64,000 nt of DNA from contig JACRLQ010000054.1 of assembly GCA_016215155.1 (NCBI GenBank), positions 2,641-66,640 of the forward strand, given 5' to 3'. Of this stretch, positions 1 through 64,000 are shown one piece after another. Made by a program: the position numbers and the translations under genes. Positions within the stretch are counted from its first letter, which is position 1. Each line of letters begins with the position of its first letter. This DNA is from Nitrospirota bacterium. Lineage in GTDB: Bacteria > Nitrospirota > Thermodesulfovibrionia > Thermodesulfovibrionales > UBA6898. The notes below the pieces were generated by a model. It was not told where the DNA came from. It did not search any database and worked only from the letters and a program-made list of their open reading frames with translations.

Positions 1-1
1 C

Positions 2-1324
2 CGCAGCGATTACATGAAGGAGTTCGAAGAGTACCTTGAGGAAGAAGGTGTGGGCGAGGACGACCGCCGTGAGGTCGTTTTTCTGCCGACCATCAAATTG
101 CCTGAATTCGATCAGGCGAAGATACAGCTCCATGTTATTCGGCCAAAGACGGATATGCCGGAGTTCAAGAAGTCTGTTCGCTTGAAGTTATCCAGCCTGG
201 AAGGAAAGCTTAACAATAAAGTAATCGCGGACTGGTATCCCCGGCTGGCGAAACGCTCGTCACGCAACCAGGGCGGTGCAGCAGCAGAGGCTTTTAATCA
301 GGAGGCCCTGCGTAATGAGCATTTGGCTTTTTTGTCTTGGGATACGATCTGGTTTGAACTGGAACGGCACAAACGCGATAAAGCATACTACAACATCATA
401 TTTTCACCCACAGAGCTGCGCGATCAGTTCAATTCATCCTGGTGGTATGAGCTGTTTATCCCGACTGGCTATTTGGATTTTCGCGGGCTGGATCAGCGGC
501 TATTGTGGCAGGATATCGTAATTCATCTGCTCAAGGGCTATCTTGATCGTTGTTACCAGTTTCACAAAAAAGAATTCGAAGCGCCCTATCTCGAATATCA
601 AGTGCTGCGGTCTGATGATGAGCTTTTGCTGAAACAATACCAGCTTCTCGTCAAAAAGTCGGAGAGGCAGCTCATCGCGCGACTGCGCGAGTTAGCGGTG
701 AAATTCAAAACAGGTGAGTTCGAGGCGTACAGCTTCGACAAACTGTCCATCTTTCAGGCTGCGAGACATCTTTACCAGCCGTTGATTCACTTGAGCCACA
801 ACGGAGGGGAAGAGGCTTTGGTGAAAATAATCCCCACGCACCTCAATGAGGGAGAAAAGCGCTTTGTGGAGGGCTTGGCGGCATTCTGCAAGGCCAAGGC
901 AAAAGGACTGCTTGCCGATACTGAGCTTTACTTGCTGCGAAACTACAGTTCCGACAAGGCGATAGGGTTCTTCACCGAAAGCGGCTTCCGACCCGATTTT
1001 ATTTTATGGCTGCTCAAGGATGGCAGGCAGACAATCGCATTCGTTGACCCTAAAGGTTTACGGAATTTTACGGACAATTTTAATAATCCGAAGATTCAAC
1101 TTGCGCAGCGCATCAAACAACTGCAAACTGACCTTAAGCGCGAAGACATTCGCCTGGAGTCGTTTATCTTATCTCAAACACATCGACATGATCTCCGTTG
1201 GCCGAAGCCCGGCGGCCAAATCGGCGAACAGGCCACGGAGGACGATTACAGGGCACATCATATTTTATTTGCGACGGACAGTGCTATAGCTCATGTAAAC
1301 GAACTTTTTTCTTTGATAATGTAA
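2..1324 (+). CDS. C-terminal part of a restriction-type helicase/nuclease (5' end outside window)
   Basis: The frame is open from the window edge (R-S-D-Y before the first Met at 14), so this is the C-terminal ~440 residues of a larger protein. No helicase motif lies in the visible part. Near the C-terminus a PD-(D/E)XK-like nuclease core is readable: RPDFILWLL followed about ten residues later by AFVDPKG, i.e. D...DxK. This arrangement is known from the C-terminal nuclease domains of type III restriction-type DEAD/DEAH enzymes. I infer a restriction or phage-defence helicase-nuclease. It lies in an AT-richer island with two small toxin-antitoxin-like loci. Exact family uncertain; another helicase-fused nuclease is possible. 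Confidence 0.6.
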   Translation, partial: RSDYMKEFEEYLEEEGVGEDDRREVVFLPTIKLPEFDQAKIQLHVIRPKTDMPEFKKSVRLKLSSLEGKLNNKVIADWYPRLAKRSSRNQGGAAAEAFNQEALRNEHLAFLSWDTIWFELERHKRDKAYYNIIFSPTELRDQFNSSWWYELFIPTGYLDFRGLDQRLLWQDIVIHLLKGYLDRCYQFHKKEFEAPYLEYQVLRSDDELLLKQYQLLVKKSERQLIARLRELAVKFKTGEFEAYSFDKLSIFQAARHLYQPLIHLSHNGGEEALVKIIPTHLNEGEKRFVEGLAAFCKAKAKGLLADTELYLLRNYSSDKAIGFFTESGFRPDFILWLLKDGRQTIAFVDPKGLRNFTDNFNNPKIQLAQRIKQLQTDLKREDIRLESFILSQTHRHDLRWPKPGGQIGEQATEDDYRAHHILFATDSAIAHVNELFSLIM

Positions 1325-1429
1325 ATAACAGGAGGGCTACATCCCAAATTTCAGAAGTCAACAGACCCACCTCATGTGAATGAAAAAGCACACCAAAAGG
1401 AATTGCGGTCAGGTCTTTGATCTTGAATT

Positions 1430-1446
1430 ATCAATGATACATTGAT
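1430..1446. promoter_or_regulatory. Perfect 7-3-7 inverted repeat, candidate operator
   Basis: ATCAATG-ATA-CATTGAT is a perfect inverted repeat in the 200-base gap before the nucleotidyltransferase gene. No U-run follows, so it is more likely a protein-binding site than a terminator. The rest of the gap shows nothing else recognisable. Confidence 0.35.
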
Positions 1447-1523
1447 GTTTTTCCGCTTTCCACCCGGTTATACCCAGATTTACATTGATCTTCTGCTGTG
1501 CTATTTTAAATTCATGACAAAGC

Positions 1524-1856
1524 TTGAGAAAAAAGAAATTCAGACAACTATCAGGAATTGTAAATCGTCTTGTGTCGAATTTCGATGTCGAAAAAATAAT
1601 CCTGTTCGGTTCCTATGTTACCGGCAAGCAGACAAGAGACAGCGATATTGATCTTTTTGTGTTGCTGAATACAAGAAAAAAGGGTATTGAACGGCATGCC
1701 ATGGTCAGCGAAGTTCTGGAGCCCAGAAATATACCTATGGATCTTATCGTCAGGACCCCTGCAGAGATCAGGAAGAGAAAGAATTACTTTGATCCGTTTA
1801 TACGGAATATTGAAATGAACGGTAAGGTACTTTATGAAAAAGCGGCAATAAGATAG
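1524..1856 (+). CDS. MNT-type nucleotidyltransferase domain protein
   Basis: A 110-residue minimal nucleotidyltransferase. The motif GSYVTGKQTRDSDIDLFV (about residues 32-49) is the family signature GSxxxGxxxxxSDxDL, whose aspartates bind the metal ions. Such proteins are often the antitoxin half of MNT/HEPN modules, but no HEPN gene follows. The only in-frame start is TTG 1524 and has no Shine-Dalgarno sequence. An ATG at 1514 lies one frame away and encodes a family-like N-terminus (MTKLEKK). Removing one A from the A6 run at 1528-1533 would join the two frames. Either a TTG start, a frameshift mutation or a sequencing error explains this. Confidence 0.7.
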   Translation: MRKKKFRQLSGIVNRLVSNFDVEKIILFGSYVTGKQTRDSDIDLFVLLNTRKKGIERHAMVSEVLEPRNIPMDLIVRTPAEIRKRKNYFDPFIRNIEMNGKVLYEKAAIR

Positions 1857-1873
1857 AATAATCTGAAAGGCAT

Positions 1874-1883
1874 AGTTCGAACT
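1874..1883. promoter_or_regulatory. Palindrome AGTTCGAACT upstream of RelB-like gene
   Basis: A perfect 10-base palindrome flanked by GCAT on each side, about 36 bases upstream of the antitoxin start. RelB-type antitoxins autoregulate by binding such sites. Operator function is inferred. Confidence 0.35.
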
Positions 1884-1919
1884 GCATATAGGTCACCAAT
1901 AAAGGAAGGAGGCAAGAAG

Positions 1920-2141
1920 ATGGGTGTAGGCACTATAACAATAACTCCTGATGATTTAAAAATTTTAATTAAAGAGACGTTCATTGAGGTTTTAAAAGAG
2001 AGGAAAGACCTGCTGGAAGATGCCGTCATTGAAGCGATTGAAGATATCGGCCTTGCACGGGCGATGTCTGAAGGTATCAAGACGCCGTCCGTAAGCGAAG
2101 ATGAGATTTTCAAAGCCTTAGATGAAGTGAAATTATCATAG
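1920..2141 (+). CDS. RelB/StbD-like antitoxin
   Basis: A 73-residue acidic protein with a short beta-strand N-terminus (TITITPDDL), a long helix and the C-terminal pattern MSEGIKTPSVSEDEIFKALDE. This is typical of small antitoxins paired with RelE/ParE toxins, where the C-terminal half wraps the toxin. A strong GGAGG lies 5' of the ATG. The RelE-like frame overlaps its 3' end out of frame, as expected for a co-translated TA pair. Family assignment rests on pattern and context, not on a diagnostic motif. Confidence 0.7.
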   Translation: MGVGTITITPDDLKILIKETFIEVLKERKDLLEDAVIEAIEDIGLARAMSEGIKTPSVSEDEIFKALDEVKLS

Positions 2142-2404
2142 ATGTCAAGGCGTCTTTTCTCAGGGACATCAAAAAGCTGAGAGACAAAGAACTTGCGGCA
2201 GGCTTAAAAAAAATCATCGCTGAAATTAAATCAGCAAAAACCCTTTCTGAAATCAAAAATATCCGCAAGATAGAAGGCTTCCCCAATCATTACAGAATAA
2301 AGACAGGCGATTACAGGGTCGGCATAATTCTGGCCGGCGATACTATTATTGCTGTCCGCTTCCTTAACAGAAAAGAGATTTACAGATATTTCCCTGAAAG
2401 GTAA
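2126..2404 (+). CDS. RelE/ParE-family toxin frame lacking a canonical start codon
   Basis: This open frame translates as a complete RelE-like fold: IIIDVKASFLRDIKKLRD, then NIRKIEGFPNHYRIKTGDYR, then a strand and NRKEIYRYFPER. The conserved Y-R-I-K-x-G-D-Y-R core and C-terminal R-x-x-I-Y-R are family hallmarks of ribosome-dependent mRNA interferases. The frame is bounded by TGA at 2123-2125. It holds no ATG, GTG or TTG before the middle of the domain; only AGT, GAA, ATT, ATC and ATA precede the conserved region. It overlaps the antitoxin by 16 bases in the -1 frame. Options are an AUU/AUA start, a -1 ribosomal frameshift from the antitoxin, or an inactivated toxin. Confidence 0.65.
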   Translation, partial: SEIIIDVKASFLRDIKKLRDKELAAGLKKIIAEIKSAKTLSEIKNIRKIEGFPNHYRIKTGDYRVGIILAGDTIIAVRFLNRKEIYRYFPER

Positions 2405-2454
2405 TAAAACTTAGCCCCTGAGCTTGCGCCATAGTAGAGCGTAGAGATTGCGGT

Positions 2455-2637
2455 ATGAAAGACATGAGTACAAAGAAGACATTCCAGATGGATTCCGATC
2501 TTGCCGGTATTGATAAGGCCCTCAGAAGGGCAGGCAGAAAGGCCCGGGAATTGGCAGAAAAAACGCATACGCCTTTATATGTATTTGAGAATGGCAAGGT
2601 TGTAGATTTGACCAAACAAAAAAGAAAAACCTCATAG
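2455..2637 (+). CDS. Small basic hypothetical protein
   Basis: A 60-residue protein with an N-terminal alpha-helical part (DLAGIDKALRRAGRKARELA) and a C-terminal strand-turn-strand (TPLYVFENGKVVDL) that resembles small DNA- or partner-binding antitoxin-like proteins. I do not recognise a named family. There is no strong ribosome binding site; the start may be ATG 2455 or ATG 2464. It lies just inside the island boundary, after the RelE-like frame. Confidence 0.45.
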   Translation: MKDMSTKKTFQMDSDLAGIDKALRRAGRKARELAEKTHTPLYVFENGKVVDLTKQKRKTS

Positions 2638-2753
2638 TGGAAGGTCAACAAAAAGCAGCTACGGATTTTCAAAACCGTGAACAGACCGTGAACAGGGGCA
2701 TTTTTGGCCTAAAATAATCGTTTAAGATCAACTAGTTAGGTGGCTGTTAGTAT

Positions 2754-2779
2754 GGTTCGATTCCCGCACGCTCCCGCCA
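2754..2779 (+). other. Displaced 3' end of tRNA-Sec (selC): candidate att site and island boundary
   Basis: The 26 bases read as the 3' end of a tRNA: GG, T-loop TTCGATT, T-stem CCCGC, an eight-base acceptor strand ACGCTCCC, discriminator G and CCA. Bacterial tRNA-Sec is the tRNA class with an 8-bp acceptor stem, and E. coli selC ends with the same layout. The upstream bases do not form the rest of a tRNA: the 5' T-stem half is mismatched and no GGGAGCGT strand is found nearby. It is therefore a duplicated 3' end, as left by an integrase. The orientation places the integrated element to the left and the intact selC beyond the window edge. Confidence 0.6.
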
Positions 2780-2897
2780 GATTTTAGCTCAAATAAGATC
2801 GTCAGAGACTTGAGGACGCCGGAAGATGTATAATCTCAGTAGGTCAGAATGGAATAAGACCGGATGTGCTGAAATATATTCGTGACGGCGGAGGAAT

Positions 2898-3347
2898 ATG
2901 AAATCCATGGTACTGTTTTTAATTGTTCTTTCAGTAATTTTTGCCCCTGCCGCAATGGCAGGCGAGGTCATTGTGAACGGCTTCAGTATCGGACCCACCG
3001 CCAGGGGACACTATACTATTACGTGCTGGCCCCCGGCAGGTTCTGAGTATTGTCCTGCAACAATAACTTTTCCAGGGCGTGTGGCGTCAGCCCCTTCAGT
3101 TGTAACCTGGATCCCCCAAGGCTCCCCTCCGACCGGGGATTGCGCCGGCTCGTCGACTAACCCCACGGCAACTCCCGGAACTCTTTGTATTTACGAGCAG
3201 ACAAAATCAAATGTCTCTAGTCGACTTGTATGTGGGTTGGCTGAATGTCCGGGAGTGGACAACTTCGGGGCCGTGCTTTGGGTCTCGTCGACCGGCGCGA
3301 CCTATACGACGAGCCAGGGTTCCTGGGCGTTTACACCTTACTACTGA
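2898..3347 (+). CDS. Secreted cysteine-containing hypothetical protein
   Basis: A 149-residue protein with a clear signal peptide: MKSM, then a hydrophobic stretch ending FAPAAMA, with cleavage likely before GEVIV. The mature part holds about six cysteines (in CWPP, EYC, DCAGS, LCIYE, VCGLAEC), is rich in Ser, Thr, Pro and Gly, and ends in aromatics (WAFTPYY). It looks like a small disulfide-bonded, beta-rich exported protein. A GGAGG-like site precedes ATG 2898. It is the first gene on the chromosomal side of the selC remnant. Function unknown. Confidence 0.7.
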   Translation: MKSMVLFLIVLSVIFAPAAMAGEVIVNGFSIGPTARGHYTITCWPPAGSEYCPATITFPGRVASAPSVVTWIPQGSPPTGDCAGSSTNPTATPGTLCIYEQTKSNVSSRLVCGLAECPGVDNFGAVLWVSSTGATYTTSQGSWAFTPYY

Positions 3348-3486
3348 GATATATCACGGGGGCGTCGACGCAACGCGGATGGAATTGGTGTCACCGATTA
3401 AAGGTCAACCTGCGCGCGACTGCTGTTTTTTCTGAGATGCGCGACATGATCGTTGAATAAATACCTTTTGACAGGCATCCTGTGTT

Positions 3487-4461
3487 TTATCGCCTGCGAG
3501 GGACTTTCACTTTCCCTTCGACCAGCACGGTCTCGGCAAGGTCCTTGACCGTGATATCCGCAAAACCCGACTGCCTGAGCCATTTTTTTATCTCCCGGGG
3601 TGTATAGCACCTGCCGCTTTCGGTCCCTACGAGCATATTGATGGAAAAAAGCGCGCTTTGGGGCGGAGAGGTCATGTTGTCCTTGATCGGGAACTCCTGG
3701 ATCACAACCCTGCCTCCGGGGTTTAAGGCGGTCCGGCATTTCGCAAGGAGGGCGAGATTTTCTTCAGGCGAAAAGGCATGGAAGATCTGACTGATCAGAA
3801 TCAGGTCATACCCGGAGCCGATGCCGTCGACATGGAAGTCACCGGAGATAAAACTTAGGCCTTTTACGCCTTCACGCCGCGCGACCCTTCGCGCGATCGC
3901 GATAGTTTGAGGGAGGTCGAAAATTGTCGCCCTGACGCCTTTTTTTGAAAAGGCCATGGCGTTCGTCCCGGGGCCGCCGCCGAGGTCGAGCATCGTCTTT
4001 ACACCCCTTAGCCCCACCGCCCTGATAAGTCTGCCGGAGCGGAGCACTGTCAGGTTGTGCATGCCCATGATAAACGCCTCGTGGTCCCTTCCGCGACGGG
4101 CCGGTTTGCCCATTCTCACCACATCGTCAAGAGCTGAAAAACTGTCCCACATCGAAGAGGCGTGTCTTACGATGTCACCCTGGTAGAGACGTCCGCCTTT
4201 TACCAGGTAACGGCCGCTTACCGCGGAGTTCCTGTATCGCCCGTCCCGTCCCTTTGTCGTGAGGCCTATGCCGGTGAGGGCATCAAGCAGTATCTCCGTC
4301 GCCCGACGGTCCGTCTTCAGCCCGCCCGCAAGTTCACCGGCAGTTGATGGTATTTCGAGCCGGTCGAATATCCCGAGGTTGTTCGCAGTCAGCACGACCC
4401 TTGCCGCCGTGAACCCCATATAAAGCATTCTCAATCCGATAAGATCCTCAGGCGTCGCCAT
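3487..4461 (-). CDS. SAM-dependent O-methyltransferase (family 2 type)
   Basis: A 324-residue protein with an N-terminal helical winged-helix dimerisation region (about 15-90) and a C-terminal Rossmann methyltransferase domain. Visible motifs are the SAM-binding loop LDLGGGPGTNA, the acidic strand end ATIFDLP, ISGDFHVDG, and SQIFHAFSPEE, which matches the region bearing the catalytic histidine of hydroxyindole/plant-type O-methyltransferases. The chosen start is ATG 4461, which has AGGAGGT just upstream; an extension to 4527 lacks this. Substrate is not readable from sequence; small aromatic or tetrapyrrole-type acceptors are possible. It stands alone. Confidence 0.8.
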   Translation of the reverse strand: MATPEDLIGLRMLYMGFTAARVVLTANNLGIFDRLEIPSTAGELAGGLKTDRRATEILLDALTGIGLTTKGRDGRYRNSAVSGRYLVKGGRLYQGDIVRHASSMWDSFSALDDVVRMGKPARRGRDHEAFIMGMHNLTVLRSGRLIRAVGLRGVKTMLDLGGGPGTNAMAFSKKGVRATIFDLPQTIAIARRVARREGVKGLSFISGDFHVDGIGSGYDLILISQIFHAFSPEENLALLAKCRTALNPGGRVVIQEFPIKDNMTSPPQSALFSINMLVGTESGRCYTPREIKKWLRQSGFADITVKDLAETVLVEGKVKVPRRR

Positions 4462-4585
4462 AATACCTCCTGTAAAAAATCTCATTAATTTTAACCTATG
4501 GATAACTTGATTTGTGAAATTATTCACATTAAGACCCGGGTCTGAGATCCTTCCATCGGGAGCCTGTTGGATAAGGTATAATTTA

Positions 4586-4710
4586 AACAGGCTGTTTAAA
4601 ACCTCTTATTTTGTCAGTTAGGGCCGTCATACTCGTGCTTAAGGCAGCTGCTGCCGGCTGCACGGGAATGACGAAAAATATCTGAAAACACTTTTTCGAC
4701 GGCCTGCTAA
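4586..4710 (-). repeat. Miniature inverted-repeat element, copy A
   Basis: About 125 bases. Read on the minus strand it starts AGCAGGCCGTCGAAAAAGTG, contains GTCATTCCCGTGCAG and TATGACGGCCCTAACTGAC, and ends in AACAGCCTGTT. The order and sequence match the element at 30314-30458 on the opposite strand, with terminal inverted repeats around AGCAGGCTGTTGAAA. No open frame. Likely non-autonomous and mobilised in trans. It fills most of the 322-base gap between the methyltransferase and the DUF3786 gene. Confidence 0.7.
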
Positions 4711-4769
4711 ACAGGCGCTGTTTGCCGAAGGAGGTCCGATTATATGGCCGTAACGGAAGTTGGCGTCAT

Positions 4770-4775
4770 TATAAG
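4770..4775 (+). promoter_or_regulatory. -10 box (TATAAG) directly before the DUF3786 gene
   Basis: TATAAG ends eight bases before ATG 4784, so transcription would begin about two bases before the start codon. No Shine-Dalgarno sequence is present and no good -35 is visible. This is one of four similar placements in the window. Confidence 0.35.
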
Positions 4776-4783
4776 CCGGAAAA

Positions 4784-5566
4784 ATGATAGAAATATATAA
4801 AAAGCTCCCCAAAACAAATTGCGGCAGGTGCGGCGCCGCAACCTGCATGGCTTTTGCCGCCATGGTCAAGAAGGCGCAGGCCGTACTCCCGGATTGTCCC
4901 TTTATGGGGGCGGATAGCACCCCGGAAGCGGGGCCTAAGGACGCAGGCGCAAGTCCTTTCAGCACCTACGAGCAGGTCAGTGATGAACTCGAAAAAGAGG
5001 CGACGGCGCTGGACTTCGCCGAGACCGCCCCGGTCCTGGGGGGGACCTATGTTTCACCGGGCGGCAGGGAAGCCATTGTACTTAGGATGATGAATAAAAC
5101 CTACGAGCTCCGGAAAGAGGGCCTGTTCGAAAATAACTCGCGCTGCGAAGACCCATGGACGAAGATCATCATGTATGACTATGTGAGAAGGAAGGGCAGG
5201 GGTAACCTCACGGGGGAATGGATCAACCTGGGCCACTTTCCCGATACGGCGTCTCACGTGAAGGCCTTTCAGGCAGACGCCGACAGAAAGGTCGCCGAGA
5301 GTTTTAAAAATGACGTCGAGGGGCTTGCCCGGCGCTCCAGGGAGTTGGGAGGCATAAAAGCTGAAGGGCGGATAAAGGCGGACTGCACTTATCGTTTTGA
5401 CCTGCTGCCGCATGTGCCGCTTTACCTGCTATTTTGGGCCGCGGACGATGAATTCGGGGCGGAATGCAGGCTTCTGTTCGACAGCAGCGCGGAAGGTTTT
5501 ATAGACATTGAATACCTTGCCTATCTTCTGGAGCGGTTTGTGGCTGAACTGACCGGGGCGCGGTAA
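4784..5566 (+). CDS. Fe-S motif / DUF3786 protein
   Basis: A 260-residue cytosolic protein. Residues 1-45 carry the corrinoid/CODH-type four-cysteine iron-sulfur motif: TNCGRCGAATCMAFA, with the fourth Cys in LPDCPFMG. The remainder, from about 65 on, is a DUF3786-type domain with a conserved WTKIIMYDY segment, GEWINLGHFP, and a C-terminal YLLFWAADDEF region. Family members occur in anaerobes with C1 or corrinoid metabolism, but no activity is established. Here it is monocistronic, between two miniature repeats. A redox or corrinoid-protein-related role is inference only. Confidence 0.75.
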   Translation: MIEIYKKLPKTNCGRCGAATCMAFAAMVKKAQAVLPDCPFMGADSTPEAGPKDAGASPFSTYEQVSDELEKEATALDFAETAPVLGGTYVSPGGREAIVLRMMNKTYELRKEGLFENNSRCEDPWTKIIMYDYVRRKGRGNLTGEWINLGHFPDTASHVKAFQADADRKVAESFKNDVEGLARRSRELGGIKAEGRIKADCTYRFDLLPHVPLYLLFWAADDEFGAECRLLFDSSAEGFIDIEYLAYLLERFVAELTGAR

Positions 5567-5600
5567 TACTAAAAACTCATTTGCCTCCGGTTTCACCAGG

Positions 5601-5747
5601 ACCTGTCTCAAAATTGGCGATTCGAGAGAGGCCGTCACCCCCGCGAAGACGGGGGTCCACTTTAAATGGCTCGAAACATGGATTCCCGCCTGCGCGGGAA
5701 TGACAAAAAGAGACTCCGCAGATGAATGGTTCAATTTTGAGATAGGT
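5601..5747. repeat. Miniature inverted-repeat element, copy D
   Basis: The ends ACCTGTCTCAAAATTG and CAATTTTGAGATAGGT are inverted repeats with 15 of 16 positions matching. Inside are two further stems, CCCCCGCGAAGACGGGGG and ATTCCCGCCTGCGCGGGAAT. There is no open frame. The right end abuts the pgi stop codon (5749), so its stems could also terminate pgi and DUF3786 transcripts. Confidence 0.7.
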
Positions 5748-5748
5748 T

Positions 5749-7407
5749 CTACTTCTCTTTTCGCATCTTCTTAAACGCGTTGATCAGCCCGTTGGTAGAG
5801 GCGTCGTGAGAAGATACCGGAGAGTCGTCGGCCAGTTCGGGCAACACCTTCCCTGCCAGCTGTTTGCCGAGTTCGACGCCCCATTGGTCGAAACTGAAAA
5901 TATTCCATATCACTCCCTGGACAAAAATTTTATGTTCATACATGGCTATCAGGCTCCCCAGAGTCCTGGGGGTAAGTTTTTTTACAAGGACCGAATTGGT
6001 CGGCCGGTTGCCGGCGAAGGTCTTAAAGGGCGCAAGCCTCGATATCTCCTCATCGCTTCCGCCGGACAGTCTGAGTTCCCCGATCGCCTCAGCCCCTGAC
6101 TTTCCGGCCATAAGCGCCTCCGTCTGGGCGAAGAAGTTCGAAAGCAGGACAAGGTGATGCTCTCCTACAGGGTTGTGGCTTATGGCGGGGGCGATAAAAT
6201 CGCAGGGGACCATTTTTGTTCCCTGATGTATAAGCTGATAAAAGGCGTGCTGGCCGTTTGTGCCGGGCTCGCCCCAGATCACGGGGCCGGTCTGGTAACT
6301 GACGGGGCGGCCGTTTCTGTCGACGCATTTTCCGTTGCTCTCCATATCAGCCTGCTGAAGATAGGCGGGAAACCTGTGCATATACTGGTCATAGGGAAGG
6401 ATTGCGTGGGTCTCAGCTCCGAAGAAGTTATTGTACCAAAGGCCTATCAGGCCGAGCATGACAGGGATGTTTCTTTCGAACGGGGCCTCCCTGAAATGCA
6501 GGTCCATGGCGTGAGCGCCTTCAAGCAGTTCCCTGAAACGGTCAAACCCGATTGCGCAGGCGATCGAAAGGCCCACGGCTGACCAAAGCGAATACCGGCC
6601 TCCGACCCAGTCCCAGAAAGTGAACATGTTTTCAGGGTCGATCCCGAATTTCCGGACCTCGGAGGTATTTGTCGAAATGGCGGCGAAATGCCTTCTGATA
6701 TGTTTTTTGTCCCCGGCGCCCTCCAAAAACCAGGCCCTGGCCGTGGCGGCGTTCACCATGGTCTCCTGTGTGGTGAAAGTCTTCGAGGCGATGAGAAAAA
6801 GGGTGGTATCCGGCGAGAGTCCCTTCAGGGTCTCCGTGATGTGCGTACCGTCAATGTTCGAGACAAAATGCGCATTAATGTGAGGGACGCGGTAATGTTT
6901 CAGGGCCTCGGTGACCATGACCGGACCAAGGTCGGAACCCCCGATCCCTATATTGACGATGTCTGTTATTGCCCTGCCTGTATGGCCCCTCCAGGCGCCT
7001 GATATGACGGCCCCCGAAAAGGCCTCCATCTGCCCGAGGACAAGATTGACCTGGGGCATAACGTCCTTACCGTCAAGATACAAAGGCAGGCCGGACCTGT
7101 TTCGCAAGGCCACGTGAAGGACGCCGCGGTCCTCGGTCTCGTTGATGCGGTCGCCCGCGAACATCTGCCCTATCGCTTCGCTGAGACCCGCTTCCGCGGC
7201 AAGTCCAACGAGGAGGGAGACGGTCTCATCACGTATGATATTTTTTGAATAATCAAGGAGGACATCTTCAAAACGGATGGAGTATTTTGCGAAGCGCTCC
7301 GGGTCCTCCAAAAACATCTCCCTGATTAGGGCGTCCTTCATAACGCCGTAATGCGCGAGGAGTTTCCCCCACGCGTCTGTTGTGACAGGGTTATTGTGCG
7401 GCAGCAT
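5749..7407 (-). CDS. pgi: Glucose-6-phosphate isomerase
   Basis: A 552-residue enzyme interconverting glucose-6-phosphate and fructose-6-phosphate in glycolysis/gluconeogenesis. Visible signatures are [16 protein letters not shown] (phosphate-binding region), the PGI signature [16 protein letters not shown], and the catalytic region [13 protein letters not shown]. Length and motif order match the large (E. coli-type) PGI. ATG 7407 was chosen because AAGGAGGA lies just upstream; the longer frame to 7449 lacks a site. It lies 72 bases downstream of the chemoreceptor gene on the same strand, so the two may be co-transcribed. Confidence 0.95.
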
Positions 7408-7479
7408 GGCTTCCTCCTTGTTTATGGGCGGGCATACACGACGGAACACTGTACCGCCCTGACGCCGGCGATAAAGGAC

Positions 7480-10413
7480 TTACCCCCCGTGGCCCCTGGC
7501 GCCCTTGTCCTTCAGCCTGAGGCGTTTGTCGTCACCGGCGCCGGCGTCGAACCCCTGTATTTTTTCCCTGAAGATGTCATAGTCTTTTTCAGACGCAGGC
7601 ATAAAGCCGGTGCAGTCACGTCCGAGCGATTTAAGGACCACCGCGTCATCGCTCCTGTTGATGTCAAGCGAGACCAGAGAGTCTTTTATCGCGGCCATAA
7701 CGGCCGGGTCAAGGGTCGGATTGCAGCAGACATTGAACTCAGGGATCTCGGACGTCAACTCCAGTATCCTCAACCCCTTGTCCGCAAGTTTGTTTGCGGA
7801 TTCCTCCGGCATGCCCCCGGCGTCGAACTCGCCGTTTATGACGGCCTTTGCGACTTTATCGTGGGTGCCCAGGAACTGATGGCGCTTCAGGTCCGCGACC
7901 GTTATTCCCGCGTCCCTAAGCGCGGCGAGCGGCATAATATGGCCCGTGGCCGACTTTGGACTTACCAGCGCCAGTGATTTTCCCTTCATTTCCCGAAGGG
8001 ATTTAAGGGGTGAGTCCGTCTTGACCACGATCGCGGCGCGATGGAAGGGGACGCCTTTCCGAAGGGCCTTCGCAAGCACCTTGACCCCGTACCGGGTGTT
8101 GGCTTCTATATAATTGGCCGGCCCCATAGCGCAAAGATGCGTGACATTTGTCCCGATGTCCGTCACCGCGCTGTCCATATCTATGGCGACTTTCAGGTCA
8201 ATCGTCCTGCCCAGTTTTTTGTTCAGATATTCGGAAAGGGGTGTGAATTTCCTGAACATGACAGAGGGTTCCTGAAGAGGCACTACGCCAAACCGCAGTG
8301 TATCGCCCCTCTGCGCGGAAAACCTGAAGCGCTCCATCTCGGCCTTAAGGAGTTCGGCGTCCTTCTGAAGGTTCCAGAGGGTCGCGCTGATGCGGAAGGC
8401 AAGGTCCCTGTTCTGGACAGGGATTTCCTTTACCGATTCGATGCTTTCGAGGATAATTGCGGCCCCTTTTTTCTGCTCGGAGAGCGCCATGGAGATCTGG
8501 CGGCTTTTTTCGGAGACGAGCTCTGTTGCCTTTGATATCTGTCCGCTGCTTGTGGCCTGTTCCCCGGTCGCCTTGCTCACGGTAAAAGACAGTTCCTTCA
8601 TCTCTTCGGCAGCCTTTGTGATAAGGGCAACGCCCCTTGACTGTTCGGCGGTCGCCCGGGCAATATTGTCCATCATCTTCCTGACCCGCTCGGTGTTTTC
8701 CATGACCTGCCCCGCGGCCCTGGACTGTTCACTGGTGGACCTTTTTATCGAGAGGGTCATTTCGGACGATTTCCGCGAACTGGTAAGTACTTTCCGTAAG
8801 GCCTCCTCGGTATTTCGCGCCAGCTTAAGGCCTTCTTCCACGGCGTTTATGCCCCTGGTCATCGCGTCTTCGGCGTTTCCTACCTCCTGCTGGACCGCCT
8901 CTATGAGGGCGGCTATGTCCCCCGTGGAGTCACCGGTCCTTTCCGAGAGGTCCTTCATCTCGGCGGCGACTACCGAGAAGCCCCTGCCGTGCTCCCCGGC
9001 CTGAGCGGCCAATATCGCCGCGTTTAAGGAGAGGAGGTTGGTTTCGTCGTTTACGGACTGTATCACGCTCAGGATCTTTTCGATCTCCTTTGACCTCGCC
9101 CCGAGCGCGTTAATGCAGTTGGCGGTGTTTTTTACGGAAGAGGCTATTTCGTTCATGCCCTCTACCGTCTTGGCGATCGAGGCCATGCCGAGGGTACCCG
9201 CCTCGCTTGTGACCTTTTCAGAGAGAACGGCCGATTCCCTCGCGTTCGTCTCCACTTCCTTTATTGAGGAGGCTATCTCCGAGATCGCCGAGACGGTCTC
9301 TTCGGTGGCCACTGACAGTTCCCCAGAACTATCCGCCACCTCTTTTATTGTCGCCGAAAGTTCAGTGATGGAGGTGGAGGTGGACTCGACCGTGCCATCG
9401 AGATGCTGAATGCTTTCGTTTATATGCCTGATGCTCGAGACCATCTGGTCTATCGAGGCCGACGCGTCTTCGGCGGATGAGGCGAGGTCTTCCGTGTTAT
9501 CGGCTATCTCGGTCGTGGTGGCGTTTAATTCTTCCATGGAGCTGGAGATATTGGCCGTGGCCACCGCCTCTTCCTCGGCGCCCTTTAAGACCTTCTCGGA
9601 TTCCTCTTCCACCTCTTCGACGACCTTCAGTATTCTGTCGGAAAGTTCTTTTATCCTCAGAAGCACCCTCTCAAGGGACAGGAAGGAGCCCCTGAGGAGC
9701 CTGCTGACCCCGGCGATCTCGTCGTCTCCGCTTATCTCAAGCGTGAAGGAAAGGTCGCCTTCGGCTATCTTCGTGACAGCGGCCTCGATGGACTTGACCG
9801 GCTTTATGACCATCTTCCTCAGCATCAGCCATAGTATGAGACTGAAGCCTACGGAAGCGAAAAAGGTGATGAAGATCACGATTTTAATGAGCGACATCGC
9901 CCTGTTATATTCCTCTTCTATGCCGACGGAGACCCTGACGGCGCCAAGCAGGGACTTCCCCGCTTCGTGGCAGCCGCGGCAGAGGGTCGTGTTCCTCAGC
10001 GGAAGATAATAGACGAGTCTCGCTTTTTCCCTGATGAGCAGCCGCTCCTTCCCCGACTTGAGTTCATTTATTGCGGATGCTTCCCTGACGGGAGAGCCCT
10101 CTTTGAAGGCCTCGCCGCCCTCGGCGTTCAGGACCGTGATATTGTCGATACCGCGGATCCGTGAGATATTGGCGATGAGTTTTTTCGTGATATCGGCCTT
10201 GCCCTCCAGCATCGTCGTTTCTATGTCCTGGAAGATGATGTTGGCGGTCTTTTCAGAGCTGAACCCGGTTATGCTGTAGAGGGTCTCCCTCTGGATCACA
10301 ACGGACATAAAGGCGGCGGAGATAATCCCGATGATCAATATGGCCCCAACGACGGCAAGCACCTTGAATTCAAGGCTTTTTTTCACAAACTCCGGCGCAT
10401 TGATCCTGAGCAA
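7480..10413 (-). CDS. Methyl-accepting chemotaxis protein with periplasmic haem motif and C-terminal PhnD-like domain
   Basis: A 977-residue receptor. TM1 is about 17-40. The periplasmic sensor (41-175) contains one c-type haem site, CRGCH at 145-149. TM2 is about 176-198, then HAMP (199-252) and a long methyl-accepting coiled coil whose hairpin tip is at about 455-490 (NLLSLNAAILAAQAGEHGRG). From about 705 to 955 a PhnD-like substrate-binding domain follows: LRFGVVPLQEP, LCAMGPANYIEA, SLALVSPKSATGHIMP, FDAGGMPE. This domain is normally periplasmic. Here no membrane segment separates it from the signalling hairpin, so it must be cytoplasmic. The start is TTG 10413 behind a GGGGG stretch. It should signal to CheA/CheW; no che genes are in the window. 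Confidence 0.88.
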   Translation of the reverse strand: MLRINAPEFVKKSLEFKVLAVVGAILIIGIISAAFMSVVIQRETLYSITGFSSEKTANIIFQDIETTMLEGKADITKKLIANISRIRGIDNITVLNAEGGEAFKEGSPVREASAINELKSGKERLLIREKARLVYYLPLRNTTLCRGCHEAGKSLLGAVRVSVGIEEEYNRAMSLIKIVIFITFFASVGFSLILWLMLRKMVIKPVKSIEAAVTKIAEGDLSFTLEISGDDEIAGVSRLLRGSFLSLERVLLRIKELSDRILKVVEEVEEESEKVLKGAEEEAVATANISSSMEELNATTTEIADNTEDLASSAEDASASIDQMVSSIRHINESIQHLDGTVESTSTSITELSATIKEVADSSGELSVATEETVSAISEIASSIKEVETNARESAVLSEKVTSEAGTLGMASIAKTVEGMNEIASSVKNTANCINALGARSKEIEKILSVIQSVNDETNLLSLNAAILAAQAGEHGRGFSVVAAEMKDLSERTGDSTGDIAALIEAVQQEVGNAEDAMTRGINAVEEGLKLARNTEEALRKVLTSSRKSSEMTLSIKRSTSEQSRAAGQVMENTERVRKMMDNIARATAEQSRGVALITKAAEEMKELSFTVSKATGEQATSSGQISKATELVSEKSRQISMALSEQKKGAAIILESIESVKEIPVQNRDLAFRISATLWNLQKDAELLKAEMERFRFSAQRGDTLRFGVVPLQEPSVMFRKFTPLSEYLNKKLGRTIDLKVAIDMDSAVTDIGTNVTHLCAMGPANYIEANTRYGVKVLAKALRKGVPFHRAAIVVKTDSPLKSLREMKGKSLALVSPKSATGHIMPLAALRDAGITVADLKRHQFLGTHDKVAKAVINGEFDAGGMPEESANKLADKGLRILELTSEIPEFNVCCNPTLDPAVMAAIKDSLVSLDINRSDDAVVLKSLGRDCTGFMPASEKDYDIFREKIQGFDAGAGDDKRLRLKDKGARGHGG

Positions 10414-10513
10414 ATTTCAGCCCCCTTTTTTTGATAATCGATATTACCATATATATGTATAAAAAAAAATGATAATAATATTCAGGGAGCGCCCCTAACT
10501 CTTCGGCTGCAAT

Positions 10514-10531
10514 ATGTTGCACACGCAACAT
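10514..10531. promoter_or_regulatory. Perfect inverted repeat between divergent genes
   Basis: ATGTTGC-ACAC-GCAACAT lies between the chemoreceptor (minus strand) and the toxin-antitoxin pair (plus strand), just upstream of a good -35. It is likely an operator for one or both divergent units. No T-run follows it. Confidence 0.4.
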
Positions 10532-10541
10532 CTCCCCTGCT

Positions 10542-10570
10542 TTGAATATTCACCCGGCGTCTGATAGAAT
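10542..10570 (+). promoter_or_regulatory. Sigma-70-type promoter of the toxin-antitoxin operon
   Basis: TTGAAT at 10542-10547, a 17-base spacer and TAGAAT at 10565-10570. Transcription would start about 20 bases before ATG 10599, leaving room for the AAGGA site. Confidence 0.5.
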
Positions 10571-10598
10571 TAATGTGAATACATAAGAAGGATGGTGA

Positions 10599-10847
10599 AT
10601 GATCATGTCAAAGACAATTACCCTGCGGTTGAGCGACGAATCATACGCAAAGCTGAGTCTGGCGGCCAGGGAGGAAAACCGGAGCCTTGCAAACCTGATC
10701 GAGACACTGGCCCTTGGAAAACTCGAAGAAGACCTGTTCGCGGATGACTTCGAGATGTCTGAGATATTCACAAACGACAGGCTCCTAAAGAAGCTGGAAA
10801 AGGGGCACCTGCAGGCAAGGGAGAGGAAAGGCCGTTTCGTTGCGTAG
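10599..10847 (+). CDS. CopG/RHH-like antitoxin
   Basis: An 82-residue protein. The N-terminal strand KTITLRLSDESYAKLSLAA followed by helix EENRSLANLIETLAL is a ribbon-helix-helix DNA-binding fold. The C-terminal acidic then basic tail would contact the toxin. It starts at ATG 10599 behind AAGGA and overlaps the toxin gene by eight bases. It is expected to neutralise the RelE-like toxin and repress its own promoter. Confidence 0.85.
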   Translation: MIMSKTITLRLSDESYAKLSLAAREENRSLANLIETLALGKLEEDLFADDFEMSEIFTNDRLLKKLEKGHLQARERKGRFVA

Positions 10848-11121
10848 GTTCAGGGTCTTCGAGACCGGCCGGTTTACAGAAGACCTTGATCAGGATTTCT
10901 CGGGGAAGGGGGCGATGGTCCGAAAGAAACTTTCTGACTACGTTTATCCCCAACTCGCAGCTAACCCCTTTATGGGAAAGAACATCAAAAAACTGCGCAA
11001 CTATAAGCCGGATACCTGGAGATACAGGATCGGCAATTATCGTTTTTTTTATGAGATAGACGAGCATGAACGGATAGTCTTCATGCTGGCTGCCGATGCG
11101 CGGAAAGACAGTTATAAATAG
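10840..11121 (+). CDS. RelE/ParE-family toxin
   Basis: A 93-residue protein starting at TTG 10840 inside the end of the antitoxin gene. The core pattern GKNIKKLRNYKPDTWRYRIG, then NYRFFYEIDEHERIVFMLAA and a C-terminal RKDSYK, is typical of RelE/ParE toxins (mRNA interferase or gyrase inhibitor). The conserved W-R-Y-R-x-G-x-Y-R-x-x-Y core is intact, so the toxin looks functional. Target cannot be decided from sequence. Confidence 0.88.
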   Translation: MRRFRVFETGRFTEDLDQDFSGKGAMVRKKLSDYVYPQLAANPFMGKNIKKLRNYKPDTWRYRIGNYRFFYEIDEHERIVFMLAADARKDSYK

Positions 11122-11187
11122 CCCCGCTGCCGGGACGTTGTTCACGCGTTCTTATTCCTGTAAAGGTCAATAGCGCCGTGTTAAGAG

Positions 11188-11193
11188 TATAAT
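11188..11193 (+). promoter_or_regulatory. -10 box (TATAAT) directly before addA
   Basis: A consensus TATAAT ends nine bases before ATG 11203 with no Shine-Dalgarno sequence between. The expected transcription start is about three bases before the start codon. The -35 region (GGTCAA near 11165) is weak. Confidence 0.45.
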
Positions 11194-11202
11194 AAAACAC
11201 CC

Positions 11203-14200
11203 ATGGCTGACCCTGTATTAATAAAGGACTCGGAGATCCATTTCCCCCATTTCACCGTCGTCAAGGCCTCTGCCGGCTCAGGGAAGACACATGCGCTCAC
11301 GGGGCGTTTCGTCCAGTTCCTGCTTTCGGAGAAGATCAGGAAAAACGGGCTCCGGAACATCATGGCGATAACATTTTCGAACAATGCCGCGAGGGAGATG
11401 AGGGAGCGGGTCCTGTCCTGGCTCAAGGAGGTCTGCCTGGAGGACCCTGGCCGTATCGAGGAGCTCTCGGGGATCGTGTCGCTCGACAGGGCCGTAATGG
11501 GGCCGAAGGCCGGGCTTCTGGTCGATGAGATACTGGAGCATTATGCCGATTTCCAGGTCAGGACGATAGACAGCTTCATGGCGTCGGTCTTTAAGTCATC
11601 GGCGATCGACTTCGGCTATAATCCCGACTTCGAGATCCTCCTCGACAACAGCGCATTGATGGAATACGCCTTCAACATATTTCTCCGGAACGTAAGAGAA
11701 GGCTCGGCCGAGGCAGGTCAACTTGAGAAGATAGTCGATTCCCTGTCCGAATATAAAAAAACGGGAGATTCATATCTCTGGGACCCCTCGGCCTCACTTT
11801 TGGACGAGATAAAAAAGATACACTCTAAAATTGCGTCAACAGGGAAAACTCCGAAGACTGAAGACCTCACGACAGAGATAAGAAGTGTCATGGAGGGAAT
11901 AACCGCGGCGGTGGAGGAGATCGAAGAAGAGATCGTAAGGTCCGGGCTGAAGAGGCATGGGGCCTCTTCATATAAGACGGTGTATCCCATTGTCAAAGAA
12001 AAAAGATTCCCGGACCTCATAGGAAAGACCTTTGCGAACCTTCCGGTAACAAGACCTTCCAAAGGACAGCCCGGAAGTGACGGCCCCTATGCGCGGATAT
12101 CAGGCCTCTGGGAAGAGGCCGCAGGTCTGATCAACCGGTATTCGGTACTCTATGCGCGCAACAGGTGCGTCCCCTACCTGAGGGCATACGGAGCCTTCAG
12201 CCACACGGTCGAAAAGGTCAAGCGACAGCTCGGCAGGATTTTTATCGAAGACATAGGAAGGCATCTTTCCGAGTATCTGGGCAGTTCGATAGTCCCCGAC
12301 ATCTATTTCAGGATAGGCGATACCGTCTATCATTTCCTGATAGATGAGTTCCAGGACACCTCTCCTATCCAGTGGAGTAACCTCTTCCCGCTGATAGAGA
12401 ATTCACTCTCGCAGGGCGGGAGCCTTTTTGTGGTGGGAGACACGAAACAGGCGATATACGGCTTCCGGGACGCGGACTATACGATCATGAAGGGCCTGGA
12501 ACATCAAAACCCCTTCCCGTCCGCGGACCACGATGTGAAGGAGCTCGATACAAACTACAGGAGCAAAAAGAAGATCCTTTCCTTTGCCGAAATGGTTTTT
12601 AAGGAGGCCGTGGCCTCGAATGACGAGTTCAGGGAGGCCGGCAGAAGAAGCGGGCTGACCGATTACATCCAGAGGGCGCGTGTCGAGGAAGGCGATGACG
12701 GGTACGCCGAGGTCGTCCTCTGCAATCGTGATGACAAAGATCCCCCTGAAAAAGCAGTCCTCCGGGATATTATCCTTGACCTTCATAAACGCGGTTATGA
12801 CTTCCGGGATATCGCCGTCCTGACCCAGAAAAATGAAGACGCGGTCAGGGTAACCACATGGCTTAATGAAAGCAATGTGCATTTTATATCCTACAGCAGT
12901 CTTGATGTAAGAAGGAGAAAGATAACCGGCGAGGTCGTGGCCCTCCTGAATTTCCTCGACGCTCCCACGGACGACTTCTCCTTTGCCTCATTCATATTGG
13001 GAGAGATTTTTTTGAGGGCTGTCGAAAAAGACCCGCCGTTTGTCGGCGCGACGGAGATGAGGGAGTTCTGTTTTATAAAAAGGGATTGTCCGCCGCTTTA
13101 TAAGGCCTTTCAGGAGAAGTTCCCTCAGTTATGGCGGAGATACTTTGAAGGCCTGTTCAGGTCTTCCGCTTTTTTCCCTCTTTATGACCTCGTCACGGAG
13201 GTCTGCGCGGTCTTCGAAGTATTCCGGACCATGAAGGACGAAGAGGCCACGGTCGTGAAGATATTTGAGGCGGTGAAGGACTTTGAGGGGGAGGGGTTCA
13301 ACAGCCTCCGGGATTTCCTCGAGACCGCGGCTGACGACGAGGCCGGCGCGTCAAAATGGAACATGGAAGTCCCTAAAAACACCGACGCGGTCAGGGTAAT
13401 GACCATCCATAAGGCGAAGGGACTGGGGTTCCCCGTTGCGGTGGTGCTGCTGTACGGGGCCGCCAACAGGGGGTTTGACTATATTATTGAAGAGGACAGG
13501 AAATGTCTCACATTCCTCAAGCTCAACAAGGCGGTCGCGGCCTGCGATCCTCTTTTGAATGAGCTCTATTGCGCTGAGCAGATGAAGGAGAAGGTAAACA
13601 GGCTGAACACCCTTTATGTGGGTCTTACAAGACCGGAGAACGAACTCTACGTGATCGGGGTAAAAGGCAAGGAAAAAGGGTACCCTTTTGATCTGCTTCC
13701 GGTGACGGGCTTTGCTCCTTCAGCGAAACCTCAAATTGTAAGGAAGGCCGCATCTTCAGAAATATCACCCGCTACGGACCATCTGCACTTGGGCGGAAGG
13801 ATCGCCGTCCCCGAACCCGGACGACGGTCCATATCTTTTCCGGAACGCCGCCGGGGCGAGTTCATCCACCGGGTCCTTTTCTTTATCGATTACTTCGATG
13901 AAGGTCTCCGCGCCGGGATCGCGGACATGGCAAGGCGCGCGGCTGAGGAGATTGGCCAGGATTACACCCCGGCCGATATCGAAAAAATAATGGCGATCGT
14001 ATCGAAGGGCGGGGCGGCGGAGTATTTCAGGGAGCTCCCCGGACGCCGGGTGCTGAGGGAGCAGGAGTTTTCGGACAGAAACGGCAGGCTGCTCAGAATG
14101 GACAGAGTGGTAGTCGACCGCGACCGGGTCACGGTACTGGACTTCAAGACGGGCCCGAACAAAGAGGGAGAAGAAAAATACAGGTCCCAGATGAATTCCT

Positions 14201-14292
14201 ATATGGAGGTCCTCCGGGACCTGCACCCGGAACTGGCGATTGAGGGCATACTGGCCTTTGTCGATCTTGGCGAGATTGTGAGGCTCCGGTGA
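11203..14292 (+). CDS. addA: AddA/RecB-like UvrD-family helicase-nuclease
   Basis: A 1029-residue superfamily 1A helicase fused to a C-terminal RecB-type nuclease. Walker A is KASAGSGKTH (21-30), motif Ia ITFSNNAAREMRERV, motif II LIDEFQDTSPIQW (about 380-392), motif III GDTKQAIYGFRDAD, motif V VMTIHKAKGLGFPV, and motif VI LYVGLTRPENELYV. The nuclease core near the C-terminus reads MDRVVVDRDRVTVLDFKTG (D...DxK). With AddB it would process double-strand breaks and load RecA. It overlaps addB by four bases. Length is somewhat below Bacillus AddA but all motifs are present. Confidence 0.9.
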   Translation: MADPVLIKDSEIHFPHFTVVKASAGSGKTHALTGRFVQFLLSEKIRKNGLRNIMAITFSNNAAREMRERVLSWLKEVCLEDPGRIEELSGIVSLDRAVMGPKAGLLVDEILEHYADFQVRTIDSFMASVFKSSAIDFGYNPDFEILLDNSALMEYAFNIFLRNVREGSAEAGQLEKIVDSLSEYKKTGDSYLWDPSASLLDEIKKIHSKIASTGKTPKTEDLTTEIRSVMEGITAAVEEIEEEIVRSGLKRHGASSYKTVYPIVKEKRFPDLIGKTFANLPVTRPSKGQPGSDGPYARISGLWEEAAGLINRYSVLYARNRCVPYLRAYGAFSHTVEKVKRQLGRIFIEDIGRHLSEYLGSSIVPDIYFRIGDTVYHFLIDEFQDTSPIQWSNLFPLIENSLSQGGSLFVVGDTKQAIYGFRDADYTIMKGLEHQNPFPSADHDVKELDTNYRSKKKILSFAEMVFKEAVASNDEFREAGRRSGLTDYIQRARVEEGDDGYAEVVLCNRDDKDPPEKAVLRDIILDLHKRGYDFRDIAVLTQKNEDAVRVTTWLNESNVHFISYSSLDVRRRKITGEVVALLNFLDAPTDDFSFASFILGEIFLRAVEKDPPFVGATEMREFCFIKRDCPPLYKAFQEKFPQLWRRYFEGLFRSSAFFPLYDLVTEVCAVFEVFRTMKDEEATVVKIFEAVKDFEGEGFNSLRDFLETAADDEAGASKWNMEVPKNTDAVRVMTIHKAKGLGFPVAVVLLYGAANRGFDYIIEEDRKCLTFLKLNKAVAACDPLLNELYCAEQMKEKVNRLNTLYVGLTRPENELYVIGVKGKEKGYPFDLLPVTGFAPSAKPQIVRKAASSEISPATDHLHLGGRIAVPEPGRRSISFPERRRGEFIHRVLFFIDYFDEGLRAGIADMARRAAEEIGQDYTPADIEKIMAIVSKGGAAEYFRELPGRRVLREQEFSDRNGRLLRMDRVVVDRDRVTVLDFKTGPNKEGEEKYRSQMNSYMEVLRDLHPELAIEGILAFVDLGEIVRLR

Positions 14293-17126
14293 ATTATCAG
14301 ATAATCCCCCCGGACCGCGACCTCATACATGTGATACTCTCAGGCCTTTCGGCCTCCGGAAAAGATTATTCCTCAAACATGGTGATTTTCCCCGGCAAGA
14401 GGCCCGCCCATTTTTTGAGGAAGGCCCTGGCTGATGAACTTAAATCGGGTTTCATCCCGCCCGTCTGCTGCTCCATGGATGAGTTCATCGACTCCGTGTA
14501 TGAGGAATTCGGGGCGGCAAGAAAAATCGACACGCTTGATGCCGTGGCCATTCTCCATGAAATCCACAGAAACTCGGGGGACCCGATAGGGGGTGAGGGT
14601 TTTATGACCGCCGACCGCTTTCTTCCCGTCGGGATGAAGATTTACGGCGATCTGGAAGAACTGACGATAGAGGGGATCAACCCTCACCTGGTCAGGGAGA
14701 TCGAGTCTGTCACCGACGAGTCTCTGCCTGAGCAGACCAGGAAGAGACTGCAGTCGCTGTCTTTTTTTTACGAGGAATTTTATTCCCGCATCAGGGGGAT
14801 GGGGCTATCCACAAGATCGATGAGGTACAGGTTCGCGGCGGAAAAAGGGGTGGATGCCTCACCCGGCAGGTTCACCCGTATAATATTTGCCGGGTTCTTC
14901 GGTCTGACGAAGACCGAAGAGGACATCTTCCGTCAGCTTCTTTCGAGGGACAACACCCTGTTTATTTTTCAGTCCGGACCAGGCCTTCGCGAGGCGGTCA
15001 GCGGGCTTGGTCTTGACGTGCCGGACGATGAGTCCGAAAACCTCCCATATCCGGAAGTAAGTTTTTATAGCGGTCCTGACGCGCACGGACAGGTCTTCGC
15101 TCTTGCCGGGATACTCGATGCGACCCCGGCCGCCGCCGTGACGCCCGACTCAAGGACGGTTATTGTCCTTCCATCCTCGGATTCGCTCTTTCCCCTCCTC
15201 CGGCATGGCCTGTCCGGGATGCCGGAGGACAGTTACAATATCTCTTTGGGGTATCCGTTGAACCGGACCCCGGTCTTCGGGTTTCTGAATAACCTTATGG
15301 AGCTGACAGCCTCGATGGACCGCGACCGCGTGTATGCGCCTGATTATCTGAAGTTTGTGCTTCATCCCTATACAAAAAACGTCTCACTTGACGGAAGGTC
15401 CGAGCCCACGCGCATATTGTTCCATACGATCGAAGAGGAGCTGACGGAACGAAGGACGAAGACCTTTCTGAGACCTTCCGACATCGAAGAAGATGACGAA
15501 CTGCTGGATAAGGTCTTAAGGAGACTTTCCGATGATGAAACGCTGATCGGGAGGGAAGACCTGAGAGAGCACCTAAAGAGCATCCACGCGGCCACCGTGG
15601 GTAAATTCACGGGGTTCAGAAATATCAGGGACTTCGGGACAAAATTGAGGGAGGTCCTGGTCTATATCTTCAATAACAGCACCGCCCGGCTCCATCCATT
15701 TTTCCATCCTTTCGCCGAATCTTTCATCTCGAGCCTCGACGATCTGGACCGCTCCATGATAAGGGAGGTGGCGTTCGAGGAGCCCTCGAGCTACTTCGCG
15801 TTTTTCAGAAAATATGTGATGACCTGTCACACCCCTTTTTCCGGGACCCCGGTCAAGGGCCTTCAGGTCCTGGGTTTCCTCGAAACCAGGGGCCTTAAGT
15901 TCGACAGGGTCTTTGTCCTTGACGCCAATGAAGGCTCGCTTCCAAACACGAAGAAGGAGGACTCGCTGATTCCGTTTAAGGCGCGTAAGATGCTCGGGCT
16001 TCCTACCTATATCGAGCGGGACAAAATATCCGGGTACTATTTCGACACGCTCCTGAGGGGGTGCAGGGAGGCCCGCATATTCTTCGCGGAGAACTCGTCC
16101 CTCGAAAGGTCCAGGTTCGTCGAAAAACTGCTCTGGAGGAGACAGAAAACAGACAGGACAAAATTCGAGAAGCGGTATATTCATTCCATAAACTACCAGG
16201 TCAATCTCATCAACAGGTCCCCCCTGCCGGTGGATAAGACTGAAGGCATCGTCTGCTTCCTCAAAAACCAGAGTTACGGCGCTACGCTTCTGGACCGGTA
16301 CCTGAAGTGTCCGCTTAAGTTTTACTACGCAACGGTGCTGGGTCTCGGCAGGAGGCAGGACCTTACGGGTGAAATAGGGCGGGTTGACATAGGCAATTTT
16401 GTCCATACGGTTGTAAGGGCATATTTTTCCCCTGTGAAGGGCCGGCCGCTTAAGGAAAAGGACATGGACGCGGCCCGGATGAGGGCCCTTGTCGGGCAGC
16501 TCTTTATGCGGGAGTTCGGCGAAGAGGCCTCCGGAGGGCCGTATCTTCTTAAGCGCCAGATCAGCAGGCGCCTTGAAGACCTCGTGGTCCGTTATTACCT
16601 CCCCCTGGCAAATGAACAGCCGGTGACGGTCCTCTCCCAGGAAGAGTCACTTAACATGGTGTTCGGCGGGTTCCATCTTAAGGGCAGGATCGACAGCCTT
16701 GAGCAAAGAGGGGACAAAACCGTAATCGTGGATTATAAGACCGGATCGAACCCTGACAGCCTGAGGATAGACCTTGCTGAACTCGATCTTGATGTTAGAG
16801 AAACATGGAACACGGCCATTGGAAGCCTGCAACTTCCGTTTTACCTGATGCTTTACGCGGAGGGCAGGGGAATGCCGGTGCGGGACCTGGAGGCGATGTT
16901 TCTTATGCTTGGCCGTTCGGCGATCGGAAGGGAGATAGAGCTTCCCCTGTTTTCAGGCGACTCGGACGCTGAGGCGTCATATGCATTGTTGAAAACAGTC
17001 ATACTCCGGCTGCTTGAGGAGATAACAGACCCTGATACCCCCTTCGGGCCCGCTCCGGACATGAAAAAAACCTGCCCGTCCTGCGACTTTAATTATATCT
17101 GCGGCACGCAGTGGATTGTACGGTGA
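14289..17126 (+). CDS. addB: AddB-like Fe-S nuclease/helicase-like subunit
   Basis: A 945-residue partner of AddA. The N-terminal part is helicase-like with degenerate ATP motifs (typical of AddB). The C-terminal part is a RecB-family nuclease with GRIDSLEQRGDKTVIVDYKTG. Four cysteines expected to ligate the AddB 4Fe-4S cluster are present: one in LKCPLKFYY (about residue 675) and three in CPSCDFNYIC at the extreme C-terminus. Start is GTG 14289 in a GTGA overlap with the addA stop, implying translational coupling. Its 3' end is overlapped by the convergent AbrB-type gene. Confidence 0.88.
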   Translation: MNYQIIPPDRDLIHVILSGLSASGKDYSSNMVIFPGKRPAHFLRKALADELKSGFIPPVCCSMDEFIDSVYEEFGAARKIDTLDAVAILHEIHRNSGDPIGGEGFMTADRFLPVGMKIYGDLEELTIEGINPHLVREIESVTDESLPEQTRKRLQSLSFFYEEFYSRIRGMGLSTRSMRYRFAAEKGVDASPGRFTRIIFAGFFGLTKTEEDIFRQLLSRDNTLFIFQSGPGLREAVSGLGLDVPDDESENLPYPEVSFYSGPDAHGQVFALAGILDATPAAAVTPDSRTVIVLPSSDSLFPLLRHGLSGMPEDSYNISLGYPLNRTPVFGFLNNLMELTASMDRDRVYAPDYLKFVLHPYTKNVSLDGRSEPTRILFHTIEEELTERRTKTFLRPSDIEEDDELLDKVLRRLSDDETLIGREDLREHLKSIHAATVGKFTGFRNIRDFGTKLREVLVYIFNNSTARLHPFFHPFAESFISSLDDLDRSMIREVAFEEPSSYFAFFRKYVMTCHTPFSGTPVKGLQVLGFLETRGLKFDRVFVLDANEGSLPNTKKEDSLIPFKARKMLGLPTYIERDKISGYYFDTLLRGCREARIFFAENSSLERSRFVEKLLWRRQKTDRTKFEKRYIHSINYQVNLINRSPLPVDKTEGIVCFLKNQSYGATLLDRYLKCPLKFYYATVLGLGRRQDLTGEIGRVDIGNFVHTVVRAYFSPVKGRPLKEKDMDAARMRALVGQLFMREFGEEASGGPYLLKRQISRRLEDLVVRYYLPLANEQPVTVLSQEESLNMVFGGFHLKGRIDSLEQRGDKTVIVDYKTGSNPDSLRIDLAELDLDVRETWNTAIGSLQLPFYLMLYAEGRGMPVRDLEAMFLMLGRSAIGREIELPLFSGDSDAEASYALLKTVILRLLEEITDPDTPFGPAPDMKKTCPSCDFNYICGTQWIVR

Positions 17127-17274
17127 GGTTTTTTTGCCTTGCTGTATCCACAATAAGTCTTTCTCCGTCCTTTTCAAAGACCACGATGCTGCCGGTCCGG
17201 ATGTGAAGCGACTCTCTAACCTCTTTCGGCAGTGTGATCTGTCCCTTGGATGTAACCTTCGCAAGAGCCGTCAT
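17089..17274 (-). CDS. AbrB/SpoVT/MazE-type antitoxin-like protein
   Basis: A 61-residue protein with the swapped-hairpin AbrB motif KVTSKGQITLPKEVRESLHI, followed by GSIVVFEKDGERLIVD. Proteins of this kind are autorepressing antitoxins of MazF or PIN toxins, or stand-alone regulators. No toxin gene follows, and its last 38 bases overlap the 3' end of addB on the other strand. AAGGAG precedes ATG 17274. A near-perfect palindrome lies about 30 bases upstream. Confidence 0.8.
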   Translation of the reverse strand: MTALAKVTSKGQITLPKEVRESLHIRTGSIVVFEKDGERLIVDTARQKNLTVQSTACRRYN

Positions 17275-17303
17275 TTTATCTCCTTACAGAATCAAGTCAC
17301 TTT

Positions 17304-17319
17304 ACATATAATTATGTGT
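17304..17319. promoter_or_regulatory. Near-perfect palindrome, candidate operator of the AbrB-type gene
   Basis: ACATATAATTATGTGT differs from a perfect palindrome at a single base pair. On the minus strand it lies just upstream of the AbrB-type gene and contains a possible -10 (TATAAT-like). AbrB-type antitoxins bind such AT-rich palindromes. Inference. Confidence 0.35.
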
Positions 17320-17750
17320 ACGGTGATATCGAAAAACAATCATTTATATCGTACAGGAGTTCCCCCAATTTTTTTGACGTCATTCCCGCGCAGGCGGGAA
17401 TCCATTCTTTTCAGATCAGTAAACTTTCGTACAAATCAGCCCATTCAGAGTTGTGCTCCTCAATAGGGTTCTAAACCGTCGAATGCATGGCGGATATCTG
17501 CTGACTCGTGCCTGTTAAACCCCGCTAAATCTATTTGTGTGACCTTTCATATCTGAACGGTAACACTCCTCTTTTCGCCCAAATAGCAATAAACAAGTCT
17601 GACCCCACGGTCTCACGGCAGGCATAGTCGGTCCGGTATCTGTCATGCACAGACAGCCATATCATCTGGCAGTGTATGCAACGGAAGCCTTGAAAGGGGA
17701 TATCATTGGGGTATGCCAGGGTCTCGGGTGGAGAATGCAAGGATAATTAG

Positions 17751-17912
17751 AACCTATCTAAGAAAACCATTATCTACAAATAGGGCCTCTTATCGTCAGT
17801 CCCGAAGTAGCAGTCGGGAATGCTAGGCTTTGAAAACAAAGTAACTTGGATTCCCGCCTTCGCGGGAATGACAACGCTAACCGACAAAATGAGAGTTTTT
17901 CAAAAGCCTGCT
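17751..17912 (+). repeat. Miniature inverted-repeat element, copy C (chimeric)
   Basis: The right part (GGGAATGACAAC, CTAACCGACAAAATGAGAG, then TTTTTCAAAAGCCTGCT) matches the right half of copy B at 30314-30458. The left end AACCTATCT instead matches the outer end of copy D. Two ATTCCCG-type stems lie between. It appears to be a composite of both local element families. Confidence 0.55.
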
Positions 17913-18049
17913 AAGGATCTTTTGTATTAGTGTTGGGATTGTTCCCACTTCTTGGTATATATATAAAGGGATATAAAGTAGCCTGTCCCCTTTATATGCC
18001 CTGTGAAGAATGCCATGTGCTTGCCCGTGGGTATCTACATGATATTGCC

Positions 18050-20104
18050 TCAGTTATTCACGCCCACGTTTGTGTATGTGAATGTTACTCCTTGATTGGT
18101 GTATTGCAAGTCAAGCCAAAAAGATGTGCCGTTGAACATTACGTCCGGGATGTGCAAGAGGAAAGAATCTGACAAGGTTGCCGGAGCACATCCGCTAAAG
18201 GGCGTCGTATCAGCGATAACTTCAGCGTAAGTCAAGTTAAAGTTCGTGGTGCCAGGCACATAGGAGAAGTCCGCCCAATAAGCACTTCCGGCATACATTA
18301 GGTAAGGGACATGGAGGGTAAAGCTAGAAGGAGGCCCCATCCACCCATTGTAGTCAGCAGTGAGCGTGGCGTCACAAAAGCTATCTGACTGAAGTATTGT
18401 GCCATCACTCCCAACGGTCACGAAAGTGTTGTTGCCATAAGTTACGTTTGTCAGGCCGTTGTTTGTCCCAGAAGATCTGTTAGTCCAGGTCACAACGTCG
18501 TGCGATGTTAGAATTGCGTTGTTGATATATCCAACAGCTACGAATGTGTTGTTGCCATAAGTTACGCCATTCAGCCATGGGGTTGTCCCAAAAGACACGC
18601 CGGTCCATGTCACACCATCGTGCGATTTCAGAATTCCACCTCCAGCAGGCACGAAGGTCAATGTTGGGAGTGGCGTTCCAACAGCCACGAAAGTGTTGTT
18701 ACCGTAAGTTACCCCCCTGAGCCCTTGGTTAACGCCAGAAGCCCTGGTGATCCATGCGACACCATCCTGTGATGTCAAAATTACAACTCCAACAGCTACG
18801 AACATATTGTTGCCGTAAGTTACACCATTTAGCCCTTGTGTCGTACCCGACGACCCGCTGGTCCATGTGACACCATCGGGTGAGGTCAGGATCGTCCCAG
18901 CATCTCCAACAGCTACGAACATATTGCTGCCATAAGTTACGCCATTCAGCCATTGTGTCGTACCCGACGACCCGCTGGTCCACGTGACACCCTCGGGTGA
19001 GGTCAGGATCGTCCCAGCATGTCCAACAGCTACAAACATATTGCCGCCATAAGTTACGCCATTCAGCCATTGTGTCGTACCCGAAGACCTGCTGGTCCAT
19101 GTAACACCATCGGGTGAGGTCAGGATCGTCCCAGCATCTCCAACCGTTACGAACACATTGTTGCCATAACTTACACCATTTAGCCTTTGGGTCGTACCCG
19201 AAGACCTGCTGGTCCATGTAACACCATCGGGTGAAGTCAGAATTTTATTTCCAACAGCTACAAACATATTGTTGCCATAACTTATACCATTTAGCCATTG
19301 TGTCGTACCCGAAGACCTGCTGGTCCATGAGTCACCATCGGGTGAAGTCAGAATTTCACCTCCAACAGCTACGAACATATTGTTGCCGTAAGTTACCCCC
19401 CTGAGCCCTTGGTCAACCCCCGAAGACCTGCTCGTCCATGAGACACCATCGGATGATGTCAGGACCGTCCCATCATCGCCAACAGCAATGAACACATTGT
19501 TGCTATAAGTTACCTCGCTAAGCATTTGGTTAACGCCTGAAGATTTGATGGTCCACTCACTTCCATCGGGTGATGTCAGGATCGTTCCAGCATTTCCAAC
19601 AGCTACAAACATACTGTTGCCATAAGTTACGCCCCAAAAAGCTTTGGTTGTCCCCGACGACCGTTTGGTCCAGACGCGTCCATCTGGCGATGTCATTATA
19701 GACCCTCCAACGGTCACGAAGCTGTTATTGCCGTAAGTTATGCCTTCGAACGAATAGTTATTGAAGAGCCGAGGGGTCCATTGGATTCCATCGGGTGATG
19801 TCAGGATCGTCTCATTGCCAACAGCTACGAACATATTGCTGCCATAAGTTACACCATTCAGCCTTTGGGTTGTCCCCGACGACCTGCTGGTCCATGTGAC
19901 ACCATCGTGTGATGTCAGGATCGTACCATTATGTCCAACAGCTACAAACACATTATTGCCGTATGCGACTCCGCTGAGGAAGTTTCCCTGTGGAAGAGGG
20001 TTTCTCCAGTGCCAATTGTCTAACGGATCGGCATTTGAAGATGGCGGATACAGTGAAACAGAGATCAGTAAAAAAAGAAAAACCAGAAATCCCCTATAGC
20101 TCAT
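18050..20104 (-). CDS. Secreted protein with 14 tandem beta-propeller-like repeats
   Basis: A 684-residue protein. The signal peptide ends at about 25 (YPPSSNA). Then come 14 tandem units of about 37-39 residues with consensus LNGVTYGNNMFVAVG, a short loop, ILTSPDGVTWTSRSSGT. Units resemble the BNR/Ycf48-like sialidase repeat (SxDGxxW), which builds beta-propellers; 14 units would make two seven-bladed propellers. A C-terminal domain of about 110 residues has two related halves containing LHVPYLMYAGSAYWADF and LHIPDVMFNGTSFWLDL. Unit-to-unit DNA similarity is high, so copy number may vary. Probably an extracellular or surface protein; ligand unknown. Confidence 0.8.
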   Translation of the reverse strand: MSYRGFLVFLFLLISVSLYPPSSNADPLDNWHWRNPLPQGNFLSGVAYGNNVFVAVGHNGTILTSHDGVTWTSRSSGTTQRLNGVTYGSNMFVAVGNETILTSPDGIQWTPRLFNNYSFEGITYGNNSFVTVGGSIMTSPDGRVWTKRSSGTTKAFWGVTYGNSMFVAVGNAGTILTSPDGSEWTIKSSGVNQMLSEVTYSNNVFIAVGDDGTVLTSSDGVSWTSRSSGVDQGLRGVTYGNNMFVAVGGEILTSPDGDSWTSRSSGTTQWLNGISYGNNMFVAVGNKILTSPDGVTWTSRSSGTTQRLNGVSYGNNVFVTVGDAGTILTSPDGVTWTSRSSGTTQWLNGVTYGGNMFVAVGHAGTILTSPEGVTWTSGSSGTTQWLNGVTYGSNMFVAVGDAGTILTSPDGVTWTSGSSGTTQGLNGVTYGNNMFVAVGVVILTSQDGVAWITRASGVNQGLRGVTYGNNTFVAVGTPLPTLTFVPAGGGILKSHDGVTWTGVSFGTTPWLNGVTYGNNTFVAVGYINNAILTSHDVVTWTNRSSGTNNGLTNVTYGNNTFVTVGSDGTILQSDSFCDATLTADYNGWMGPPSSFTLHVPYLMYAGSAYWADFSYVPGTTNFNLTYAEVIADTTPFSGCAPATLSDSFLLHIPDVMFNGTSFWLDLQYTNQGVTFTYTNVGVNN

Positions 20105-20292
20105 GATCCCTCCGTCAAAATGATTCTATTTAGCCCATCTTACTATTTCCACTACTAATCTACACCATTATAACATGCCTCGCTCGTGTTTATTTCAGGA
20201 AGGACATAGCCGTCCCTGTTTCGGCGCGAAGCCGGTGTTTCTACTGCCGGGGCGGCCGGAATCATCCGGAAAATGCAACAGACATTAAAAAA

Positions 20293-21033
20293 TCAGGGGT
20301 TGAAAAGCGATTCCGCCATTTCGGGGTTGATCTCATACTTATTAATGACAGTCCCGGCGATTTTCTGCGGTCCTCCGTAGTATGTAATTTTAAAGGGAAA
20401 GACCAGCCCGCCGACCTTCCTGAAGTCCGAGAACTCAGAGGAAAGTGTAGTTTTTACCCCTTCAGAGACGGTAAAATGACCCGTGATCCTGACTATATGA
20501 AAAGTTATGGCATCAATATAAACGTCCATCGGAGGCCCCTCTTTGTCAGACAGACGAAGGACATTTACCTGTTTTCCATTTATCTCTTCGGGTGCGAGCA
20601 ATTCAACAGAATAAGCCCCTTTCAAAAGGCCGTAGAGCAGGTCGAAATGTTTATACTGGTATATCATGGCGAGAAGCCTGTGGTCTTTGACCTCAGTAAG
20701 AGGGACCCTCTCCGTCCCCCGGTATCCCCTGTCTCCGTTTAAGATCCTTGTCTCTGACGACTTCTGGTATTTTGTCTCGACACGCAGTCTCCCTGGTCGC
20801 CTGAAATGAAGTTCATATGTCCCCTGGTCCTTCCGCATATATGCCTCCGTAAGTCCGGACGCGTGGACCCCCGTCATCCATTCCACGGCCTGTTTTCCGC
20901 CGTAGACCCCGACTATCTTTTCTGCAAGGACCTCTGTCTCGTCCGCGACCGGGGGATTATCGCGGACCCGGAAGGTCCCGCAGCCCGCAAGTATAAACAG
21001 AAGGACGACCGAAATAAAGACCCTGCTTTTCAT
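20293..21033 (-). CDS. Outer-membrane lipoprotein, LolA/LolB-like fold candidate
   Basis: A 246-residue lipoprotein: the signal peptide ends in the lipobox LAGC, giving a mature N-terminal Cys at about 18. The rest is beta-rich with YELHFRRPGRLRVETKY, GDRGYRGTERVPL, VDVYIDAITFHIVRITG-like strands and LVFPFKITYYGG. This pattern resembles outer-membrane lipoprotein-sorting/MucB-like half-barrel proteins. Family assignment is tentative. Function unknown. It diverges from the SGNH hydrolase gene. Confidence 0.65.
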   Translation of the reverse strand: MKSRVFISVVLLFILAGCGTFRVRDNPPVADETEVLAEKIVGVYGGKQAVEWMTGVHASGLTEAYMRKDQGTYELHFRRPGRLRVETKYQKSSETRILNGDRGYRGTERVPLTEVKDHRLLAMIYQYKHFDLLYGLLKGAYSVELLAPEEINGKQVNVLRLSDKEGPPMDVYIDAITFHIVRITGHFTVSEGVKTTLSSEFSDFRKVGGLVFPFKITYYGGPQKIAGTVINKYEINPEMAESLFNP

Positions 21034-21080
21034 TTGGTTTATTATATCCCAAAAGGGTGTATCATAAATCCGGTATAGGC

Positions 21081-21605
21081 ATGAAAAAGAAACTGCTTTT
21101 TATCGGTGACTCCCTGGTGGAGTATTTCGACTGGGCCTCGAGGTTCCCTTCTTATTCCGTATCCAACCTGGGGATTGCCGGCGAGACCGTTGACGGACTT
21201 TATGCGCGGCTCGACAGGGTCATAATGACGACTGACACCCCTGACATGGTCTTCATTATGTCCGGGATCAATAACCTTGCCATGGAAGACAGGGGTTTCG
21301 GGCAGAAATACAGAAATATACTTCAGAGACTCCGGCAGGAATACCCTGACGCGGAGATAGTCGCCCATAGTCTTTTGCCTGTGCTTTACCCCTTCATCGG
21401 CAATAGAGATATCGAGCAGATGAATTTAACTCTTAAACAGATCGCTTCTGATGAAGGCGCGCGTTACCTTGATATTCATGCCCGTTTCCTCGATGAAGAT
21501 GCGCAGCCGGACCCTTCCTGCCTGGTTGAGGACGGCGTGCATGTGAGCGAAGAAGGTTACAGGCGCTGGGCGGACGAAATAGAAAAAATTCTGTTCAACC
21601 GGTGA
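21081..21605 (+). CDS. SGNH/GDSL-type hydrolase
   Basis: A 174-residue esterase-type enzyme without signal peptide. Block I is LLFIGDSLVEYF (nucleophile Ser), block II NLGIAGETVDG (oxyanion Gly), block III SGINN (Asn), and block V LVEDGVHVSEEGYRRW (Asp-x-x-His). All four SGNH blocks are intact. It resembles the small intracellular lysophospholipase/acetylhydrolase group. Start ATG 21081 is preferred over GTG 21057 because block I then sits at the usual position. Substrate unknown. Confidence 0.85.
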   Translation: MKKKLLFIGDSLVEYFDWASRFPSYSVSNLGIAGETVDGLYARLDRVIMTTDTPDMVFIMSGINNLAMEDRGFGQKYRNILQRLRQEYPDAEIVAHSLLPVLYPFIGNRDIEQMNLTLKQIASDEGARYLDIHARFLDEDAQPDPSCLVEDGVHVSEEGYRRWADEIEKILFNR

Positions 21606-21631
21606 TAGCGGCAACTCTTCAGCAATAGCCG

Positions 21632-22282
21632 CTACGTGATGATCCCCCTTGAGAGCGCGAACCGTATCAGTTCCGACCTGTTACTGAACCCCAGCTTTTC
21701 GAAGGTGTTAGTCTGATGGACGATGACCGTTTTGGGGCTGATCTTGAGCATGTCACCGATTTCCTTGTGGGAGTAGCCCTCGGCTATCAGCTTCAGCACC
21801 TGTTTTTCCCTGTCGGTAAGGGTATCATAGATGTCCTCGGTCTGCAGCGGCTCTTTGCCAAGATAACTGCTTACGACCTTTGAGGCGACAGCGGGGTAAA
21901 GGTATGTTTCTCCTCCGCTTACGGCCCTGATCGCCGAGACCAGGTCGCTTCCGACCGCCCTTTTAAGGAGATACCCCGACACCCCCGCCTTGAGAAAACG
22001 CGAGATATACTCCTTGTCTTCATACTGGGTCAGGACGAGGATCCTGATTGAAGGGTCAAATTTCCTTATCTCCGCGGTGGCCTCCAACCCTCCAAGTCTG
22101 GGCATGGAGATATCCATCAGGACGATGTCAGGCCTGAACTTTTTTGCCTTCTCTATGACCTCTATCCCGTCGGAGGCCTCGGCCACCACCTCGATGTCCT
22201 CGGTGCATCTGAGGAACGCGATAATGCCCTCTCTTACAAGGGCATGGTCGTCCGCGATGAGCACCCTTATCTTAGACGCCAT
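21632..22282 (-). CDS. NarL/FixJ-family response regulator
   Basis: A 216-residue regulator. The receiver domain (1-120) has the acidic pair ADDH, the phospho-acceptor Asp in IVLMDISMPRLGG, and the switch Thr/Lys region VLTQYEDKEY...LKAGVSGYLLKRA. The LuxR-type helix-turn-helix at the C-terminus reads LTDREKQVLKLIAEGYSHKEIG. ATG 22282 overlaps the upstream kinase gene by 11 bases, so the two form a two-component system. Likely targets are the adjacent cytochrome genes. No site was identified. Confidence 0.93.
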   Translation of the reverse strand: MASKIRVLIADDHALVREGIIAFLRCTEDIEVVAEASDGIEVIEKAKKFRPDIVLMDISMPRLGGLEATAEIRKFDPSIRILVLTQYEDKEYISRFLKAGVSGYLLKRAVGSDLVSAIRAVSGGETYLYPAVASKVVSSYLGKEPLQTEDIYDTLTDREKQVLKLIAEGYSHKEIGDMLKISPKTVIVHQTNTFEKLGFSNRSELIRFALSRGIIT

Positions 22283-24119
22283 GGGAAAACCGGTTTTCTC
22301 CGACCGGCACACGCAGACTGATGGTTGTCCCGGTCTCAGAAGTGGAGCAGATATTGAATTGCCAGTTAAGGAACGAGGCCCTCTCCTTCATGCCCAGAAG
22401 GCCGAACTCACGCCTCAAGGAATCACGGCCCGACGCCACCGCCTCGGGGTCGAAGCCGCAGCCGTCGTCTTCGATCTCTATGTGCAGGTTGTCCTTTCTG
22501 ATTTCTAGAAAAATAGATACGTTCTCAGCCATCGCGTGCCTTGAGATATTTATGATCGCCTCCTGTATGATCCTGAAAAGCTGAATCTCCGCCTGGGGAT
22601 CAAAGTTGAGTTCATTTGATATGTTGCGCTTACTAATATAACACCTGATATTTTTTGACTCAAGGTGGTTGTCGATAAGCCACTGTATGGACGCCTCGAA
22701 CCCGAGATCGTCCAGTATCGTGGGCCTCAGATTGTTGATGATCCTGTAGAGGTCGTCCATGCTTTTTTCGATGATATATTTTATCCCGTCGATCTTTTCC
22801 GGGGTGACGTTTCCGGGATAATTCCGGCAGAGGTCCACCTTAATGAGTGCTGCGGCCAGGTCCTGTATAATGCTGTCATGAAACTCCCGGGCTATTCTCT
22901 TTCGTTCTTCTTCCTGTGAGGTGATCACTTTCTGGAGCAGTTCCTTGATCTTTTTCCTGCTGTTGTTGATAAGCCCGGTCCTCTCGACCACCTTCTCTTC
23001 GAGTTCGGCGTTATAGTTTTTCAGTTCCTCCATCGAATCGGCAAGCTTGAGCCTCATGACCTCGAAACTCGTGCTGAGGGTGCCTATCTCGTCCGCACCT
23101 CCGAAGGCAACTGCCTTTGACATATCACCGTGGGCTATTTTTAATGCGGCATCTGTCAGTTCATGGACAGGCTTTACGATACGGCGGCTCATCGCGACCC
23201 CTATCATGATCGAGATACTGATACAGACAAGGCTCACGAGAAGGAATGAACGTTTCATGTTGGTAATTGGCGAGAGGATGTCCTTTTCCGGCTGGACGAT
23301 CGACACCCCCCAGGCGGCCAGTTCGAGAGGGGCATAGGCCATAATGTCCACCGAGCGGCTCTTCAGGCGGGCCGCGTCGTCCTTTGCCGCTTCATGGCAG
23401 CGGTGGCATTTTGTGATCACCGCCTTTTTGTCCGAGATCAGCTTCTCAAGAAAATTCGAGTGGCCCCCCAGCTGGTCCTTGAACATCCTCTTGGGATCGC
23501 TTGAGGCGATGACCACGCCATGACTGTCAACTACCTCCATAAAAACGCTGCTTTCTTCACGGAAAGACCTGATGATCTCGTTGAAGGTCTGCGAGGAGGG
23601 ATCTATTTCAGCTCCCACGGCCCCTTCTATCACCCCGTTTTTGTTTTTCAGGGGCACAAGGATATAGATAAGTTTTTGTTTCGTCAGCTCTACCGTATAT
23701 ATATCCGAGATGAAGGGCCTTCCCTCGGATATGACCCTGCTGACGCTGGGGAGCGTCAGCAGGGTAGCGTGATTTACAGGCTGCTGCGGATAGTTGAATA
23801 CCACATTTCCGGATGTGTCTGTTATAAAAAGACCGTCCGAGAAGATCGAGTAGTCGAAGGCCTTTTTAAGCGCCCTGCCTTCAGAGCCCCAGTCTCCGTC
23901 TGAGAGGTCGATTGTGCCCGAGATGGAGATGTCGTAAAGCCTCTTGAGGCTGTTGCTGAGGACGAGGTCGATATTCCTTGCGACAGCCCGCGAGAGTTCG
24001 AGCCTGTGCTCCAGTGTATGGTCGATACTCTCCCGGACCGCGATATAGCTGATCAGCCCGAGACTTGACGATATGATGACTACGGTCAGGAGTATCGCTA
24101 TTATTATCTTTTTCTGCAT
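22272..24119 (-). CDS. NarX-like sensor histidine kinase with haem motif in the sensor
   Basis: A 615-residue kinase. TM1 is about 5-27, an extracytoplasmic Cache-like sensor 28-290, TM2 about 291-311, HAMP 312-365. A coiled coil leads to a HisKA_3 dimerisation domain with REFHDSIIQDLAAALI (His about 414), and the HATPase carries DDGCGFD and EFGLLGMKERA. Within the sensor CHRCH (238-242) is a c-type haem site, so redox or gas sensing is likely. It lies directly downstream of the cytochrome b gene and is coupled to the NarL-like regulator. Confidence 0.9.
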   Translation of the reverse strand: MQKKIIIAILLTVVIISSSLGLISYIAVRESIDHTLEHRLELSRAVARNIDLVLSNSLKRLYDISISGTIDLSDGDWGSEGRALKKAFDYSIFSDGLFITDTSGNVVFNYPQQPVNHATLLTLPSVSRVISEGRPFISDIYTVELTKQKLIYILVPLKNKNGVIEGAVGAEIDPSSQTFNEIIRSFREESSVFMEVVDSHGVVIASSDPKRMFKDQLGGHSNFLEKLISDKKAVITKCHRCHEAAKDDAARLKSRSVDIMAYAPLELAAWGVSIVQPEKDILSPITNMKRSFLLVSLVCISISIMIGVAMSRRIVKPVHELTDAALKIAHGDMSKAVAFGGADEIGTLSTSFEVMRLKLADSMEELKNYNAELEEKVVERTGLINNSRKKIKELLQKVITSQEEERKRIAREFHDSIIQDLAAALIKVDLCRNYPGNVTPEKIDGIKYIIEKSMDDLYRIINNLRPTILDDLGFEASIQWLIDNHLESKNIRCYISKRNISNELNFDPQAEIQLFRIIQEAIINISRHAMAENVSIFLEIRKDNLHIEIEDDGCGFDPEAVASGRDSLRREFGLLGMKERASFLNWQFNICSTSETGTTISLRVPVGENRFSHGV

Positions 24120-24168
24120 GTACGGCGCCTTTTAATACTATAGCGCCGGCAAACAAAAAAACAAAACA

Positions 24169-24933
24169 TTACGCGTCCTGCAAGGTTTCCTCCTCCGCCG
24201 GGACCTGGTAATCTCCGGGCTCATAAATAGCCTGCGGTTCAGCAATGGCCGGCGGCTCACCGGAGAGCCTCCGGTATTCGACCGGATGTTCATGGAGCAT
24301 GCGCGACAGGGAGATCTTCCCGGTGAAAATGACCGTGTCCAGGGGTATTACCTCAGGACTGAAGATGGCGTTATATATGTGCCAGATGATTATCACCATG
24401 ACGGCCAGGAGCGCCTCATTGGTGTGAAGGGCCTTGGCCACCGGGACAAGCTCACCGGGGAGATAGTGCGTGACGATCGTCGGGAACCAGAGCGCGAGGC
24501 CCGTCCCTATCATAAGCATCCCTCCCACGACGACCCCCCAGTACTCGAACTTCTGCTTGTAGTCGAACCTGTCGCAGGAGGCCCCATGCTCCTGAAGGCC
24601 CAGGTAGTATCTGATATTCGCTATGGCGTCCTGAAAGTCCTTTTTGTGTATGATCATCGACGGCTGCCATTTAAGGGCGATGACCCCGAAAGACGCCACA
24701 AGGACGTGCTGAAGGGTCAGGACGGCGAGCATGATCCCGCTGTAACGGTGGACGAGGCGGGCCGTGTCTATCCCCCCGAAGCTCATGATGACCCATTGGG
24801 ACAGTTCATAGTTATGAAATTTCTGCGACAGGCCCGTCACCACCAGCAGAATGAAGGTAAGCGCGTTGAGCCAGTGCTCAGCTATGCGAAGCGGTCCGAA
24901 CCGTTTGATATATTTTTCCTGTGTGGTATGCAT
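24169..24933 (-). CDS. Cytochrome b (b561/hydrogenase-type) membrane subunit
   Basis: A 254-residue integral membrane protein with four to five hydrophobic segments. Likely haem-ligand histidines are visible in IAEHWLNALTFILL, RLVHRYSGIMLAVLTLQHV and IIIWHIYNAIF. This fits the dihaem cytochrome b family that passes quinol electrons to periplasmic partners (formate dehydrogenase gamma / hydrogenase cytochrome b type). The C-terminal ~40 residues are acidic and cytoplasmic. It follows the 13-haem cytochrome by 18 bases, so both likely form a quinol:cytochrome module. Confidence 0.85.
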   Translation of the reverse strand: MHTTQEKYIKRFGPLRIAEHWLNALTFILLVVTGLSQKFHNYELSQWVIMSFGGIDTARLVHRYSGIMLAVLTLQHVLVASFGVIALKWQPSMIIHKKDFQDAIANIRYYLGLQEHGASCDRFDYKQKFEYWGVVVGGMLMIGTGLALWFPTIVTHYLPGELVPVAKALHTNEALLAVMVIIIWHIYNAIFSPEVIPLDTVIFTGKISLSRMLHEHPVEYRRLSGEPPAIAEPQAIYEPGDYQVPAEEETLQDA

Positions 24934-24951
24934 GGCGTTCTCCTTTTTTTG

Positions 24952-26343
24952 TCATCTGTTGACGATGTATCTCCATATATGCAGAAATATCTGGAGAAGA
25001 AGTCCTACTATCATGAACGGTATGAACATTCTGTAGCCCCAGTCGATCATGAATACCATTGGGGCCTTGCTGAAATTGGGTTCGTAATGCGAGATCCAGC
25101 TGTCAGGGAAATTCGCGGTCGCGCCGGGATGGCATTTCTGGCAGCGTTTTGTAAGGTTCTGTTTGACGATTGCGGCGTTCCCGGACTTTACCCTTGCAAT
25201 GTCATGAACGCCGTGGCAGTCTATGCAGACGGCTATCTGTTTGTCCGTCTTTCCGAACTGCCTGTAAAATTTCATGGTAACGCCATGGAAGTCCTGAAGA
25301 TATGTGTCCACGACCTTTGTGGAAAGCCCGTATTTCTGCATGATCTCTTTTTTCTCATGGCATCCGGCGCAGGTCTGGGGCACCGAGATCCTGAAATCCG
25401 CCGTATGAGGTCCGGCATTGTCGTGGGCCTTGTGGCAGTCCGAGCAGATGGGCACATCTTCTATATGCTCGTCTATCAGGGCGGCGCCATGCACGCTTTT
25501 TGCGTATACGGCATATACGGCGCTATGGCACTGCTCGCATTTTTTTGCGTTTGCGAGTCTGTCCTTCCGGGCGGAGGCTATGGCATGAGACCCGTGACAG
25601 TCCGTGCAGACAGGGGCATGGGTGTTGCCCTGGGACATAACCTTGAAGTGAATCCCCTCCAGAGTCTTGGCGTATTTGTCAAAATGGCAGCGCCGGCAGT
25701 TGTCGGCCATGACCAGCATGAAATCCCGCTTGCTTCTGAAGTCCCTTAACGGATGGGATTCCGCGGACACCCGGACGTGGCAGTCGACACAGCTGAGGTT
25801 TTTATGGACAGAGGCGTTGAGGACGGACTCCTGCACCAGGATAGTTGCTTTTTCACCGTTTTTATAGGTCAGCGTCATCTCTTTGCCGTGGCAGGTGAGA
25901 CAATACTGGTTGCCTCGCGCGAGTTCGCGCACCCTTTTTATCCTGTGAGAGCCATGACAATCCGTGCAGATTGCCCCTGTCCCGGACTCGCCCATGAGTT
26001 TTTTATGTATGGGGTTGTCCAGCGTCGAATGACACTGAAGACACTGTCTCGCGGCAAGGGCGCTGAATTCCTTCTTGTTTTTGTAAGATTTGCGCTGGTG
26101 GTTTTCGGCGGTGAACCCGTGACAGGCGCTGCAGCCGATGGTCCCGTGGACCGATTTTTCGACATCCTGGGCGGTGACCTTAAGCTTAAGAATATCGCCG
26201 TTTTTGAAGGTCATGCTCTGCTGCGCTTCATGACAACCGAGGCAGGCCTGGTCGTCTTCTGAAAGGACGGCCCCGCAGCGCCCCGACGCGGCCAGAGAAA
26301 TAATAAATGCCGTCATCAAAATGAGTAGTTGCCTGTATTTCAT
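24952..26343 (-). CDS. Membrane-anchored 13-haem cytochrome c
   Basis: A 463-residue exported protein with an N-terminal signal sequence (about 1-24) and 13 CxxCH sites: CLGCH, CSACH, CLQCH, CTDCH, CLTCH, CVDCH, CRRCH, CTDCH, CEQCH, CSDCH, CAGCH, CIDCH and CQKCH. Many additional His residues can act as distal ligands. A C-terminal membrane segment (about 436-458, FIPFMIVGLLLQIFLHI) anchors it. GAGGAGG precedes ATG 26343. With the cytochrome b it would carry quinol electrons to periplasmic acceptors. The acceptor is not readable. First gene of a likely four-gene operon with the kinase and regulator. Confidence 0.92.
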   Translation of the reverse strand: MKYRQLLILMTAFIISLAASGRCGAVLSEDDQACLGCHEAQQSMTFKNGDILKLKVTAQDVEKSVHGTIGCSACHGFTAENHQRKSYKNKKEFSALAARQCLQCHSTLDNPIHKKLMGESGTGAICTDCHGSHRIKRVRELARGNQYCLTCHGKEMTLTYKNGEKATILVQESVLNASVHKNLSCVDCHVRVSAESHPLRDFRSKRDFMLVMADNCRRCHFDKYAKTLEGIHFKVMSQGNTHAPVCTDCHGSHAIASARKDRLANAKKCEQCHSAVYAVYAKSVHGAALIDEHIEDVPICSDCHKAHDNAGPHTADFRISVPQTCAGCHEKKEIMQKYGLSTKVVDTYLQDFHGVTMKFYRQFGKTDKQIAVCIDCHGVHDIARVKSGNAAIVKQNLTKRCQKCHPGATANFPDSWISHYEPNFSKAPMVFMIDWGYRMFIPFMIVGLLLQIFLHIWRYIVNR

Positions 26344-26574
26344 AATTCCTCCTCTAAAAACCGGGGGCGCTTTCAGCCATGCCCCCGCGCCAATTTGCTC
26401 CGGCCCGGGTTACGGTCCGGTATTATTCGTCCTTTTGCTTCTGACTAAATCGTACCAGAGGCCGCGAGACAATGTAATTGGTATAACTTCCTAGTTTTAA
26501 GGGAAAGAGTTCTTAGTTGGGGGGTAATTTGCGCGAAAAAGAAAGAAATTAAGGGAATTATGTCAAAAGGGCTA
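26344..26574. other. 231-base gap upstream of the cytochrome operon
   Basis: No gene seen. On the minus strand it must hold the cytochrome operon promoter. One TACCAAT heptamer, similar to NarL-type half-sites, lies near 26478-26484, but no paired half-site is present, so this is only suggestive. Confidence 0.3.
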
Positions 26575-27132
26575 TCACCGCGGGTCAGAAAGCATGCTGG
26601 CGGCTATTTTTATAAGTTCCTGCGCCGGACACTTGCCGATGAGGGTCAGGACGGTCCCGCTCTCGTTCCAGGACAGCCGGCTGCAGGGCGAACCCTCACA
26701 CTCGGCCAGGGCGAGATGGGCTGATCTGTCTTTAACGGATATGGACCTTTCCTCCCGCAGCCTCCTGATTTTCATGCGGGGTTCCAGAGGAAACGATGCG
26801 CGGGCATCGACCTCATGTATCACCAGGCCGGTCCCTTTTCCGTCCTTAAAGTCGAAATGCATGATGACGGCATTAAAAGGTCTGTCCTGCGCGTATATCT
26901 CCGCCGGGGGCCAGGCCAGGCCGATATGTTCCGGGAGATATGTCGGCAGATAGATCCTGACCGCGTTTAATTCCTTTTTCGCGGCCTCGACCGTGTCGTA
27001 CTTTTTCAGTTTATGTTTCTGGATTATCGAAGGGAGCCAGTTCAGCAGGGACAATATCGCCAGGACCAGCAGTATGATCCCGAAAAATCCGGCCGTCTTC
27101 CTTATGCTGAAGGTTGGTCCCGGGCGGTTCAT
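26575..27132 (-). CDS. Single-pass membrane protein of unknown function
   Basis: A 185-residue protein with a short cytoplasmic N-terminus, one membrane segment (about 14-36, FFGIILLVLAILSLLNWL) and an exported alpha/beta domain. That domain contains YLPTYLPEHIGLAWPP and FDFKDGKGTGLVIHEVD, followed by a strand-rich C-terminus with two Cys (ECEGSPC) and ending LIKIAASML. I do not recognise the family. The start codon lies next to the stop of the M56-like protease gene, so they are translationally linked and probably act together. Confidence 0.65.
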   Translation of the reverse strand: MNRPGPTFSIRKTAGFFGIILLVLAILSLLNWLPSIIQKHKLKKYDTVEAAKKELNAVRIYLPTYLPEHIGLAWPPAEIYAQDRPFNAVIMHFDFKDGKGTGLVIHEVDARASFPLEPRMKIRRLREERSISVKDRSAHLALAECEGSPCSRLSWNESGTVLTLIGKCPAQELIKIAASMLSDPR

Positions 27133-27133
27133 T

Positions 27134-28114
27134 TCATACCACCAGATACCCTGTGATCAGGATAGCGGACGATGTCATCAGGAACTGAAGCCACCCGGCC
27201 CCCCGGGAGTTATTATCATTTATATTTTCGATATTGGCTATCCTTTCGTCCAGGATCAGGTTATGACTGTGGCTTTCTATGCGTTCCCGCATCTGGGACA
27301 TCATGTCGGGCTGCTCCTCGGGATGGAAGTAAAAAGCCCTCAGGGCCTTTATCAGCGCCGCCGGCTTGCCTGTCAGCCCGACAGTTATACCGTCACATAT
27401 GAACTCTTCGTCATGGACTATCCTCCTGAACTCGATCAGGCTTACAGGATTATAAAACATTATCATCCTAAGGAGATAGATCAACTGCGTCCTGAAGCTG
27501 CTGCCCCTCATCATATGGACGATTTCATGTGTCAGCGCGCCTGAGAGCTGTTCGTCGTCGAGCGAATCCATAACGTGGTTTGAGATAATAATTGTATGGT
27601 TTCTGACCCCCTGCATGAACAATACGGGGAAGGACTCGTCGATGACGACGAAGGAGGGTTTTTCGGTCCCGGCGGCTGCGCATATTGCGTCGAGCAGCGG
27701 GTCCATCCTCTCGTCATATCCCTCACAGGCGCGGTAATCCTCACCGGAGACCCTGGACCTGAAGATAGGCAGGATCTCCTGTATTATAAAGACGGCCGAT
27801 ACGGCAAAGAGCATAAGCAGAAGGAACAGCGCAAAAGGATACATGTCGAGCATCCTGATATCCAGCCATCTCTGGCTGTCAAAGAGCGCGGTGTTCAGTC
27901 TGAAATGCCATGACCCTCTCTCGGGAAAAAAGAGCTGATAAAAAGGGAACATAAATGCCGGAAGCGCGAGCGTAAGCATCCTGAACCTGAATATGGACAG
28001 ATGTGACCTGATTTCCCAGACATAAAAAGAGAGTTCGACTATAACAAGCGCAATAAACGCATGAAGTACGCTCTGGATAACATACGAGCCGATTAGGGTG
28101 TGGACGAGCGTCAC
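27134..28114 (-). CDS. M56/BlaR1-like integral membrane metallopeptidase
   Basis: A 326-residue protein with several N-terminal membrane segments, a central cytosolic zinc protease domain with HEIVHMMRGSSF (HExxH) and downstream acidic EEFICDGI as probable third ligand, and a C-terminal membrane segment (FLMTSSAILITGYL). This matches the M56 protease core of BlaR1/MecR1 without a penicillin-binding sensor, and no BlaI-type repressor gene is adjacent. GTG 28114 start. Probably a signalling or regulatory protease cleaving membrane or cytosolic substrates. Partner is the 185-residue protein. Confidence 0.8.
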   Translation of the reverse strand: MTLVHTLIGSYVIQSVLHAFIALVIVELSFYVWEIRSHLSIFRFRMLTLALPAFMFPFYQLFFPERGSWHFRLNTALFDSQRWLDIRMLDMYPFALFLLLMLFAVSAVFIIQEILPIFRSRVSGEDYRACEGYDERMDPLLDAICAAAGTEKPSFVVIDESFPVLFMQGVRNHTIIISNHVMDSLDDEQLSGALTHEIVHMMRGSSFRTQLIYLLRMIMFYNPVSLIEFRRIVHDEEFICDGITVGLTGKPAALIKALRAFYFHPEEQPDMMSQMRERIESHSHNLILDERIANIENINDNNSRGAGWLQFLMTSSAILITGYLVV

Positions 28115-28178
28115 CCGGCTGACCTGGCTGTGGTAAAGTACATTCGAAATTGTATCATAAACGAGAGGCTACATTTCC

Positions 28179-29099
28179 ATGACGGGACGATCTATCTTAT
28201 TCACTTTGGCTGTATTCCTGGGGTCCTGTGCCGGTCCTTCCGCCGCCACGCAGGCGCTCCGGGAGGAAAAGGTGATCGTCCGCTTCGCCGGGCTTAACGA
28301 AAACGCGGCCAGGGAGGTCCTTGCCTTATATCCTTTGGTAAGGACTTCACTGATGAAAGACCTCGGCTGGTCAAGCGACATGCGCCCCGAGATAGTTCTC
28401 GTGAAAGACCGCGCGGCCTTCAGGAAGTTCTCCGGAAGTGAGCACATATCGGCCTTTGCGGTTTCGGGGAAAGATCTTATCGTGGTGGACTACTCAAAGA
28501 TGGGGGGGCGTCCCTTTACCCTTGAGACGACGCTGAAGCATGAACTCTGTCATCTCGAACTCCATCGTCATATCACGGACACAAGGCTCCCCAGGTGGCT
28601 CGATGAAGGTATATGCCAGTGGGTCACGGGCGGCGCAGCGGAGATATTGACCGCGGGAGGCCGTTCGTTGCTCACCGAGGCCGCCCTTTCGGACAGGTTC
28701 ATAGGGATGCAGCGGCTCACTGATGATTTCCCTTCTGACGGAAAGGGGATGCTTTTGGCATATGAGGAAAGCAAAAGCATCGTTGAATTCATAATCAAAA
28801 CATACGGGGACGCCGGTCTTCGGGGCATACTGGGGCATATGCACAGGGGGGATGACCTCGAAAACGCGGTGCTGAAAAGCCTTTCGATATCCCTGAACGA
28901 GCTCGAAAAAAGATGGAGGGCGTCTCTTTCAGAGAAGGCGTCATGGCCCGCCTACCTCCGCGATAACCTGTATGAGGCGCTCTTTTTATTTGCCGCGCTG
29001 ATAACGGTCTGCGGTTTCTTCAGGGCCGTTAAAAAAAGGCGGGAGTATAAGGACGATGAAGACGAACCGGATATAAGAGAGGATGATAACGGTGCGTGA
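28179..29099 (+). CDS. Lipoprotein zinc metallopeptidase (gluzincin, peptidase MA-like)
   Basis: A 306-residue protein. The N-terminal signal with LGSC lipobox predicts a lipid anchor. A gluzincin site LKHELCHLELH (HExxH, about 127-137) is followed by the family pattern RWLDEGICQW, whose Glu is the third ligand. A C-terminal membrane segment (about 270-288, ALFLFAALITVCGFF) and an acidic tail follow. It resembles the peptidase MA-like group. It is divergent from the M56-like gene (64 bases apart). Role inferred as envelope proteolysis. Confidence 0.78.
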   Translation: MTGRSILFTLAVFLGSCAGPSAATQALREEKVIVRFAGLNENAAREVLALYPLVRTSLMKDLGWSSDMRPEIVLVKDRAAFRKFSGSEHISAFAVSGKDLIVVDYSKMGGRPFTLETTLKHELCHLELHRHITDTRLPRWLDEGICQWVTGGAAEILTAGGRSLLTEAALSDRFIGMQRLTDDFPSDGKGMLLAYEESKSIVEFIIKTYGDAGLRGILGHMHRGDDLENAVLKSLSISLNELEKRWRASLSEKASWPAYLRDNLYEALFLFAALITVCGFFRAVKKRREYKDDEDEPDIREDDNGA

Positions 29100-29102
29100 T
29101 TG

Positions 29103-29139
29103 TTGAACTAATACATCGACTTAGTCTATCATAGACTAA
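29103..29139 (+). promoter_or_regulatory. Promoter with embedded perfect operator of the Phd/VapC module
   Basis: TTGAAC at 29103-29108 and TATCAT at 29127-29132 with an 18-base spacer. The -10 lies in the centre of a perfect palindrome, TTAGTCTAT-C-ATAGACTAA (29121-29139). Binding of antitoxin dimers there would block polymerase directly, the classic autorepression layout. Confidence 0.6.
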
Positions 29140-29153
29140 TGGAGGTTGCCGAT

Positions 29154-29387
29154 ATGAATACCGTAAATATACATGAAGCCAAGACGCACCTTTCCTCAAT
29201 CCTTAAACGCGTAGAAAGTGGAGAAGAAATATTGATTGCAAAGGCGGGCCATCCTATAGCCCGTATTTCTCCGTTATCTCCTGCGTCAGGCAAAAGACGG
29301 CCCGGCAGCGCAAAGGGGAGGTTAGTTGTTTCAGAGACTTTTATGGACCCCTTGCCCCCTGATGTTCTCGACGAGTTCGCGCGGTGA
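29154..29387 (+). CDS. Phd/YefM-family antitoxin
   Basis: A 77-residue protein with the Phd signature NIHEAKTHLSSILKRVESGE followed by ILIAKAGHPIARISP, i.e. the DNA-binding N-terminal domain. The C-terminal tail (ETFMDPLPPDVLDEFA) would thread into the PIN toxin. ATG 29154 is chosen over ATG 29139 because GGAGG at 29141-29145 is correctly spaced for it. It overlaps the toxin start by four bases. Confidence 0.9.
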   Translation: MNTVNIHEAKTHLSSILKRVESGEEILIAKAGHPIARISPLSPASGKRRPGSAKGRLVVSETFMDPLPPDVLDEFAR

Positions 29388-29791
29388 AGGCACTTCTCGA
29401 TACCCATGTCTTCTTATGGTGGGTAACGGATGATGAGAGGTTGACGCCATTTGTAAGAGATTTTATAGGCGACGCAAAAAATGAACTTTTTCTGAGTTCA
29501 GCAAGCTGCTGGGAAATGATGATAAAGGCGAAGAGCGGCCGCCTCACCTTTCCCGAACCCCCTGAAAAATTCATACCCGACCAGATGAACCGCAATAATC
29601 TGGCCGGGTTGCCGGTGCAGATAGCCCATGCGCTTCACATTCACAGCCTGCCGGATCATCACAAGGACCCCTTTGACCGCATGCTGGTCGCTCAGGCCCA
29701 GGTCGAGAGAATGCCGATCATCACAAATGACAGCCTGCTTGCTGTGTATGATGTAAAAATTTTTTGGGATACAAAAGGGAAACGGCGTTGA
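29384..29791 (+). CDS. vapC: PIN-domain toxin (VapC-type ribonuclease)
   Basis: A 135-residue PIN nuclease. Conserved acidic residues are visible: LLDTHVFLWWV (first Asp), SCWEMMIK (Glu), DHHKDPFDRMLVAQA (Asp/Asp) and IITNDSLL (last Asp). It would cleave tRNA or other RNA when free of antitoxin. GTG 29384 overlaps the antitoxin stop (GTGA). The catalytic quartet looks intact. Confidence 0.92.
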   Translation: MKALLDTHVFLWWVTDDERLTPFVRDFIGDAKNELFLSSASCWEMMIKAKSGRLTFPEPPEKFIPDQMNRNNLAGLPVQIAHALHIHSLPDHHKDPFDRMLVAQAQVERMPIITNDSLLAVYDVKIFWDTKGKRR

Positions 29792-29949
29792 TGCCTGCTG
29801 GCAAACAGGGAAAAAAGGGCAGCCACAGGGGATGCCACTGCAAAATAGAGCACCGTGAGATTGCAGAGATTATCAGAAAAAGGCTGAAGGATTACGATCG
29901 GTCACTGAATGTTTCATGGGAAAAATTAAAGAATAAGCATGGCCTGTAA
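29791..29949 (+). CDS. Very small basic protein, doubtful
   Basis: About 52 residues from ATG 29791: a basic, Cys/His-containing start (HRGCHCKIEHRE) then an amphipathic helix (IAEIIRKRLKDYDRSL). No good ribosome binding site. It begins at the toxin stop codon, so it might be co-translated. No family recognised; could be chance. Confidence 0.3.
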   Translation: MPAGKQGKKGSHRGCHCKIEHREIAEIIRKRLKDYDRSLNVSWEKLKNKHGL

Positions 29950-30030
29950 ATATAGCATTTATCCCCGATGCGACGGCATGAATAAAGTAGCTGTAACCTT
30001 TTTGTTGGAAACTTAGGGCCGTGGGGACGG

Positions 30031-30315
30031 GTGAGGATCCCCATGGGACGAATAGCTTCTTTATCGATCGTAGCAATCTATCTTCTTACAGCCTATTTGT
30101 TGCGCGGGCCGGTGCTTTCACTGAAACTATTAATGTACCTGATTCTTGCCCTCGCCTGTATCTGGTTCGGGGATGAAATGGGGAGCTTTACCGGTTATAG
30201 CTGGACAGGAAATATAAACATTTCGAGACAGTCTCCAGGGGGTATTGTCAGATTTTTTGGGTGGGTGCTGCTGATATTACCGGCGGTGATAGGCTTAATC
30301 TTACTTTTTCACTAG
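30031..30315 (+). CDS. Small three-segment membrane protein
   Basis: Up to 94 residues (start perhaps at 30031 or ATG 30043) with three hydrophobic stretches: IASLSIVAIYLLTAYLL, LLMYLILALACIWFGDE and FFGWVLLILPAVIGLIL. A short polar loop between the second and third holds GYSWTGNINISRQSPGG. Function unknown. A miniature element begins exactly at its stop codon. Confidence 0.6.
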   Translation: MRIPMGRIASLSIVAIYLLTAYLLRGPVLSLKLLMYLILALACIWFGDEMGSFTGYSWTGNINISRQSPGGIVRFFGWVLLILPAVIGLILLFH

Positions 30316-30458
30316 CAGGCTGTTGAAATGGTGTTTTCAGATGTTTTCCGTCATTCCCGTGCAGACGGGAATCCATTGTTTTTAAGGCGTTTGGATACCC
30401 GCCTGCGCGAGTATGACGGCTCTAACTGACAAAATGAGAGTTTTTTCAACAAGCTGCT
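30314..30458 (+). repeat. Miniature inverted-repeat element, copy B (best preserved)
   Basis: About 145 bases with ends AGCAGGCTGTTGAAA and TTTTTTCAACAAGCTGCT as imperfect inverted repeats. Inside are GTCATTCCCGTGCAGACGGG and GCCTGCGCGAGTATGACGG stems. Copy A at 4586-4710 matches it on the opposite strand. No coding capacity. The remaining ~200 bases to the next gene show no other feature. Confidence 0.75.
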
Positions 30459-30661
30459 AATGCGGAATATGTCAAAAATGCTTTCCATAAAATAGTTCTT
30501 TTCAAAATCTTCAAAATAATGTAACGTATTGACGGGAATCAATAATGATGAACTTCAAACTTTCAGCCAAGGATGCAAATTCCGAAATTATCGGGACAGT
30601 TTCTGAGACACAAGGAAGGCAACCTGTCTTCCTTTTATGACAATCATAACACCCTTTTTCT

Positions 30662-31573
30662 GTGCCTAATAAACATATGAAACCAGGAAGATCACTTGAA
30701 AAGCTTGTAGCATATCTTGAACGACATCTTGCCGCCTCAGATAAAATCCTTGTTGAGTCCCCTAAACGTCTTCCTGACAAAACGACGGGTAGGTTGCGGG
30801 AGCATGATGTAGTACTTACTGTGACCACTAACCACCACAGAATTTTAGTGGCGGTTGAATGCAGAGACAGAAGTCGACCGGTAGGGGTGCCTCAAATTGA
30901 AGGGTTTGCAAAAAAATGCTCGGAAACTCTTGTCGATAAAGGTGTTATTGTCTCACCCTGCGGCTTCACTGCGACAGCACTGTTAAAGTCGAAAGCCCTT
31001 GGCATAAAATGTTTATGTCTTGATCAAGTCGATGTACTCCCATGGATATTCAACGATATCAACTTTAAGCAATTTCACACTTTATACAATCAGTTTGATT
31101 TTACAGTCATACCTGAAGAAGATTTTCCGAAGATACCAAAGGCGTTTGATCTGATTAATGAGCGCGCTGAAGTTATATCTGTCGATCATCTCCGAATCAG
31201 CCTCTTTAATTCAATCAAGGAACGACAGAAAGATACAGTACCCCCCGAAATTGGAGAAAAGACTGAAAGGTTTAGATTCATCGTCCCCAATCTAGCGATC
31301 ATTGACAAAGATACCGGAGTTGTCAAAAAAGTTAAACATATAAACGCAAGTGTCAATATCGTAACAAATGTCGTTGAAGTCCCAGTTTCTTTTCATGAAT
31401 ACAAAGATGCAACCTTGAAAACCGCGATATCGCAACTTGCCGTTGCAAAGGTGGATTTTGGTTTTGCGAAAGGAAGGCTTGTTATTAACAATAAAATAGA
31501 GACGGGTGGAGAGATTGTGTTTATTTCTGATGAAGACAACCCGATTACTAGTATGGAGACCGGTGACGAATAG
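30662..31573 (+). CDS. Mrr-like restriction endonuclease-fold protein
   Basis: A 303-residue protein. Residues 1-130 have the Mrr/restriction endonuclease-like layout: helix GRSLEKLVAYLERHL, then TGRLREHDVVLTV (catalytic Asp) and ILVAVECRDR, where the usual E-x-K is E-C-R, followed by QIEGFAKKCSETLVDKGVIVS. The C-terminal half is beta-rich and unfamiliar. Start GTG 30662 or ATG 30677; no clear ribosome binding site. No methylase is nearby, which would fit a type IV or solitary defence nuclease. The Lys-to-Arg change may alter or abolish cleavage. It lies in an AT-richer patch. Confidence 0.65.
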   Translation: MPNKHMKPGRSLEKLVAYLERHLAASDKILVESPKRLPDKTTGRLREHDVVLTVTTNHHRILVAVECRDRSRPVGVPQIEGFAKKCSETLVDKGVIVSPCGFTATALLKSKALGIKCLCLDQVDVLPWIFNDINFKQFHTLYNQFDFTVIPEEDFPKIPKAFDLINERAEVISVDHLRISLFNSIKERQKDTVPPEIGEKTERFRFIVPNLAIIDKDTGVVKKVKHINASVNIVTNVVEVPVSFHEYKDATLKTAISQLAVAKVDFGFAKGRLVINNKIETGGEIVFISDEDNPITSMETGDE

Positions 31574-31627
31574 TGTGTGACAGGACTACTCGTCTTATCT
31601 TATGCTTTTACCGATAAGTATTGGAGT

Positions 31628-32050
31628 ATGAAACAAATTAAGATTAGTCCAGTGATAATTTTACCTTTTCTGGCCATCGGGCCAATCGTTTCAGTTTTAT
31701 TAATATGGCAAGGCAAAAACTATCGCTCTGATTCGTTGCTTCCTGCCATTGCAGTGGCAGTTTCTCTGATTGTGATAACAGCAATTGCAGCACTAATTGT
31801 CCGAAAGAAATATCCGGAAGACATGACAGCCATGTCTATCGGACTTTCGTACGCATTAACGATGCTGACAGTCACAATCTTTAGCCTCCGAGACGCTTTT
31901 TTTCCTATTGCTTTAATTTTTGCTGCCCTCATTGCATCACCGATAATTCTTCCTTTTTCCTTCTTCTGGTCGGAAATATTACGTCCAGCGAAGGATGGGA
32001 CAACTAAAGACATTAACGCGAAAAAGTCGATTAGTAAAAGTAAAATATGA
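31628..32050 (+). CDS. Four-segment membrane protein of unknown function
   Basis: About 140 residues from ATG 31628 with four hydrophobic segments (IILPFLAIGPIVSVLLI, AIAVAVSLIVITAIAALIV, IGLSYALTMLTVTIF, ALIFAALIASPIILPFSFF) and a basic C-terminal tail. No recognised family. It follows the Mrr-like gene by about 55 bases and shares its base composition, so it may belong to the same accessory unit. Confidence 0.55.
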   Translation: MKQIKISPVIILPFLAIGPIVSVLLIWQGKNYRSDSLLPAIAVAVSLIVITAIAALIVRKKYPEDMTAMSIGLSYALTMLTVTIFSLRDAFFPIALIFAALIASPIILPFSFFWSEILRPAKDGTTKDINAKKSISKSKI

Positions 32051-32206
32051 TGCCTCTCAACAATTTTGTTCTGCCCCTGAGCAGCCGTTTATTCTTCTCA
32101 CCGCGCATATTTTGATAAAGTTTTTGGACAAGATCTTTTCGATATCATCGTCAGGCTTTATGAAGCTGCAAGATAGGGACACAATCTCAAGTAAAAGCCC
32201 CTGAGG

Positions 32207-32212
32207 TATAAT
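32207..32212 (+). promoter_or_regulatory. -10 box (TATAAT) upstream of hypF
   Basis: Consensus TATAAT 25 bases before ATG 32238. The -35 region is not recognisable. A GAGG site lies between it and the start codon. It would drive the hyp operon. Confidence 0.45.
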
Positions 32213-32237
32213 AAACCAGTATGCGAGGCGAACGATC

Positions 32238-34547
32238 ATGGAAAGCCTGAGGATATCGGTCAAAGGGATCGTGCAGGGGGTCGGCTTCAGGCCCTTTGTA
32301 TATAACCTGGCCACCGGCATGGGTCTTAAGGGGTCTATAGCAAATACGTCCGATGGGGTAGAGATCGCCATAGAGGGAGACCGGCTCAGATTTTTTGTCG
32401 AGCGCCTCAGGGACGAGGCCCCGCCGCTTTCGAGGGTGCTGACGGTTGATATTGAATTTTGCGAACCACGGGGATACACGGATTTTTCTATCATAGAGAG
32501 TACCGACACCGGCAGCTTTACGCTCCTTTCCCCCGATATGTTCGTCTGCGGCGACTGCCTTAGGGAGATGAATGATCCCAATGACCGGCGTTTCAGCTAC
32601 CCGTTTATCAACTGTACCAACTGCGGGCCCCGTTATTCCATAACACGTTCCGTCCCCTACGACAGGCCCAATACTACAATGGACGCCTTCAGGATGTGCG
32701 GCAGGTGCGAGGCCGAATATCATGACCCCTCCGACCGGAGATTCCATGCCCAGCCCAACGCCTGTCCGGACTGTGGTCCGAGGGTAAGCCTCGTCGATCG
32801 TCAGGGCGCGGAGATACCCTCAAAAGATCCGCTAGCCGGAGCGATCGATTTATTGAAGGAGGGGAAGATTCTGGCTGTGAAGGGACTTGGCGGTTTTCAC
32901 CTGGCCTGCGACGCTACGAATGCCGCTTCAGTATCAAAGCTCAGGGAAAGAAAAAGAAAGAGCAACAAGCCGTTCGGGCTGATGGCGCCTGACATCGGCG
33001 CAATAGAAAAATACTGCCACGTATCGGACCATGAAAGGGCGTTGCTTCTTTCCGGCCAAAGGCCGATAGTCCTTCTTCTTAAGAAGGAGGGATGCGGCCT
33101 GCCCGCCGCGGTTTCGCCGAACAACTCCCATGTCGGTTTCATGCTGCCCTATACGCCGCTCCATCACCTGCTTTTCGGTAGCGCCTCAGGTGTCCCATCC
33201 GTCCGGCATTTTGATGCCCTTGTCATGACCAGCGGGAATATTTCCGAGGAGCCGATAGTTAAGGACAATGCGGATGCGCTTGAGAAATTATCAGGCCTCG
33301 CCGACGCCTTCGTCTTCCATGACAGGGACATCTTTATGCGGGTGGACGACTCCGTGATGAAATTAAGACCTCTCCATAATTCCAAAGCGCCTTCGTATAT
33401 AAGAAGGTCGAGGGGGTTTGTGCCTGACCCCGTGATATTGCCTGGTGACGGCCCGGATGTGATGGGCTGCGGCGCCGACATGAAAAATACGTTTACGCTC
33501 ACGAAGGGCGGCTACGCGATAGTAAGCCAGCATATCGGGGACATGGAAAATCAGGAGACCCTGAATTTTTATGAGGAGACGCTCAGGAACCTCAAGGCCG
33601 TCTACAGGTCTGCGCCCGTCGCCCTGGCGTATGATCTGCATCCGGGCTATCTCTCCAGCCGCTGGGCACTGAGGCAGCCTCTTAGGCTCTGCGGTATCCA
33701 GCACCACTATGCCCATATCGCCTCGGTGATGGCGGAAAAAGGGATTACGGACAAAGTGATAGGGGTCTCTTTCGATGGAAACGGATATGGCAGTGACGGG
33801 AACCTCTGGGGAGGGGAGTTCCTTATCGCGGACATCGCCGGATTCAGGAGGGTCGGGCATCTGTCTTATGTGCCGCTTCCGGGAGGGGAAATGGCGATCA
33901 GGGAACCGTGGCGCATCGCGGTCAGCTATCTTAAAAGGGCCGCGGAAGCCGACGCGTACGGATATCTCGAATCCTCAGGCCTTATAAAGAGATACGGCAG
34001 GGAGAAGATCGAAAATATCCTGAGGATCTCCGGACAAAGAAGTTTCTCCCCGCTTTCCTCGGGTGCCGGCAGACTGTTTGACGCGGTGGCCGCCCTGACC
34101 GGGATTTGCGACCATAATACCTTCGAGGGTGAGGCCGCCATGGCGCTCGAATCCCTGGCTTCCCCAGGCATCGAGGATGACTATCCCGTCGACATACACT
34201 TCAGCGACATGATGGAGATCGATTTCGGTATGACGTTTTTCATGGTCCTTAAAGACCTTGAAGCCGGCGTGCCTGTGTCTGTCATATCTTCAAGGTTCCA
34301 CAATACCGTCGCCGCGTGCGTAGTGAATGTAGTTTTGAAGCTGTCCGCGATGCACAACATCAGAAAAATCGCCTTAAGCGGAGGGGTCTTTCAGAACAAT
34401 TATCTGCTCAAGCGGATTGTCGAGGCCCTGAGCGCGGCGTCCCTCAAAGTCCTGATCAACGACAGTGTGCCCTGTAATGACGCTGGCATATCCCTTGGGC
34501 AGGCATATATAATTAGGGAGCGCATAAAGTCCGGCATCGAGGTGTGA
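32238..34547 (+). CDS. hypF: NiFe-hydrogenase maturation carbamoyltransferase HypF
   Basis: A 769-residue protein that makes the carbamoyl/cyanide precursor for the NiFe active-site cyanide ligands. Domains in order: acylphosphatase (GIVQGVGFRPFVYNLA, 1-90), two C4 zinc motifs (CGDCLREM...CTNCGP and CGRCEAEY...CPDCGP), YrdC-like domain (GLGGFHLACDAT), and a Kae1-like C-terminal domain with HHYAHIASVMAE and SFDGNGYG. All motifs look intact. First gene of a hypF-hypD-hypE run; substrate is carbamoyl phosphate plus ATP, and the product is passed to HypE. Confidence 0.96.
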   Translation: MESLRISVKGIVQGVGFRPFVYNLATGMGLKGSIANTSDGVEIAIEGDRLRFFVERLRDEAPPLSRVLTVDIEFCEPRGYTDFSIIESTDTGSFTLLSPDMFVCGDCLREMNDPNDRRFSYPFINCTNCGPRYSITRSVPYDRPNTTMDAFRMCGRCEAEYHDPSDRRFHAQPNACPDCGPRVSLVDRQGAEIPSKDPLAGAIDLLKEGKILAVKGLGGFHLACDATNAASVSKLRERKRKSNKPFGLMAPDIGAIEKYCHVSDHERALLLSGQRPIVLLLKKEGCGLPAAVSPNNSHVGFMLPYTPLHHLLFGSASGVPSVRHFDALVMTSGNISEEPIVKDNADALEKLSGLADAFVFHDRDIFMRVDDSVMKLRPLHNSKAPSYIRRSRGFVPDPVILPGDGPDVMGCGADMKNTFTLTKGGYAIVSQHIGDMENQETLNFYEETLRNLKAVYRSAPVALAYDLHPGYLSSRWALRQPLRLCGIQHHYAHIASVMAEKGITDKVIGVSFDGNGYGSDGNLWGGEFLIADIAGFRRVGHLSYVPLPGGEMAIREPWRIAVSYLKRAAEADAYGYLESSGLIKRYGREKIENILRISGQRSFSPLSSGAGRLFDAVAALTGICDHNTFEGEAAMALESLASPGIEDDYPVDIHFSDMMEIDFGMTFFMVLKDLEAGVPVSVISSRFHNTVAACVVNVVLKLSAMHNIRKIALSGGVFQNNYLLKRIVEALSAASLKVLINDSVPCNDAGISLGQAYIIRERIKSGIEV

Positions 34548-34550
34548 GAT

Positions 34551-35630
34551 TTGGAAGATATCGCTCTAAAGATCAGAGAACTTGTCCGAGAGATCAAAAG
34601 ACCTGTCAGGTTGATGGAGGTCTGCGGCACTCATACTGTCGCGATATTCCGACACGGCATACGGAACATCCTGCCGGAGGGGATCTCACTTCTGAGCGGG
34701 CCGGGCTGTCCTGTCTGCGTCACCTCGGTAAGGGACGTGGACACGGCGATAGCGATAGCAAAGGCGGAAAGAGTTATCCTTACGACCTTCGGCGATATGA
34801 TGCGCGTCCCGGGCGACAGTAAATCTCTCCTTGACGCGAGGGCCGAGGGCTGCGATGTCCGGATAGTCTATTCGCCGCTTGACGCGCTCCGGATGGCCGA
34901 AAAACAGAGAGACAAAAAAGTCGTCTTCTTCGCGACCGGGTTTGAGACCACATCTCCCTCCGTTGCCGGCACTGTCCTTGAAGCCGGGAAAAAAGGCATA
35001 GATAATTTTTATATCTACTCAGTCCATAAAACCGTTCCTCCGGCGCTCAGGGCGCTCCTTGATTCAGGTGAGGTGAGGGTGGACGGGTTTATACTCCCCG
35101 GGCATGTAAGCACGGTCATCGGCAGCCATCCTTATGAGTTTCTGGTAAACGATTTCGATAAGCCCTCGGTAATAACCGGGTTTGACGGCCCTGACATCCT
35201 GACCGGCATTATGATGATCCTCCGGCAGATAGCCTCGGGCCGGTCTTCCGTGGAGATACAGTATGTGAAGGTGGTGAGGCCTGAGGGCAACCCGCGGGCC
35301 GTGGCCGTCCTCGATGAAGTGTTCGAGCCTGAAGACGCCCACTGGAGGGGGATCGGCGCCATCCCTGGAAGCGGACTCGCCCTTCGCCAAAGGTTCAGTC
35401 ACCGGGACATAAGAAATGTACTCAGTCTTGACGTCCAAGCAGGGAGTGAACCGAAGGCATGCTCCTGCGGCGAGATCCTGAAGGGTGTCAGGATGCCCTA
35501 CGAATGTCTCCTCTTCGGCAAGGCCTGCACGCCGGAAAAGCCTGTCGGGGCCTGCATGGTAAGTTCCGAGGGCAGTTGCGCGGCGTACTATAAATATAAG
35601 GCGGTCTTCGGGGCGGACAAGGCGGAATGA
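34551..35630 (+). CDS. hypD: Hydrogenase maturation protein HypD
   Basis: A 359-residue Fe-S scaffold that, with HypC, assembles the Fe(CN)2CO moiety. Conserved elements are MEVCGTHT, LLSGPGCPVC, TTFGDMMRVPG, FFATGFETTSP and the C-terminal cysteines of the 4Fe-4S cluster (CSCGEIL...CLLFGKACTP...GACMVS). TTG 34551 start, four bases after the hypF stop. No hypC gene is visible in the window. Confidence 0.96.
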   Translation: MEDIALKIRELVREIKRPVRLMEVCGTHTVAIFRHGIRNILPEGISLLSGPGCPVCVTSVRDVDTAIAIAKAERVILTTFGDMMRVPGDSKSLLDARAEGCDVRIVYSPLDALRMAEKQRDKKVVFFATGFETTSPSVAGTVLEAGKKGIDNFYIYSVHKTVPPALRALLDSGEVRVDGFILPGHVSTVIGSHPYEFLVNDFDKPSVITGFDGPDILTGIMMILRQIASGRSSVEIQYVKVVRPEGNPRAVAVLDEVFEPEDAHWRGIGAIPGSGLALRQRFSHRDIRNVLSLDVQAGSEPKACSCGEILKGVRMPYECLLFGKACTPEKPVGACMVSSEGSCAAYYKYKAVFGADKAE

Positions 35631-35631
35631 C

Positions 35632-36630
35632 TTGGAACTGATACACCTGGGCCATGGAAGCGGCGGCCGGATGATGCACCAGCTGATCAGGGACTATATG
35701 GCCCCTGCCTTCGAGATGAAGTCCCTCAATGACTCCGCTGTTGTCGATACACTTCCTCCGGGACGTATCGCGCTTACGACCGACTCATACGTAATCTCCC
35801 CTATATTTTTCCCTGGCGGGGACATAGGCATGCTGTCCGTATGCGGGACGGTCAATGACCTCTGCGTCTCGGGCGCGAGGCCTCTTTACCTTACGGCGGG
35901 CTTTATCATAGAAGAGGGGTTTCCCCTGCCGCACCTGAAAAAAATCCTTGAGTCGATGAGTTCCAAGGCGCGGGAGATCGGGGTGAGCGTCATAGCCGGG
36001 GACACCAAGGTCGTCGAAAGGGGCAAGGCGGACGGCTTATTCATCAACACCGCCGGGATCGGAGTCATAGAGGAGGGTGTGGACATCTCACCCCTTAATA
36101 TAAGGCCGGGTGACAAGGTCATCCTGAGCGGTCCGATAGGCAGGCACGGGATATCCGTAATGGCGGAGAGAAACGGCATAAGTTTCGATCCTCCGGTCTT
36201 AAGCGATGTATGCGGCCTCAATGGTCTTGTTGACCGGATGCTGAAGTTCACAAAAAAGGTCCGCGTGATGAGGGACCCGACGAGGGGCGGGGCCGCCACA
36301 ACGCTCAAGGAACTGGCGAATGAATCGGACCTCTGCATAACCGTTTCTGAAAAGATGATACAGGTGCCCCCCGGGGTGAGGGGCGCATGTGAGCTTCTGG
36401 GGCTCGATCCGCTCTATATCGCCAACGAGGGCGCGTTGATTGCGGTCGTCGACCAGGCGGAGGCCGAAGGACTTGTGCATGAGATGCGGAAGGACGGCGC
36501 CGGTGAACACGCGGCCATTATCGGAGAGGTGACGGCATCTCCCCGAAAGACGGTCCTCTTGAAAACTGATATCGGAGGCATTAGAATAATCGATATGCTT
36601 TTGGGCGACCAATTGCCCAGGATCTGCTGA
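35632..36630 (+). CDS. hypE: Hydrogenase maturation protein HypE
   Basis: A 332-residue ATP-dependent dehydratase converting the HypF-supplied thiocarboxamide to thiocyanate. The N-terminal LGHGSGGRMMHQLI and ALTTDSYVISPIFFPGGDIG are AIR-synthase-type nucleotide elements. The essential C-terminal cysteine is present in the canonical ending PRIC. TTG 35632 start directly after the hypD stop. All hallmarks intact. Confidence 0.96.
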   Translation: MELIHLGHGSGGRMMHQLIRDYMAPAFEMKSLNDSAVVDTLPPGRIALTTDSYVISPIFFPGGDIGMLSVCGTVNDLCVSGARPLYLTAGFIIEEGFPLPHLKKILESMSSKAREIGVSVIAGDTKVVERGKADGLFINTAGIGVIEEGVDISPLNIRPGDKVILSGPIGRHGISVMAERNGISFDPPVLSDVCGLNGLVDRMLKFTKKVRVMRDPTRGGAATTLKELANESDLCITVSEKMIQVPPGVRGACELLGLDPLYIANEGALIAVVDQAEAEGLVHEMRKDGAGEHAAIIGEVTASPRKTVLLKTDIGGIRIIDMLLGDQLPRIC

Positions 36631-36652
36631 CAATAAGGAGACGGAACAAAAA

Positions 36653-37552
36653 ATGAACCCAAAGATTATTACGTGTACAGTTTCATGCCTGTTGATTATG
36701 TTTCTGGCGGGATGTTCGAAGCCTGTAGCAACTGTAAACGGCAGGGCGGTCGACAAAAAGATATTCGATGCCCTGGTCAAAGAGAGGGTGGATGAAGCGA
36801 AGGGCCAGGGCCCGGCAGCCGACCTGAAGAAGATCAGGGAAGCCGTGGTGCAGGAGCTGATATCCGAGGCCCTTATGCTTGAAGACGCGGCGAAAAACGG
36901 CTTAACGGTAACGGACGCGGAAGTCAACACGGAAGTCGAGAATGTAAGAAAGGCCATGGGGGAAGAGGCCTTCGTCAAAAAGCTCGGTGAAAAAGGTCTC
37001 AATCCCGACATCTTCAGGAAAAGGACGAAAGATAAACTGCTGATGTCGAAATTCGCAGGCAGTCTTATAAATGGCGAGGCGGTGACAGAGGAAGAAATTC
37101 GCAGGTATTATTCTGAAAGCCCGAGGCCCCTTTATAAGCCTTTCCGGGTCTATATGAATATGGTCGAGTTTGCGTCCGCAAACGATGCCGCGGCGGCAAT
37201 GGACGAGATCAGGCAAAAAAATATGGATTTCGATGAGATGGCCAAGAAATTAGAGGCGCAAAAGAGGGCGACGGTCAGCGGCTATGGATGGGTAAACCCC
37301 GAGTTCTTTTCACCTGACATAGCGCATGTGGTGAGGAATATGAAACCGGGAGAGTCCGGCGGGCCATACAAGGGCAGAAAAGACTTCTACCTCCTGAAGA
37401 TCAAAGAGAAGGAGAAGGAGACACCGGCCTCACTGGATGAGATGAGAGACACAATACGGAACGTACTTCTGGACCAGAAAAAGCAGGCCGCCTTCGCCCA
37501 CTGGCTGGACAAGCGCAAAAAAGCCTCGAAGATCGAGATAAATTTAAAATAA
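36653..37552 (+). CDS. SurA/PrsA-like parvulin lipoprotein (peptidyl-prolyl isomerase)
   Basis: A 299-residue protein with the lipobox FLAGC (Cys about 22), an N-terminal SurA-like chaperone segment (VNGRAVDKKIFDALVKERVDEA, 31-140) and a parvulin domain (about 165-265) containing FRVYMNMVEFASANDA, GWVNPEFFSPDIA and MKPGESGG. It would assist folding of exported or outer-membrane proteins in the periplasm. GGAG precedes ATG 36653. Downstream of hypE by 22 bases and likely co-transcribed. Confidence 0.88.
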   Translation: MNPKIITCTVSCLLIMFLAGCSKPVATVNGRAVDKKIFDALVKERVDEAKGQGPAADLKKIREAVVQELISEALMLEDAAKNGLTVTDAEVNTEVENVRKAMGEEAFVKKLGEKGLNPDIFRKRTKDKLLMSKFAGSLINGEAVTEEEIRRYYSESPRPLYKPFRVYMNMVEFASANDAAAAMDEIRQKNMDFDEMAKKLEAQKRATVSGYGWVNPEFFSPDIAHVVRNMKPGESGGPYKGRKDFYLLKIKEKEKETPASLDEMRDTIRNVLLDQKKQAAFAHWLDKRKKASKIEINLK

Positions 37553-37568
37553 ATGAGGGACGTGATCC

Positions 37569-38003
37569 ATGAGCGATAGAGAAAAGGTCGTCTTCAGGTT
37601 CAACAGCGGCGAGGTCGTCAAAGGGTTTCTGACTGATTTCAGGCCCGATCTTCCCACCCTCGATATGGAGGATGCCTCAAACGGGTCCCGGACGAGGGTT
37701 CCCATGGAGGAACTCAAGGCGCTTTTTTTTGTAAGGTCTTTCGAAGGAGACAACGAGTACAAAGAGAAAAAGGCGTACGGAGGGAGCAAGGCAAAAGGCA
37801 ACAGGGCCTTCATACGCTTCAGGGACGGTGAGTCCCTCGTCGGGTTCCTGGAGGGTGACGTGCCCTGGAAAAGGGGCTTCTTTCTCTCCAAGCAGGGGGC
37901 CGAGATGAAGGGGTTTTTCCTTCTGCCCGCCGACGAAGATACCAACAACCTGAAGGTCTTCGTAATAGCCTCGTCCATCAGTGATGTGACTGTAGTCCCA
38001 TAA
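37569..38003 (+). CDS. Conserved hypothetical protein (two related beta-rich halves)
   Basis: A 144-residue soluble protein whose two halves resemble each other: VVFRFNSGEVVKGFLTDF...VPMEELKALFFVRSFEGD and AFIRFRDGESLVGFLEGD...GFFLLPADEDTNNLKVFVI. From memory this matches a family of small proteins labelled DUF6982, with no known function. It sits between the parvulin and pdxJ in a tight operon. GGGA-type site upstream of ATG 37569. Confidence 0.7.
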   Translation: MSDREKVVFRFNSGEVVKGFLTDFRPDLPTLDMEDASNGSRTRVPMEELKALFFVRSFEGDNEYKEKKAYGGSKAKGNRAFIRFRDGESLVGFLEGDVPWKRGFFLSKQGAEMKGFFLLPADEDTNNLKVFVIASSISDVTVVP

Positions 38004-38027
38004 TCCCTTTTAACAAATGGAGACCAT

Positions 38028-38747
38028 ATGATTCTTGGCGTAAATATAGACCATGTAGCAACTCTCAGGCAGGCCCGCCTCGGCGCGGAGCCGGACCCCG
38101 TCATGGCTGCTACGCTTGCCATTTTGGGAGGCGCAGACGGCATCACGCTCCATCTGCGGGAAGACAGGCGGCATGTAAACGACAGGGACCTCGATATGTT
38201 GAGGGGCTTCGTCCCCGTGGAACTTAACCTCGAGATGGCGGCCACGGACGAGATGGTCAGGATCGCCTCCAAAAAACTCCCGGACATGGTCACCCTGGTG
38301 CCTGAAAAACGAAAGGAACTGACGACTGAAGGCGGGCTGGACGTCAGGGCAAACATGAAGACCGTGAAAAAGGCGGTCAGGACGCTCAGGGACAAAGGAA
38401 TCGCCGTAAGCATATTTATCGATCCGGTTGACAGCGCCGTCGAGGCCTCGAAGGAGGTCGGCGCCGATATGGTCGAGATACATACCGGCGGCTATGCCAA
38501 CAAAAAAGGCCCGGGGCAGGCAAAAGAACTGATCAGGGTACAAAACTCTGTGAAAAAGGCAGCCGGGCTTGGGCTCATGGCCAATGCCGGACACGGACTG
38601 AATTACGTGAATGTTGTTGACATTGCGGCTCTTCCTGATCTCCGTGGGCTTTACATCGGTCACAGCATAATAGCCAGGGCGGTGCTTGTAGGCCTTGAAA
38701 GGGCGGTCCGAGAGATGAAGGCATTGACCTGCCGGGGCTGTCCGTGA
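38028..38747 (+). CDS. pdxJ: Pyridoxine 5'-phosphate synthase
   Basis: A 239-residue TIM-barrel enzyme that condenses 1-deoxy-D-xylulose 5-phosphate with 3-amino-2-oxopropyl phosphate to make pyridoxine 5'-phosphate. Visible motifs are LGVNIDHVATLRQAR (active-site His), GITLHLREDRRHVND, VTLVPEKR (catalytic Glu), EIHTGGYA and ANAGHGLNY. Length is typical. Overlaps acpS by four bases; the pdxJ-acpS pair is widely conserved. Confidence 0.97.
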   Translation: MILGVNIDHVATLRQARLGAEPDPVMAATLAILGGADGITLHLREDRRHVNDRDLDMLRGFVPVELNLEMAATDEMVRIASKKLPDMVTLVPEKRKELTTEGGLDVRANMKTVKKAVRTLRDKGIAVSIFIDPVDSAVEASKEVGADMVEIHTGGYANKKGPGQAKELIRVQNSVKKAAGLGLMANAGHGLNYVNVVDIAALPDLRGLYIGHSIIARAVLVGLERAVREMKALTCRGCP

Positions 38748-39115
38748 TATTTGGAATAGGCACCGATATAGTAAAGACCGAGAGGCTGCGTGCGGCTGTC
38801 GACAGATGGGGCGACAGGTTTCTTCGGAGGGTCTTTACGGAAGATGAAATATCCTACTCTTACGGCAAAAAAGACCCTTTTTTGTCGCTTTCGGCGAGGT
38901 TTGCAGCGAAAGAGGCGCTCATCAAGGCGATAGGCCGGCGCGCTGCCTTCGGCCTGTCCGACATTGAGATCATCAACAATGAGGACGGAGGTCCTTCGAT
39001 CAGGCCGCGAGGCGGACTAAAGGCCTATTTTGACAGCAACAATCTCGGCGCGTCGTATCTCAGCATGAGCCATGAGCGAGAATACAGCATCGCGTTTGTG
39101 GTCGTAGAAAAGTAA
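38744..39115 (+). CDS. acpS: Holo-[acyl-carrier-protein] synthase
   Basis: A 123-residue 4'-phosphopantetheinyl transferase that activates ACP. Motifs FGIGTDIVKTERL (metal-binding Asp), RFAAKEALIKAIG (Lys/Glu) and YLSMSHEREYSIAFVV are intact. GTG 38744 start in a four-base overlap with the pdxJ stop. End of the hypF-acpS transcriptional run. Confidence 0.95.
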   Translation: MIFGIGTDIVKTERLRAAVDRWGDRFLRRVFTEDEISYSYGKKDPFLSLSARFAAKEALIKAIGRRAAFGLSDIEIINNEDGGPSIRPRGGLKAYFDSNNLGASYLSMSHEREYSIAFVVVEK

Positions 39116-39141
39116 CACCACGTTCAAGATGGAAATGGCGC

Positions 39142-39259
39142 TTAAATTATAAAATTCCTGCCACCCTCCCTTTTCCAAAGGGAGGAATCATGTTCCCTCT
39201 TTGGCAAAGAGGGGTGAGGGGAGATTTTCTGAATATCGTAGATTCAATTTTATAATAAT
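39142..39259. repeat. Miniature element with AT-rich inverted ends and GGGAGG stems
   Basis: The outer ends TTAAATTATAAAATTC and CAATTTTATAATAAT are imperfect inverted repeats. Inside are the stem CCTCCCTTTTCCAAAGGGAGG (two arms) and a second stem CCCTCTTTGGCAAAGAGGG. The type is common as intergenic debris in many bacterial genomes. The right end supplies TATAAT (39251-39256) ahead of nnr. Confidence 0.65.
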
Positions 39260-39271
39260 CCAGAGGAACTG

Positions 39272-40804
39272 ATGAAAGTCGCTACCGCCGGACAGATGAA
39301 GGAGATCGACCGCAAGACCACAAAGGGGTATGGAATCCCCTCTGCCGTTCTTATGGAGAGAGCGGGTCTGAGAGTCGCCGAAAGGGTCAAAGAGCTTTTC
39401 AGTCAGCATAAGATAGTCGTTCTTGCCGGGGGAGGCAATAACGGCGGTGACGGTCTCGTTGCCGCGCGTCAGCTGCATAACGAAGGATACAATGTCAGGG
39501 TCTTCATGCTGTCTAAAGAAGACAGGCTTGGGACACAATGCAAGGCACAGCTCAGGATCGCGAAGAAGACAGGTGTTCCGGTTGAGTTTCGTTCGAGCGT
39601 CACCCCGGGAGACCTCCATGGGGCTTGTGTGATAGACGCGATTGTGGGCACCGGCCTCGACCAGGTCCTTCGGGGTCCTGTTGTAGAGGTCATACGCTTT
39701 TTAAACGAAACGGATGTTCCCGTTGTTTCCGTGGACCTTCCCTCCGGTATCTCGTCCGACAACGGACGTATTATGGGCGAGGCGGTCATGGCGGATGTGA
39801 CCGTGACCTTCGGCCTGCCGAAGATCGGTCACTACCTTCATCCCGGCTCCGGCCATACCGGCAGACTTTTTATCGAAGACATCGGGTTCCCCCGCGAACT
39901 TCTCACCTCGGGAAGCATCAGGACCGAAGCGCTGGAGCGCGCGGAAGCCGCACGGCTGATACCTGAGCGGCCTGTCTTTTCTCATAAGGGTGATTATGGC
40001 CACCTGCTAGTTATAGCAGGCTCGCGCGGAAAGACAGGCGCGGCGTTGATGACCGCAAGGGCCGCGATGAGGTCCGGGGCCGGGCTCGTGACAATAGCCG
40101 CCCCTGAATCGATCGCAGATGTAGTGCAGTCGATGGTGGTTGAGGAAATGGTGCTGCCTCTGCCTGATGACGGCACGGGAGCTTTTTCGCCGGAGGCGCT
40201 CGAAAAGGTCCTGACCTTCATGGCAGGAAATGTCGATGTCTGTGCCATCGGTCCGGGAATGCGGGTGACCTCAGGCACAAGGCGTCTGGTATCGGGCCTC
40301 ATAGGCGTTTCCACTGTGCCGCTTGTTATAGACGCCGACGGCATTAACGCCCTTCAGGGGTGCGCGCATGTTCTTAAAAAGGCTAAGTCGCCTGTTGTTC
40401 TCACTCCCCATGCAGGGGAGATGTCCCGCATGCTTGATATGCCAATAGCTGACCTTTTTTCCGATATGCCTGGTCACGCCGGAAAGTTTGCGGCGGGGTC
40501 AGGTACATATCTGGTGATGAAGGGCGCCCCGACCCTGATCGCATCACCGGAGGGAGAGGTCTTTATCAATACTACTGGAAACGCCGGCATGGCAACTGCC
40601 GGCTCCGGGGATGTCCTGACCGGCATGATAGGAAGTTTCCTCTGCCAGGGGATGAACCCTCTCGACGCGTCGGTGCTGGGGGTCTACCTGCATGGCCTTT
40701 CGGGAGACATTGCGGCATCTGAAAAAGGTATGCATTCGCTCATGGCAGGGGACATTATCGAATCGATTCCGTCCGCCTTTCACTCGCTTTCCGGAAGGGA
40801 ATGA
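39272..40804 (+). CDS. nnr: Bifunctional NAD(P)H-hydrate epimerase / ADP-dependent dehydratase
   Basis: A 510-residue repair enzyme. The N-terminal epimerase (YjeF_N, 1-215) shows AGGGNNGGDGLVAARQL and DLPSGISSDNG. The C-terminal ribokinase-like dehydratase (about 225-505) shows VLTPHAGEMSRML and the ADP-site NAGMATAGSGDVLTGMIG. Together they epimerise R-NADHX to S-NADHX and dehydrate the latter to NAD(P)H. A GAGG site precedes ATG 39272. Four-base overlap with pgeF. Confidence 0.95.
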   Translation: MKVATAGQMKEIDRKTTKGYGIPSAVLMERAGLRVAERVKELFSQHKIVVLAGGGNNGGDGLVAARQLHNEGYNVRVFMLSKEDRLGTQCKAQLRIAKKTGVPVEFRSSVTPGDLHGACVIDAIVGTGLDQVLRGPVVEVIRFLNETDVPVVSVDLPSGISSDNGRIMGEAVMADVTVTFGLPKIGHYLHPGSGHTGRLFIEDIGFPRELLTSGSIRTEALERAEAARLIPERPVFSHKGDYGHLLVIAGSRGKTGAALMTARAAMRSGAGLVTIAAPESIADVVQSMVVEEMVLPLPDDGTGAFSPEALEKVLTFMAGNVDVCAIGPGMRVTSGTRRLVSGLIGVSTVPLVIDADGINALQGCAHVLKKAKSPVVLTPHAGEMSRMLDMPIADLFSDMPGHAGKFAAGSGTYLVMKGAPTLIASPEGEVFINTTGNAGMATAGSGDVLTGMIGSFLCQGMNPLDASVLGVYLHGLSGDIAASEKGMHSLMAGDIIESIPSAFHSLSGRE

Positions 40805-41478
40805 AACAGCTTGTCCATCCTGATATTTTTGGCGGCCGTGTCATAGCCTTCTTTACTGGCAAAAACCCCGGGGCAGATCTTTCAGAAATAAGCAGGCTGG
40901 CCGGTATTGCCGAAAAGCATATCTACATGCCTGTCCAGAAGCATACGGACAAGGTCGTCGTGCTCGATGCCGTTGCCGGGCCTGTGATCGCGGACGCAGT
41001 CATAACAAACCGTAAGGATATTTTGATCGGCGTTCAGGTGGCGGATTGTGTCCCCGTTTTACTTTATGACGGGGCGCGGGGTGTTATTGGCGCCGTCCAC
41101 GCGGGCTGGAGGGGCACAGCCTCGGGTATCCTCAAAAATGCGATCAGGGAATGCGCCGGCAGATTCCGAAGCAACCCTGAAGATATAAGGATAGCCATAG
41201 GACCCAGCATAAAGACATGCTGCTATGAAGTCGATCCTGACGTGGCCCGCGCGGTCGAAAAGGCGACAGGCCCGGGTGATTATATATCTCACAAGGGATC
41301 GAAATATCATATCGACCTGCCGAAGGCTAACAGGATCCAGGCCATCTCTGAGGGTGTAAAAAAAGAAAATATCTCGATATCGGAGGACTGCACCTTCTGT
41401 AACCCCGACAAATACTGCTCATACCGATATTCCAAAGGCACGACCTGCCGGCAGGGCGGTTTTATAAGGATGCTGTAA
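40801..41478 (+). CDS. pgeF: PgeF/YfiH-family protein (peptidoglycan editing factor, laccase-domain)
   Basis: A 225-residue Cu-oxidase_4 family protein. Conserved elements are QKHTDKVVVLD, VQVADCVPVLLYD, AVHAGWRGTASGIL, IGPSIKTCCYEVD and DCTFCNPDKYCSYR, containing the zinc-binding His/Cys residues. Homologues act on mis-incorporated serine-containing muropeptide precursors and have been called polyphenol oxidase or purine nucleoside phosphorylase. ATG 40801 overlaps the nnr stop. Confidence 0.93.
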   Translation: MKQLVHPDIFGGRVIAFFTGKNPGADLSEISRLAGIAEKHIYMPVQKHTDKVVVLDAVAGPVIADAVITNRKDILIGVQVADCVPVLLYDGARGVIGAVHAGWRGTASGILKNAIRECAGRFRSNPEDIRIAIGPSIKTCCYEVDPDVARAVEKATGPGDYISHKGSKYHIDLPKANRIQAISEGVKKENISISEDCTFCNPDKYCSYRYSKGTTCRQGGFIRML

Positions 41479-41507
41479 ACTTCTGACCGGACAGGCTTCC
41501 CCGCGCC

Positions 41508-42317
41508 TTATTTTTTGAATATCGCCTCAAGAAATCCCGTAAGCTCATCCCATGATTTTTTGTCCGCGTCCGCGTTATACCCAAGCGGCAGATTGAATTT
41601 CTTTCCCAGCATGTCCGCGTCGGGATTGGTAAAGCTGTGGACCGCCCCCGGATAGGATATAAAGGTCATGTCTGCATGTGCGTCTTTCATCTCTTTTTTA
41701 AAGGCCTCGATCTGTTCGGCCGTCGCGAATTTGTCGTCGGCCCCATGCAGTACGAGGACCTTCGGCTTTACGCCGCCCGGTACTGCGGGCCTCACCGCGG
41801 CAAAGCCTCCATGAAAGCTTGCGACACCCTTCAGGTCTACCCCCTGACGCGCCATATTCAGGACCACCCCGCCGCCGAAGCAGTAGCCTATCGCGGCTAT
41901 GTTCGCGGAATCCACGGTCTTCTGTTTTTTGAGGAAATTCATTGCGGCGGTAAAGCGGCCGCTTGCGACCTCGAAGTTCTTCATCAGTTCAGATGAAAAC
42001 TTTCCCGCGTCCGAGGGGTGCTCCGCCTGTTTGCCGTCTCCGTACATATCGACGGCAAGTGCGGTATAGCCCATTTCGGCCAGCATCCGTGCCCTTTTGC
42101 GGGCATATTCGTTATGGCCCCACCATTCATGGACGACCAGGACGCCCGGACGCCTGCCTTTTATGTTTTTGTCATAGGCCAGATAACCCTTCATCGACAC
42201 TCCCTGAAAACTGTAACTGACCGCCTTTGTCTTTATATCGGGCGCGGCCCAGGAAACACCGCTAACCATAACAAACAGGGAAATTATCGCGATTGCTGCA
42301 GTCAATAACCTTTTCAT
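41508..42317 (-). CDS. Exported dienelactone hydrolase-family protein
   Basis: A 269-residue alpha/beta hydrolase with a signal peptide (about 1-24, ending VSWA). Visible are VVHEWWGHNEYARKRA, the nucleophile elbow AIGYCFGGGVVLNMA (Cys, as in dienelactone hydrolases), an Asp in LHGADDKFA, and the catalytic His in PGAVHSFTNPDA. The export signal suggests periplasmic action. Substrate unknown. It is convergent with pgeF, 29 bases apart, without an obvious terminator. Confidence 0.88.
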   Translation of the reverse strand: MKRLLTAAIAIISLFVMVSGVSWAAPDIKTKAVSYSFQGVSMKGYLAYDKNIKGRRPGVLVVHEWWGHNEYARKRARMLAEMGYTALAVDMYGDGKQAEHPSDAGKFSSELMKNFEVASGRFTAAMNFLKKQKTVDSANIAAIGYCFGGGVVLNMARQGVDLKGVASFHGGFAAVRPAVPGGVKPKVLVLHGADDKFATAEQIEAFKKEMKDAHADMTFISYPGAVHSFTNPDADMLGKKFNLPLGYNADADKKSWDELTGFLEAIFKK

Positions 42318-42488
42318 CTGCGACCTCCTATGATATGCGTTCTTATTATCAGATTATCCGAGACTGCTTATATTCCATAAAATATCATGGAATGCATGGG
42401 ATGGCAACCCGGCTTCCTCATGTATCACGGGCACTGAATGTGGGGGTCCAGGAATATATGCAATAATATTCTTACATATCTCCTATCT

Positions 42489-42872
42489 TCACCGTTTTTG
42501 GTCAATATATTGCTTCGTCGGGTCAACGGCGATAAATGTCCCGCTCACTTTTCCTTCAGATGAAACAATATTTGCTTTGAATCTTCCGATATCCCTGGTC
42601 CCGAAGGCGAACTCGACCTTGTTATTTTTTTCGAACTCGGCCTTATTCTTGTCAGTAAAAATTATATGGCACATATTTTTACAGGCCTCGGCTTCCAAAG
42701 GCATATCCGTCAAAGGGACAAGCCTGCCTTTTACCATTGCCTGCGCCACAACTCCCGGTGTTATCCTGAGTTCGGCGCCATTGAGCTTTTTTGTCTGCTT
42801 GAGCAGATCAATTAAATCTCCGCCGGGCTTTACAGCGGATGAAAAACTGTTGAGCCAATCAAGAAATCCCAT
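42489..42872 (-). CDS. Stand-alone PilT N-terminal-like (PAS-like) domain protein
   Basis: A 127-residue soluble protein whose residues 25-115 follow the N-terminal domain of PilT-type ATPases: GAELRITPGVVAQAMVKGRL (compare PilT GASDLHL...G), then IIFTDKNKAEFEKNNKVEFA and GRFKANIVSSEGKVSGTF (compare the DFSF...ARFRVN...VFR pattern). The P-loop ATPase domain of PilT is absent and the gene ends with a stop, so this is not a frameshifted pilT. GGAGGT precedes the ATG. It follows lemA by 73 bases on the same strand and may be the last gene of the LemA operon. Confidence 0.6.
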   Translation of the reverse strand: MGFLDWLNSFSSAVKPGGDLIDLLKQTKKLNGAELRITPGVVAQAMVKGRLVPLTDMPLEAEACKNMCHIIFTDKNKAEFEKNNKVEFAFGTRDIGRFKANIVSSEGKVSGTFIAVDPTKQYIDQKR

Positions 42873-42945
42873 TCCGCACCTCCAAAATGTCCTGTTGGTC
42901 GGTTAAGTAAAATCAGGCAAATCACTGATCTCCCGCCTGACCACG

Positions 42946-43515
42946 TTACGTTTTTGAAAAGACGGCCTTAACGGGTTTCCGTTCCACCGCCGCGTCCTCA
43001 AGATGGAAAAAAACCTCAGGCTGGAAGGAAAAGGCCGAGGCCACTACATTCGTAGGGAAGACATCGGTTGCGACATTGTAATCCCGCACTGTAGCATTAT
43101 AGAACCTGCGAGCATGCTCGATGTTGTCGTCGATCTCTTTCATGTTGGCCATGATCTCCTTGTACTGCGCGTCTGCCTTAAGCGCCGGATATGCCTCGGC
43201 GACCGCAAAAAGACTTTTGAGTGTCTCGGTCAGCATATTGTCCGCCCTGGCCTTTTCGCCCGGATTCTGCGCCCTCATGGCTGCCGATCTCTGTTGCGTC
43301 ACCTTTAAAAAGGTATCGCTTTCGTGCGCCGCGTATCCCTTGACCGCCTCAATAAGGTTCGGCAGCAGTTCGTACCTTTTCTTCAGATGTACATCGATGT
43401 CGGACCACGAATTCCGGACCGCGTATCTCAGACGCACGAGTCTGTTGTAAATATAAATGAGAACTATCAGAAACAGCGCACTCCCGGCAATTCCTGCAAT
43501 CATACTGATACTCAT
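42946..43515 (-). CDS. lemA: LemA family membrane protein
   Basis: A 189-residue protein with an extracytoplasmic N-terminus, one membrane segment (about 4-24, SMIAGIAGSALFLIVLIYIYN) and a helical-bundle domain with the family motifs WSDIDVHLKKRYELLPNLIE and RRFYNATVRDYNV...FPTNVVA. LemA proteins have no settled function and often neighbour DUF2207 or TPM membrane genes. GGAGG precedes the ATG. It lies 28 bases behind the Trp-repeat genes. Confidence 0.95.
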   Translation of the reverse strand: MSISMIAGIAGSALFLIVLIYIYNRLVRLRYAVRNSWSDIDVHLKKRYELLPNLIEAVKGYAAHESDTFLKVTQQRSAAMRAQNPGEKARADNMLTETLKSLFAVAEAYPALKADAQYKEIMANMKEIDDNIEHARRFYNATVRDYNVATDVFPTNVVASAFSFQPEVFFHLEDAAVERKPVKAVFSKT

Positions 43516-43543
43516 AAAATACCTCCCTTATATGCTGATAGTT

Positions 43544-44122
43544 TCAAGGCTGTTTGCTTTTTTTCATTTTTGCTGCTGCATCAGCCGGCTCAATGCCCTT
43601 CATTTTCCACTCCTTTGCCAGGCTGGGGAACAAGCCCGCTTCTTTCCATTTCTTTGCCTCCTGCAGCCCGAACCCCGCTTCTTTCCATTCATTTGCCATG
43701 GTATGATGAAACCTCTCTTTGTTCCAGGCCGTTGCCGCTTCCGGTCCGAATCCCGCTTTTTCCCAGTATTTTACATCGTAGAAATCAATACCTCCGCTGT
43801 TCCACTTCCCTGCGTCCTCCGGCTCGATGCCCTCCTTTATCCACAGCGATGCGTGAGGCGGTTTAAATCCGGCATTACGCCAGCTCACAGCCATGCGCCT
43901 GCTGATCTTTTCGCGCTTCCACTCATCTATTTCCGCCCCGCTTAATCCGGTCTTTATCCACTGTCTGTTCTCATAGGCTTCCCTGAGTGCAACAGCATAA
44001 TACGGAACTGCATACGAGGCTGCGAGGCACAAAATAATGAGAAAACCTGCCAGACCCGCGGACAATCTCCCTGAGGAAGAGGCCGGCGAACTATGTTGTG
44101 CTTCCGTTGTCAGCCGGTTCAT
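43544..44122 (-). CDS. Membrane-anchored 13-residue Trp-repeat protein (10 units)
   Basis: A 192-residue protein: a short N-terminus, a membrane segment (LAGFLIILCLAASYAVPYYA, about 25-45), then ten contiguous 13-residue units each starting with Trp. Examples are WRNAGFKPPHASL, WIKEGIEPEDAGK, WEKAGFGPEAATA and WKEAGFGLQEAKK. The consensus is W-x-x-x-G-[FIL]-x-x-x-x-A-x-x. The C-terminus is lysine-rich. ATG 44122 is preferred: GAGG lies upstream and it forms an ATGA overlap with the preceding gene. No named family recognised; the repeat is probably helical and exported. Confidence 0.8.
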   Translation of the reverse strand: MNRLTTEAQHSSPASSSGRLSAGLAGFLIILCLAASYAVPYYAVALREAYENRQWIKTGLSGAEIDEWKREKISRRMAVSWRNAGFKPPHASLWIKEGIEPEDAGKWNSGGIDFYDVKYWEKAGFGPEAATAWNKERFHHTMANEWKEAGFGLQEAKKWKEAGLFPSLAKEWKMKGIEPADAAAKMKKSKQP

Positions 44123-44619
44123 GGCACATTCCTCTGCTTTGCATTGACAGCGCCGGTCGGGCTTATGCCTTTGTCTCTCCATTGGGCAGCCTCTTGAGCT
44201 TCAAAGCCGTGCTTCCTCCATGCGATCGCATCGCCGATTGTGAACTGAAGGCGCAACCAGCCCGCCGCTTTCTCAGGGGTAAAGGCATACCTTCTCCACT
44301 GAGCAGCCGTGGACAGATCGGCCCGGGCATCCCTCCACTCACTCGCTTCTCCCGGGGGAATGTCCATCGCCCTCCACTGAGTCATATCCGAAGCCGTAAA
44401 TCCTTTGGCGCGCCACCGGCTTGCTGTTTCCCTGAAAAATACACCATTGTCCCACCACGAAATGGTCTCTTCCGGAGTGAACCCGTGTCTCTCCCAACTG
44501 GCGATAAGGGCTTTCTTTGCAAGCACGACGCCGGAGTGGGGGACCAGAAATGAGAGCGTCAGGCAAAGGACGATCAGGAGTCTTGATGACCACGGATTTA
44601 TTGAAGCTGCGATAGGCAT
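44119..44619 (-). CDS. Membrane-anchored 13-residue Trp-repeat protein (9 units)
   Basis: A 166-residue paralogue of the downstream gene: a membrane segment (about 11-32, LLIVLCLTLSFLVPHSGVVL) then nine units such as WERHGFTPEETIS, WRAKGFTASDMTQ, WRAMDIPPGEASE, WRRYAFTPEKAAG and WRKHGFEAQEAAQ. One unit is 14 residues, the rest 13. The ATG 44619 start keeps the signal-anchor near the N-terminus; an in-frame extension to 44703 overlaps the upstream gene. Tight spacing on both sides indicates one operon. Confidence 0.78.
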   Translation of the reverse strand: MPIAASINPWSSRLLIVLCLTLSFLVPHSGVVLAKKALIASWERHGFTPEETISWWDNGVFFRETASRWRAKGFTASDMTQWRAMDIPPGEASEWRDARADLSTAAQWRRYAFTPEKAAGWLRLQFTIGDAIAWRKHGFEAQEAAQWRDKGISPTGAVNAKQRNVP

Positions 44620-44633
44620 AGGCCCAATCTCCC

Positions 44634-47030
44634 TTATGATGACCTTTTCACCGTTCTTATGAAGTCCCCGCAACCGAAACCTCCTGATGTGCCCTTGTAC
44701 CATTTTGCCTCTCCGTTGCGTATAAGCAGATGGCTGACATCAACTCCCGCCGCAATCGCGTAAGGAAGGTGTTCCTGTAAGAAAGGCGGGATGTCGGCCT
44801 TTTGCGCGTTGAGGTTTGTGAAGTTGCGTTTCAGAAAACCGGCATATGAGTGGAGCTGTTCCAGCAGGTCCACATACCCCTTGGCGGGCCTGCGTAAAAG
44901 GCGGCTGAACAGCAGCGTGAGCAGGCCGAAGCCGGCACAGAGGATAGATGCGTACACGGCGAGGCCGGTGGTTGCGCGACTCCTGTCAACCAGCTCGCTT
45001 TTGTCGATAACTGCAAGGGACGCCAGGAGGAACAAAACAGAAATGACGATGCCCGGCCAAAGATACCGTATGTTCTGCTCAGTCTGCTTTCCGTACTCTT
45101 TTTTCAACAGGGTCTTCAGCGTCCGTCCCGCCCGTGAAAGCAGTTTTCTCTCAGAACTGCCTGTCAGGACCACCATATTGCGTTCTGAAAAGAGGGTAGA
45201 CAGGAGGGTTTTTTCCCTATCAGACACCTGAGAGTCAATCGCCTGCGTTCGCTGGATTTTATAGGCCCCTTCCCATTCGAAGATCCTGATGTAGCCTCGT
45301 TCGGCAAGAGAGAGAATTGCGGCTGTTGTGCTCAGATGATCTGCTTTCCCTTTTTTCAGGAGTGCTCTCATCCCAGCGGGGTCGATATCAGCCGGAGGCG
45401 AGAACTCTGTCAGCTCGACCCCTTGTCCCTTCGGGTCGCGCCCGACCTTTACCCAGGCAGTCCAGTAGTAGATAAAGGAAACAACCAGCCCCGAAAAAAA
45501 GATAAACAGGCTCGACAACAAGCGCCTTGTCTGCCGGTCAAGCAGAACGAGTCTTTGCAGCCAGGAGGCCCTGGCGTACCCTTTTACAAATCCTATATCG
45601 ACCGAAAAAATCATTCCCTCTCTTAGAGGTCGTTTCACAAAATACCGTACAATATCGCCCTGACCTGTTTCTTCGACCTCTGCGCCAACGTCCTTTCGGT
45701 CCCTCAAACCGGCATATCCGCCCGCAAAAATAACGTCGGCGCCTTTGGGAAGCCTGACTGTTGCCGTTGAGCCTCTTATGTGATTTGCCCTGCCGGCGCG
45801 CCCGGCGATTACGAAACATAATTCATCATGGCGCGGATTATTCATGATCATGACATCGGTATTATACTTTATTACTACCTTATGTTCGCCCTCCGGCAGC
45901 GGCGCATCTTTTATTTTGAAATGCAGCAACCCGGCCGAGATATAATGACTGCCCGGCTGTCCATCCACCTCGATTGATTTTACATGCATTCGCGGGCTTG
46001 GGAATATAGATTGGGAGTTGGAGGCCCTGCACTCCCACATTTGAAGGCTCTTGTGATACCCCTCTTTATATTCACCACCCGGTCTGTCGATTATAGTGGC
46101 TGTTTCAATAACCTCGAGAGTGCCGTCGTTCTTTACAGTAATGTCCGCATCCAGTCCGGTTATTTCGTCTCCCTTGTCAGAGGACTCATACCTCCGAAGT
46201 TCAGCGTCTGTTGGACTCAGCCCCGCCTCCCTGTTCTTCAATGCCTCTTCAAGGGTAAACCCCGAATCCTTCCAAAGAACGCTTTCGTTGAAAGAGAACC
46301 CTGCCTCTTTCCATCGCTTTGCTTCAGAAAGCTCAAAGCCATATGTGCCGGCCATATGCGCTTCCTCTGCAGTAAAGCCCGAGACCCTCCAGCTCCTGGC
46401 AAATTCGATATCATATACCGTTTGGGAATAACGGGTGTCTTTTGTAAAGTAAAATTCGCTCATCCTCGGTCCATAGTGCCACGCCAGCATTGCGTCGGCA
46501 TCAAACCCCGCATCCCTCCATTTTTTTGCTTCGTCAGGGAAAAGCCCTTTCTTCCAGAATGTGCCTGCTTCCCCGGCGTCGAGACCGGCGGACAGATATT
46601 CGCGCGCCCGTTGACCGGATTTAATGCCGTGGTCCATCCACTCTCTGGCTTCTTCAGGGCCAAAGCCGTTTTTTAAAAAATCCCCTGCGGTATACACATT
46701 AACTATCCTGTGCCATTTGCCCGCGGACCCGGCGCTGAACCCCTCGCCCTTCCACTGCGCCGCCCATCCGGCGAAGATGATACCTTCCTGTATCCATTGC
46801 TTCGATTCATCGGCGCTTATGCCATAGTACCGCCACTCCGATGGAGCCGACGGAGGCACCCCTTTAAGGTTATCGTCAAGGTCTGCTGCAGCGTCTGCCG
46901 GAAAATAAAGGATACCAAACAACAATGAAAACGCTATGAGCAAGAGCGTGACAAACGATACAAAAATCTCACGACATATCAGCTGGGGACACGCATATCT
47001 CATCCTGTCGTATTTTATCACATGTTGCAT
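44634..47030 (-). CDS. Trp-repeat / DUF2207 membrane protein
   Basis: A 798-residue protein. A signal or anchor segment (about 22-48) is followed by about 13-15 Trp-repeat units (about 60-285, e.g. WKGEGFSAGSAGK, WRDAGFDADAMLA, WKEAGFSFNESVL, WKDSGFTLEEALK), some with Phe, Tyr or Ala in place of Trp and one 30-residue insertion. A DUF2207 domain follows, ITVKNDGTLEVIETATI onward, with membrane segments LLSSLFIFFSGLVVSFIYYW and IVISVLFLLASLAVI plus LAVYASILCAGFGLLTLLF. The glycine-containing end GTSGGFGCGDF is reminiscent of DUF2207/TPM proteins. DUF2207 commonly pairs with LemA. Start at 47030 or 47003; neither has a clear ribosome binding site. Confidence 0.85.
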   Translation of the reverse strand: MQHVIKYDRMRYACPQLICREIFVSFVTLLLIAFSLLFGILYFPADAAADLDDNLKGVPPSAPSEWRYYGISADESKQWIQEGIIFAGWAAQWKGEGFSAGSAGKWHRIVNVYTAGDFLKNGFGPEEAREWMDHGIKSGQRAREYLSAGLDAGEAGTFWKKGLFPDEAKKWRDAGFDADAMLAWHYGPRMSEFYFTKDTRYSQTVYDIEFARSWRVSGFTAEEAHMAGTYGFELSEAKRWKEAGFSFNESVLWKDSGFTLEEALKNREAGLSPTDAELRRYESSDKGDEITGLDADITVKNDGTLEVIETATIIDRPGGEYKEGYHKSLQMWECRASNSQSIFPSPRMHVKSIEVDGQPGSHYISAGLLHFKIKDAPLPEGEHKVVIKYNTDVMIMNNPRHDELCFVIAGRAGRANHIRGSTATVRLPKGADVIFAGGYAGLRDRKDVGAEVEETGQGDIVRYFVKRPLREGMIFSVDIGFVKGYARASWLQRLVLLDRQTRRLLSSLFIFFSGLVVSFIYYWTAWVKVGRDPKGQGVELTEFSPPADIDPAGMRALLKKGKADHLSTTAAILSLAERGYIRIFEWEGAYKIQRTQAIDSQVSDREKTLLSTLFSERNMVVLTGSSERKLLSRAGRTLKTLLKKEYGKQTEQNIRYLWPGIVISVLFLLASLAVIDKSELVDRSRATTGLAVYASILCAGFGLLTLLFSRLLRRPAKGYVDLLEQLHSYAGFLKRNFTNLNAQKADIPPFLQEHLPYAIAAGVDVSHLLIRNGEAKWYKGTSGGFGCGDFIRTVKRSS

Positions 47031-47180
47031 GGCCGGTCCCGGAAGGATATGAAATGTGCAGAGAAAGATGGAAGGAACTATTGGGATTGTGTTTATCGAT
47101 GAGATAATAGGCGACGGACTGGTTGGACTCCACGCTCATTTGATCTTGTTACCAACCGGTCGAGGGCCTTATTTTCCGCC

Positions 47181-47561
47181 CTAACGATAAATGCCGAGGG
47201 GCAGGAACTTCGACATTATAAAAAAATGTTTGTCATTTGACAATAATCGTAAGCCCCCTTGAATTGAGTTTTGAGCGATGATTAAGTCCGGAATGCCGAC
47301 CCCGTTAGTTCCTTTATTCAAGCACAATGACTGCATTTTAATGATATCATTCCAGTCAATATTCATAGGTTGCCGTTTGATCTCACGCAGGAGGGTGACG
47401 AGTTCCTTTAATTTTCGTATTTGAAGAGCTGGAATAAGCTCTGCCAAAATTAATTCGTTTGTGACTACAAGGTCTTCTTCGATAAGCATCTCTAAAACAT
47501 CTGATTGTTCCGCATTCCGAAAGTATTCTATCCAGACAGATGAGTCAACAAGAACACTCAC
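47181..47561 (-). CDS. vapC: VapC-type PIN-domain toxin
   Basis: A 126-residue PIN ribonuclease: VDSSVWIEYFRN (first Asp), NELILAELIPAL (Glu), and GIPDLIIAQNSI (Asp). The last acidic site is in LLSNDKHF. This matches the VapC group that acts on tRNA. GTG 47561 in a GTGA overlap with the antitoxin stop. Base composition is more AT-rich than neighbours, in keeping with transfer. Confidence 0.92.
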   Translation of the reverse strand: MSVLVDSSVWIEYFRNAEQSDVLEMLIEEDLVVTNELILAELIPALQIRKLKELVTLLREIKRQPMNIDWNDIIKMQSLCLNKGTNGVGIPDLIIAQNSIQGGLRLLSNDKHFFIMSKFLPLGIYR

Positions 47562-47752
47562 GAACGTTTCCGCAGTGTATCGAGATCAATATCCAAATCA
47601 ACCTGTCCTCTGAACTTCTTCAACCCCTGTATTCTGCTTTTCCTGACAAAATCCTCAAGGGCTGCCACAATCACCGCCGTTTTGGTTCTCTGGTGTGACA
47701 CTTTCATTGCTTCTTCGACAAGCTTTTGCGGTAAATCTATAGTCGTTCTCAC
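47558..47752 (-). CDS. vapB: VapB-type antitoxin
   Basis: A 64-residue protein with an RHH-type DNA-binding N-terminus, TTIDLPQKLVEEAMKVS, then KTAVIVAALEDFVRKSRIQGL, as in the VapB group with the later W/F-containing toxin-binding tail (KKFRGQVDLDIDLD). GTG 47752 behind GGAGG. Paired with the PIN toxin. Confidence 0.9.
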   Translation of the reverse strand: MRTTIDLPQKLVEEAMKVSHQRTKTAVIVAALEDFVRKSRIQGLKKFRGQVDLDIDLDTLRKRS

Positions 47753-47763
47753 TTAAACCTCCA

Positions 47764-47791
47764 TATGCATGAATTGAATAACTTATGCATA
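47764..47791. promoter_or_regulatory. Two ATGCAT palindromes two helical turns apart (VapBC operator candidate)
   Basis: ATGCAT occurs at 47765-47770 and 47785-47790, each with flanking T/A, 20 bases apart and just upstream of vapB. Equal-face spacing fits binding of two VapB dimers. The AT-rich TATTTTATAT next to it may be the -10 region on the minus strand. Confidence 0.45.
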
Positions 47792-47947
47792 TAAAATACA
47801 GCTTATCCTAATGGAAATCAAGCTATGGAAATTTAATAAAAAAGAATGGAATTCTGAACCCCTGGTTGCAATGACAACCCTGTTTTTTTGACTTTTGCAG
47901 GGGCCTTATATGTAATAATATTCCTAATTAACACACAGGAGAGTGCC

Positions 47948-48400
47948 TTGGACGGATTTGTCGAAAAAATGTCGGTGGTTTTCGAGGAGGGACAGCCTGT
48001 AGAACTTGTAATCTCCGGCCGCACGGACATCGGTTATAAAGTGATCATCGACGACTCCAGATGGGGTATGCTCTACGCCAACGAAGTCTTTCAGGACATT
48101 AAAAAAGGGCAGCGAATACAGGGGTTCATCAAGAAGGTCCGCGACGACGGAAAGATCGACGTCTGCCTTCAGAGACCGGGGCATGAGATGATCGCCGACA
48201 TATCTGAACAGGTCCTTGACAAACTTAAGTTAATGGGCGGGTTTATGGCCGTGACGGACGGGAGCGCGCCTGAAATTATTTACCGGCTCTTCGGCGTCAG
48301 CAAGAAAACATACAAAAAGGCGATAGGCAGCCTCTACAAAAGACACCTGATCGTTATAGAAGAAAACGGGATAAGACTGGCGGAAGAAAGTGATGGTTAG
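47948..48400 (+). CDS. CvfB-like S1 / winged-helix protein (short form)
   Basis: A 150-residue protein. Residues about 8-75 are an S1-like OB fold (GQPVELVISGRTDIGYKVII...GMLYANEVFQDIKKGQRIQGFIKKVRDDGKIDVCLQ), and 80-150 a winged helix (FGVSKKTYKKAIGSLYKRHLIVI). These are the last S1 repeat and C-terminal WH of CvfB; the first S1 repeats of full-length CvfB (about 280 residues) are missing. TTG 47948 is chosen because AGGAG precedes it. RNA-binding regulator by family. Confidence 0.75.
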   Translation: MDGFVEKMSVVFEEGQPVELVISGRTDIGYKVIIDDSRWGMLYANEVFQDIKKGQRIQGFIKKVRDDGKIDVCLQRPGHEMIADISEQVLDKLKLMGGFMAVTDGSAPEIIYRLFGVSKKTYKKAIGSLYKRHLIVIEENGIRLAEESDG

Positions 48401-48413
48401 CTTGTCCGGCCGG

Positions 48414-49712
48414 CTAGTCCAGGCCGGCTATCGCATCGATAAGTCCCTGAGGAGTCGCCTCGACCCGCAACGCCTTCATCCCCGTGGCATCGGCAACTTC
48501 ACTCAGTGTGACATTGTCAAGGAACACGTCTTCGTCCTCTTTAAGGGCCGTATCCGGCACCAGCAGCGTTCGGCTCTTGTCGGTATTGTCATGCACTGAC
48601 TTTATTATGTCCCGGCCGGTGAGAAGCCCCGTCACGGTGACCGAGGTCCCGAAGAACCGGTTTTCTACCGGTATCACTTCGATAGGCATCGACTCTTTTT
48701 CACCCAGTCTGTCGGCAAATTTCTTCAGGAACGGATAAAACGAGACGCCGGTCACGGTGACGACCGGCCGGTCCCTTTTGATCTCCTTCTGTATCCTGAG
48801 TTTTCTGGTCTGGCTCATAAAAAGCGGCACCATGCCCACACCGTTTTCTATCTGCGGAAGCACCCCGTAGTCCCTGAGGGGAGGGAAGGGGACCCCGGCC
48901 TTAATATACATCTCGTCAGAGCAGAAAACGAGGTTGTCGCCGTGTTTTTTCATGAACCGTCTCTGGAAGCCGTTGACGGTTTCGATCGCCTTTGCCGCAT
49001 CTTCTTTGGAGACAGGCGCGAGCTGCTGCCGCCTGTGCATGGTAAGTCCCACGGGCACAACCGCTACTGAGGAGATATACGGGAAAAATTTATAAAGGTC
49101 CTTTATCGTGTTATGCAGTTCCCTTCCGTCATTGTAGCCGGGGCAAAGGACGATCTGGGTATGCATGCGGATCTTGTGGGATGCGAAGAACGCAAGCTCC
49201 TTCATTATGTCGCAGGACTTTGGAGTCCCCAGCATCCTGGCACGCAGGGCCCTGTTTGTAGTATGCACGGAGATGTATATCGGGCTCAGTCTCTGCTCGA
49301 CTATGCGGCTCTTGTCGGAGGCCCCGAGGTTGGACAGGGTCATATAATTGCCGTAGAGGAAGGAAAGTCGGTAGTCCTCGTCCTTTAGATAGAGCGACTT
49401 CCGGAGGCCTTTCGGGAGCTGTTTTACGAAACAGAAGATGCAGTTGTTTTTACAGGTCTTGACCCTGAAGGGTTTTACCGATATGCCGAGGTCCGTGCCC
49501 CCGGCCTCAGGGACGGTCACCGTATGCCTCCGGCCTGAACGGTAGAACTCCAGTTCGATCCTGTCTGCGTCCCTGTGGAACATCAGGTCGATAGCGTCAT
49601 GGAGTCTATGCCCATTGACCGATACAAGGAGATCTCCGGTTTGAAGTCCGGCCATCGCGGCGGGGCTTTCCTCTATTACCGACTCTATTTCTATTAAATG
49701 TTTAGGAGGCAT
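48414..49712 (-). CDS. DUF512 radical SAM protein with N-terminal PDZ
   Basis: A 432-residue protein. An N-terminal PDZ-like domain (1-70, ESPAAMAGLQTGDLLVSVNG) is followed by a divergent radical SAM domain with CKNNCIFCFVKQLPKGLRKS (Cys triad C-x3-C-x2-C). The C-terminal DUF512 part begins near FCSDEMYIKAGVP. Family is widespread in Firmicutes, Nitrospirota and others; function unsettled. ATG 49712 overlaps the pgsA end by 11 bases. Confidence 0.9.
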   Translation of the reverse strand: MPPKHLIEIESVIEESPAAMAGLQTGDLLVSVNGHRLHDAIDLMFHRDADRIELEFYRSGRRHTVTVPEAGGTDLGISVKPFRVKTCKNNCIFCFVKQLPKGLRKSLYLKDEDYRLSFLYGNYMTLSNLGASDKSRIVEQRLSPIYISVHTTNRALRARMLGTPKSCDIMKELAFFASHKIRMHTQIVLCPGYNDGRELHNTIKDLYKFFPYISSVAVVPVGLTMHRRQQLAPVSKEDAAKAIETVNGFQRRFMKKHGDNLVFCSDEMYIKAGVPFPPLRDYGVLPQIENGVGMVPLFMSQTRKLRIQKEIKRDRPVVTVTGVSFYPFLKKFADRLGEKESMPIEVIPVENRFFGTSVTVTGLLTGRDIIKSVHDNTDKSRTLLVPDTALKEDEDVFLDNVTLSEVADATGMKALRVEATPQGLIDAIAGLD

Positions 49713-50241
49713 TGAACGGCTTTAGTCCTTTGTATATATACTGGAGGCCCGATACCGCGGTAAGCCCGGCGGTGAGCACGAAGAATATGTCATGCACCTG
49801 GGGAAGCGCCGGAAATGTGATCTCGAGCAGCACATAAGCCAGAAGAAGAAGCTGGGACGCGATTGCGGCCTTGCCAAGGACTACGGTTTCGATCTTTGAA
49901 CGGTGGTAAAGAAGTGAAAGAAGGACCCACCCGATCACTACGATCAGGTCCCTGCTTATTACCACAATGGCCAGCCACTTGGGGATCCAGTCGTAAACCG
50001 CAAAGAGCACGAACGAGGTGATGAGGAGGCTCTTGTCCGCGAGGGGGTCCAGGAATGTCCCCAGTTCCGTCTTCTGATTTGTCAGTCTTGCCGAAAGCCC
50101 GTCGAGCATGTCACTGGCCATGGCAGTGATAAAAAGATAAAGGGCGTATCTGTACCGGCCGTAAATAATCGTGGTCACAAAAAGAGGTATTATCACAATC
50201 CGTGCGATAGTGAGCGAATTTGGAATGTTAAGCACTCTCAT
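49702..50241 (-). CDS. pgsA: CDP-alcohol phosphatidyltransferase (phosphatidylglycerophosphate synthase)
   Basis: A 179-residue membrane enzyme. The CDP-alcohol signature D-x2-D-G-x2-A-R-x8-G-x3-D-x3-D is complete in DMLDGLSARLTNQKTELG followed by TFLDPLADK. Several membrane segments follow. It transfers a phosphatidyl group from CDP-diacylglycerol, most likely to glycerol-3-phosphate. Other alcohol acceptors cannot be excluded from the signature alone. Confidence 0.9.
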   Translation of the reverse strand: MRVLNIPNSLTIARIVIIPLFVTTIIYGRYRYALYLFITAMASDMLDGLSARLTNQKTELGTFLDPLADKSLLITSFVLFAVYDWIPKWLAIVVISRDLIVVIGWVLLSLLYHRSKIETVVLGKAAIASQLLLLAYVLLEITFPALPQVHDIFFVLTAGLTAVSGLQYIYKGLKPFNAS

Positions 50242-50267
50242 AATAATTATCCCGTCCCCCGGACCGC

Positions 50268-51338
50268 TCAGGGGATGTTAAAAGGTGGTCCGGAAAATTG
50301 AAGCCGCAGTCCGAGTTTTTTGTAACAAAGGCCCTCATTTTTGCCTTCCGCGGCAGCCTTCATCATACGGGCGTGGCATTTTTCGACCATAAAGCCGTAA
50401 TGGACCGCGTCCGACAATGCTTTTTCTATGGTCTTCGCGGCCGACTTTGACCTTCCCTTGAGCATGCCGACTTCGGCCATTCCAAGCCGGGCGTATATAA
50501 GACCTCGGGGGTCCTTTGTCTGTCTGAAGAGGCCCTCGGCCTTTCTGAACTGATCGACCGCCTCGTCATATCTCCCAAGCATTTTATATGTGGAGCCGAT
50601 GCTCCAAACCGTATAGGCGTAGCTTACCCTGTCTCCGATCCTGTTATATATTGCCGAGGCGCGCCCGAAATCGGCGAGGGCCTTTTTGTAATCTCCGAGC
50701 ATCCTCCAGGCGTTCCCTCTTCCGCAGTAGGAATAGGCCCTCCCGAAGCTGTCTCTGAGCCCGGTAAAGAGGGTGTTCGCCGCCTTGTAGTATTCAAGGG
50801 ACTCCCTGAAATTCCCCGCGATACGGTTGGTCCCCCCAAGTCCGCAGAGACAGTAGCCCGCCGAAGGCCTGGACCCCAGTTTCTTGAATAGTTCGAGGGC
50901 CTCTTTATAGGTCCTGATCGCGCCCTGTATATCGCCTTTTATCCGCAGCGTGCCCGCGACCGCCCAGAGCGCAAACGCAGTGGCAGCCGCATCGTCGTGC
51001 CTGAGATAAAATTTAAGGGCCCTGCCGCAAGCCCTGAGCGCGTTTTTCCAGTCACCCTTGCCGCGGAAGGCAAGGCCGATATTGATGCCTGCGTCGGCCA
51101 CTGAAACGGGGTCTTTCAGGCCCTTTGCGGTCACTATGGCGTCGCGATAGTGTTTCAGGGCATCGTCGAAGTTCCCGGTCATCCTCGCCACGTCGCCGAT
51201 CGCAAGCTGACAATCGAGGACGCCCCTGAGGTCGTCCTTGGAGATAAAGCCGACAAGGGCCTTCTCGAAGAGTTCCCTGGCTTTACCATACTGGCTTTTT
51301 TGTCTCAGGCCCTCCGCTTTTTTAAATATCCTATGCAT
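50268..51338 (-). CDS. TPR-repeat protein
   Basis: About 356 residues made almost entirely of eight or nine tetratricopeptide-like repeats of about 39 residues (e.g. ARMTGNFDDALKHYRDAIV, YKMLGRYDEAVDQFRKAEGL). No signal peptide, so probably cytosolic scaffold. Start ATG 51338 or ATG 51353; both overlap the rpe end. Spaced 26 bases before pgsA in the same operon. No partner can be named. Confidence 0.8.
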   Translation of the reverse strand: MHRIFKKAEGLRQKSQYGKARELFEKALVGFISKDDLRGVLDCQLAIGDVARMTGNFDDALKHYRDAIVTAKGLKDPVSVADAGINIGLAFRGKGDWKNALRACGRALKFYLRHDDAAATAFALWAVAGTLRIKGDIQGAIRTYKEALELFKKLGSRPSAGYCLCGLGGTNRIAGNFRESLEYYKAANTLFTGLRDSFGRAYSYCGRGNAWRMLGDYKKALADFGRASAIYNRIGDRVSYAYTVWSIGSTYKMLGRYDEAVDQFRKAEGLFRQTKDPRGLIYARLGMAEVGMLKGRSKSAAKTIEKALSDAVHYGFMVEKCHARMMKAAAEGKNEGLCYKKLGLRLQFSGPPFNIP

Positions 51339-51990
51339 TTCCGAGCACCGCATTTACTTTTTTCATCGTCGCGTTATAATCCCCTGACCTGAAAAACGCG
51401 GAGCCCATCACAAGGATGTCGGCGCCTGCATCGGCGACCTCTTTTGCGTTTGCCGGGTTGATTCCTCCGTCAACCTCTACGGCCACGGAGTGCCCGCCGT
51501 CCGAGATCATCTTCCTGAGCTGCCTTAATTTTCCGAGCGTCCCCGGTATGAACTCCTGTCCCCCAAACCCGGGGTTGACGGACATGATCAATACCATGTC
51601 GGCATCATGAAGTATCTCCGAAAGACTCGTGACGGGCGTCGCCGGGTTTATAGACACGCCTGCCGTGACCCCGGCCTCCCTGATGACCTGAATGGACCGG
51701 TGCAGATGGACCGCGGCCTCAAGGTGGACCGTGAGCATGTCCGAGCCTGCCGATATGAAATCCCGGAGATACCGGTCGTGGTCGTCTATCATGAGATGGA
51801 CGTCCAGAGGCAGCTTCGTCACCTTCTTTATTGATTCTACGACAGCCGGGCCTATGTTAATATTGGGCACAAAATGGCCGTCCATGACATCGATATGAAG
51901 CATGTGCGCGCCGGCGTCCTCAGCGGCCTTTATCTCGTCCGCGAGCCTGACAAAGTCCGCCGAGAGAATCGAGGGGGATATCTTAATCAT
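51331..51990 (-). CDS. rpe: Ribulose-phosphate 3-epimerase
   Basis: A 219-residue TIM-barrel enzyme of the pentose phosphate pathway. Motifs IKISPSILSADFVRLADEI, HIDVMDGHFVPNINIG (metal-binding His/Asp), DVHLMIDDHDRYL, MSVNPGFGGQEFIP and VEVDGGINPANAKEV are intact. ATG 51990 has AAGG at good spacing; ATG 51996 is possible. Overlaps the PASTA gene by eight bases. Confidence 0.96.
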   Translation of the reverse strand: MIKISPSILSADFVRLADEIKAAEDAGAHMLHIDVMDGHFVPNINIGPAVVESIKKVTKLPLDVHLMIDDHDRYLRDFISAGSDMLTVHLEAAVHLHRSIQVIREAGVTAGVSINPATPVTSLSEILHDADMVLIMSVNPGFGGQEFIPGTLGKLRQLRKMISDGGHSVAVEVDGGINPANAKEVADAGADILVMGSAFFRSGDYNATMKKVNAVLGNA

Positions 51991-52693
51991 CGGCATTACC
52001 TTCTTTCATTTCAAAATAGATCGTCTCTCCGCCCTGGACCCGCGTGCCGGCCCTGGGTTTCTGGGCCGATACGACGCCACCCTGTCCTTTTGTCTCGACC
52101 GTAAGCCCCATTTTTTTTGCAAGCTCCCTTGCGTCCTCAAGCGGCTTGTTTGTGAAATCAGGGCAGAAATAACTTAACTCATGAGGCCCGGCACTTACAA
52201 GCACAGAGATGGCGTCGGTTATTTTCTCGTCGGGCTCCGGCCGTTGGGCGACGATCCTGCCTTTTTCGATTGTATCGGAGTGGACCGCAAGTTTGCGGCC
52301 GATACGGAGGCCTTTTTGTATCAGGACGGCGTCCGCGTCGGGCACGGTCTCATTTACCAGGAGGGGGATGGAAAAGAACCTTGGGCCCTTGCTTACCACC
52401 ACCTTGATCACCCTTTTTTCCTTCACCTTGTTGCCTGACGGCACGTCCTGCCTTATTATTCTGCCCGACTGGACCACAGGGTCATTGTCTTCCCCTTCGA
52501 TCTTGAGGTAAAGTCCCGCCTTTGTGAGCTCCTCGTTCGCCTCAAAGAGCGTCAAACCTTCGAGTTTAGGCACTTCCACCGTGCGGCTGAAGCTGAGGAT
52601 ATTGAAGGTGATATACCCGAACGTCAGCCCCAGCGCAACGAAGGCCGCGACGATAAGCGGGATCCGTATGAATTTATTCAATCTTTCCTGCAC
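51983..52693 (-). CDS. Membrane-anchored PASTA-domain protein
   Basis: A 236-residue protein with a short cytoplasmic N-terminus, one membrane segment (about 11-33, IPLIVAAFVALGLTFGYITF) and three extracytoplasmic PASTA domains, with VEVPKLEGLTLFEANEEL, IPLLVNETVPDADAVLIQKG and DFTNKPLEDARELAKKMGL leading each. PASTA domains bind peptidoglycan or beta-lactams in kinases and PBPs. Here no kinase or transpeptidase domain is attached. Gene order rsmB-PASTA-rpe is known from related anaerobes. Confidence 0.88.
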   Translation of the reverse strand: MQERLNKFIRIPLIVAAFVALGLTFGYITFNILSFSRTVEVPKLEGLTLFEANEELTKAGLYLKIEGEDNDPVVQSGRIIRQDVPSGNKVKEKRVIKVVVSKGPRFFSIPLLVNETVPDADAVLIQKGLRIGRKLAVHSDTIEKGRIVAQRPEPDEKITDAISVLVSAGPHELSYFCPDFTNKPLEDARELAKKMGLTVETKGQGGVVSAQKPRAGTRVQGGETIYFEMKEGNADD

Positions 52694-54000
52694 AGCACCG
52701 CGCCAAAAAATCCGTCCATATTATATCTGTGAGGGAATGTCATAAAAAGTCCATCTTTGACAAATATCCCTGGGACTGATGGTCCAGCATCTATAATACC
52801 GAAATCCCCGTTGGTCTTCAAGAAGCCTTTTATGACCTCTTCCCCTTCCTCCGGCTCGATGGAACATACCGAATAAACTATCGTCCCTCCCTTTTTTACA
52901 AGCACTGAGACGGCCCGAAGAAGTTGTAATTGGGCTTGTCCAAATTCGGCAAGGTCCTGCCCCCTGTGCCTGTACTTCACATCGGGGTTTCTCCTTATGA
53001 CCCCGGTCGCGGAACACGGGGCATCCAGCAGGACCCTGTCGAACGTGCCGTGTCCTCTCAATTCCGTAACGTCGGCCCTGATAATTCCGACTGATTTCAT
53101 CCCGAGCCTGTTTACGTTTTCACGGAGTCTTTCCAGCCGGCCAGCGTCCCTTTCGACGGCGATGATCTCCCCGTTATCTCCGATCAGCTGGGCGATATGG
53201 GTCGTCTTGCCTCCCGGCGCGGCGCAGGCATCGAGTATCCTCTGTCCGGGCAGGGGATTAAGCAGGTGAGTGACAAGCTGGGAGGCCTCATCCTGGACGA
53301 TAAAAAGGCCCCCGGCAAAGGAAAGGTCATTGTGGGTAACGTTGTCTCTGACCAGTATGCCTTCAGGGGCATACGCCGAGGGGTCCGCGCTGATGCCTTT
53401 TTCGGTCAACGTCCCGATCAGAAGTCCACGAGTTGTCCGTAGGGTATTGGCCCTTAAAGTAAGGGGCGGTTTTTGATTGTTTGCCGCGGCGAGCTCCCGG
53501 GTCTGGGCCTCTCCGAAACGCTTTATCCAGCGTTTGGCCATCCACGCCGGATGTGAAGTGTTGACGGCTATATCAGTGACCGGATCGTCGAACTTAAGCG
53601 GCAGTTTGAAGGTTTCCTGCTGTCTTATGAGGTTTCTGAGGACCGCGTTGACTACCGCTGGAACGCCTGGTTTTGCGTCTCCTGTATATTCTTTTTCCAT
53701 CTCTACCGATTCGTTGACAACCGCCCAATGGGGCACCCTCATGAATAAAAGCTGGTATACGGCGGTCCTCAGATTGTTTCTGGTCATATCAGGGAGTTTC
53801 CGGGGGTTTTTCAAAAACCTCTCAAGTATCCAGTCGAGGGTGTCTCTGTGCCTGAGCACCCCGTAAACGATTTCCATCATGAACGCCCTGTCCCTCCTGT
53901 CAAGGAACGTGCCGTACGATTCTATGGATTCCTTCGGTCTTGCGTTTTCCAGGAATATGGACGAGAGGGCCTTTACGGCATAAAAACGTGTGCCCGGCAT
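52678..54000 (-). CDS. rsmB: 16S rRNA m5C967 methyltransferase RsmB
   Basis: A 440-residue protein. An N-terminal NusB-like RNA-binding domain (about 1-130) is followed by a methyltransferase domain: SAM site LDACAAPGGKTTHIAQL, the motif IV region LLDAPCSATGVIRRNPDVKY with one conserved Cys, and motif VI VYSVCSIEPEE with the second (nucleophile) Cys. Complete. It overlaps the PASTA gene by 16 bases. Confidence 0.94.
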   Translation of the reverse strand: MPGTRFYAVKALSSIFLENARPKESIESYGTFLDRRDRAFMMEIVYGVLRHRDTLDWILERFLKNPRKLPDMTRNNLRTAVYQLLFMRVPHWAVVNESVEMEKEYTGDAKPGVPAVVNAVLRNLIRQQETFKLPLKFDDPVTDIAVNTSHPAWMAKRWIKRFGEAQTRELAAANNQKPPLTLRANTLRTTRGLLIGTLTEKGISADPSAYAPEGILVRDNVTHNDLSFAGGLFIVQDEASQLVTHLLNPLPGQRILDACAAPGGKTTHIAQLIGDNGEIIAVERDAGRLERLRENVNRLGMKSVGIIRADVTELRGHGTFDRVLLDAPCSATGVIRRNPDVKYRHRGQDLAEFGQAQLQLLRAVSVLVKKGGTIVYSVCSIEPEEGEEVIKGFLKTNGDFGIIDAGPSVPGIFVKDGLFMTFPHRYNMDGFFGAVLCRKD

Positions 54001-54185
54001 AAATTTATCCTGATTGTCTTTCCTGTATATAGGAGATTTGTTGGGATGGACAGCCGCTTAATATGAGCTCCATGCAGTCCATGCAATGTTATTAATGATG
54101 ACATCGCCGCCCATAAAATGCAACCTGACCCGCCGGCCGGTATCGCGCCGGCGCTGCCGTATTAATTTAATTGCCCTGAATGGTT

Positions 54186-54191
54186 TATAAT
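54186..54191 (+). promoter_or_regulatory. -10 box (TATAAT) directly before def
   Basis: Consensus TATAAT ends five bases before ATG 54197, so the expected transcription start coincides with the start codon. No Shine-Dalgarno sequence. The -35 region is AT-rich but not consensus. Confidence 0.5.
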
Positions 54192-54196
54192 TTAAT

Positions 54197-54700
54197 ATGG
54201 CCGTACTGGATATAAAGAAATACCCCGAGAAGGTCCTCAAGCAGAAGGCGTCGCCCGTCAGGGACCTTGACGATCTGGTCCTGAAGCTGATCGATGATAT
54301 GATCGAGACCATGTACAACGCTCCGGGGGTAGGTCTTGCCGCGCCCCAGGTGGGGGTCTCGCAGAGGCTGGCGGTTATCGACATAAGCTCCAGAGAGGCC
54401 GAGGTCCCGCTTATCGTGCTGATAAATCCGGTCGTCCTTGAGCGGGAGGGGGAAATAGAGTTTGAGGAGGGCTGCCTGAGCATTCCCGATTATACCGCAA
54501 AGGTAAAACGCGCCGAAAACCTCCTTGTCCGCACATCAGACAGGGAAGGCAGGACGGTCGAAATCGAGGCCGGCGGGCTCCTTTCGATAGCCATCCAGCA
54601 TGAAATCGACCACCTCGACGGGGTCCTCTTTATAGACAGGATCAGTCCTATAAGGCGGGAGTTTTTCAAGAAAAGATACAGGAAGAAACAGGCGTCCTGA
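54197..54700 (+). CDS. def: Peptide deformylase
   Basis: A 167-residue Fe2+/Zn2+ enzyme that removes the formyl group from nascent proteins. All three motifs are present: GVGLAAPQVG, EEGCLSIP (metal Cys) and QHEIDHLDG (HExxH). It is followed by fmt after 13 bases, the usual pair of formylation and deformylation. Likely leaderless mRNA. Confidence 0.97.
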   Translation: MAVLDIKKYPEKVLKQKASPVRDLDDLVLKLIDDMIETMYNAPGVGLAAPQVGVSQRLAVIDISSREAEVPLIVLINPVVLEREGEIEFEEGCLSIPDYTAKVKRAENLLVRTSDREGRTVEIEAGGLLSIAIQHEIDHLDGVLFIDRISPIRREFFKKRYRKKQAS

Positions 54701-54713
54701 CAGCGGTAGCCAG

Positions 54714-55643
54714 ATGCGGATAATTTTTTTCGGGACCCCTCAATTCGCCGTGCCCTCGCTTAAGGCCTTGCGTGATGCCGGCCATGATGTCCGCGCCGTT
54801 GTCACCCGGCCGGACAGGGTCAAGGGCAGAGGCCACGTTATGTCCGCCCCTCCGGTCAAGGAGTTCGCCCTGTCACGGGGACTGTCGGTTATGCAGCCGG
54901 CGTCAGTGAGGACGCCATCTTTTTACGATGACCTCGCCGCCCTCAGCCCCGAGGTAATCGCGGTCGTCGCATATGGAAAGATCATACCTCCCGATATACT
55001 GCGTCTTCCCCCGATGGGCTGTGTCAATGTGCATGGGTCACTTCTGCCCCGCTACAGAGGCGCCGCTCCGATACAGTGGGCGGTCATAAACGGTGACGAA
55101 AAGACAGGGATAACGACAATGCTGATGGACGCAGGACTCGATACGGGGGACATACTCCTTCAGGAAGAAACGGCGATACGCGATGAGGACACGGCGGAGT
55201 CTCTCGGACTGCGCCTTTCCGGAATCGGCGCGGCCCTTCTTGTAAAGACACTCGAGGGGCTCAGGGACCATACCATCTCCCCCGTCCCGCAGGAAGGTGA
55301 ACCAAGCTTCTGCCCGCCGCTTAAAAAGGATGACGGCAGGATCGACTGGGGCCGTCCTTCCCGCCGGATATTTAATCTCGTTCGCGGCGCTTATCCATGG
55401 CCCGGGGCGTATGCCTCGATAAAGGGCGAGAGGCTTACGGTGCTCAGGTCGGCGGTCATAGATGAAACCAGCCCGGCGGACGCCGGCAGGATATCCCGGA
55501 TATCGGGAGGGGGCATTCACGTCGGAACAGGGCAGGGGACCCTGTCGCTTCTTGAGGTCAGACCTGAAGGGAAGAAGGCGATGCCCGCGGCCGCTTTTTC
55601 AAACGGACGCCGTCTGAAGGAGGGCATGTATTTCGATGTTTAA
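54714..55643 (+). CDS. fmt: Methionyl-tRNA formyltransferase
   Basis: A 309-residue enzyme using 10-formyl-tetrahydrofolate to formylate initiator Met-tRNA. The N-terminal domain has FFGTPQFAVPSLKAL, VNVHGSLLPRYRGAAPIQWA (catalytic Asn/His) and MDAGLDTGDIL. The C-terminal OB domain starts near 205. ATG 54714 lies 13 bases after def. It overlaps the DUF116 gene by eight bases. Confidence 0.96.
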   Translation: MRIIFFGTPQFAVPSLKALRDAGHDVRAVVTRPDRVKGRGHVMSAPPVKEFALSRGLSVMQPASVRTPSFYDDLAALSPEVIAVVAYGKIIPPDILRLPPMGCVNVHGSLLPRYRGAAPIQWAVINGDEKTGITTMLMDAGLDTGDILLQEETAIRDEDTAESLGLRLSGIGAALLVKTLEGLRDHTISPVPQEGEPSFCPPLKKDDGRIDWGRPSRRIFNLVRGAYPWPGAYASIKGERLTVLRSAVIDETSPADAGRISRISGGGIHVGTGQGTLSLLEVRPEGKKAMPAAAFSNGRRLKEGMYFDV

Positions 55644-56160
55644 TGATTTTCTGCGCGGGGCGGCGCTTAAGCTCCTTTATCCTATGCTTATGCTTGTAAG
55701 CGCTTTTATGAAGGACAGGAAAGAACCCTTCCAGAGGATGATTATAAATATCAGCAACGCCCTGGTAAGGAAAAGGAAATACGGGGTGAGGAAGATCCTG
55801 CTCCTGCTGCCGCACTGTCTTCAGATAGACGACTGCCAGATCAGACTCACCCATAATATCCATAACTGCAAGCGCTGCGGCAGATGCGGGATAAAAGACC
55901 TGATCGGCATTGCGGAGGAATATAAACTCGACCTTTTCGTCGCTACGGGTGGGACCCTGGCCCGGAAGATCGTCAAGGAGGCAAGGCCCGGGGCGATCAT
56001 AGCGGTAGCCTGCGAGCGGGACCTCTCAAGCGGGCTCGTTGATACCTACCCGATGCCGGTCCTGGGCATCCCGAATGAGAGGCCTTTCGGGCCGTGCGTC
56101 AATACCCGCGTTGACCTCGAAAAGGTGAAAGAGGCGATAGGGTTTTTCGCCGGGGTGTGA
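55636..56160 (+). CDS. DUF116 protein
   Basis: A 174-residue protein. A hydrophobic N-terminus (LKLLYPMLMLVSAFM) may associate with the membrane. Then the DUF116 core has LLLPHCLQIDDCQIRL, NCKRCGRCGIKDLI (cysteines suggestive of a metal or Fe-S site), ATGGTLARKIVKE, VACERDLSSG and GPCVNTRVD. The family is common in anaerobes and often beside fmt; no activity is known. Confidence 0.9.
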   Translation: MFNDFLRGAALKLLYPMLMLVSAFMKDRKEPFQRMIINISNALVRKRKYGVRKILLLLPHCLQIDDCQIRLTHNIHNCKRCGRCGIKDLIGIAEEYKLDLFVATGGTLARKIVKEARPGAIIAVACERDLSSGLVDTYPMPVLGIPNERPFGPCVNTRVDLEKVKEAIGFFAGV

Positions 56161-56221
56161 CACGGGATTTAACGGATTTTTCCTGACGCAGCCGGGTTTG
56201 TCGGGACTTGTCCTGTCAGTC

Positions 56222-56250
56222 TTGACAACGGCAAAACTTAATGTTATAAA
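56222..56250 (+). promoter_or_regulatory. Strong sigma-70 promoter of the cold-shock gene
   Basis: TTGACA at 56222-56227, a 17-base spacer and TATAAA at 56245-56250. Transcription would start near 56257, giving a 5' leader of about 53 bases before ATG 56310, short compared with E. coli cspA. Confidence 0.65.
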
Positions 56251-56309
56251 ATGTTAGCCTTTTTTAGGCGAATAGTTTGACTGAATGAGTAAAAGGAGGA
56301 TTTGTAAGG

Positions 56310-56513
56310 ATGTCGATCGAAGGCACAATCAAGTGGTTTAACGAGAAGAAGGGGTTTGGTTTTATCCAGAGGGAGGGCGGACCGGATGTATTCGTGCATT
56401 TTTCGTCCATCGCCGGCGAAGGGTTCAAAACACTTGCCGAGGGAGAGAAAGTCACGTTCGATATCGAAGACGGAGCCAAGGGGCCGAAGGCCATTAACGT
56501 AAAGAAAATGTAA
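56310..56513 (+). CDS. Cold-shock domain protein (CspA family)
   Basis: A 67-residue OB-fold RNA/DNA chaperone. RNP1 is [10 protein letters not shown]2 is VFVHFS, and the N-terminal pattern [14 protein letters not shown] is canonical. GGAGG precedes ATG 56310. Monocistronic, with a strong promoter and a strong terminator. Confidence 0.96.
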
Positions 56514-56538
56514 CCCGTTTGTATAGTCGCGATCCATG

Positions 56539-56568
56539 GGCCTGTCCTTAAATGGACAGGCCTTTTTT
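56539..56568 (+). terminator. Rho-independent terminator after the cold-shock gene
   Basis: GGCCTGTCC-TTAAAT-GGACAGGCC is a perfect nine-pair stem followed by TTTTTT. Confidence 0.9.
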
Positions 56569-56590
56569 ATTTCGCGGGTCCCGGTCCGAT

Positions 56591-56619
56591 TTGACAAACC
56601 CTATGCATTTTATTATGTT
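56591..56619 (+). promoter_or_regulatory. Promoter of lipA with start codon at the transcription start
   Basis: TTGACA at 56591-56596, a 17-base spacer and TATGTT at 56614-56619. The predicted start is about two bases before ATG 56628, and no Shine-Dalgarno sequence is present. This is the best-supported leaderless candidate. Confidence 0.55.
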
Positions 56620-56627
56620 TATGGATT

Positions 56628-57470
56628 ATGAGGCTCCCAGCATGGATCCGCGGACAAAACCTTACCGGCTCTCATCAGACAAAAAATCTGATCAGAAGAC
56701 ACGGCCTTTCAACCGTGTGCGAAGAGGCCCGGTGCCCTAACCGGGGGAGGTGTTTTTCAAAGCCGACCGCGACTTTCATGATACTTGGGAGGTCCTGCAC
56801 CAGAAACTGCGGGTTCTGTTCAGTCGAGTCCCTGCCTCCCGGCCCTCCGGACCCCTATGAGCCGCAGAGGGTGGCCGATGCGGCGCGGGAGTTGGGGCTT
56901 AAGTATGTCGTTGTCACTTCAGTGACCCGCGACGACCTGCCCGACGGCGGGGCGGCGCATTTCGCTATGACCGTGAGGGCCCTCAGACAGAGGCTCCCTG
57001 ATGCAAAAGTGGAGGTGCTTACCCCTGATTTTCTTGGCAGCTCCCCCGCGCTCCGTACAGTTCTTGAGTCATCTCCCGATGTTTTCAACCATAACATGGA
57101 GACCGTCAGACGGCTCTATAAAACAGTGAGGCCCGGGGCGGACTACGACCGCTCTCTTATGCTGCTCCGGAGGGCAAAGCAAACGGCCCCCTCGATCACG
57201 ACAAAGTCGGGTTTCATGCTGGGTCTTGGTGAGGCCCCCGAAGAAATATATGAGCTGATGGGTGATCTGAGGCTCTCAGGGTGCGATATCCTTACGATAG
57301 GCCAGTATCTTAGGCCAACCAGAAAAAACCTTCCTGTGGTAGAATATCCTGACCCCGGGGTATTTGAGGGGCTGAGGATAAAGGCCCTCGATATGGGGTT
57401 TATCCATGCGGCTTCAGGGCCGCTCGTCAGAAGCTCCATGAACGCGGAGGAGATGTACGGACATGTATGA
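56628..57470 (+). CDS. lipA: Lipoyl synthase
   Basis: A 280-residue radical SAM enzyme inserting two sulfurs into octanoyl chains. Both clusters' cysteines are visible: [13 protein letters not shown] (auxiliary cluster) and [10 protein letters not shown] (SAM cluster). The C-terminal RSSMNAEEM provides the serine ligand. No lipB is adjacent. It overlaps the aminotransferase gene by eight bases. Confidence 0.96.
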
Positions 57471-58638
57471 ATTCAGCAGAATAAAAAGACTGCCCCCATA
57501 TGTTTTCGGCATAGTAAACAGCCTCAAGATGGAGGCCAGAAAGAGGGGGGAGGACATCATCGACCTCGGGATGGGAAATCCCGACGGCGCGACCCCCAGG
57601 CATATAGTGGAAAAGCTTGTCGAGGCAGCGAGGAAAGGGAAGAACCACCGTTATTCCGCGTCAAAGGGCATTACACAGCTCCGGATGGCGATAACCGAAT
57701 GGTACAAAAGACGTTACGACGTCGACCTGGACCCCGAGACCGAGGCCTGCGTGACTATCGGTTCCAAGGAAGGACTTTCACACCTTGTGCTGGCCACCAT
57801 CGGTCCCGGTGACGTTGTGCTTACTCCTACTCCCGCCTATCCCATACACCCTTACAGCGTGATCATCGCCGGGGGTGAGGTCAGGACCGTCCCGATCGGG
57901 GAGGGCATAGACTTTTTCGACGAAGTCGAAAAGGCCTATAAGACGACATGGCCCAGGCCCAAGATGCTCATAATCAACTTTCCCCATAACCCCACAACCC
58001 AGGTTGTGGAAGGGCTTGATTTTTTCAGAAAAGTGGTGGATTTCGCGAAGGAAAACAACATCATTGTCATACATGACCTTGCCTATGCCGATCTTGTCTA
58101 TGATGACTATAAGGCCCCGAGTTTTCTTCAGACGCCGGGCGCAAAGGACGTAGGCGTTGAGTTTTATTCTCTGACGAAGAGTTATTCGATGGCCGGATGG
58201 CGGGTCGGTTTCTGTGTCGGCAACAGGGAGATTGTAGGCGCGCTCATCAAGATAAAGAGTTATCTTGACTACGGCATGTTCCAGCCCATCCAGATCGCCA
58301 GTGTCATCGCGTTGCGCGGGCCCCAGGAATGCGTCGAGGACATCAGGCGCGTCTATGAGCGAAGAAGGAATGTCCTTGTCAAAGGACTCAGGCAGGCCGG
58401 GTGGCCTATAGAGCCCCCGAAGGCCACGATGTTCGCGTGGGCGGAGATCCCGCCTCAGTTTAAGAAGATGGGGTCTCTTGAGTTCTGCAGACACCTCATT
58501 AAAAAGGCCGGGGTCGCTGTCTCCCCCGGTGTCGGGTTTGGAGAGGGCGGCGACGATTATGTGCGCTTTGCCCTGGTCGAAAATGAGCACAGAATACGGC
58601 AGGCGACTGCAGGGATAAAGAGGGTGATAAACAGATGA
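57463..58638 (+). CDS. Class I/II PLP aminotransferase
   Basis: A 391-residue fold-type I enzyme. Visible are [10 protein letters not shown] near the N-terminus, the PLP lysine in [15 protein letters not shown] (about 240), and [13 protein letters not shown]. It resembles the alanine/aspartate and LL-diaminopimelate aminotransferase-related group. It overlaps hom by four bases, so a role in aspartate-family or alanine metabolism is likely but not proven. Confidence 0.9.
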
Positions 58639-59933
58639 TACACGTAGGAATAGTCGGTTTTGGCACCGTAGGAACAGGCACGGCGAGGATACTGCTCGAA
58701 AACAGGACGGTCATAAGGGAGAGGACCGGGCTGGACCTCAATCTGAAGAAGATAGCCGATCTCGACATAAAAAGGAACCGGGGCCTGAGACTGCCCAAGG
58801 GCGTTCTCACCACAAAGGCCGGCGAGCTTATAAATGATCCGGATATACAGATCATCGTCGAGCTGGTAGGAGGCACCACGTTCGCCAGAGACATTATGCT
58901 CGGGGCGCTCAAGGCCGGAAAGCATGTGGTCACCGCAAATAAGGCGCTGCTTGCTACCTACGGCGGCGAGATATTCAGGACCGCCAAAAAACATAAGGTG
59001 GACGTAGGGTTCGAGGCCTCGGTAGGAGGCGGCATACCGATAATCAAGGTCCTCCGGGAAGGCCTCGTCGCAAACAGGATCCAGGCGATTTACGGAATAA
59101 TAAACGGCACGACTAACTATATCCTTACGAAGATGACCGATGAAAAGGCCGAATTTTCCGAGGTGCTCAAGGAGGCGCAGAAGCTCGGGTATGCCGAGGC
59201 CGACCCTACCTATGATATCGAAGGGACCGACTCCGCCCATAAGCTTTCAATCCTCGCATCGCTCGCCTACGGCGCGTCTTACAGCATCAAAGACGTCTAC
59301 ACCGAGGGCATCTCCTGGATATCTCCGATGGACATCGAGTTCGCGCGTGAACTCGGATATAAGTTGAAACTTCTCGCGATCACCAAGGAGACGGACGGCA
59401 GGGTCGAACTCAGGGTTCATCCCACCATGGTGCCGGAGGGTTATCTGATCTCGAAGGTGGACGGGGTCTATAACGCAATTTATGTAGAGGGGGATGCCGT
59501 GGGTTCGACGCTTTATTACGGAAGGGGGGCCGGAGACATGCCGACAGGAAGCGCGGTTGTCGGCGATATCGTCGATATCGCAAAAAATATCGCATGTGGA
59601 TCGACAGGGAATGCCCTGACAGGTTCAGTCACCGTCAAGCCCAAGAACCTCATGAAAATGGACGACGTCATCTCGATGTATTACTTCAGGTTTTCCGCGC
59701 TCGACAGGCCGGGAGTGCTGTCGAAGATATCCGGCATTCTGGGCAAATATAACATAAGCATAATATCGGTCATACAGAAGGCCAGACAGATAGGGAAGGC
59801 CGTGCCCCTTGTAGTGCTCACCCATCTCGCCAGAGAGAGAGACGTCATTAAGGCCCTGAGGGAGATCAACCGCCTGCCGGTCGTAGCCGGCAAGGCCGTC
59901 TGCATAAGGGTCGAAGGAAAGGAAACAGAATAA
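58635..59933 (+). CDS. hom: Homoserine dehydrogenase with ACT domain
   Basis: A 432-residue enzyme reducing aspartate semialdehyde to homoserine in threonine/methionine synthesis. NAD(P) site [17 protein letters not shown], substrate region [15 protein letters not shown], and [12 protein letters not shown] are typical. A C-terminal ACT domain (about 350-425, [20 protein letters not shown]) suggests feedback by an amino acid, usually threonine. It precedes the Lon-like gene by one base. Confidence 0.95.
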
Positions 59934-59934
59934 T

Positions 59935-62364
59935 ATGATAGAACCACTGAAGAGTTCCGAGCTGTATTCATGCTGCGACCAGGACGCCTTTGCGTTTAAT
60001 ACGACGGACGAGCTGCCTGAGCAGATCGAGACGATCGGACAGGACAGGGCCCTCAGGTCCATAGACTTCGGGCTTAACCTAAACAGCAAAGGGTTCAATA
60101 TATACATACTCGGGGAAAACGGCACGGGCAAGACTACCACCATAAAGGCGCATCTTACCGCCAAGGCCTCGGGCGAGCCGGCGCCCCAGGACTGGTGCTA
60201 TGTGTATAACTTTCAGGACCCTGACAGACCGGTCGCCATATCCATGGAGCCCGGAGACGCGGTCGTTTTTCATAAGGACATGGAAGAGCTGATTAAGGTC
60301 CTGAAGGTCGAGATCCCGAAGATATTCGAGTCGAAGGAGTATGAAAGGCAGAAAAACCAGATACTCGAGGAGTTCCAGAATAAGCAGAAGGCCATGTTCG
60401 CGGGTCTTGAGGAAGAGGCCCAGACAAAGGGTTTTTCGATCAGAAAGTCCGTAAGCGGACTTATGATAGTCCCGGTCAAGAAAAACGGGGAACCCCTCAC
60501 CGAGGAGGAATACACCGCGCTTGACGACAAGACGAAGGCGAAGATAGACGAGATAGGCAAGGGTCTCCAGGAGCGGCTGAACGACGTTGTCCGGGAGGTC
60601 AGGGAGGCTGAAAAAGGCGTCAAAAACAGCCTTTCGAGCCTGGAACGCGAAGCGGCCCTTTCCGCGGTAGGTCACTTTATGGATGAACTCAAAGGCAAAT
60701 ACGGAGGACATGAAAAGATATCCTCCTATCTGTCGGCGGTCACCGAGGACATCCTGGACCACATCGACGATTTCAAGACGCAGGAGGAGCCGCCGTCGCC
60801 CCTTCCGTTTATGAGGCTTCAGAAGGCCGAGCCTGCCTTTACCAGATATGTGGTGAACGTCATGGTCAACAACAAAGACACCAAAGGCGCTCCCTGCATC
60901 TTCGAGAGCAACCCGACATACCTGAACCTCTTTGGAAGACTTGAATACAAGTTCCAGTACGGGGTCTCCACGACTGATTTTTCGATGATCAAGGCAGGTT
61001 CGCTCCATAGGGCAAACGGCGGCTATATCGTCATCAACGCGCTCGATCTTCTGAAAAACATGATGTCGTACGACACGCTCAAGCGGATGCTCAGAAACGG
61101 AGAGATCAGGATTGAGGACGTATGGGAACAGTACCGTATGGTGTCGATGGCGACCCTTCGGCCGGAAGCCATCCCGCTTAATGTAAAGGTGGTCCTCGTC
61201 GGCACCCCCCATATTTATTATCTCCTTTACAGTCTTGATGAGGAATACCGCGAGCTTTTCAAGGTGAAGGCGGATTTTGACAGCAGGATGGAGCGGAACA
61301 GGGATACTACGAACAATTACGCGGCCTTCATCGCAAGCACCTGCAAGAAAAAGGGCCTGAGGCACTTCGACAGGTCCGGCGTCGCGAAGATAGTCGAGTA
61401 CGGCTCCCGTCTCGCGGAACACCAGCAGAAGCTGTCTTCCAGGTTCAGTGATATCGCCGATGCCATAAAAGAGGCTGACTACTGGGCGAAGAAATCAGGC
61501 AGCGCCATAGTAAAGGCTGAGCACGTGGAAACAGCGCTAAGGGAAAAGATTTTCAGGACCAACAGGATCGAGGAGCGGCTGCAGGAGATGGTCGTCGAAG
61601 GCCAGATCATTATCGACACGGAAGGCAAAAAGGTCGGCCAGATCAACGGGCTTGCGGTGCTCGGGCTCGGGGACTATCAGTTCGGGAAACCCTCGAGGAT
61701 AACGGCAAGCACCTATGTGGGCAAGTCCGGTGTCGTCAACATCGAACGCGAGACGAAGATGAGCGGCAGGATCCACGACAAGGCGGTCCTCATCATCACC
61801 AATTACATACACAGGACCTTTGCCTCCAGAAAACCGGTCAGTTTCGCGGGTTCCATAACCTTTGAGCAGCTCTACGATATGGTCGAAGGAGACAGCGCCT
61901 CGTGCGCCGAAATATACGCGATCCTGAGCAGTCTCTCGGGCGTCCCTTTGAGGCAGGACATGGCGATCACCGGTTCCATGGACCAGACAGGAGAGGTCCA
62001 GCCCATAGGCGGCGTCAACGAAAAGATAGAGGGGTTCTTCGATCTCTGCGTCATAAGGGGTCTGACCGGCAGTCAGGGGGTCGTCATCCCCAGGAAGAAC
62101 ATCAATAACCTCATGGTCAAACAGGAGGTCGTCGATGCCGTTAAAGAGGGGAAGTTCCTGATATATCCGATCGACAGGGTCGAGGAGGGGATAGAGATCT
62201 TTACCGGCATTCAGGCCGGTGAAATGAAGGAAGACGGGACCTATCCTGACGGCACATTTTACGCGCTTGTTTCCAGGCGGCTCGACGAGATCTCCGCGGC
62301 CATGAAGGACAAAAAGGACGACCAGAAGGATAAGGACAAGGAGAAGGAAGATAACAATTCCTAG
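59935..62364 (+). CDS. Lon-like ATP-dependent protease (LonB-type AAA_32 family)
   Basis: An 809-residue protein. N-terminal Walker A is ILGENGTGKTTTI (about 57-70), separated from the rest of the AAA region by a long coiled-coil insertion (about 110-270) rich in Glu and Lys. The C-terminal Lon protease domain has the Ser-Lys dyad in EGDSASCAEIYAIL (Ser about 653) and GGVNEKIEGFF (Lys). The tail is highly charged. It differs from classical Lon, which has a LAN domain. Roles in protein quality control are likely. Confidence 0.9.
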   Translation: MIEPLKSSELYSCCDQDAFAFNTTDELPEQIETIGQDRALRSIDFGLNLNSKGFNIYILGENGTGKTTTIKAHLTAKASGEPAPQDWCYVYNFQDPDRPVAISMEPGDAVVFHKDMEELIKVLKVEIPKIFESKEYERQKNQILEEFQNKQKAMFAGLEEEAQTKGFSIRKSVSGLMIVPVKKNGEPLTEEEYTALDDKTKAKIDEIGKGLQERLNDVVREVREAEKGVKNSLSSLEREAALSAVGHFMDELKGKYGGHEKISSYLSAVTEDILDHIDDFKTQEEPPSPLPFMRLQKAEPAFTRYVVNVMVNNKDTKGAPCIFESNPTYLNLFGRLEYKFQYGVSTTDFSMIKAGSLHRANGGYIVINALDLLKNMMSYDTLKRMLRNGEIRIEDVWEQYRMVSMATLRPEAIPLNVKVVLVGTPHIYYLLYSLDEEYRELFKVKADFDSRMERNRDTTNNYAAFIASTCKKKGLRHFDRSGVAKIVEYGSRLAEHQQKLSSRFSDIADAIKEADYWAKKSGSAIVKAEHVETALREKIFRTNRIEERLQEMVVEGQIIIDTEGKKVGQINGLAVLGLGDYQFGKPSRITASTYVGKSGVVNIERETKMSGRIHDKAVLIITNYIHRTFASRKPVSFAGSITFEQLYDMVEGDSASCAEIYAILSSLSGVPLRQDMAITGSMDQTGEVQPIGGVNEKIEGFFDLCVIRGLTGSQGVVIPRKNINNLMVKQEVVDAVKEGKFLIYPIDRVEEGIEIFTGIQAGEMKEDGTYPDGTFYALVSRRLDEISAAMKDKKDDQKDKDKEKEDNNS

Positions 62365-62410
62365 CCGCCTACGCGGCAAGAAAACTTAATATTCAACCGT
62401 AATCCCCGGT

Positions 62411-62445
62411 AAAAAACACCTGTCAGTCCTGACAGGTGTTTTTTT
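62411..62445. terminator. Strong bidirectional Rho-independent terminator
   Basis: AACACCTGTCAG-TC-CTGACAGGTGTT is a perfect twelve-pair stem with As before and Ts after, so it can stop transcription in both directions. It ends the lipA-aminotransferase-hom-Lon run. Confidence 0.92.
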
Positions 62446-62523
62446 GTTCCCCGCGTGATAAAAAAGGGCTGCAGGACGCGGGGCTGACCCGGTCCGAGTT
62501 TTATAGTGTCAGGGGAGGGGACC

Positions 62524-63024
62524 ATGAATTCACAAGGGGCGACACTCACCGAGCTTCTGGTCGCAATGGCCATTGTGGTGACGCTGCTGGGGGCAACCGG
62601 GTTTTCCTATCAGGGGTGGATGGGAGGATACGAGATCGAAAAGGCGACGAAGGAAATCTATACGGATTTTATGTCCGCCCGTTTGGCCGCAGTTCAGTCG
62701 GGTATACAGCATATTGCCGTTATCGACAGATTTTCATACACCATAGCTGAAGACAGGGACAAAAGCGGCGACCTCAACGCCGGCGATGTTACCCTGCCGG
62801 GCTTCCCGAAGTCCCTGAGATATGAGCTGCACGCCAATAACAACGGCAACGCCATTAAATTCGATAACAGAGGGATGATATCGAACCTCAGGACCCTCAA
62901 TTTCGTGGAGACCGAATTCGGTCCTGACTATGACTGCCTGAGGGTCTCGATGTCCAGGATCATCATGGGCAGATACAAATTTAATCACAATCCGAGTATT
63001 ACCGACACCTGCGTCACAAAATAA
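62524..63024 (+). CDS. Type IV pilin-like / GspH-FimT pseudopilin
   Basis: A 166-residue protein with a short leader MNSQG and prepilin cleavage before ATLTELLVAMAIVVTLLG, in which Glu5 and the hydrophobic helix are typical. The C-terminal half is a beta-rich FimT/GspH-like domain (DRDKSGDLNAGDVT, NNNGNAIKFDNRGMI) with a terminal Cys pair (YDCL, DTCV). ATG 62524 is chosen because of GGGGAGGGG upstream. No other secretion genes are nearby. Confidence 0.88.
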   Translation: MNSQGATLTELLVAMAIVVTLLGATGFSYQGWMGGYEIEKATKEIYTDFMSARLAAVQSGIQHIAVIDRFSYTIAEDRDKSGDLNAGDVTLPGFPKSLRYELHANNNGNAIKFDNRGMISNLRTLNFVETEFGPDYDCLRVSMSRIIMGRYKFNHNPSITDTCVTK

Positions 63025-63033
63025 CGGATGGGT

Positions 63034-64000
63034 TCAGCAAAGGGAGTCCAGGGAAAGACAGCGAATGTCAGGTCCGTCAAGCTCTCTGTAATGGAAATAC
63101 CGATGGGCGGGACATCCTCCCGTGCAGGGTCCCCTGTTCGAACAACGGCGCTCGGGGCAGGTATTTCCGTTGAAGGTTCTGAAATAGTCAAACCTGGGGT
63201 GTTTCATTATATGGGCAAGGTCGTCCTCAAGGATGTTCCCTATCCGGAACTCGGGAAACCCGTGGAAAAGATTGCAGGGGAAGACCGAACCATCGGGTTG
63301 TATGGATACCTTTTTGGACCCTCCGGCGCAGCGCAGGCCCGGGGCTGCCCCGCCGGAGTTGAAGCAGGACGCGGTCACACATGATATATCCATGCCGGGA
63401 TTGGCTTCCTTCAAGGTCTTGAAAGCCGACATAAAACGTGGATAGCCGAACGCCGAAGCCGCCTGAGCGGGGTCTGAAGAAAAAACGTCCATATGTATCA
63501 GGTAATAGCGCCTGATCCCGAGCCGGTTAAGAAGGGCGATGATGTTTTGTATATCACGTTCAGTCTCCCGGTTCAGGACGGTCTTCACCAGCGGGTCCAG
63601 GCCCATTTCGGACAGTTTCACCAGGCTTTCAACCGCCCTCCCGAAGTTGGACGAACGGGTTATTTTGTTATGCCGGGCCTCTGTGCCGCCCTCCAGGGAG
63701 ACCCCGATGTTGAATCGGGAAGGATCAACCCCGGTCAGTCCGGGGAGCGCCCCCGGGACGCTCCCGTTTGTGCTGACATTTACCAAAAATCCCCTTCCGG
63801 TACAGGTTTTTATGAAATCGGGGACCCACTCCAGAAGCAGCGGTTCCCCGCCCATAAGGTCTATCTCCATGACGTTATGAGAGGAAAGTACCCCGATCAG
63901 TTTCAGGGCATCTTCGAAGGCAAGATCGGGCATTTTCGGACTGTCGCCGTTAAAGCAGAAGGAACACCTCTGGTTGCAGCGGACTGTAGGGTAGAGCTGG
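63034..64000 (-). CDS. Radical SAM/SPASM protein (5' end outside window)
   Basis: The frame is open to the right window edge and lacks its N-terminus. The SAM cluster motif reads CNQRCSFCFNGDSP (C-x3-C-x2-C) in the last visible bases. It continues with MEIDLMGGEPLLLEW and a SPASM C-terminus with many cysteines (CAGGSKKVSIQPDGSVFPCN, CPERRCSNRGPCTGGC). It resembles peptide-modifying enzymes or sulfatase maturases, and no precursor peptide gene was seen. Its stop lies nine bases from the pseudopilin stop in convergent orientation. Confidence 0.88.
   Translation of the reverse strand, partial: QLYPTVRCNQRCSFCFNGDSPKMPDLAFEDALKLIGVLSSHNVMEIDLMGGEPLLLEWVPDFIKTCTGRGFLVNVSTNGSVPGALPGLTGVDPSRFNIGVSLEGGTEARHNKITRSSNFGRAVESLVKLSEMGLDPLVKTVLNRETERDIQNIIALLNRLGIRRYYLIHMDVFSSDPAQAASAFGYPRFMSAFKTLKEANPGMDISCVTASCFNSGGAAPGLRCAGGSKKVSIQPDGSVFPCNLFHGFPEFRIGNILEDDLAHIMKHPRFDYFRTFNGNTCPERRCSNRGPCTGGCPAHRYFHYRELDGPDIRCLSLDSLC

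Follow-up and report, generated by a model that had tools for sequence, protein, structure and literature searches.

Introduction

Solute-binding proteins are usually read as sensors of the outside of the cell. Among proteins of the PhnD fold, AioX and ArrX have a sensing role, and both are stand-alone proteins with no chemoreceptor fusion. Some chemoreceptors carry a cytoplasmic sensor such as CZB at the C-terminus, where the MCP helix ends. Receptors in which periplasmic and cytoplasmic sensing are combined are already known from DcrA and from hybrid systems (PMC8396549, available portion). In DcrA of Desulfovibrio vulgaris, a periplasmic c-haem domain and a cytoplasmic PAS domain occur in one chemoreceptor, and in GSU0935 and GSU0582 of Geobacter sulfurreducens a periplasmic PAS-like c-haem sensor between two membrane segments is followed by HAMP and MCP domains (same portion of PMC8396549). 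In GSU0935, Met60 acts as an axial ligand that switches with the redox state (PMC8396549, same portion). The transporter subunit Te_PtxB holds phosphite by Y55, Y100, S130, T131, S132 and H160, with Y208 as a cap, and its Y208F variant binds phosphite about 1000-fold more weakly (PMC5700983, accessible part).

The window described here, a stretch of 64,000 nucleotides of a Nitrospirota genome, encodes a chemoreceptor that shares features with each of these systems. It keeps the CxxCH motif and the axial Met position of GSU0935/GSU0582 but adds a C-terminal binding domain that is absent from those receptors as described in the portion of PMC8396549 cited. It differs from DcrA in that the cytoplasmic domain is predicted to be a solute-binding clamshell, not a PAS domain. 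The clamshell has the fold and family (PF12974) of PtxB, HtxB and PhnD; whereas these are periplasmic transporter subunits, the window domain is fused to an MCP, has altered cap and pocket residues, and is predicted to be cytoplasmic. AioX and ArrX were matched by both sequence and fold, and CZB is unrelated and much smaller. Among the papers listed by the literature searches, judged by titles and abstract beginnings, none was found to describe a PhnD-type cytoplasmic domain on a chemoreceptor, a scope outside which most subscription journals lie.

Gene and domain architecture

The first-pass annotation had proposed one 977-residue frame joining a CxxCH-containing sensor, HAMP, a methyl-accepting domain and a C-terminal PhnD-like domain. 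Translation of the window confirmed this frame and placed it on the minus strand, from 10413 to 7480 (Table 1), with a GGGGG run 7 nt upstream of the TTG start. The domain order from the N-terminus was TM1, periplasmic c-haem domain, TM2, HAMP, MCP hairpin, linker helix and PhnD-type domain. The Pfam matches were Mcp40H-20_sensor (1.8e-9), HAMP (2.8e-8), MCPsignal (7.5e-41) and Phosphonate-bd (8.7e-58), the last covering the entire profile. The features of a methyl-accepting chemotaxis protein were found, namely the MCPsignal domain with its hairpin, HAMP and two membrane segments. An assembly artefact or a chance fusion was rejected, since the same domain order was found in 59/65 loci of a scan of GTDB genomes.

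Table 1. Features of the chemoreceptor gene and its surroundings, in window coordinates
Feature	Position	Strand	Basis and remarks
Whole gene, chemoreceptor	7480..10413	minus	977 aa, TTG start at 10413; frame and Pfam
Putative purine-rich ribosome-binding-like stretch, AAAAAGGGGG	10421..10430	minus	7 nt 5' of TTG; sequence reading
TM1, residues 18-40	10294..10362	minus	hydropathy
Periplasmic c-haem PAS-like sensor, residues 59-163 (PF21563)	9925..10239	minus	Pfam; PDB 3b47/3b42 by sequence and fold
Met68, aligned with the GSU0935 Met60 axial-ligand region	10210..10212	minus	alignment; Met60 role from PMC8396549 (available portion)
CRGCH haem c motif, residues 145-149	9967..9981	minus	sequence; kept in 56/56 haem-bearing rows
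TM2, residues 178-196	9826..9882	minus	hydropathy
HAMP, residues 198-237	9703..9822	minus	Pfam
MCP signalling domain, residues 404-579	8677..9204	minus	Pfam
Hairpin tip, NLLSLNAAILAAQAGEHGRGFSVVA; LAAQ in place of Tsr EAAR	8959..9039	minus	sequence reading
Conserved linker, with helix 666-694 preceded by a proline break at P665	8299..8469	minus	sequence comparison, model
Predicted cytoplasmic PhnD-type domain, residues 708-945 (PF12974)	7579..8292	minus	Pfam, sequence, model, fold search
S821-A822-T823, equivalent of PtxB S130-T131-S132 oxyanion loop	7945..7953	minus	alignment; PMC5700983 (accessible part)
H851, equivalent of PtxB H160	7861..7863	minus	alignment; H in 58/61
E892-F893-N894, F893 at PtxB Tyr208 cap position	7732..7740	minus	alignment
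pgi (phosphoglucose isomerase)	5749..7407	minus	Pfam; likely ATG 7407, 72 bp downstream of receptor; context only

Elsewhere in the window, a likely toxin-antitoxin pair lies just upstream of the receptor (10599-11121, plus strand), consisting of a ribbon-helix-helix/HicB-like antitoxin (weak match, below the cut-off) followed by a ParE-family toxin (PF05016, 1.9e-7). Two long frames on opposite strands overlap at 24286-25749 (plus), which has no Pfam match, and 24952-26343 (minus), which is a multihaem cytochrome.

The hairpin tip of the window protein reads LNAAILAAQAGE. At the positions that we take to be the trimer contacts E385 and R388 of Tsr, it has L and Q instead. Among 56 GTDB frames, the first position was L in 55 and I in one, and the second was Q in 53, K in two and H in one. 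Frames of 600-720 aa from the same gene cluster, presumed to be the operon's second MCP, had the same hairpin type in 30/30 cases with the pattern found. The L/Q hairpin is a consistent subclass and not a loss, and E385/R388 are not defining for all MCPs. In G000, the genome that carries the window, hairpins of the ILAAQ or ILASK type were found in the window copy and on contigs C3 and C40 (ILASK on C40), and EAAR was found on C80. As it shares the ILAAQ hairpin type, the window receptor probably joins the array of the operon on C3.

Predicted membrane topology

It had been proposed that the solute-binding domain faces the inside of the cell, an unusual placement that an additional membrane segment between the hairpin and the C-terminal domain would contradict. 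No such segment was detected by hydropathy: past residue 210 of the window protein, the highest 19-residue mean was 1.05. Charges flanking the two membrane segments (K+R against D+E of 4:2 before TM1 and 5:1 after TM2) agreed with the predicted topology. A frame longer than 900 aa was present in 59/65 GTDB loci, and all 59 had exactly two hydrophobic segments, both N-terminal. With TM2 as the last hydrophobic segment, the protein is predicted to have its PhnD-type domain in the cytoplasm, a placement based on hydropathy together with the position of HAMP. In one variant (L166), a segment within the PhnD fold reached 1.71, and it is read here as part of the fold core and not as a membrane segment.

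It was also considered whether the domain might be exported and periplasmic, like ordinary PhnD. Other PhnD domains of G000 do look exported, with signal-like N-terminal stretches at C1:124295 and on C81, and at C1:186232 the PhnD domain is N-terminal, ahead of a membrane segment and a kinase. In the window protein, however, the domain lies C-terminal to HAMP and to the MCP domain, whose contact with CheA has to be made on the cytoplasmic side, and nothing beyond residue 210 resembles a membrane or signal segment. As the 59 full-length GTDB frames gave the same topology without exception, export is exceedingly improbable, and both an extra membrane segment and an exported domain were rejected on hydropathy.

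Predicted periplasmic haem sensor

The periplasmic domain of the window protein matched the sensor structures of GSU0582/GSU0935 by sequence (3b47, 7.2e-7; 3b42, 8.2e-7), and its model (pLDDT 85.2) matched 3b42 in Foldseek with an E value of 9.4e-8. Superposition on 3b42 and 3b47 gave a TM-score of 0.56 or less and a high rmsd, which could be expected because a monomer model was compared with a swapped dimer. The CxxCH motif was present in 54/59 GTDB rows and absent from five of the 59; with the window protein and the G000 paralogue added, it was present in 56/61. In these 56 rows, the Cys and His residues of the motif were invariant, and the position of Met68 was Met in 54. Cytochrome c assembly proteins are encoded in G000, and the periplasmic domain is presumably loaded with haem. 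Of the redox or gas sensing suggested in the first-pass annotation, a role as a redox sensor is plausible, given the conservation of the two axial-ligand positions of GSU0935.

PhnD-type domain and its pocket

A model of residues 649-977 (pLDDT 86.8) matched PtxB, HtxB and PhnD in Foldseek with E values of about 1e-19 to 1e-23 and superposed on HtxB, PtxB, XAC2383, ArrX, PhnD and AioX with VIA-align Z scores of 22-27; the VIA-align output also listed transferrins and further type II binding folds, which indicate a common fold only. The closest solved sequences were PtxB (5o2j, 1.9e-26) and HtxB. The comparison with PhnD that had been suggested as a check thus gave a clear match to a periplasmic-binding fold.

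Residues of the pocket were equated by alignment to Pseudomonas PtxB, with the Te_PtxB numbering transferred by eye. Y55, Y100, S130, T131, S132, H160 and Y208 of Te_PtxB correspond to M746, H791, S821, A822, T823, H851 and F893. Conservation was counted over 61 rows (59 GTDB frames, the window protein and the G000 paralogue): S821, E870 and E892 were present in all 61, N894 in 59, and H851 and F893 in 58 each. The mean conservation of 17 pocket and pocket-flanking positions was 0.84, against 0.66 elsewhere in the alignment. The window protein has Ser-Ala-Thr with His at the oxyanion site and most rows have Ser-Thr-Ser with His. Three oxygen-contact positions of PtxB are altered in the window protein (Y55 to M, Y100 to H, T131 to A), and the Tyr cap is replaced by Phe. 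Because the pocket positions are conserved but differ from those of phosphite binders, the pocket appears to be maintained, yet not as a phosphite pocket.

The proposal that the ligand is a phosphorylated metabolite was borne out in part: the Ser/Thr loop and the His of the oxyanion site are mostly kept, whereas the other pocket residues are unlike those of characterised phosphite or phosphonate binders. Since Ser and His are conserved, the best guess for the ligand is a cytosolic oxyanion or phosphorylated metabolite. XAC2383, one of the fold matches, is listed with bound ATP, which makes ATP a candidate. The adjoining pgi gene gives a weak hint at most, because other copies of the window group adjoin other genes.

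That PtxB and HtxB are the nearest solved relatives in sequence and fold could mean that phosphite or phosphonate taken into the cell is sensed, with taxis towards reduced phosphorus. This is quite unlikely in view of the cap, which is Phe in 58/61 rows, the substitution that weakens phosphite binding about 1000-fold in Te_PtxB (PMC5700983, accessible part). In addition, the C-P lyase protein PhnJ was not found in G000, and no ABC transporter gene occurred among the Pfam-scanned neighbours, five near the window gene and nine near the paralogue on C3. Phosphite and phosphonate were rejected as likely ligands on the cap change, the pocket and the missing PhnJ, and the oxyanion or phosphorylated metabolite is retained as the preferred candidate.

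Distribution and gene neighbourhood

G000 (3.43 Mb, 101 contigs) matched PF12974 at nine places, one of which is a second fusion, on C3, in a frame of 1040 aa. In a set of relatives, the C-terminal query was matched in 40/41 genomes, often within frames of 950-1000 aa. Among 395 Nitrospirota genomes, 158 matched alignment A1 at E up to 1e-40; matches to linker plus PhnD, defined by E up to 2e-83 to A1, occurred at 99 places, distributed over 91 genomes, and 84 of the 99 lie in frames of 930 aa or more. The GTDB scan covered about 85,000 species and gave 65 loci, 61 of which bear Nitrospirota-type names (the other four are L097, L109, L133 and L136). Its queries were two peptide patterns derived from the Nitrospirota proteins, so it could have missed divergent fusions in other phyla. 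Of the six loci outside the 59 full-length ones, three are cut short (L087, L095, L144), two have a split or gapped frame (L116, L137), and one, L119, has a 303-aa frame that begins inside the linker. A plasmid search gave PhnD matches below 60% identity in 862 records, counted irrespective of domain order.

Neighbours were counted in flanks of up to 5 kb, some contigs being shorter, and clusters were named by G000 members and by reading. Across the 59 full-length loci, CheW was found near 46, HEAT near 36, AAA_22 near 35, CheA near 35 and CheR near 25. At least one of CheW, HEAT, CheA and CheR was nearby in 49, and none of them in the other ten (L080-L084, L086, L105, L135, L136 and L141). 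The operon on C3 of G000 comprises, by Pfam, CheA, AAA_22, CheW, MCP-PhnD, PBP_like_2, MCP, CheW, HEAT, CheR and CheB. In operons such as L009:5100-18754, CheA and CheW are separated by an AAA_22 ATPase, and CheR is preceded by a long HEAT-repeat protein. The design thus recurs across one phylum, in most cases in the middle of a cluster of chemosensory genes.

No che gene was found among the neighbours of the window gene. In a tree of 101 PhnD rows, made by a quick method with midpoint rooting and containing long branches, the window copy fell in an eight-row clade (SH-aLRT 100) nested within the clade of operon-type copies. The fused domains need two label changes, and the starred branches are compatible with one origin. 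The window gene is best read as an orphan paralogue of the conserved che-operon receptor. Copies of the window type (group A) had no shared neighbours, pgi and icd each adjoining one copy, and DUF3786 was found near the window copy and one copy of genome G004 only. The DUF3786 protein in the window (4784-5566, plus strand) has an Fe-S domain, and a similar frame (L043:10520-11314) adjoins the G004 copy.

Tandem PhnD-PhnD proteins with signal-like N-termini were observed at L074-L078 and, as frames of 550-600 aa, in many Thermodesulfovibrionales genomes. In the tree, no sequence outside the MCP fusions is closer to the fused domain than one half of the tandem protein.

Constant and exchangeable domains

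Of the 99 linker-plus-PhnD frames, 15 were shorter than 930 aa. In 11 of these (L153-L162 and L168), TM1 and TM2 are close together with a short loop between them, the periplasmic domain is absent, and MCP and PhnD are kept, as judged by reading the sequences and by Pfam in two of the 11; in L154, just one membrane segment passes the hydropathy threshold. The remaining four either run off the contig (L070, L163) or are split or gapped (L062, L164). Four other candidates for shortened fusions or variants were set aside. The 669-aa frame of G005/L116 follows a distinct frame of 289 aa, and the 426-aa frame of G117/L137 comes with a run of N; both were taken as split or gapped. Those in G022 and G069 run off the contig end. 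In L040, a 4HB_MCP domain replaces the haem domain, and in L136, L138 and L043 no periplasmic domain was recognised by Pfam. Because the 11 natural variants without a periplasmic domain keep PhnD, the PhnD-type domain, and not the haem domain, appears to be the constant, defining sensor of the family, with a periplasmic domain that can be swapped or lost.

In G004 (L043:271-10499), a PhnD protein with a signal-like N-terminus separates two window-type fusions that lie about 4.4 kb apart; the haem motif is missing from the first fusion and present in the second.

The PhnD-type domain could instead be a spacer, or a degenerate, ligand-free docking module for CheR, CheB, a pilus ATPase or a second receptor, with haem as the sole sensor. 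Its C-terminal position is where CheR tethers act in MCPs of the E. coli type (PMC2577667, the part available), and several oxygen ligands of PtxB are altered in the window protein. The higher conservation of the pocket and its flanks, the invariance of S821, E870 and E892, and the retention of PhnD in 11 proteins with no periplasmic sensor argue against this reading, which is considered unlikely though deserving of some weight. A ligand-binding domain remains preferred.

Output

FliP was not found in G000, and a flagellar output was rejected for this genome; pilus ATPases are present in it. FliP occurred in 31/91 fusion genomes and in 237/395 genomes overall, a comparison that ignores phylogeny and genome gaps. 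As it is absent from G000 and from 60/91 fusion genomes, flagella are disfavoured as the general output. PilT (TIGR01420, E up to 1e-100) was present in 90/91 fusion genomes, which says little because 344/395 genomes have it. These counts allow type IV pili as the output without proving it; type IV pili, or else some other non-flagellar function, are the probable output.

Discussion

We consider, with a probability of about two in three, that the window gene encodes a dual-input chemoreceptor for periplasmic redox state and a cytosolic oxyanion or phosphorylated metabolite, in which PhnD is the constant part, and that it is an orphan paralogue with a non-flagellar output. This reading is built on the domain order, the predicted topology, the conservation, the paralogue operon, the variants and the absence of FliP, as obtained from sequence, models or counts; the haem loading, the class of ligand, the direction of the signal, the membership of the array and the output are what we infer from there. 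Outside, a swapped-dimer PAS-like domain with covalent haem c would report the redox state (or a gas) through His/Met ligation. Inside, the PhnD-type clamshell, placed where the returning MCP helix ends near the membrane, would bind a small anion of the cytosol, with an oxyanion or a phosphorylated metabolite as the likeliest candidates. Its opening and closing may act by way of the linker helix on the HAMP and adaptation end of the coiled coil, so that CheA, bound at the hairpin tip, would have its activity controlled by both inputs. The window copy would join the array of the che operon and act through type IV pili or another non-flagellar function.

A broader reading is tentative and falls somewhat short of even odds: the fusions may form a phylum-specific receptor class and be the main receptor of the Nitrospirota che operon, in which the cytosolic clamshell reads an internal phosphorylated metabolite or anion and thereby steers type IV pili according to the metabolic state of the cell itself, the periplasmic redox sensor being optional and exchangeable.

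The recurrence of this design at che clusters suggests that Nitrospirota combine an outside redox signal with an inside chemical one. With a conserved, inside-facing solute-binding domain that is kept even without the outside domain, the idea of energy taxis by measuring a metabolite directly would become testable, and this in a deep-branching, largely uncultured phylum. The natural series of receptors with a haem domain, a 4HB domain or no periplasmic domain lends itself directly to telling the two inputs apart, and ligand screening of one soluble domain would reveal what the chemosensory operons of Nitrospirota respond to.

Follow-up and report, generated by a model that had tools for sequence, protein, structure and literature searches.

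Three adjacent minus-strand genes in a 64,000-nucleotide stretch of a Nitrospirota genome (the window) encode proteins that share a tryptophan-anchored tandem unit of 13 residues, W-x3-G-[FIL]-x4-A-x2. The repeat is a real, unnamed family outside every repeat family tested, and structural modelling confidently predicts an unusual short-helix fold for it. One of the three genes encodes a DUF2207 membrane protein and the other two encode small proteins, here called rep2 and rep3; beside them stands a gene of the LemA family (Table 1). The locus is best read as a LemA-DUF2207 module with 13-residue solenoids that has been patchily inherited. LemA and DUF2207 are widespread and almost unexplained, and an operon in which one exported interaction module is present three times offers a testable handle on their assembly partners. 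The very regular helix-turn unit of 13 residues is also relevant to protein design, as a compact natural scaffold built of repeats. The gene positions given in an earlier reading of the DNA, made from the letters alone (the sequence-only reading), were all confirmed.

Table 1. Features of the repeat locus and its flanking gene, in window positions.
Feature	Position	Strand	Evidence and remarks
DUF2207 membrane protein	44634..47030	-	Pfam DUF2207_C 3e-20, DUF2207_N 1.5e-6; AF2 model
DUF2207 protein layout, N- to C-terminus: 13-residue repeat region, beta-rich DUF2207_N domain, transmembrane helix, DUF2207_C			
DUF2207 repeat region, residues 63-283	46182..46844	-	16 predicted short helices; one insertion near 190-205
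rep2, 166 aa, N-terminal hydrophobic helix and nine 13-residue units	44119..44619	-	orthologs in three genomes
rep2 repeat array, residues 42-159	44143..44496	-	
rep3, 192 aa, N-terminal hydrophobic helix and ten 13-residue units	43544..44122	-	AF2
rep3 repeat array, residues 55-184	43571..43960	-	AF2 and lag-13 identity
39-base DNA tandem repeat within rep3	43604..43698	.	DNA repeat detection
LemA family membrane protein, last conserved operon gene	42946..43515	-	Pfam LemA 2.2e-49
Stand-alone PilT N-terminal-like domain, after LemA	42489..42872	-	TIGR01420 45.5 bits; PDB 6ojx 1.3e-14

The array of rep3 consists of ten consecutive exact units, with all tryptophans spaced by 13 residues (55, 68 ... 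172). Nine units are found in rep2, with one additional residue after the first (WW), and the DUF2207 protein has a looser series in its N-terminal 280 residues, where the exact tryptophan spacing of 13 occurs only four times. Identical residue pairs at lag 13 number 33 in rep3, 30 in rep2 and 34 in the DUF2207 protein against shuffle means of 8.7, 7.7 and 13.8 (z of 8.8, 8.6 and 5.8), and the observed value was reached by 0 of 20,000 shuffles. Furthermore, a spaced DNA pattern of five tryptophan codons and five hydrophobic codons matched six times in the window with none expected. The sequence-only reading had proposed this tryptophan-anchored repeat in the three genes, and identities 6 to 9 standard deviations above shuffles bear it out. 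Its count of nine units in rep2 is the same as ours, and its 13-15 units for the DUF2207 protein are about right, as AlphaFold2 gives 16 short helices across residues 63-283. Its ten exact 13-mers do exist in rep3, but it had placed them in the smallest protein, which is rep2. Repetition at the DNA level is detectable only as one short 39-base stretch, in rep3, which argues that the arrays are mostly old. That stretch is probably a recent unit duplication, and rep3 has ten units in the window versus eight in each of three orthologs. A different repeat of about 40 residues (GVTYGNNMFVAVGxxGTILTSPDGVTWTSRSSGTTQ) occurs elsewhere in the window, in a 684-aa secreted protein (18050-20104, minus strand) that is possibly a beta-propeller-like array.

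No above-cut-off match to the repeat was obtained in Pfam, NCBIfam, PHROGs or PDB sequences, in agreement with the earlier statement that no named family has this period and signature. Among the Pfam helical repeats, including TPR, rep3 matched no family and rep2 nothing above cut-off; relatives of the repeat proteins scored only 12-15 bits against TPR_9 (cut-off 35). Searches of PDB sequences with rep3, also as a 15-row profile, returned only chance-level matches. A further candidate, Pfam Decapeptide (PF25296), gave 16-41 bits, the best of them in a lipoprotein-like repeat protein (L252), and was rejected because these scores lie below the cut-off of 45 and the aligned spans appear to need an insertion in every unit; we regard the likeness as compositional. 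A literature search found no description of a 13-residue repeat of this kind. As such, the unit has neither a family model in the libraries searched nor a solved homolog. Another 13-residue tryptophan repeat (WSDLQVLSDAGIN) was seen in long proteins of Omnitrophota and of a Gastranaerophilales contig (L086 1-4018 and six further loci). It has a turn-like A-G-I/L motif immediately before the next tryptophan and is possibly an analogous short-helix repeat.

AlphaFold2, run on rep3 with 14 relatives, produced a model with a mean pLDDT of 93.5 in which a long N-terminal helix (residues 22-56) is followed by ten helices, mostly of nine residues and one per unit. Set against the repeat consensus, the helix corresponds to x-P-E-E-A-x-x-W-x (nine residues) and the turn to x-G-F-x. 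The model of the DUF2207 protein (mean pLDDT 72) shows 16 short helices, then a beta domain, a membrane helix and a C-terminal domain. The repeat is predicted to fold into a series of very short helices, one per 13 residues, lying outside the membrane, and we infer that they stack as an alpha-solenoid; the sequence-only reading had anticipated short helices or a solenoid. Foldseek found no solved structure at E<=0.001 for the rep3 model, and the nearest shapes were designed left-handed alpha/alpha toroids (5byo and 4yxz; E 0.016 and 0.048) and MTERF4 (0.064). The repeats of mTERF proteins, of about 30 residues, have a similar L-x3-G-[LVI] spacing, which together with the weak Foldseek matches to MTERF4 and MTERF3 (E 0.06-0.8) could point to nucleic-acid binding by short helices. 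This is very improbable, as the repeat proteins are either anchored in the membrane or lipoproteins, while rep2 carries almost no net charge and the repeats of DUF2207 are acidic; moreover, there is no Pfam mTERF match and the Foldseek E is 0.06 at best.

Successive gaps from DUF2207 through rep2, rep3 and LemA to the PilT-like gene are +14, -4, +28 and +73 bases. The DUF2207 protein, rep2, rep3 and LemA alike have hydrophobic N-terminal segments by hydropathy, as had been noted for the three repeat proteins, and these segments support the earlier view that the repeats are probably exported; they are probably extracytoplasmic and membrane-anchored. Hydropathy and AlphaFold2 agree on a predicted DUF2207 topology with an extracellular N-terminus, a membrane helix and a cytoplasmic C-domain. 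Both family names from the sequence-only reading stand above Pfam gathering scores: LemA at 167.6 bits against PF04011 (gathering score 26.2; E 2.2e-49), and the DUF2207 protein at 29 bits against 24.4 and 73.4 against 33 (PF09972 / PF20990), with the ortholog proteins matching too. The positive charges after the membrane helix of LemA suggest that its soluble domain faces the cytoplasm; an extracellular prediction for LemA is cited in PMC3905215. PADLOC anti-phage defence profiles matched LemA at no more than chance level (13 bits) and gave nothing for DUF2207, rep2 or rep3.

Three further complete operons emerged, among the matches listed, from profile searches and a scan with a DNA pattern, one of them in Deltaproteobacteria bacterium RA.bin48. 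In all three the order is DUF2207 with repeats, rep2, rep3 and LemA on a single strand, so that the co-occurrence across genomes raised in the earlier reading does exist. Most of the DNA pattern matches listed were unrelated 39-base repeats or frames with stops and were set aside. LemA is 66-77% identical across the four operons (69-77% between the window and the other three), compared with 48-53% for the housekeeping control LipA between the window genome and the same three genomes. The LemA proteins of three DUF2207-paired genes in the window's own family are 55-57% identical to that of the window and 78-86% to one another. The operon occurs in 1 of 27 genomes of the window's family and 2 of 14 of another family (f25), and the wider samples give 1 of 149 genomes for the order and, counting any repeat match, 7 of 396 for the phylum. 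Together, these identities and the patchy distribution suggest horizontal transfer or multiple loss, and the patchiness also implies that the four-gene operon is dispensable. LemA-DUF2207 gene pairs, the same two Pfam families side by side, also occur in the window's family and order, but the six loci examined there have no repeat array and no rep2 or rep3, unlike the window operon. The window DUF2207 protein (44634-47030) is without the Gly/Ser-rich C-terminal tail present in the consensus of its repeat-less relatives.

The sequence-only reading had counted five genes in one operon. The linkage of DUF2207, rep2, rep3 and LemA stands, but the PilT-like gene, 73 bases beyond LemA, has no conserved link to them, and on synteny that gene lies outside the conserved operon. 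Its PilT N-terminal-like domain is confirmed by NCBIfam (TIGR01420, 45.5 bits) and a PDB match; its proposed partnership with the other genes did not hold. Upstream of the operon (47181-47700, minus strand) lies a VapC-like PIN gene, with a VapB-like frame apparently before it. These two genes flank the operon in the window and could in principle tie it to twitching motility or a toxin-antitoxin module, a link we consider barely credible: their flanking gaps are 73 and 150 bases, and the regions fetched around the other three operons contained nothing matching the PilT-N, PIN or DLH genes. Their membership in the system is largely refuted by synteny.

Conservation is concentrated in the arrays. 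Between the four DUF2207 orthologs, mean identity is 62% in the repeat region, 47% in DUF2207_N and 46% in the C-terminal part. Orthologous units are identical at 62% (rep2) and 59% (rep3) of positions, versus 31% and 29% for units within one protein, and at non-consensus positions the values are 54% and 46% versus 19% and 12%. As orthologous units are about twice as alike as units of the same protein, each unit keeps its own surface, selected unit by unit; WRNAGFKPPHAS and WRKHGFEA are examples of conserved surface residues peculiar to one unit. The array is therefore an old, position-specific surface, as would be expected for a binding array and not for a drifting spacer. A passive structural spacer or surface coat, free to drift and linked to LemA by incidental hitch-hiking, would suit the solitary repeat proteins of Shewanella and other bacteria, the patchy distribution and the changed unit number of rep3. 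It is nevertheless rather improbable, given that no part of DUF2207 is better conserved than its repeat region, that repeat units are conserved individually and that the four-gene order is identical in four genomes.

We tentatively favour, at somewhat short of an even chance, the reading that the four genes form one accessory membrane module, an envelope scaffold or adaptor of three extracytoplasmic solenoid proteins around DUF2207. DUF2207 would be the hub, with its repeat solenoid and a beta-sandwich outside, a helix in the membrane and a C-terminal domain in the cytoplasm; rep2 and rep3 would be small proteins anchored in the membrane, with nothing but a solenoid like that of DUF2207 in their exported part. 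In each unit W, F and A would form the core and the remaining positions the surface, through which, outside the membrane, the three solenoids may pack alongside one another or bind a partner in common. At the membrane itself, the complex would be organised by LemA together with the C-terminal domain of DUF2207. Both the scaffold role and the solenoid-solenoid contacts are what we infer from the operon order and tight spacing kept in four genomes, the one helix per unit in rep3 and the same helices in the DUF2207 model, and the unit-by-unit conservation. By net charge, the repeats of DUF2207 are acidic (-6 to -13) in all four genomes and rep3 is basic (+1 to +5); this modest complementarity would fit contact without proving it. 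The scaffold reading is also favoured by MamQ, a magnetosome protein described in PMC4902198 as the sole member of the LemA family with a tie to a known process, and proposed to be a hub that organises membrane proteins. Against a scaffold, the operon is patchy and dispensable, a cytoplasmic LemA domain would be unable to touch the solenoids, and repeat proteins elsewhere function without LemA or DUF2207. The solenoids could instead act as receptors in an envelope sensor or transporter, with a peptide, glycan or lipid as ligand; DUF2207 would read the bound ligand and use its membrane part to signal or transport, and rep2 and rep3 would be co-receptors and not scaffold. The unit-specific surface residues would suit such a role, as would the stress sensitivity of a DUF2207 mutant (PMC10457818) and the Foldseek matches of the DUF2207 model to M1 aminopeptidases and Ost1/ribophorin subunits (E about 1e-5 to 1e-4). 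These matches have query-normalised TM-scores of only about 0.17 and most likely arise through the beta domain, and no sensor kinase or transporter gene was seen linked to all four operons; we regard a receptor as unlikely, though worth keeping in view.

The earlier tie between the repeat and LemA/DUF2207 holds in the four operons but is not a general one, as the repeat-less pairs of the window's family and order indicate and as most other repeat proteins stand alone. Seven Shewanella lipoproteins of about 110 aa carry the unit W-x3-G-F-x4-A and have an apparent lipobox, which points to export. They share the unit consensus with the window repeat but are lipid-anchored, have shorter arrays and lack a conserved neighbour, with no LemA or DUF2207 seen beside them. 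Relatives occur in Pseudomonadales and Spongiibacteraceae, where neighbours are not shared, and the repeat is also present in an Acidimicrobiaceae contig, Crocosphaera and a Euzebya plasmid. Among lipoprotein-like repeat proteins with an additional C-terminal part, L252, L253 and L254 share this extension (CPKG...L.GNP..L.GYC in L252 and L254), which has no Pfam match above cut-off. The L253 gene (6520-7530) lies a few kilobases from open reading frames resembling genes for a coupling protein and a relaxase, so conjugative elements may carry the repeat. Searching plasmids by tblastn gave no match with rep3 and a real-looking Euzebya protein with L252; Salmonella and Enterococcus simple repeats, also matched by L252, were rejected on inspection as unrelated. 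Viral contigs carry repeat genes as well (L151 8923-9363, L181 106-696 and L193 5763-6965, contig IMGVR_UViG_3300042965_000182; L199 7943-8491). One viral contig has at least three repeat paralogs with a common K/E-rich N-terminal helix, and the same helix starts a repeat-less neighbour (L193 7368-7955). An evident signal is missing from the viral and some of the other repeat proteins, so export is not a property of the repeat itself. Whether it is an unrecognised natural alpha-solenoid class, a portable interaction module of bacteria and viral contigs built three times into the LemA-DUF2207 complex of one lineage, is in our judgement evenly balanced.

Compared with known systems, the window LemA resembles MamQ as a homolog but falls below its NCBIfam equivalog cut-off (83.7 bits against 250). 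The designed toroids and MTERF are the nearest solved shapes to rep3, yet with E 0.016 at best and rmsd of 9-12 Å; the former are artificial and the latter unrelated proteins. To our knowledge, no natural alpha-solenoid has a shorter one-helix unit. The alpha-solenoids TPR, PPR, Sel1, ankyrin, HEAT and ARM share with the window repeat tandem helices predicted to stack, but their units are given in a review as having about 30-44 residues and two or three helices (PMC11514114), whereas the window unit has no above-cut-off sequence match to them and comprises 13 residues and a single helix.
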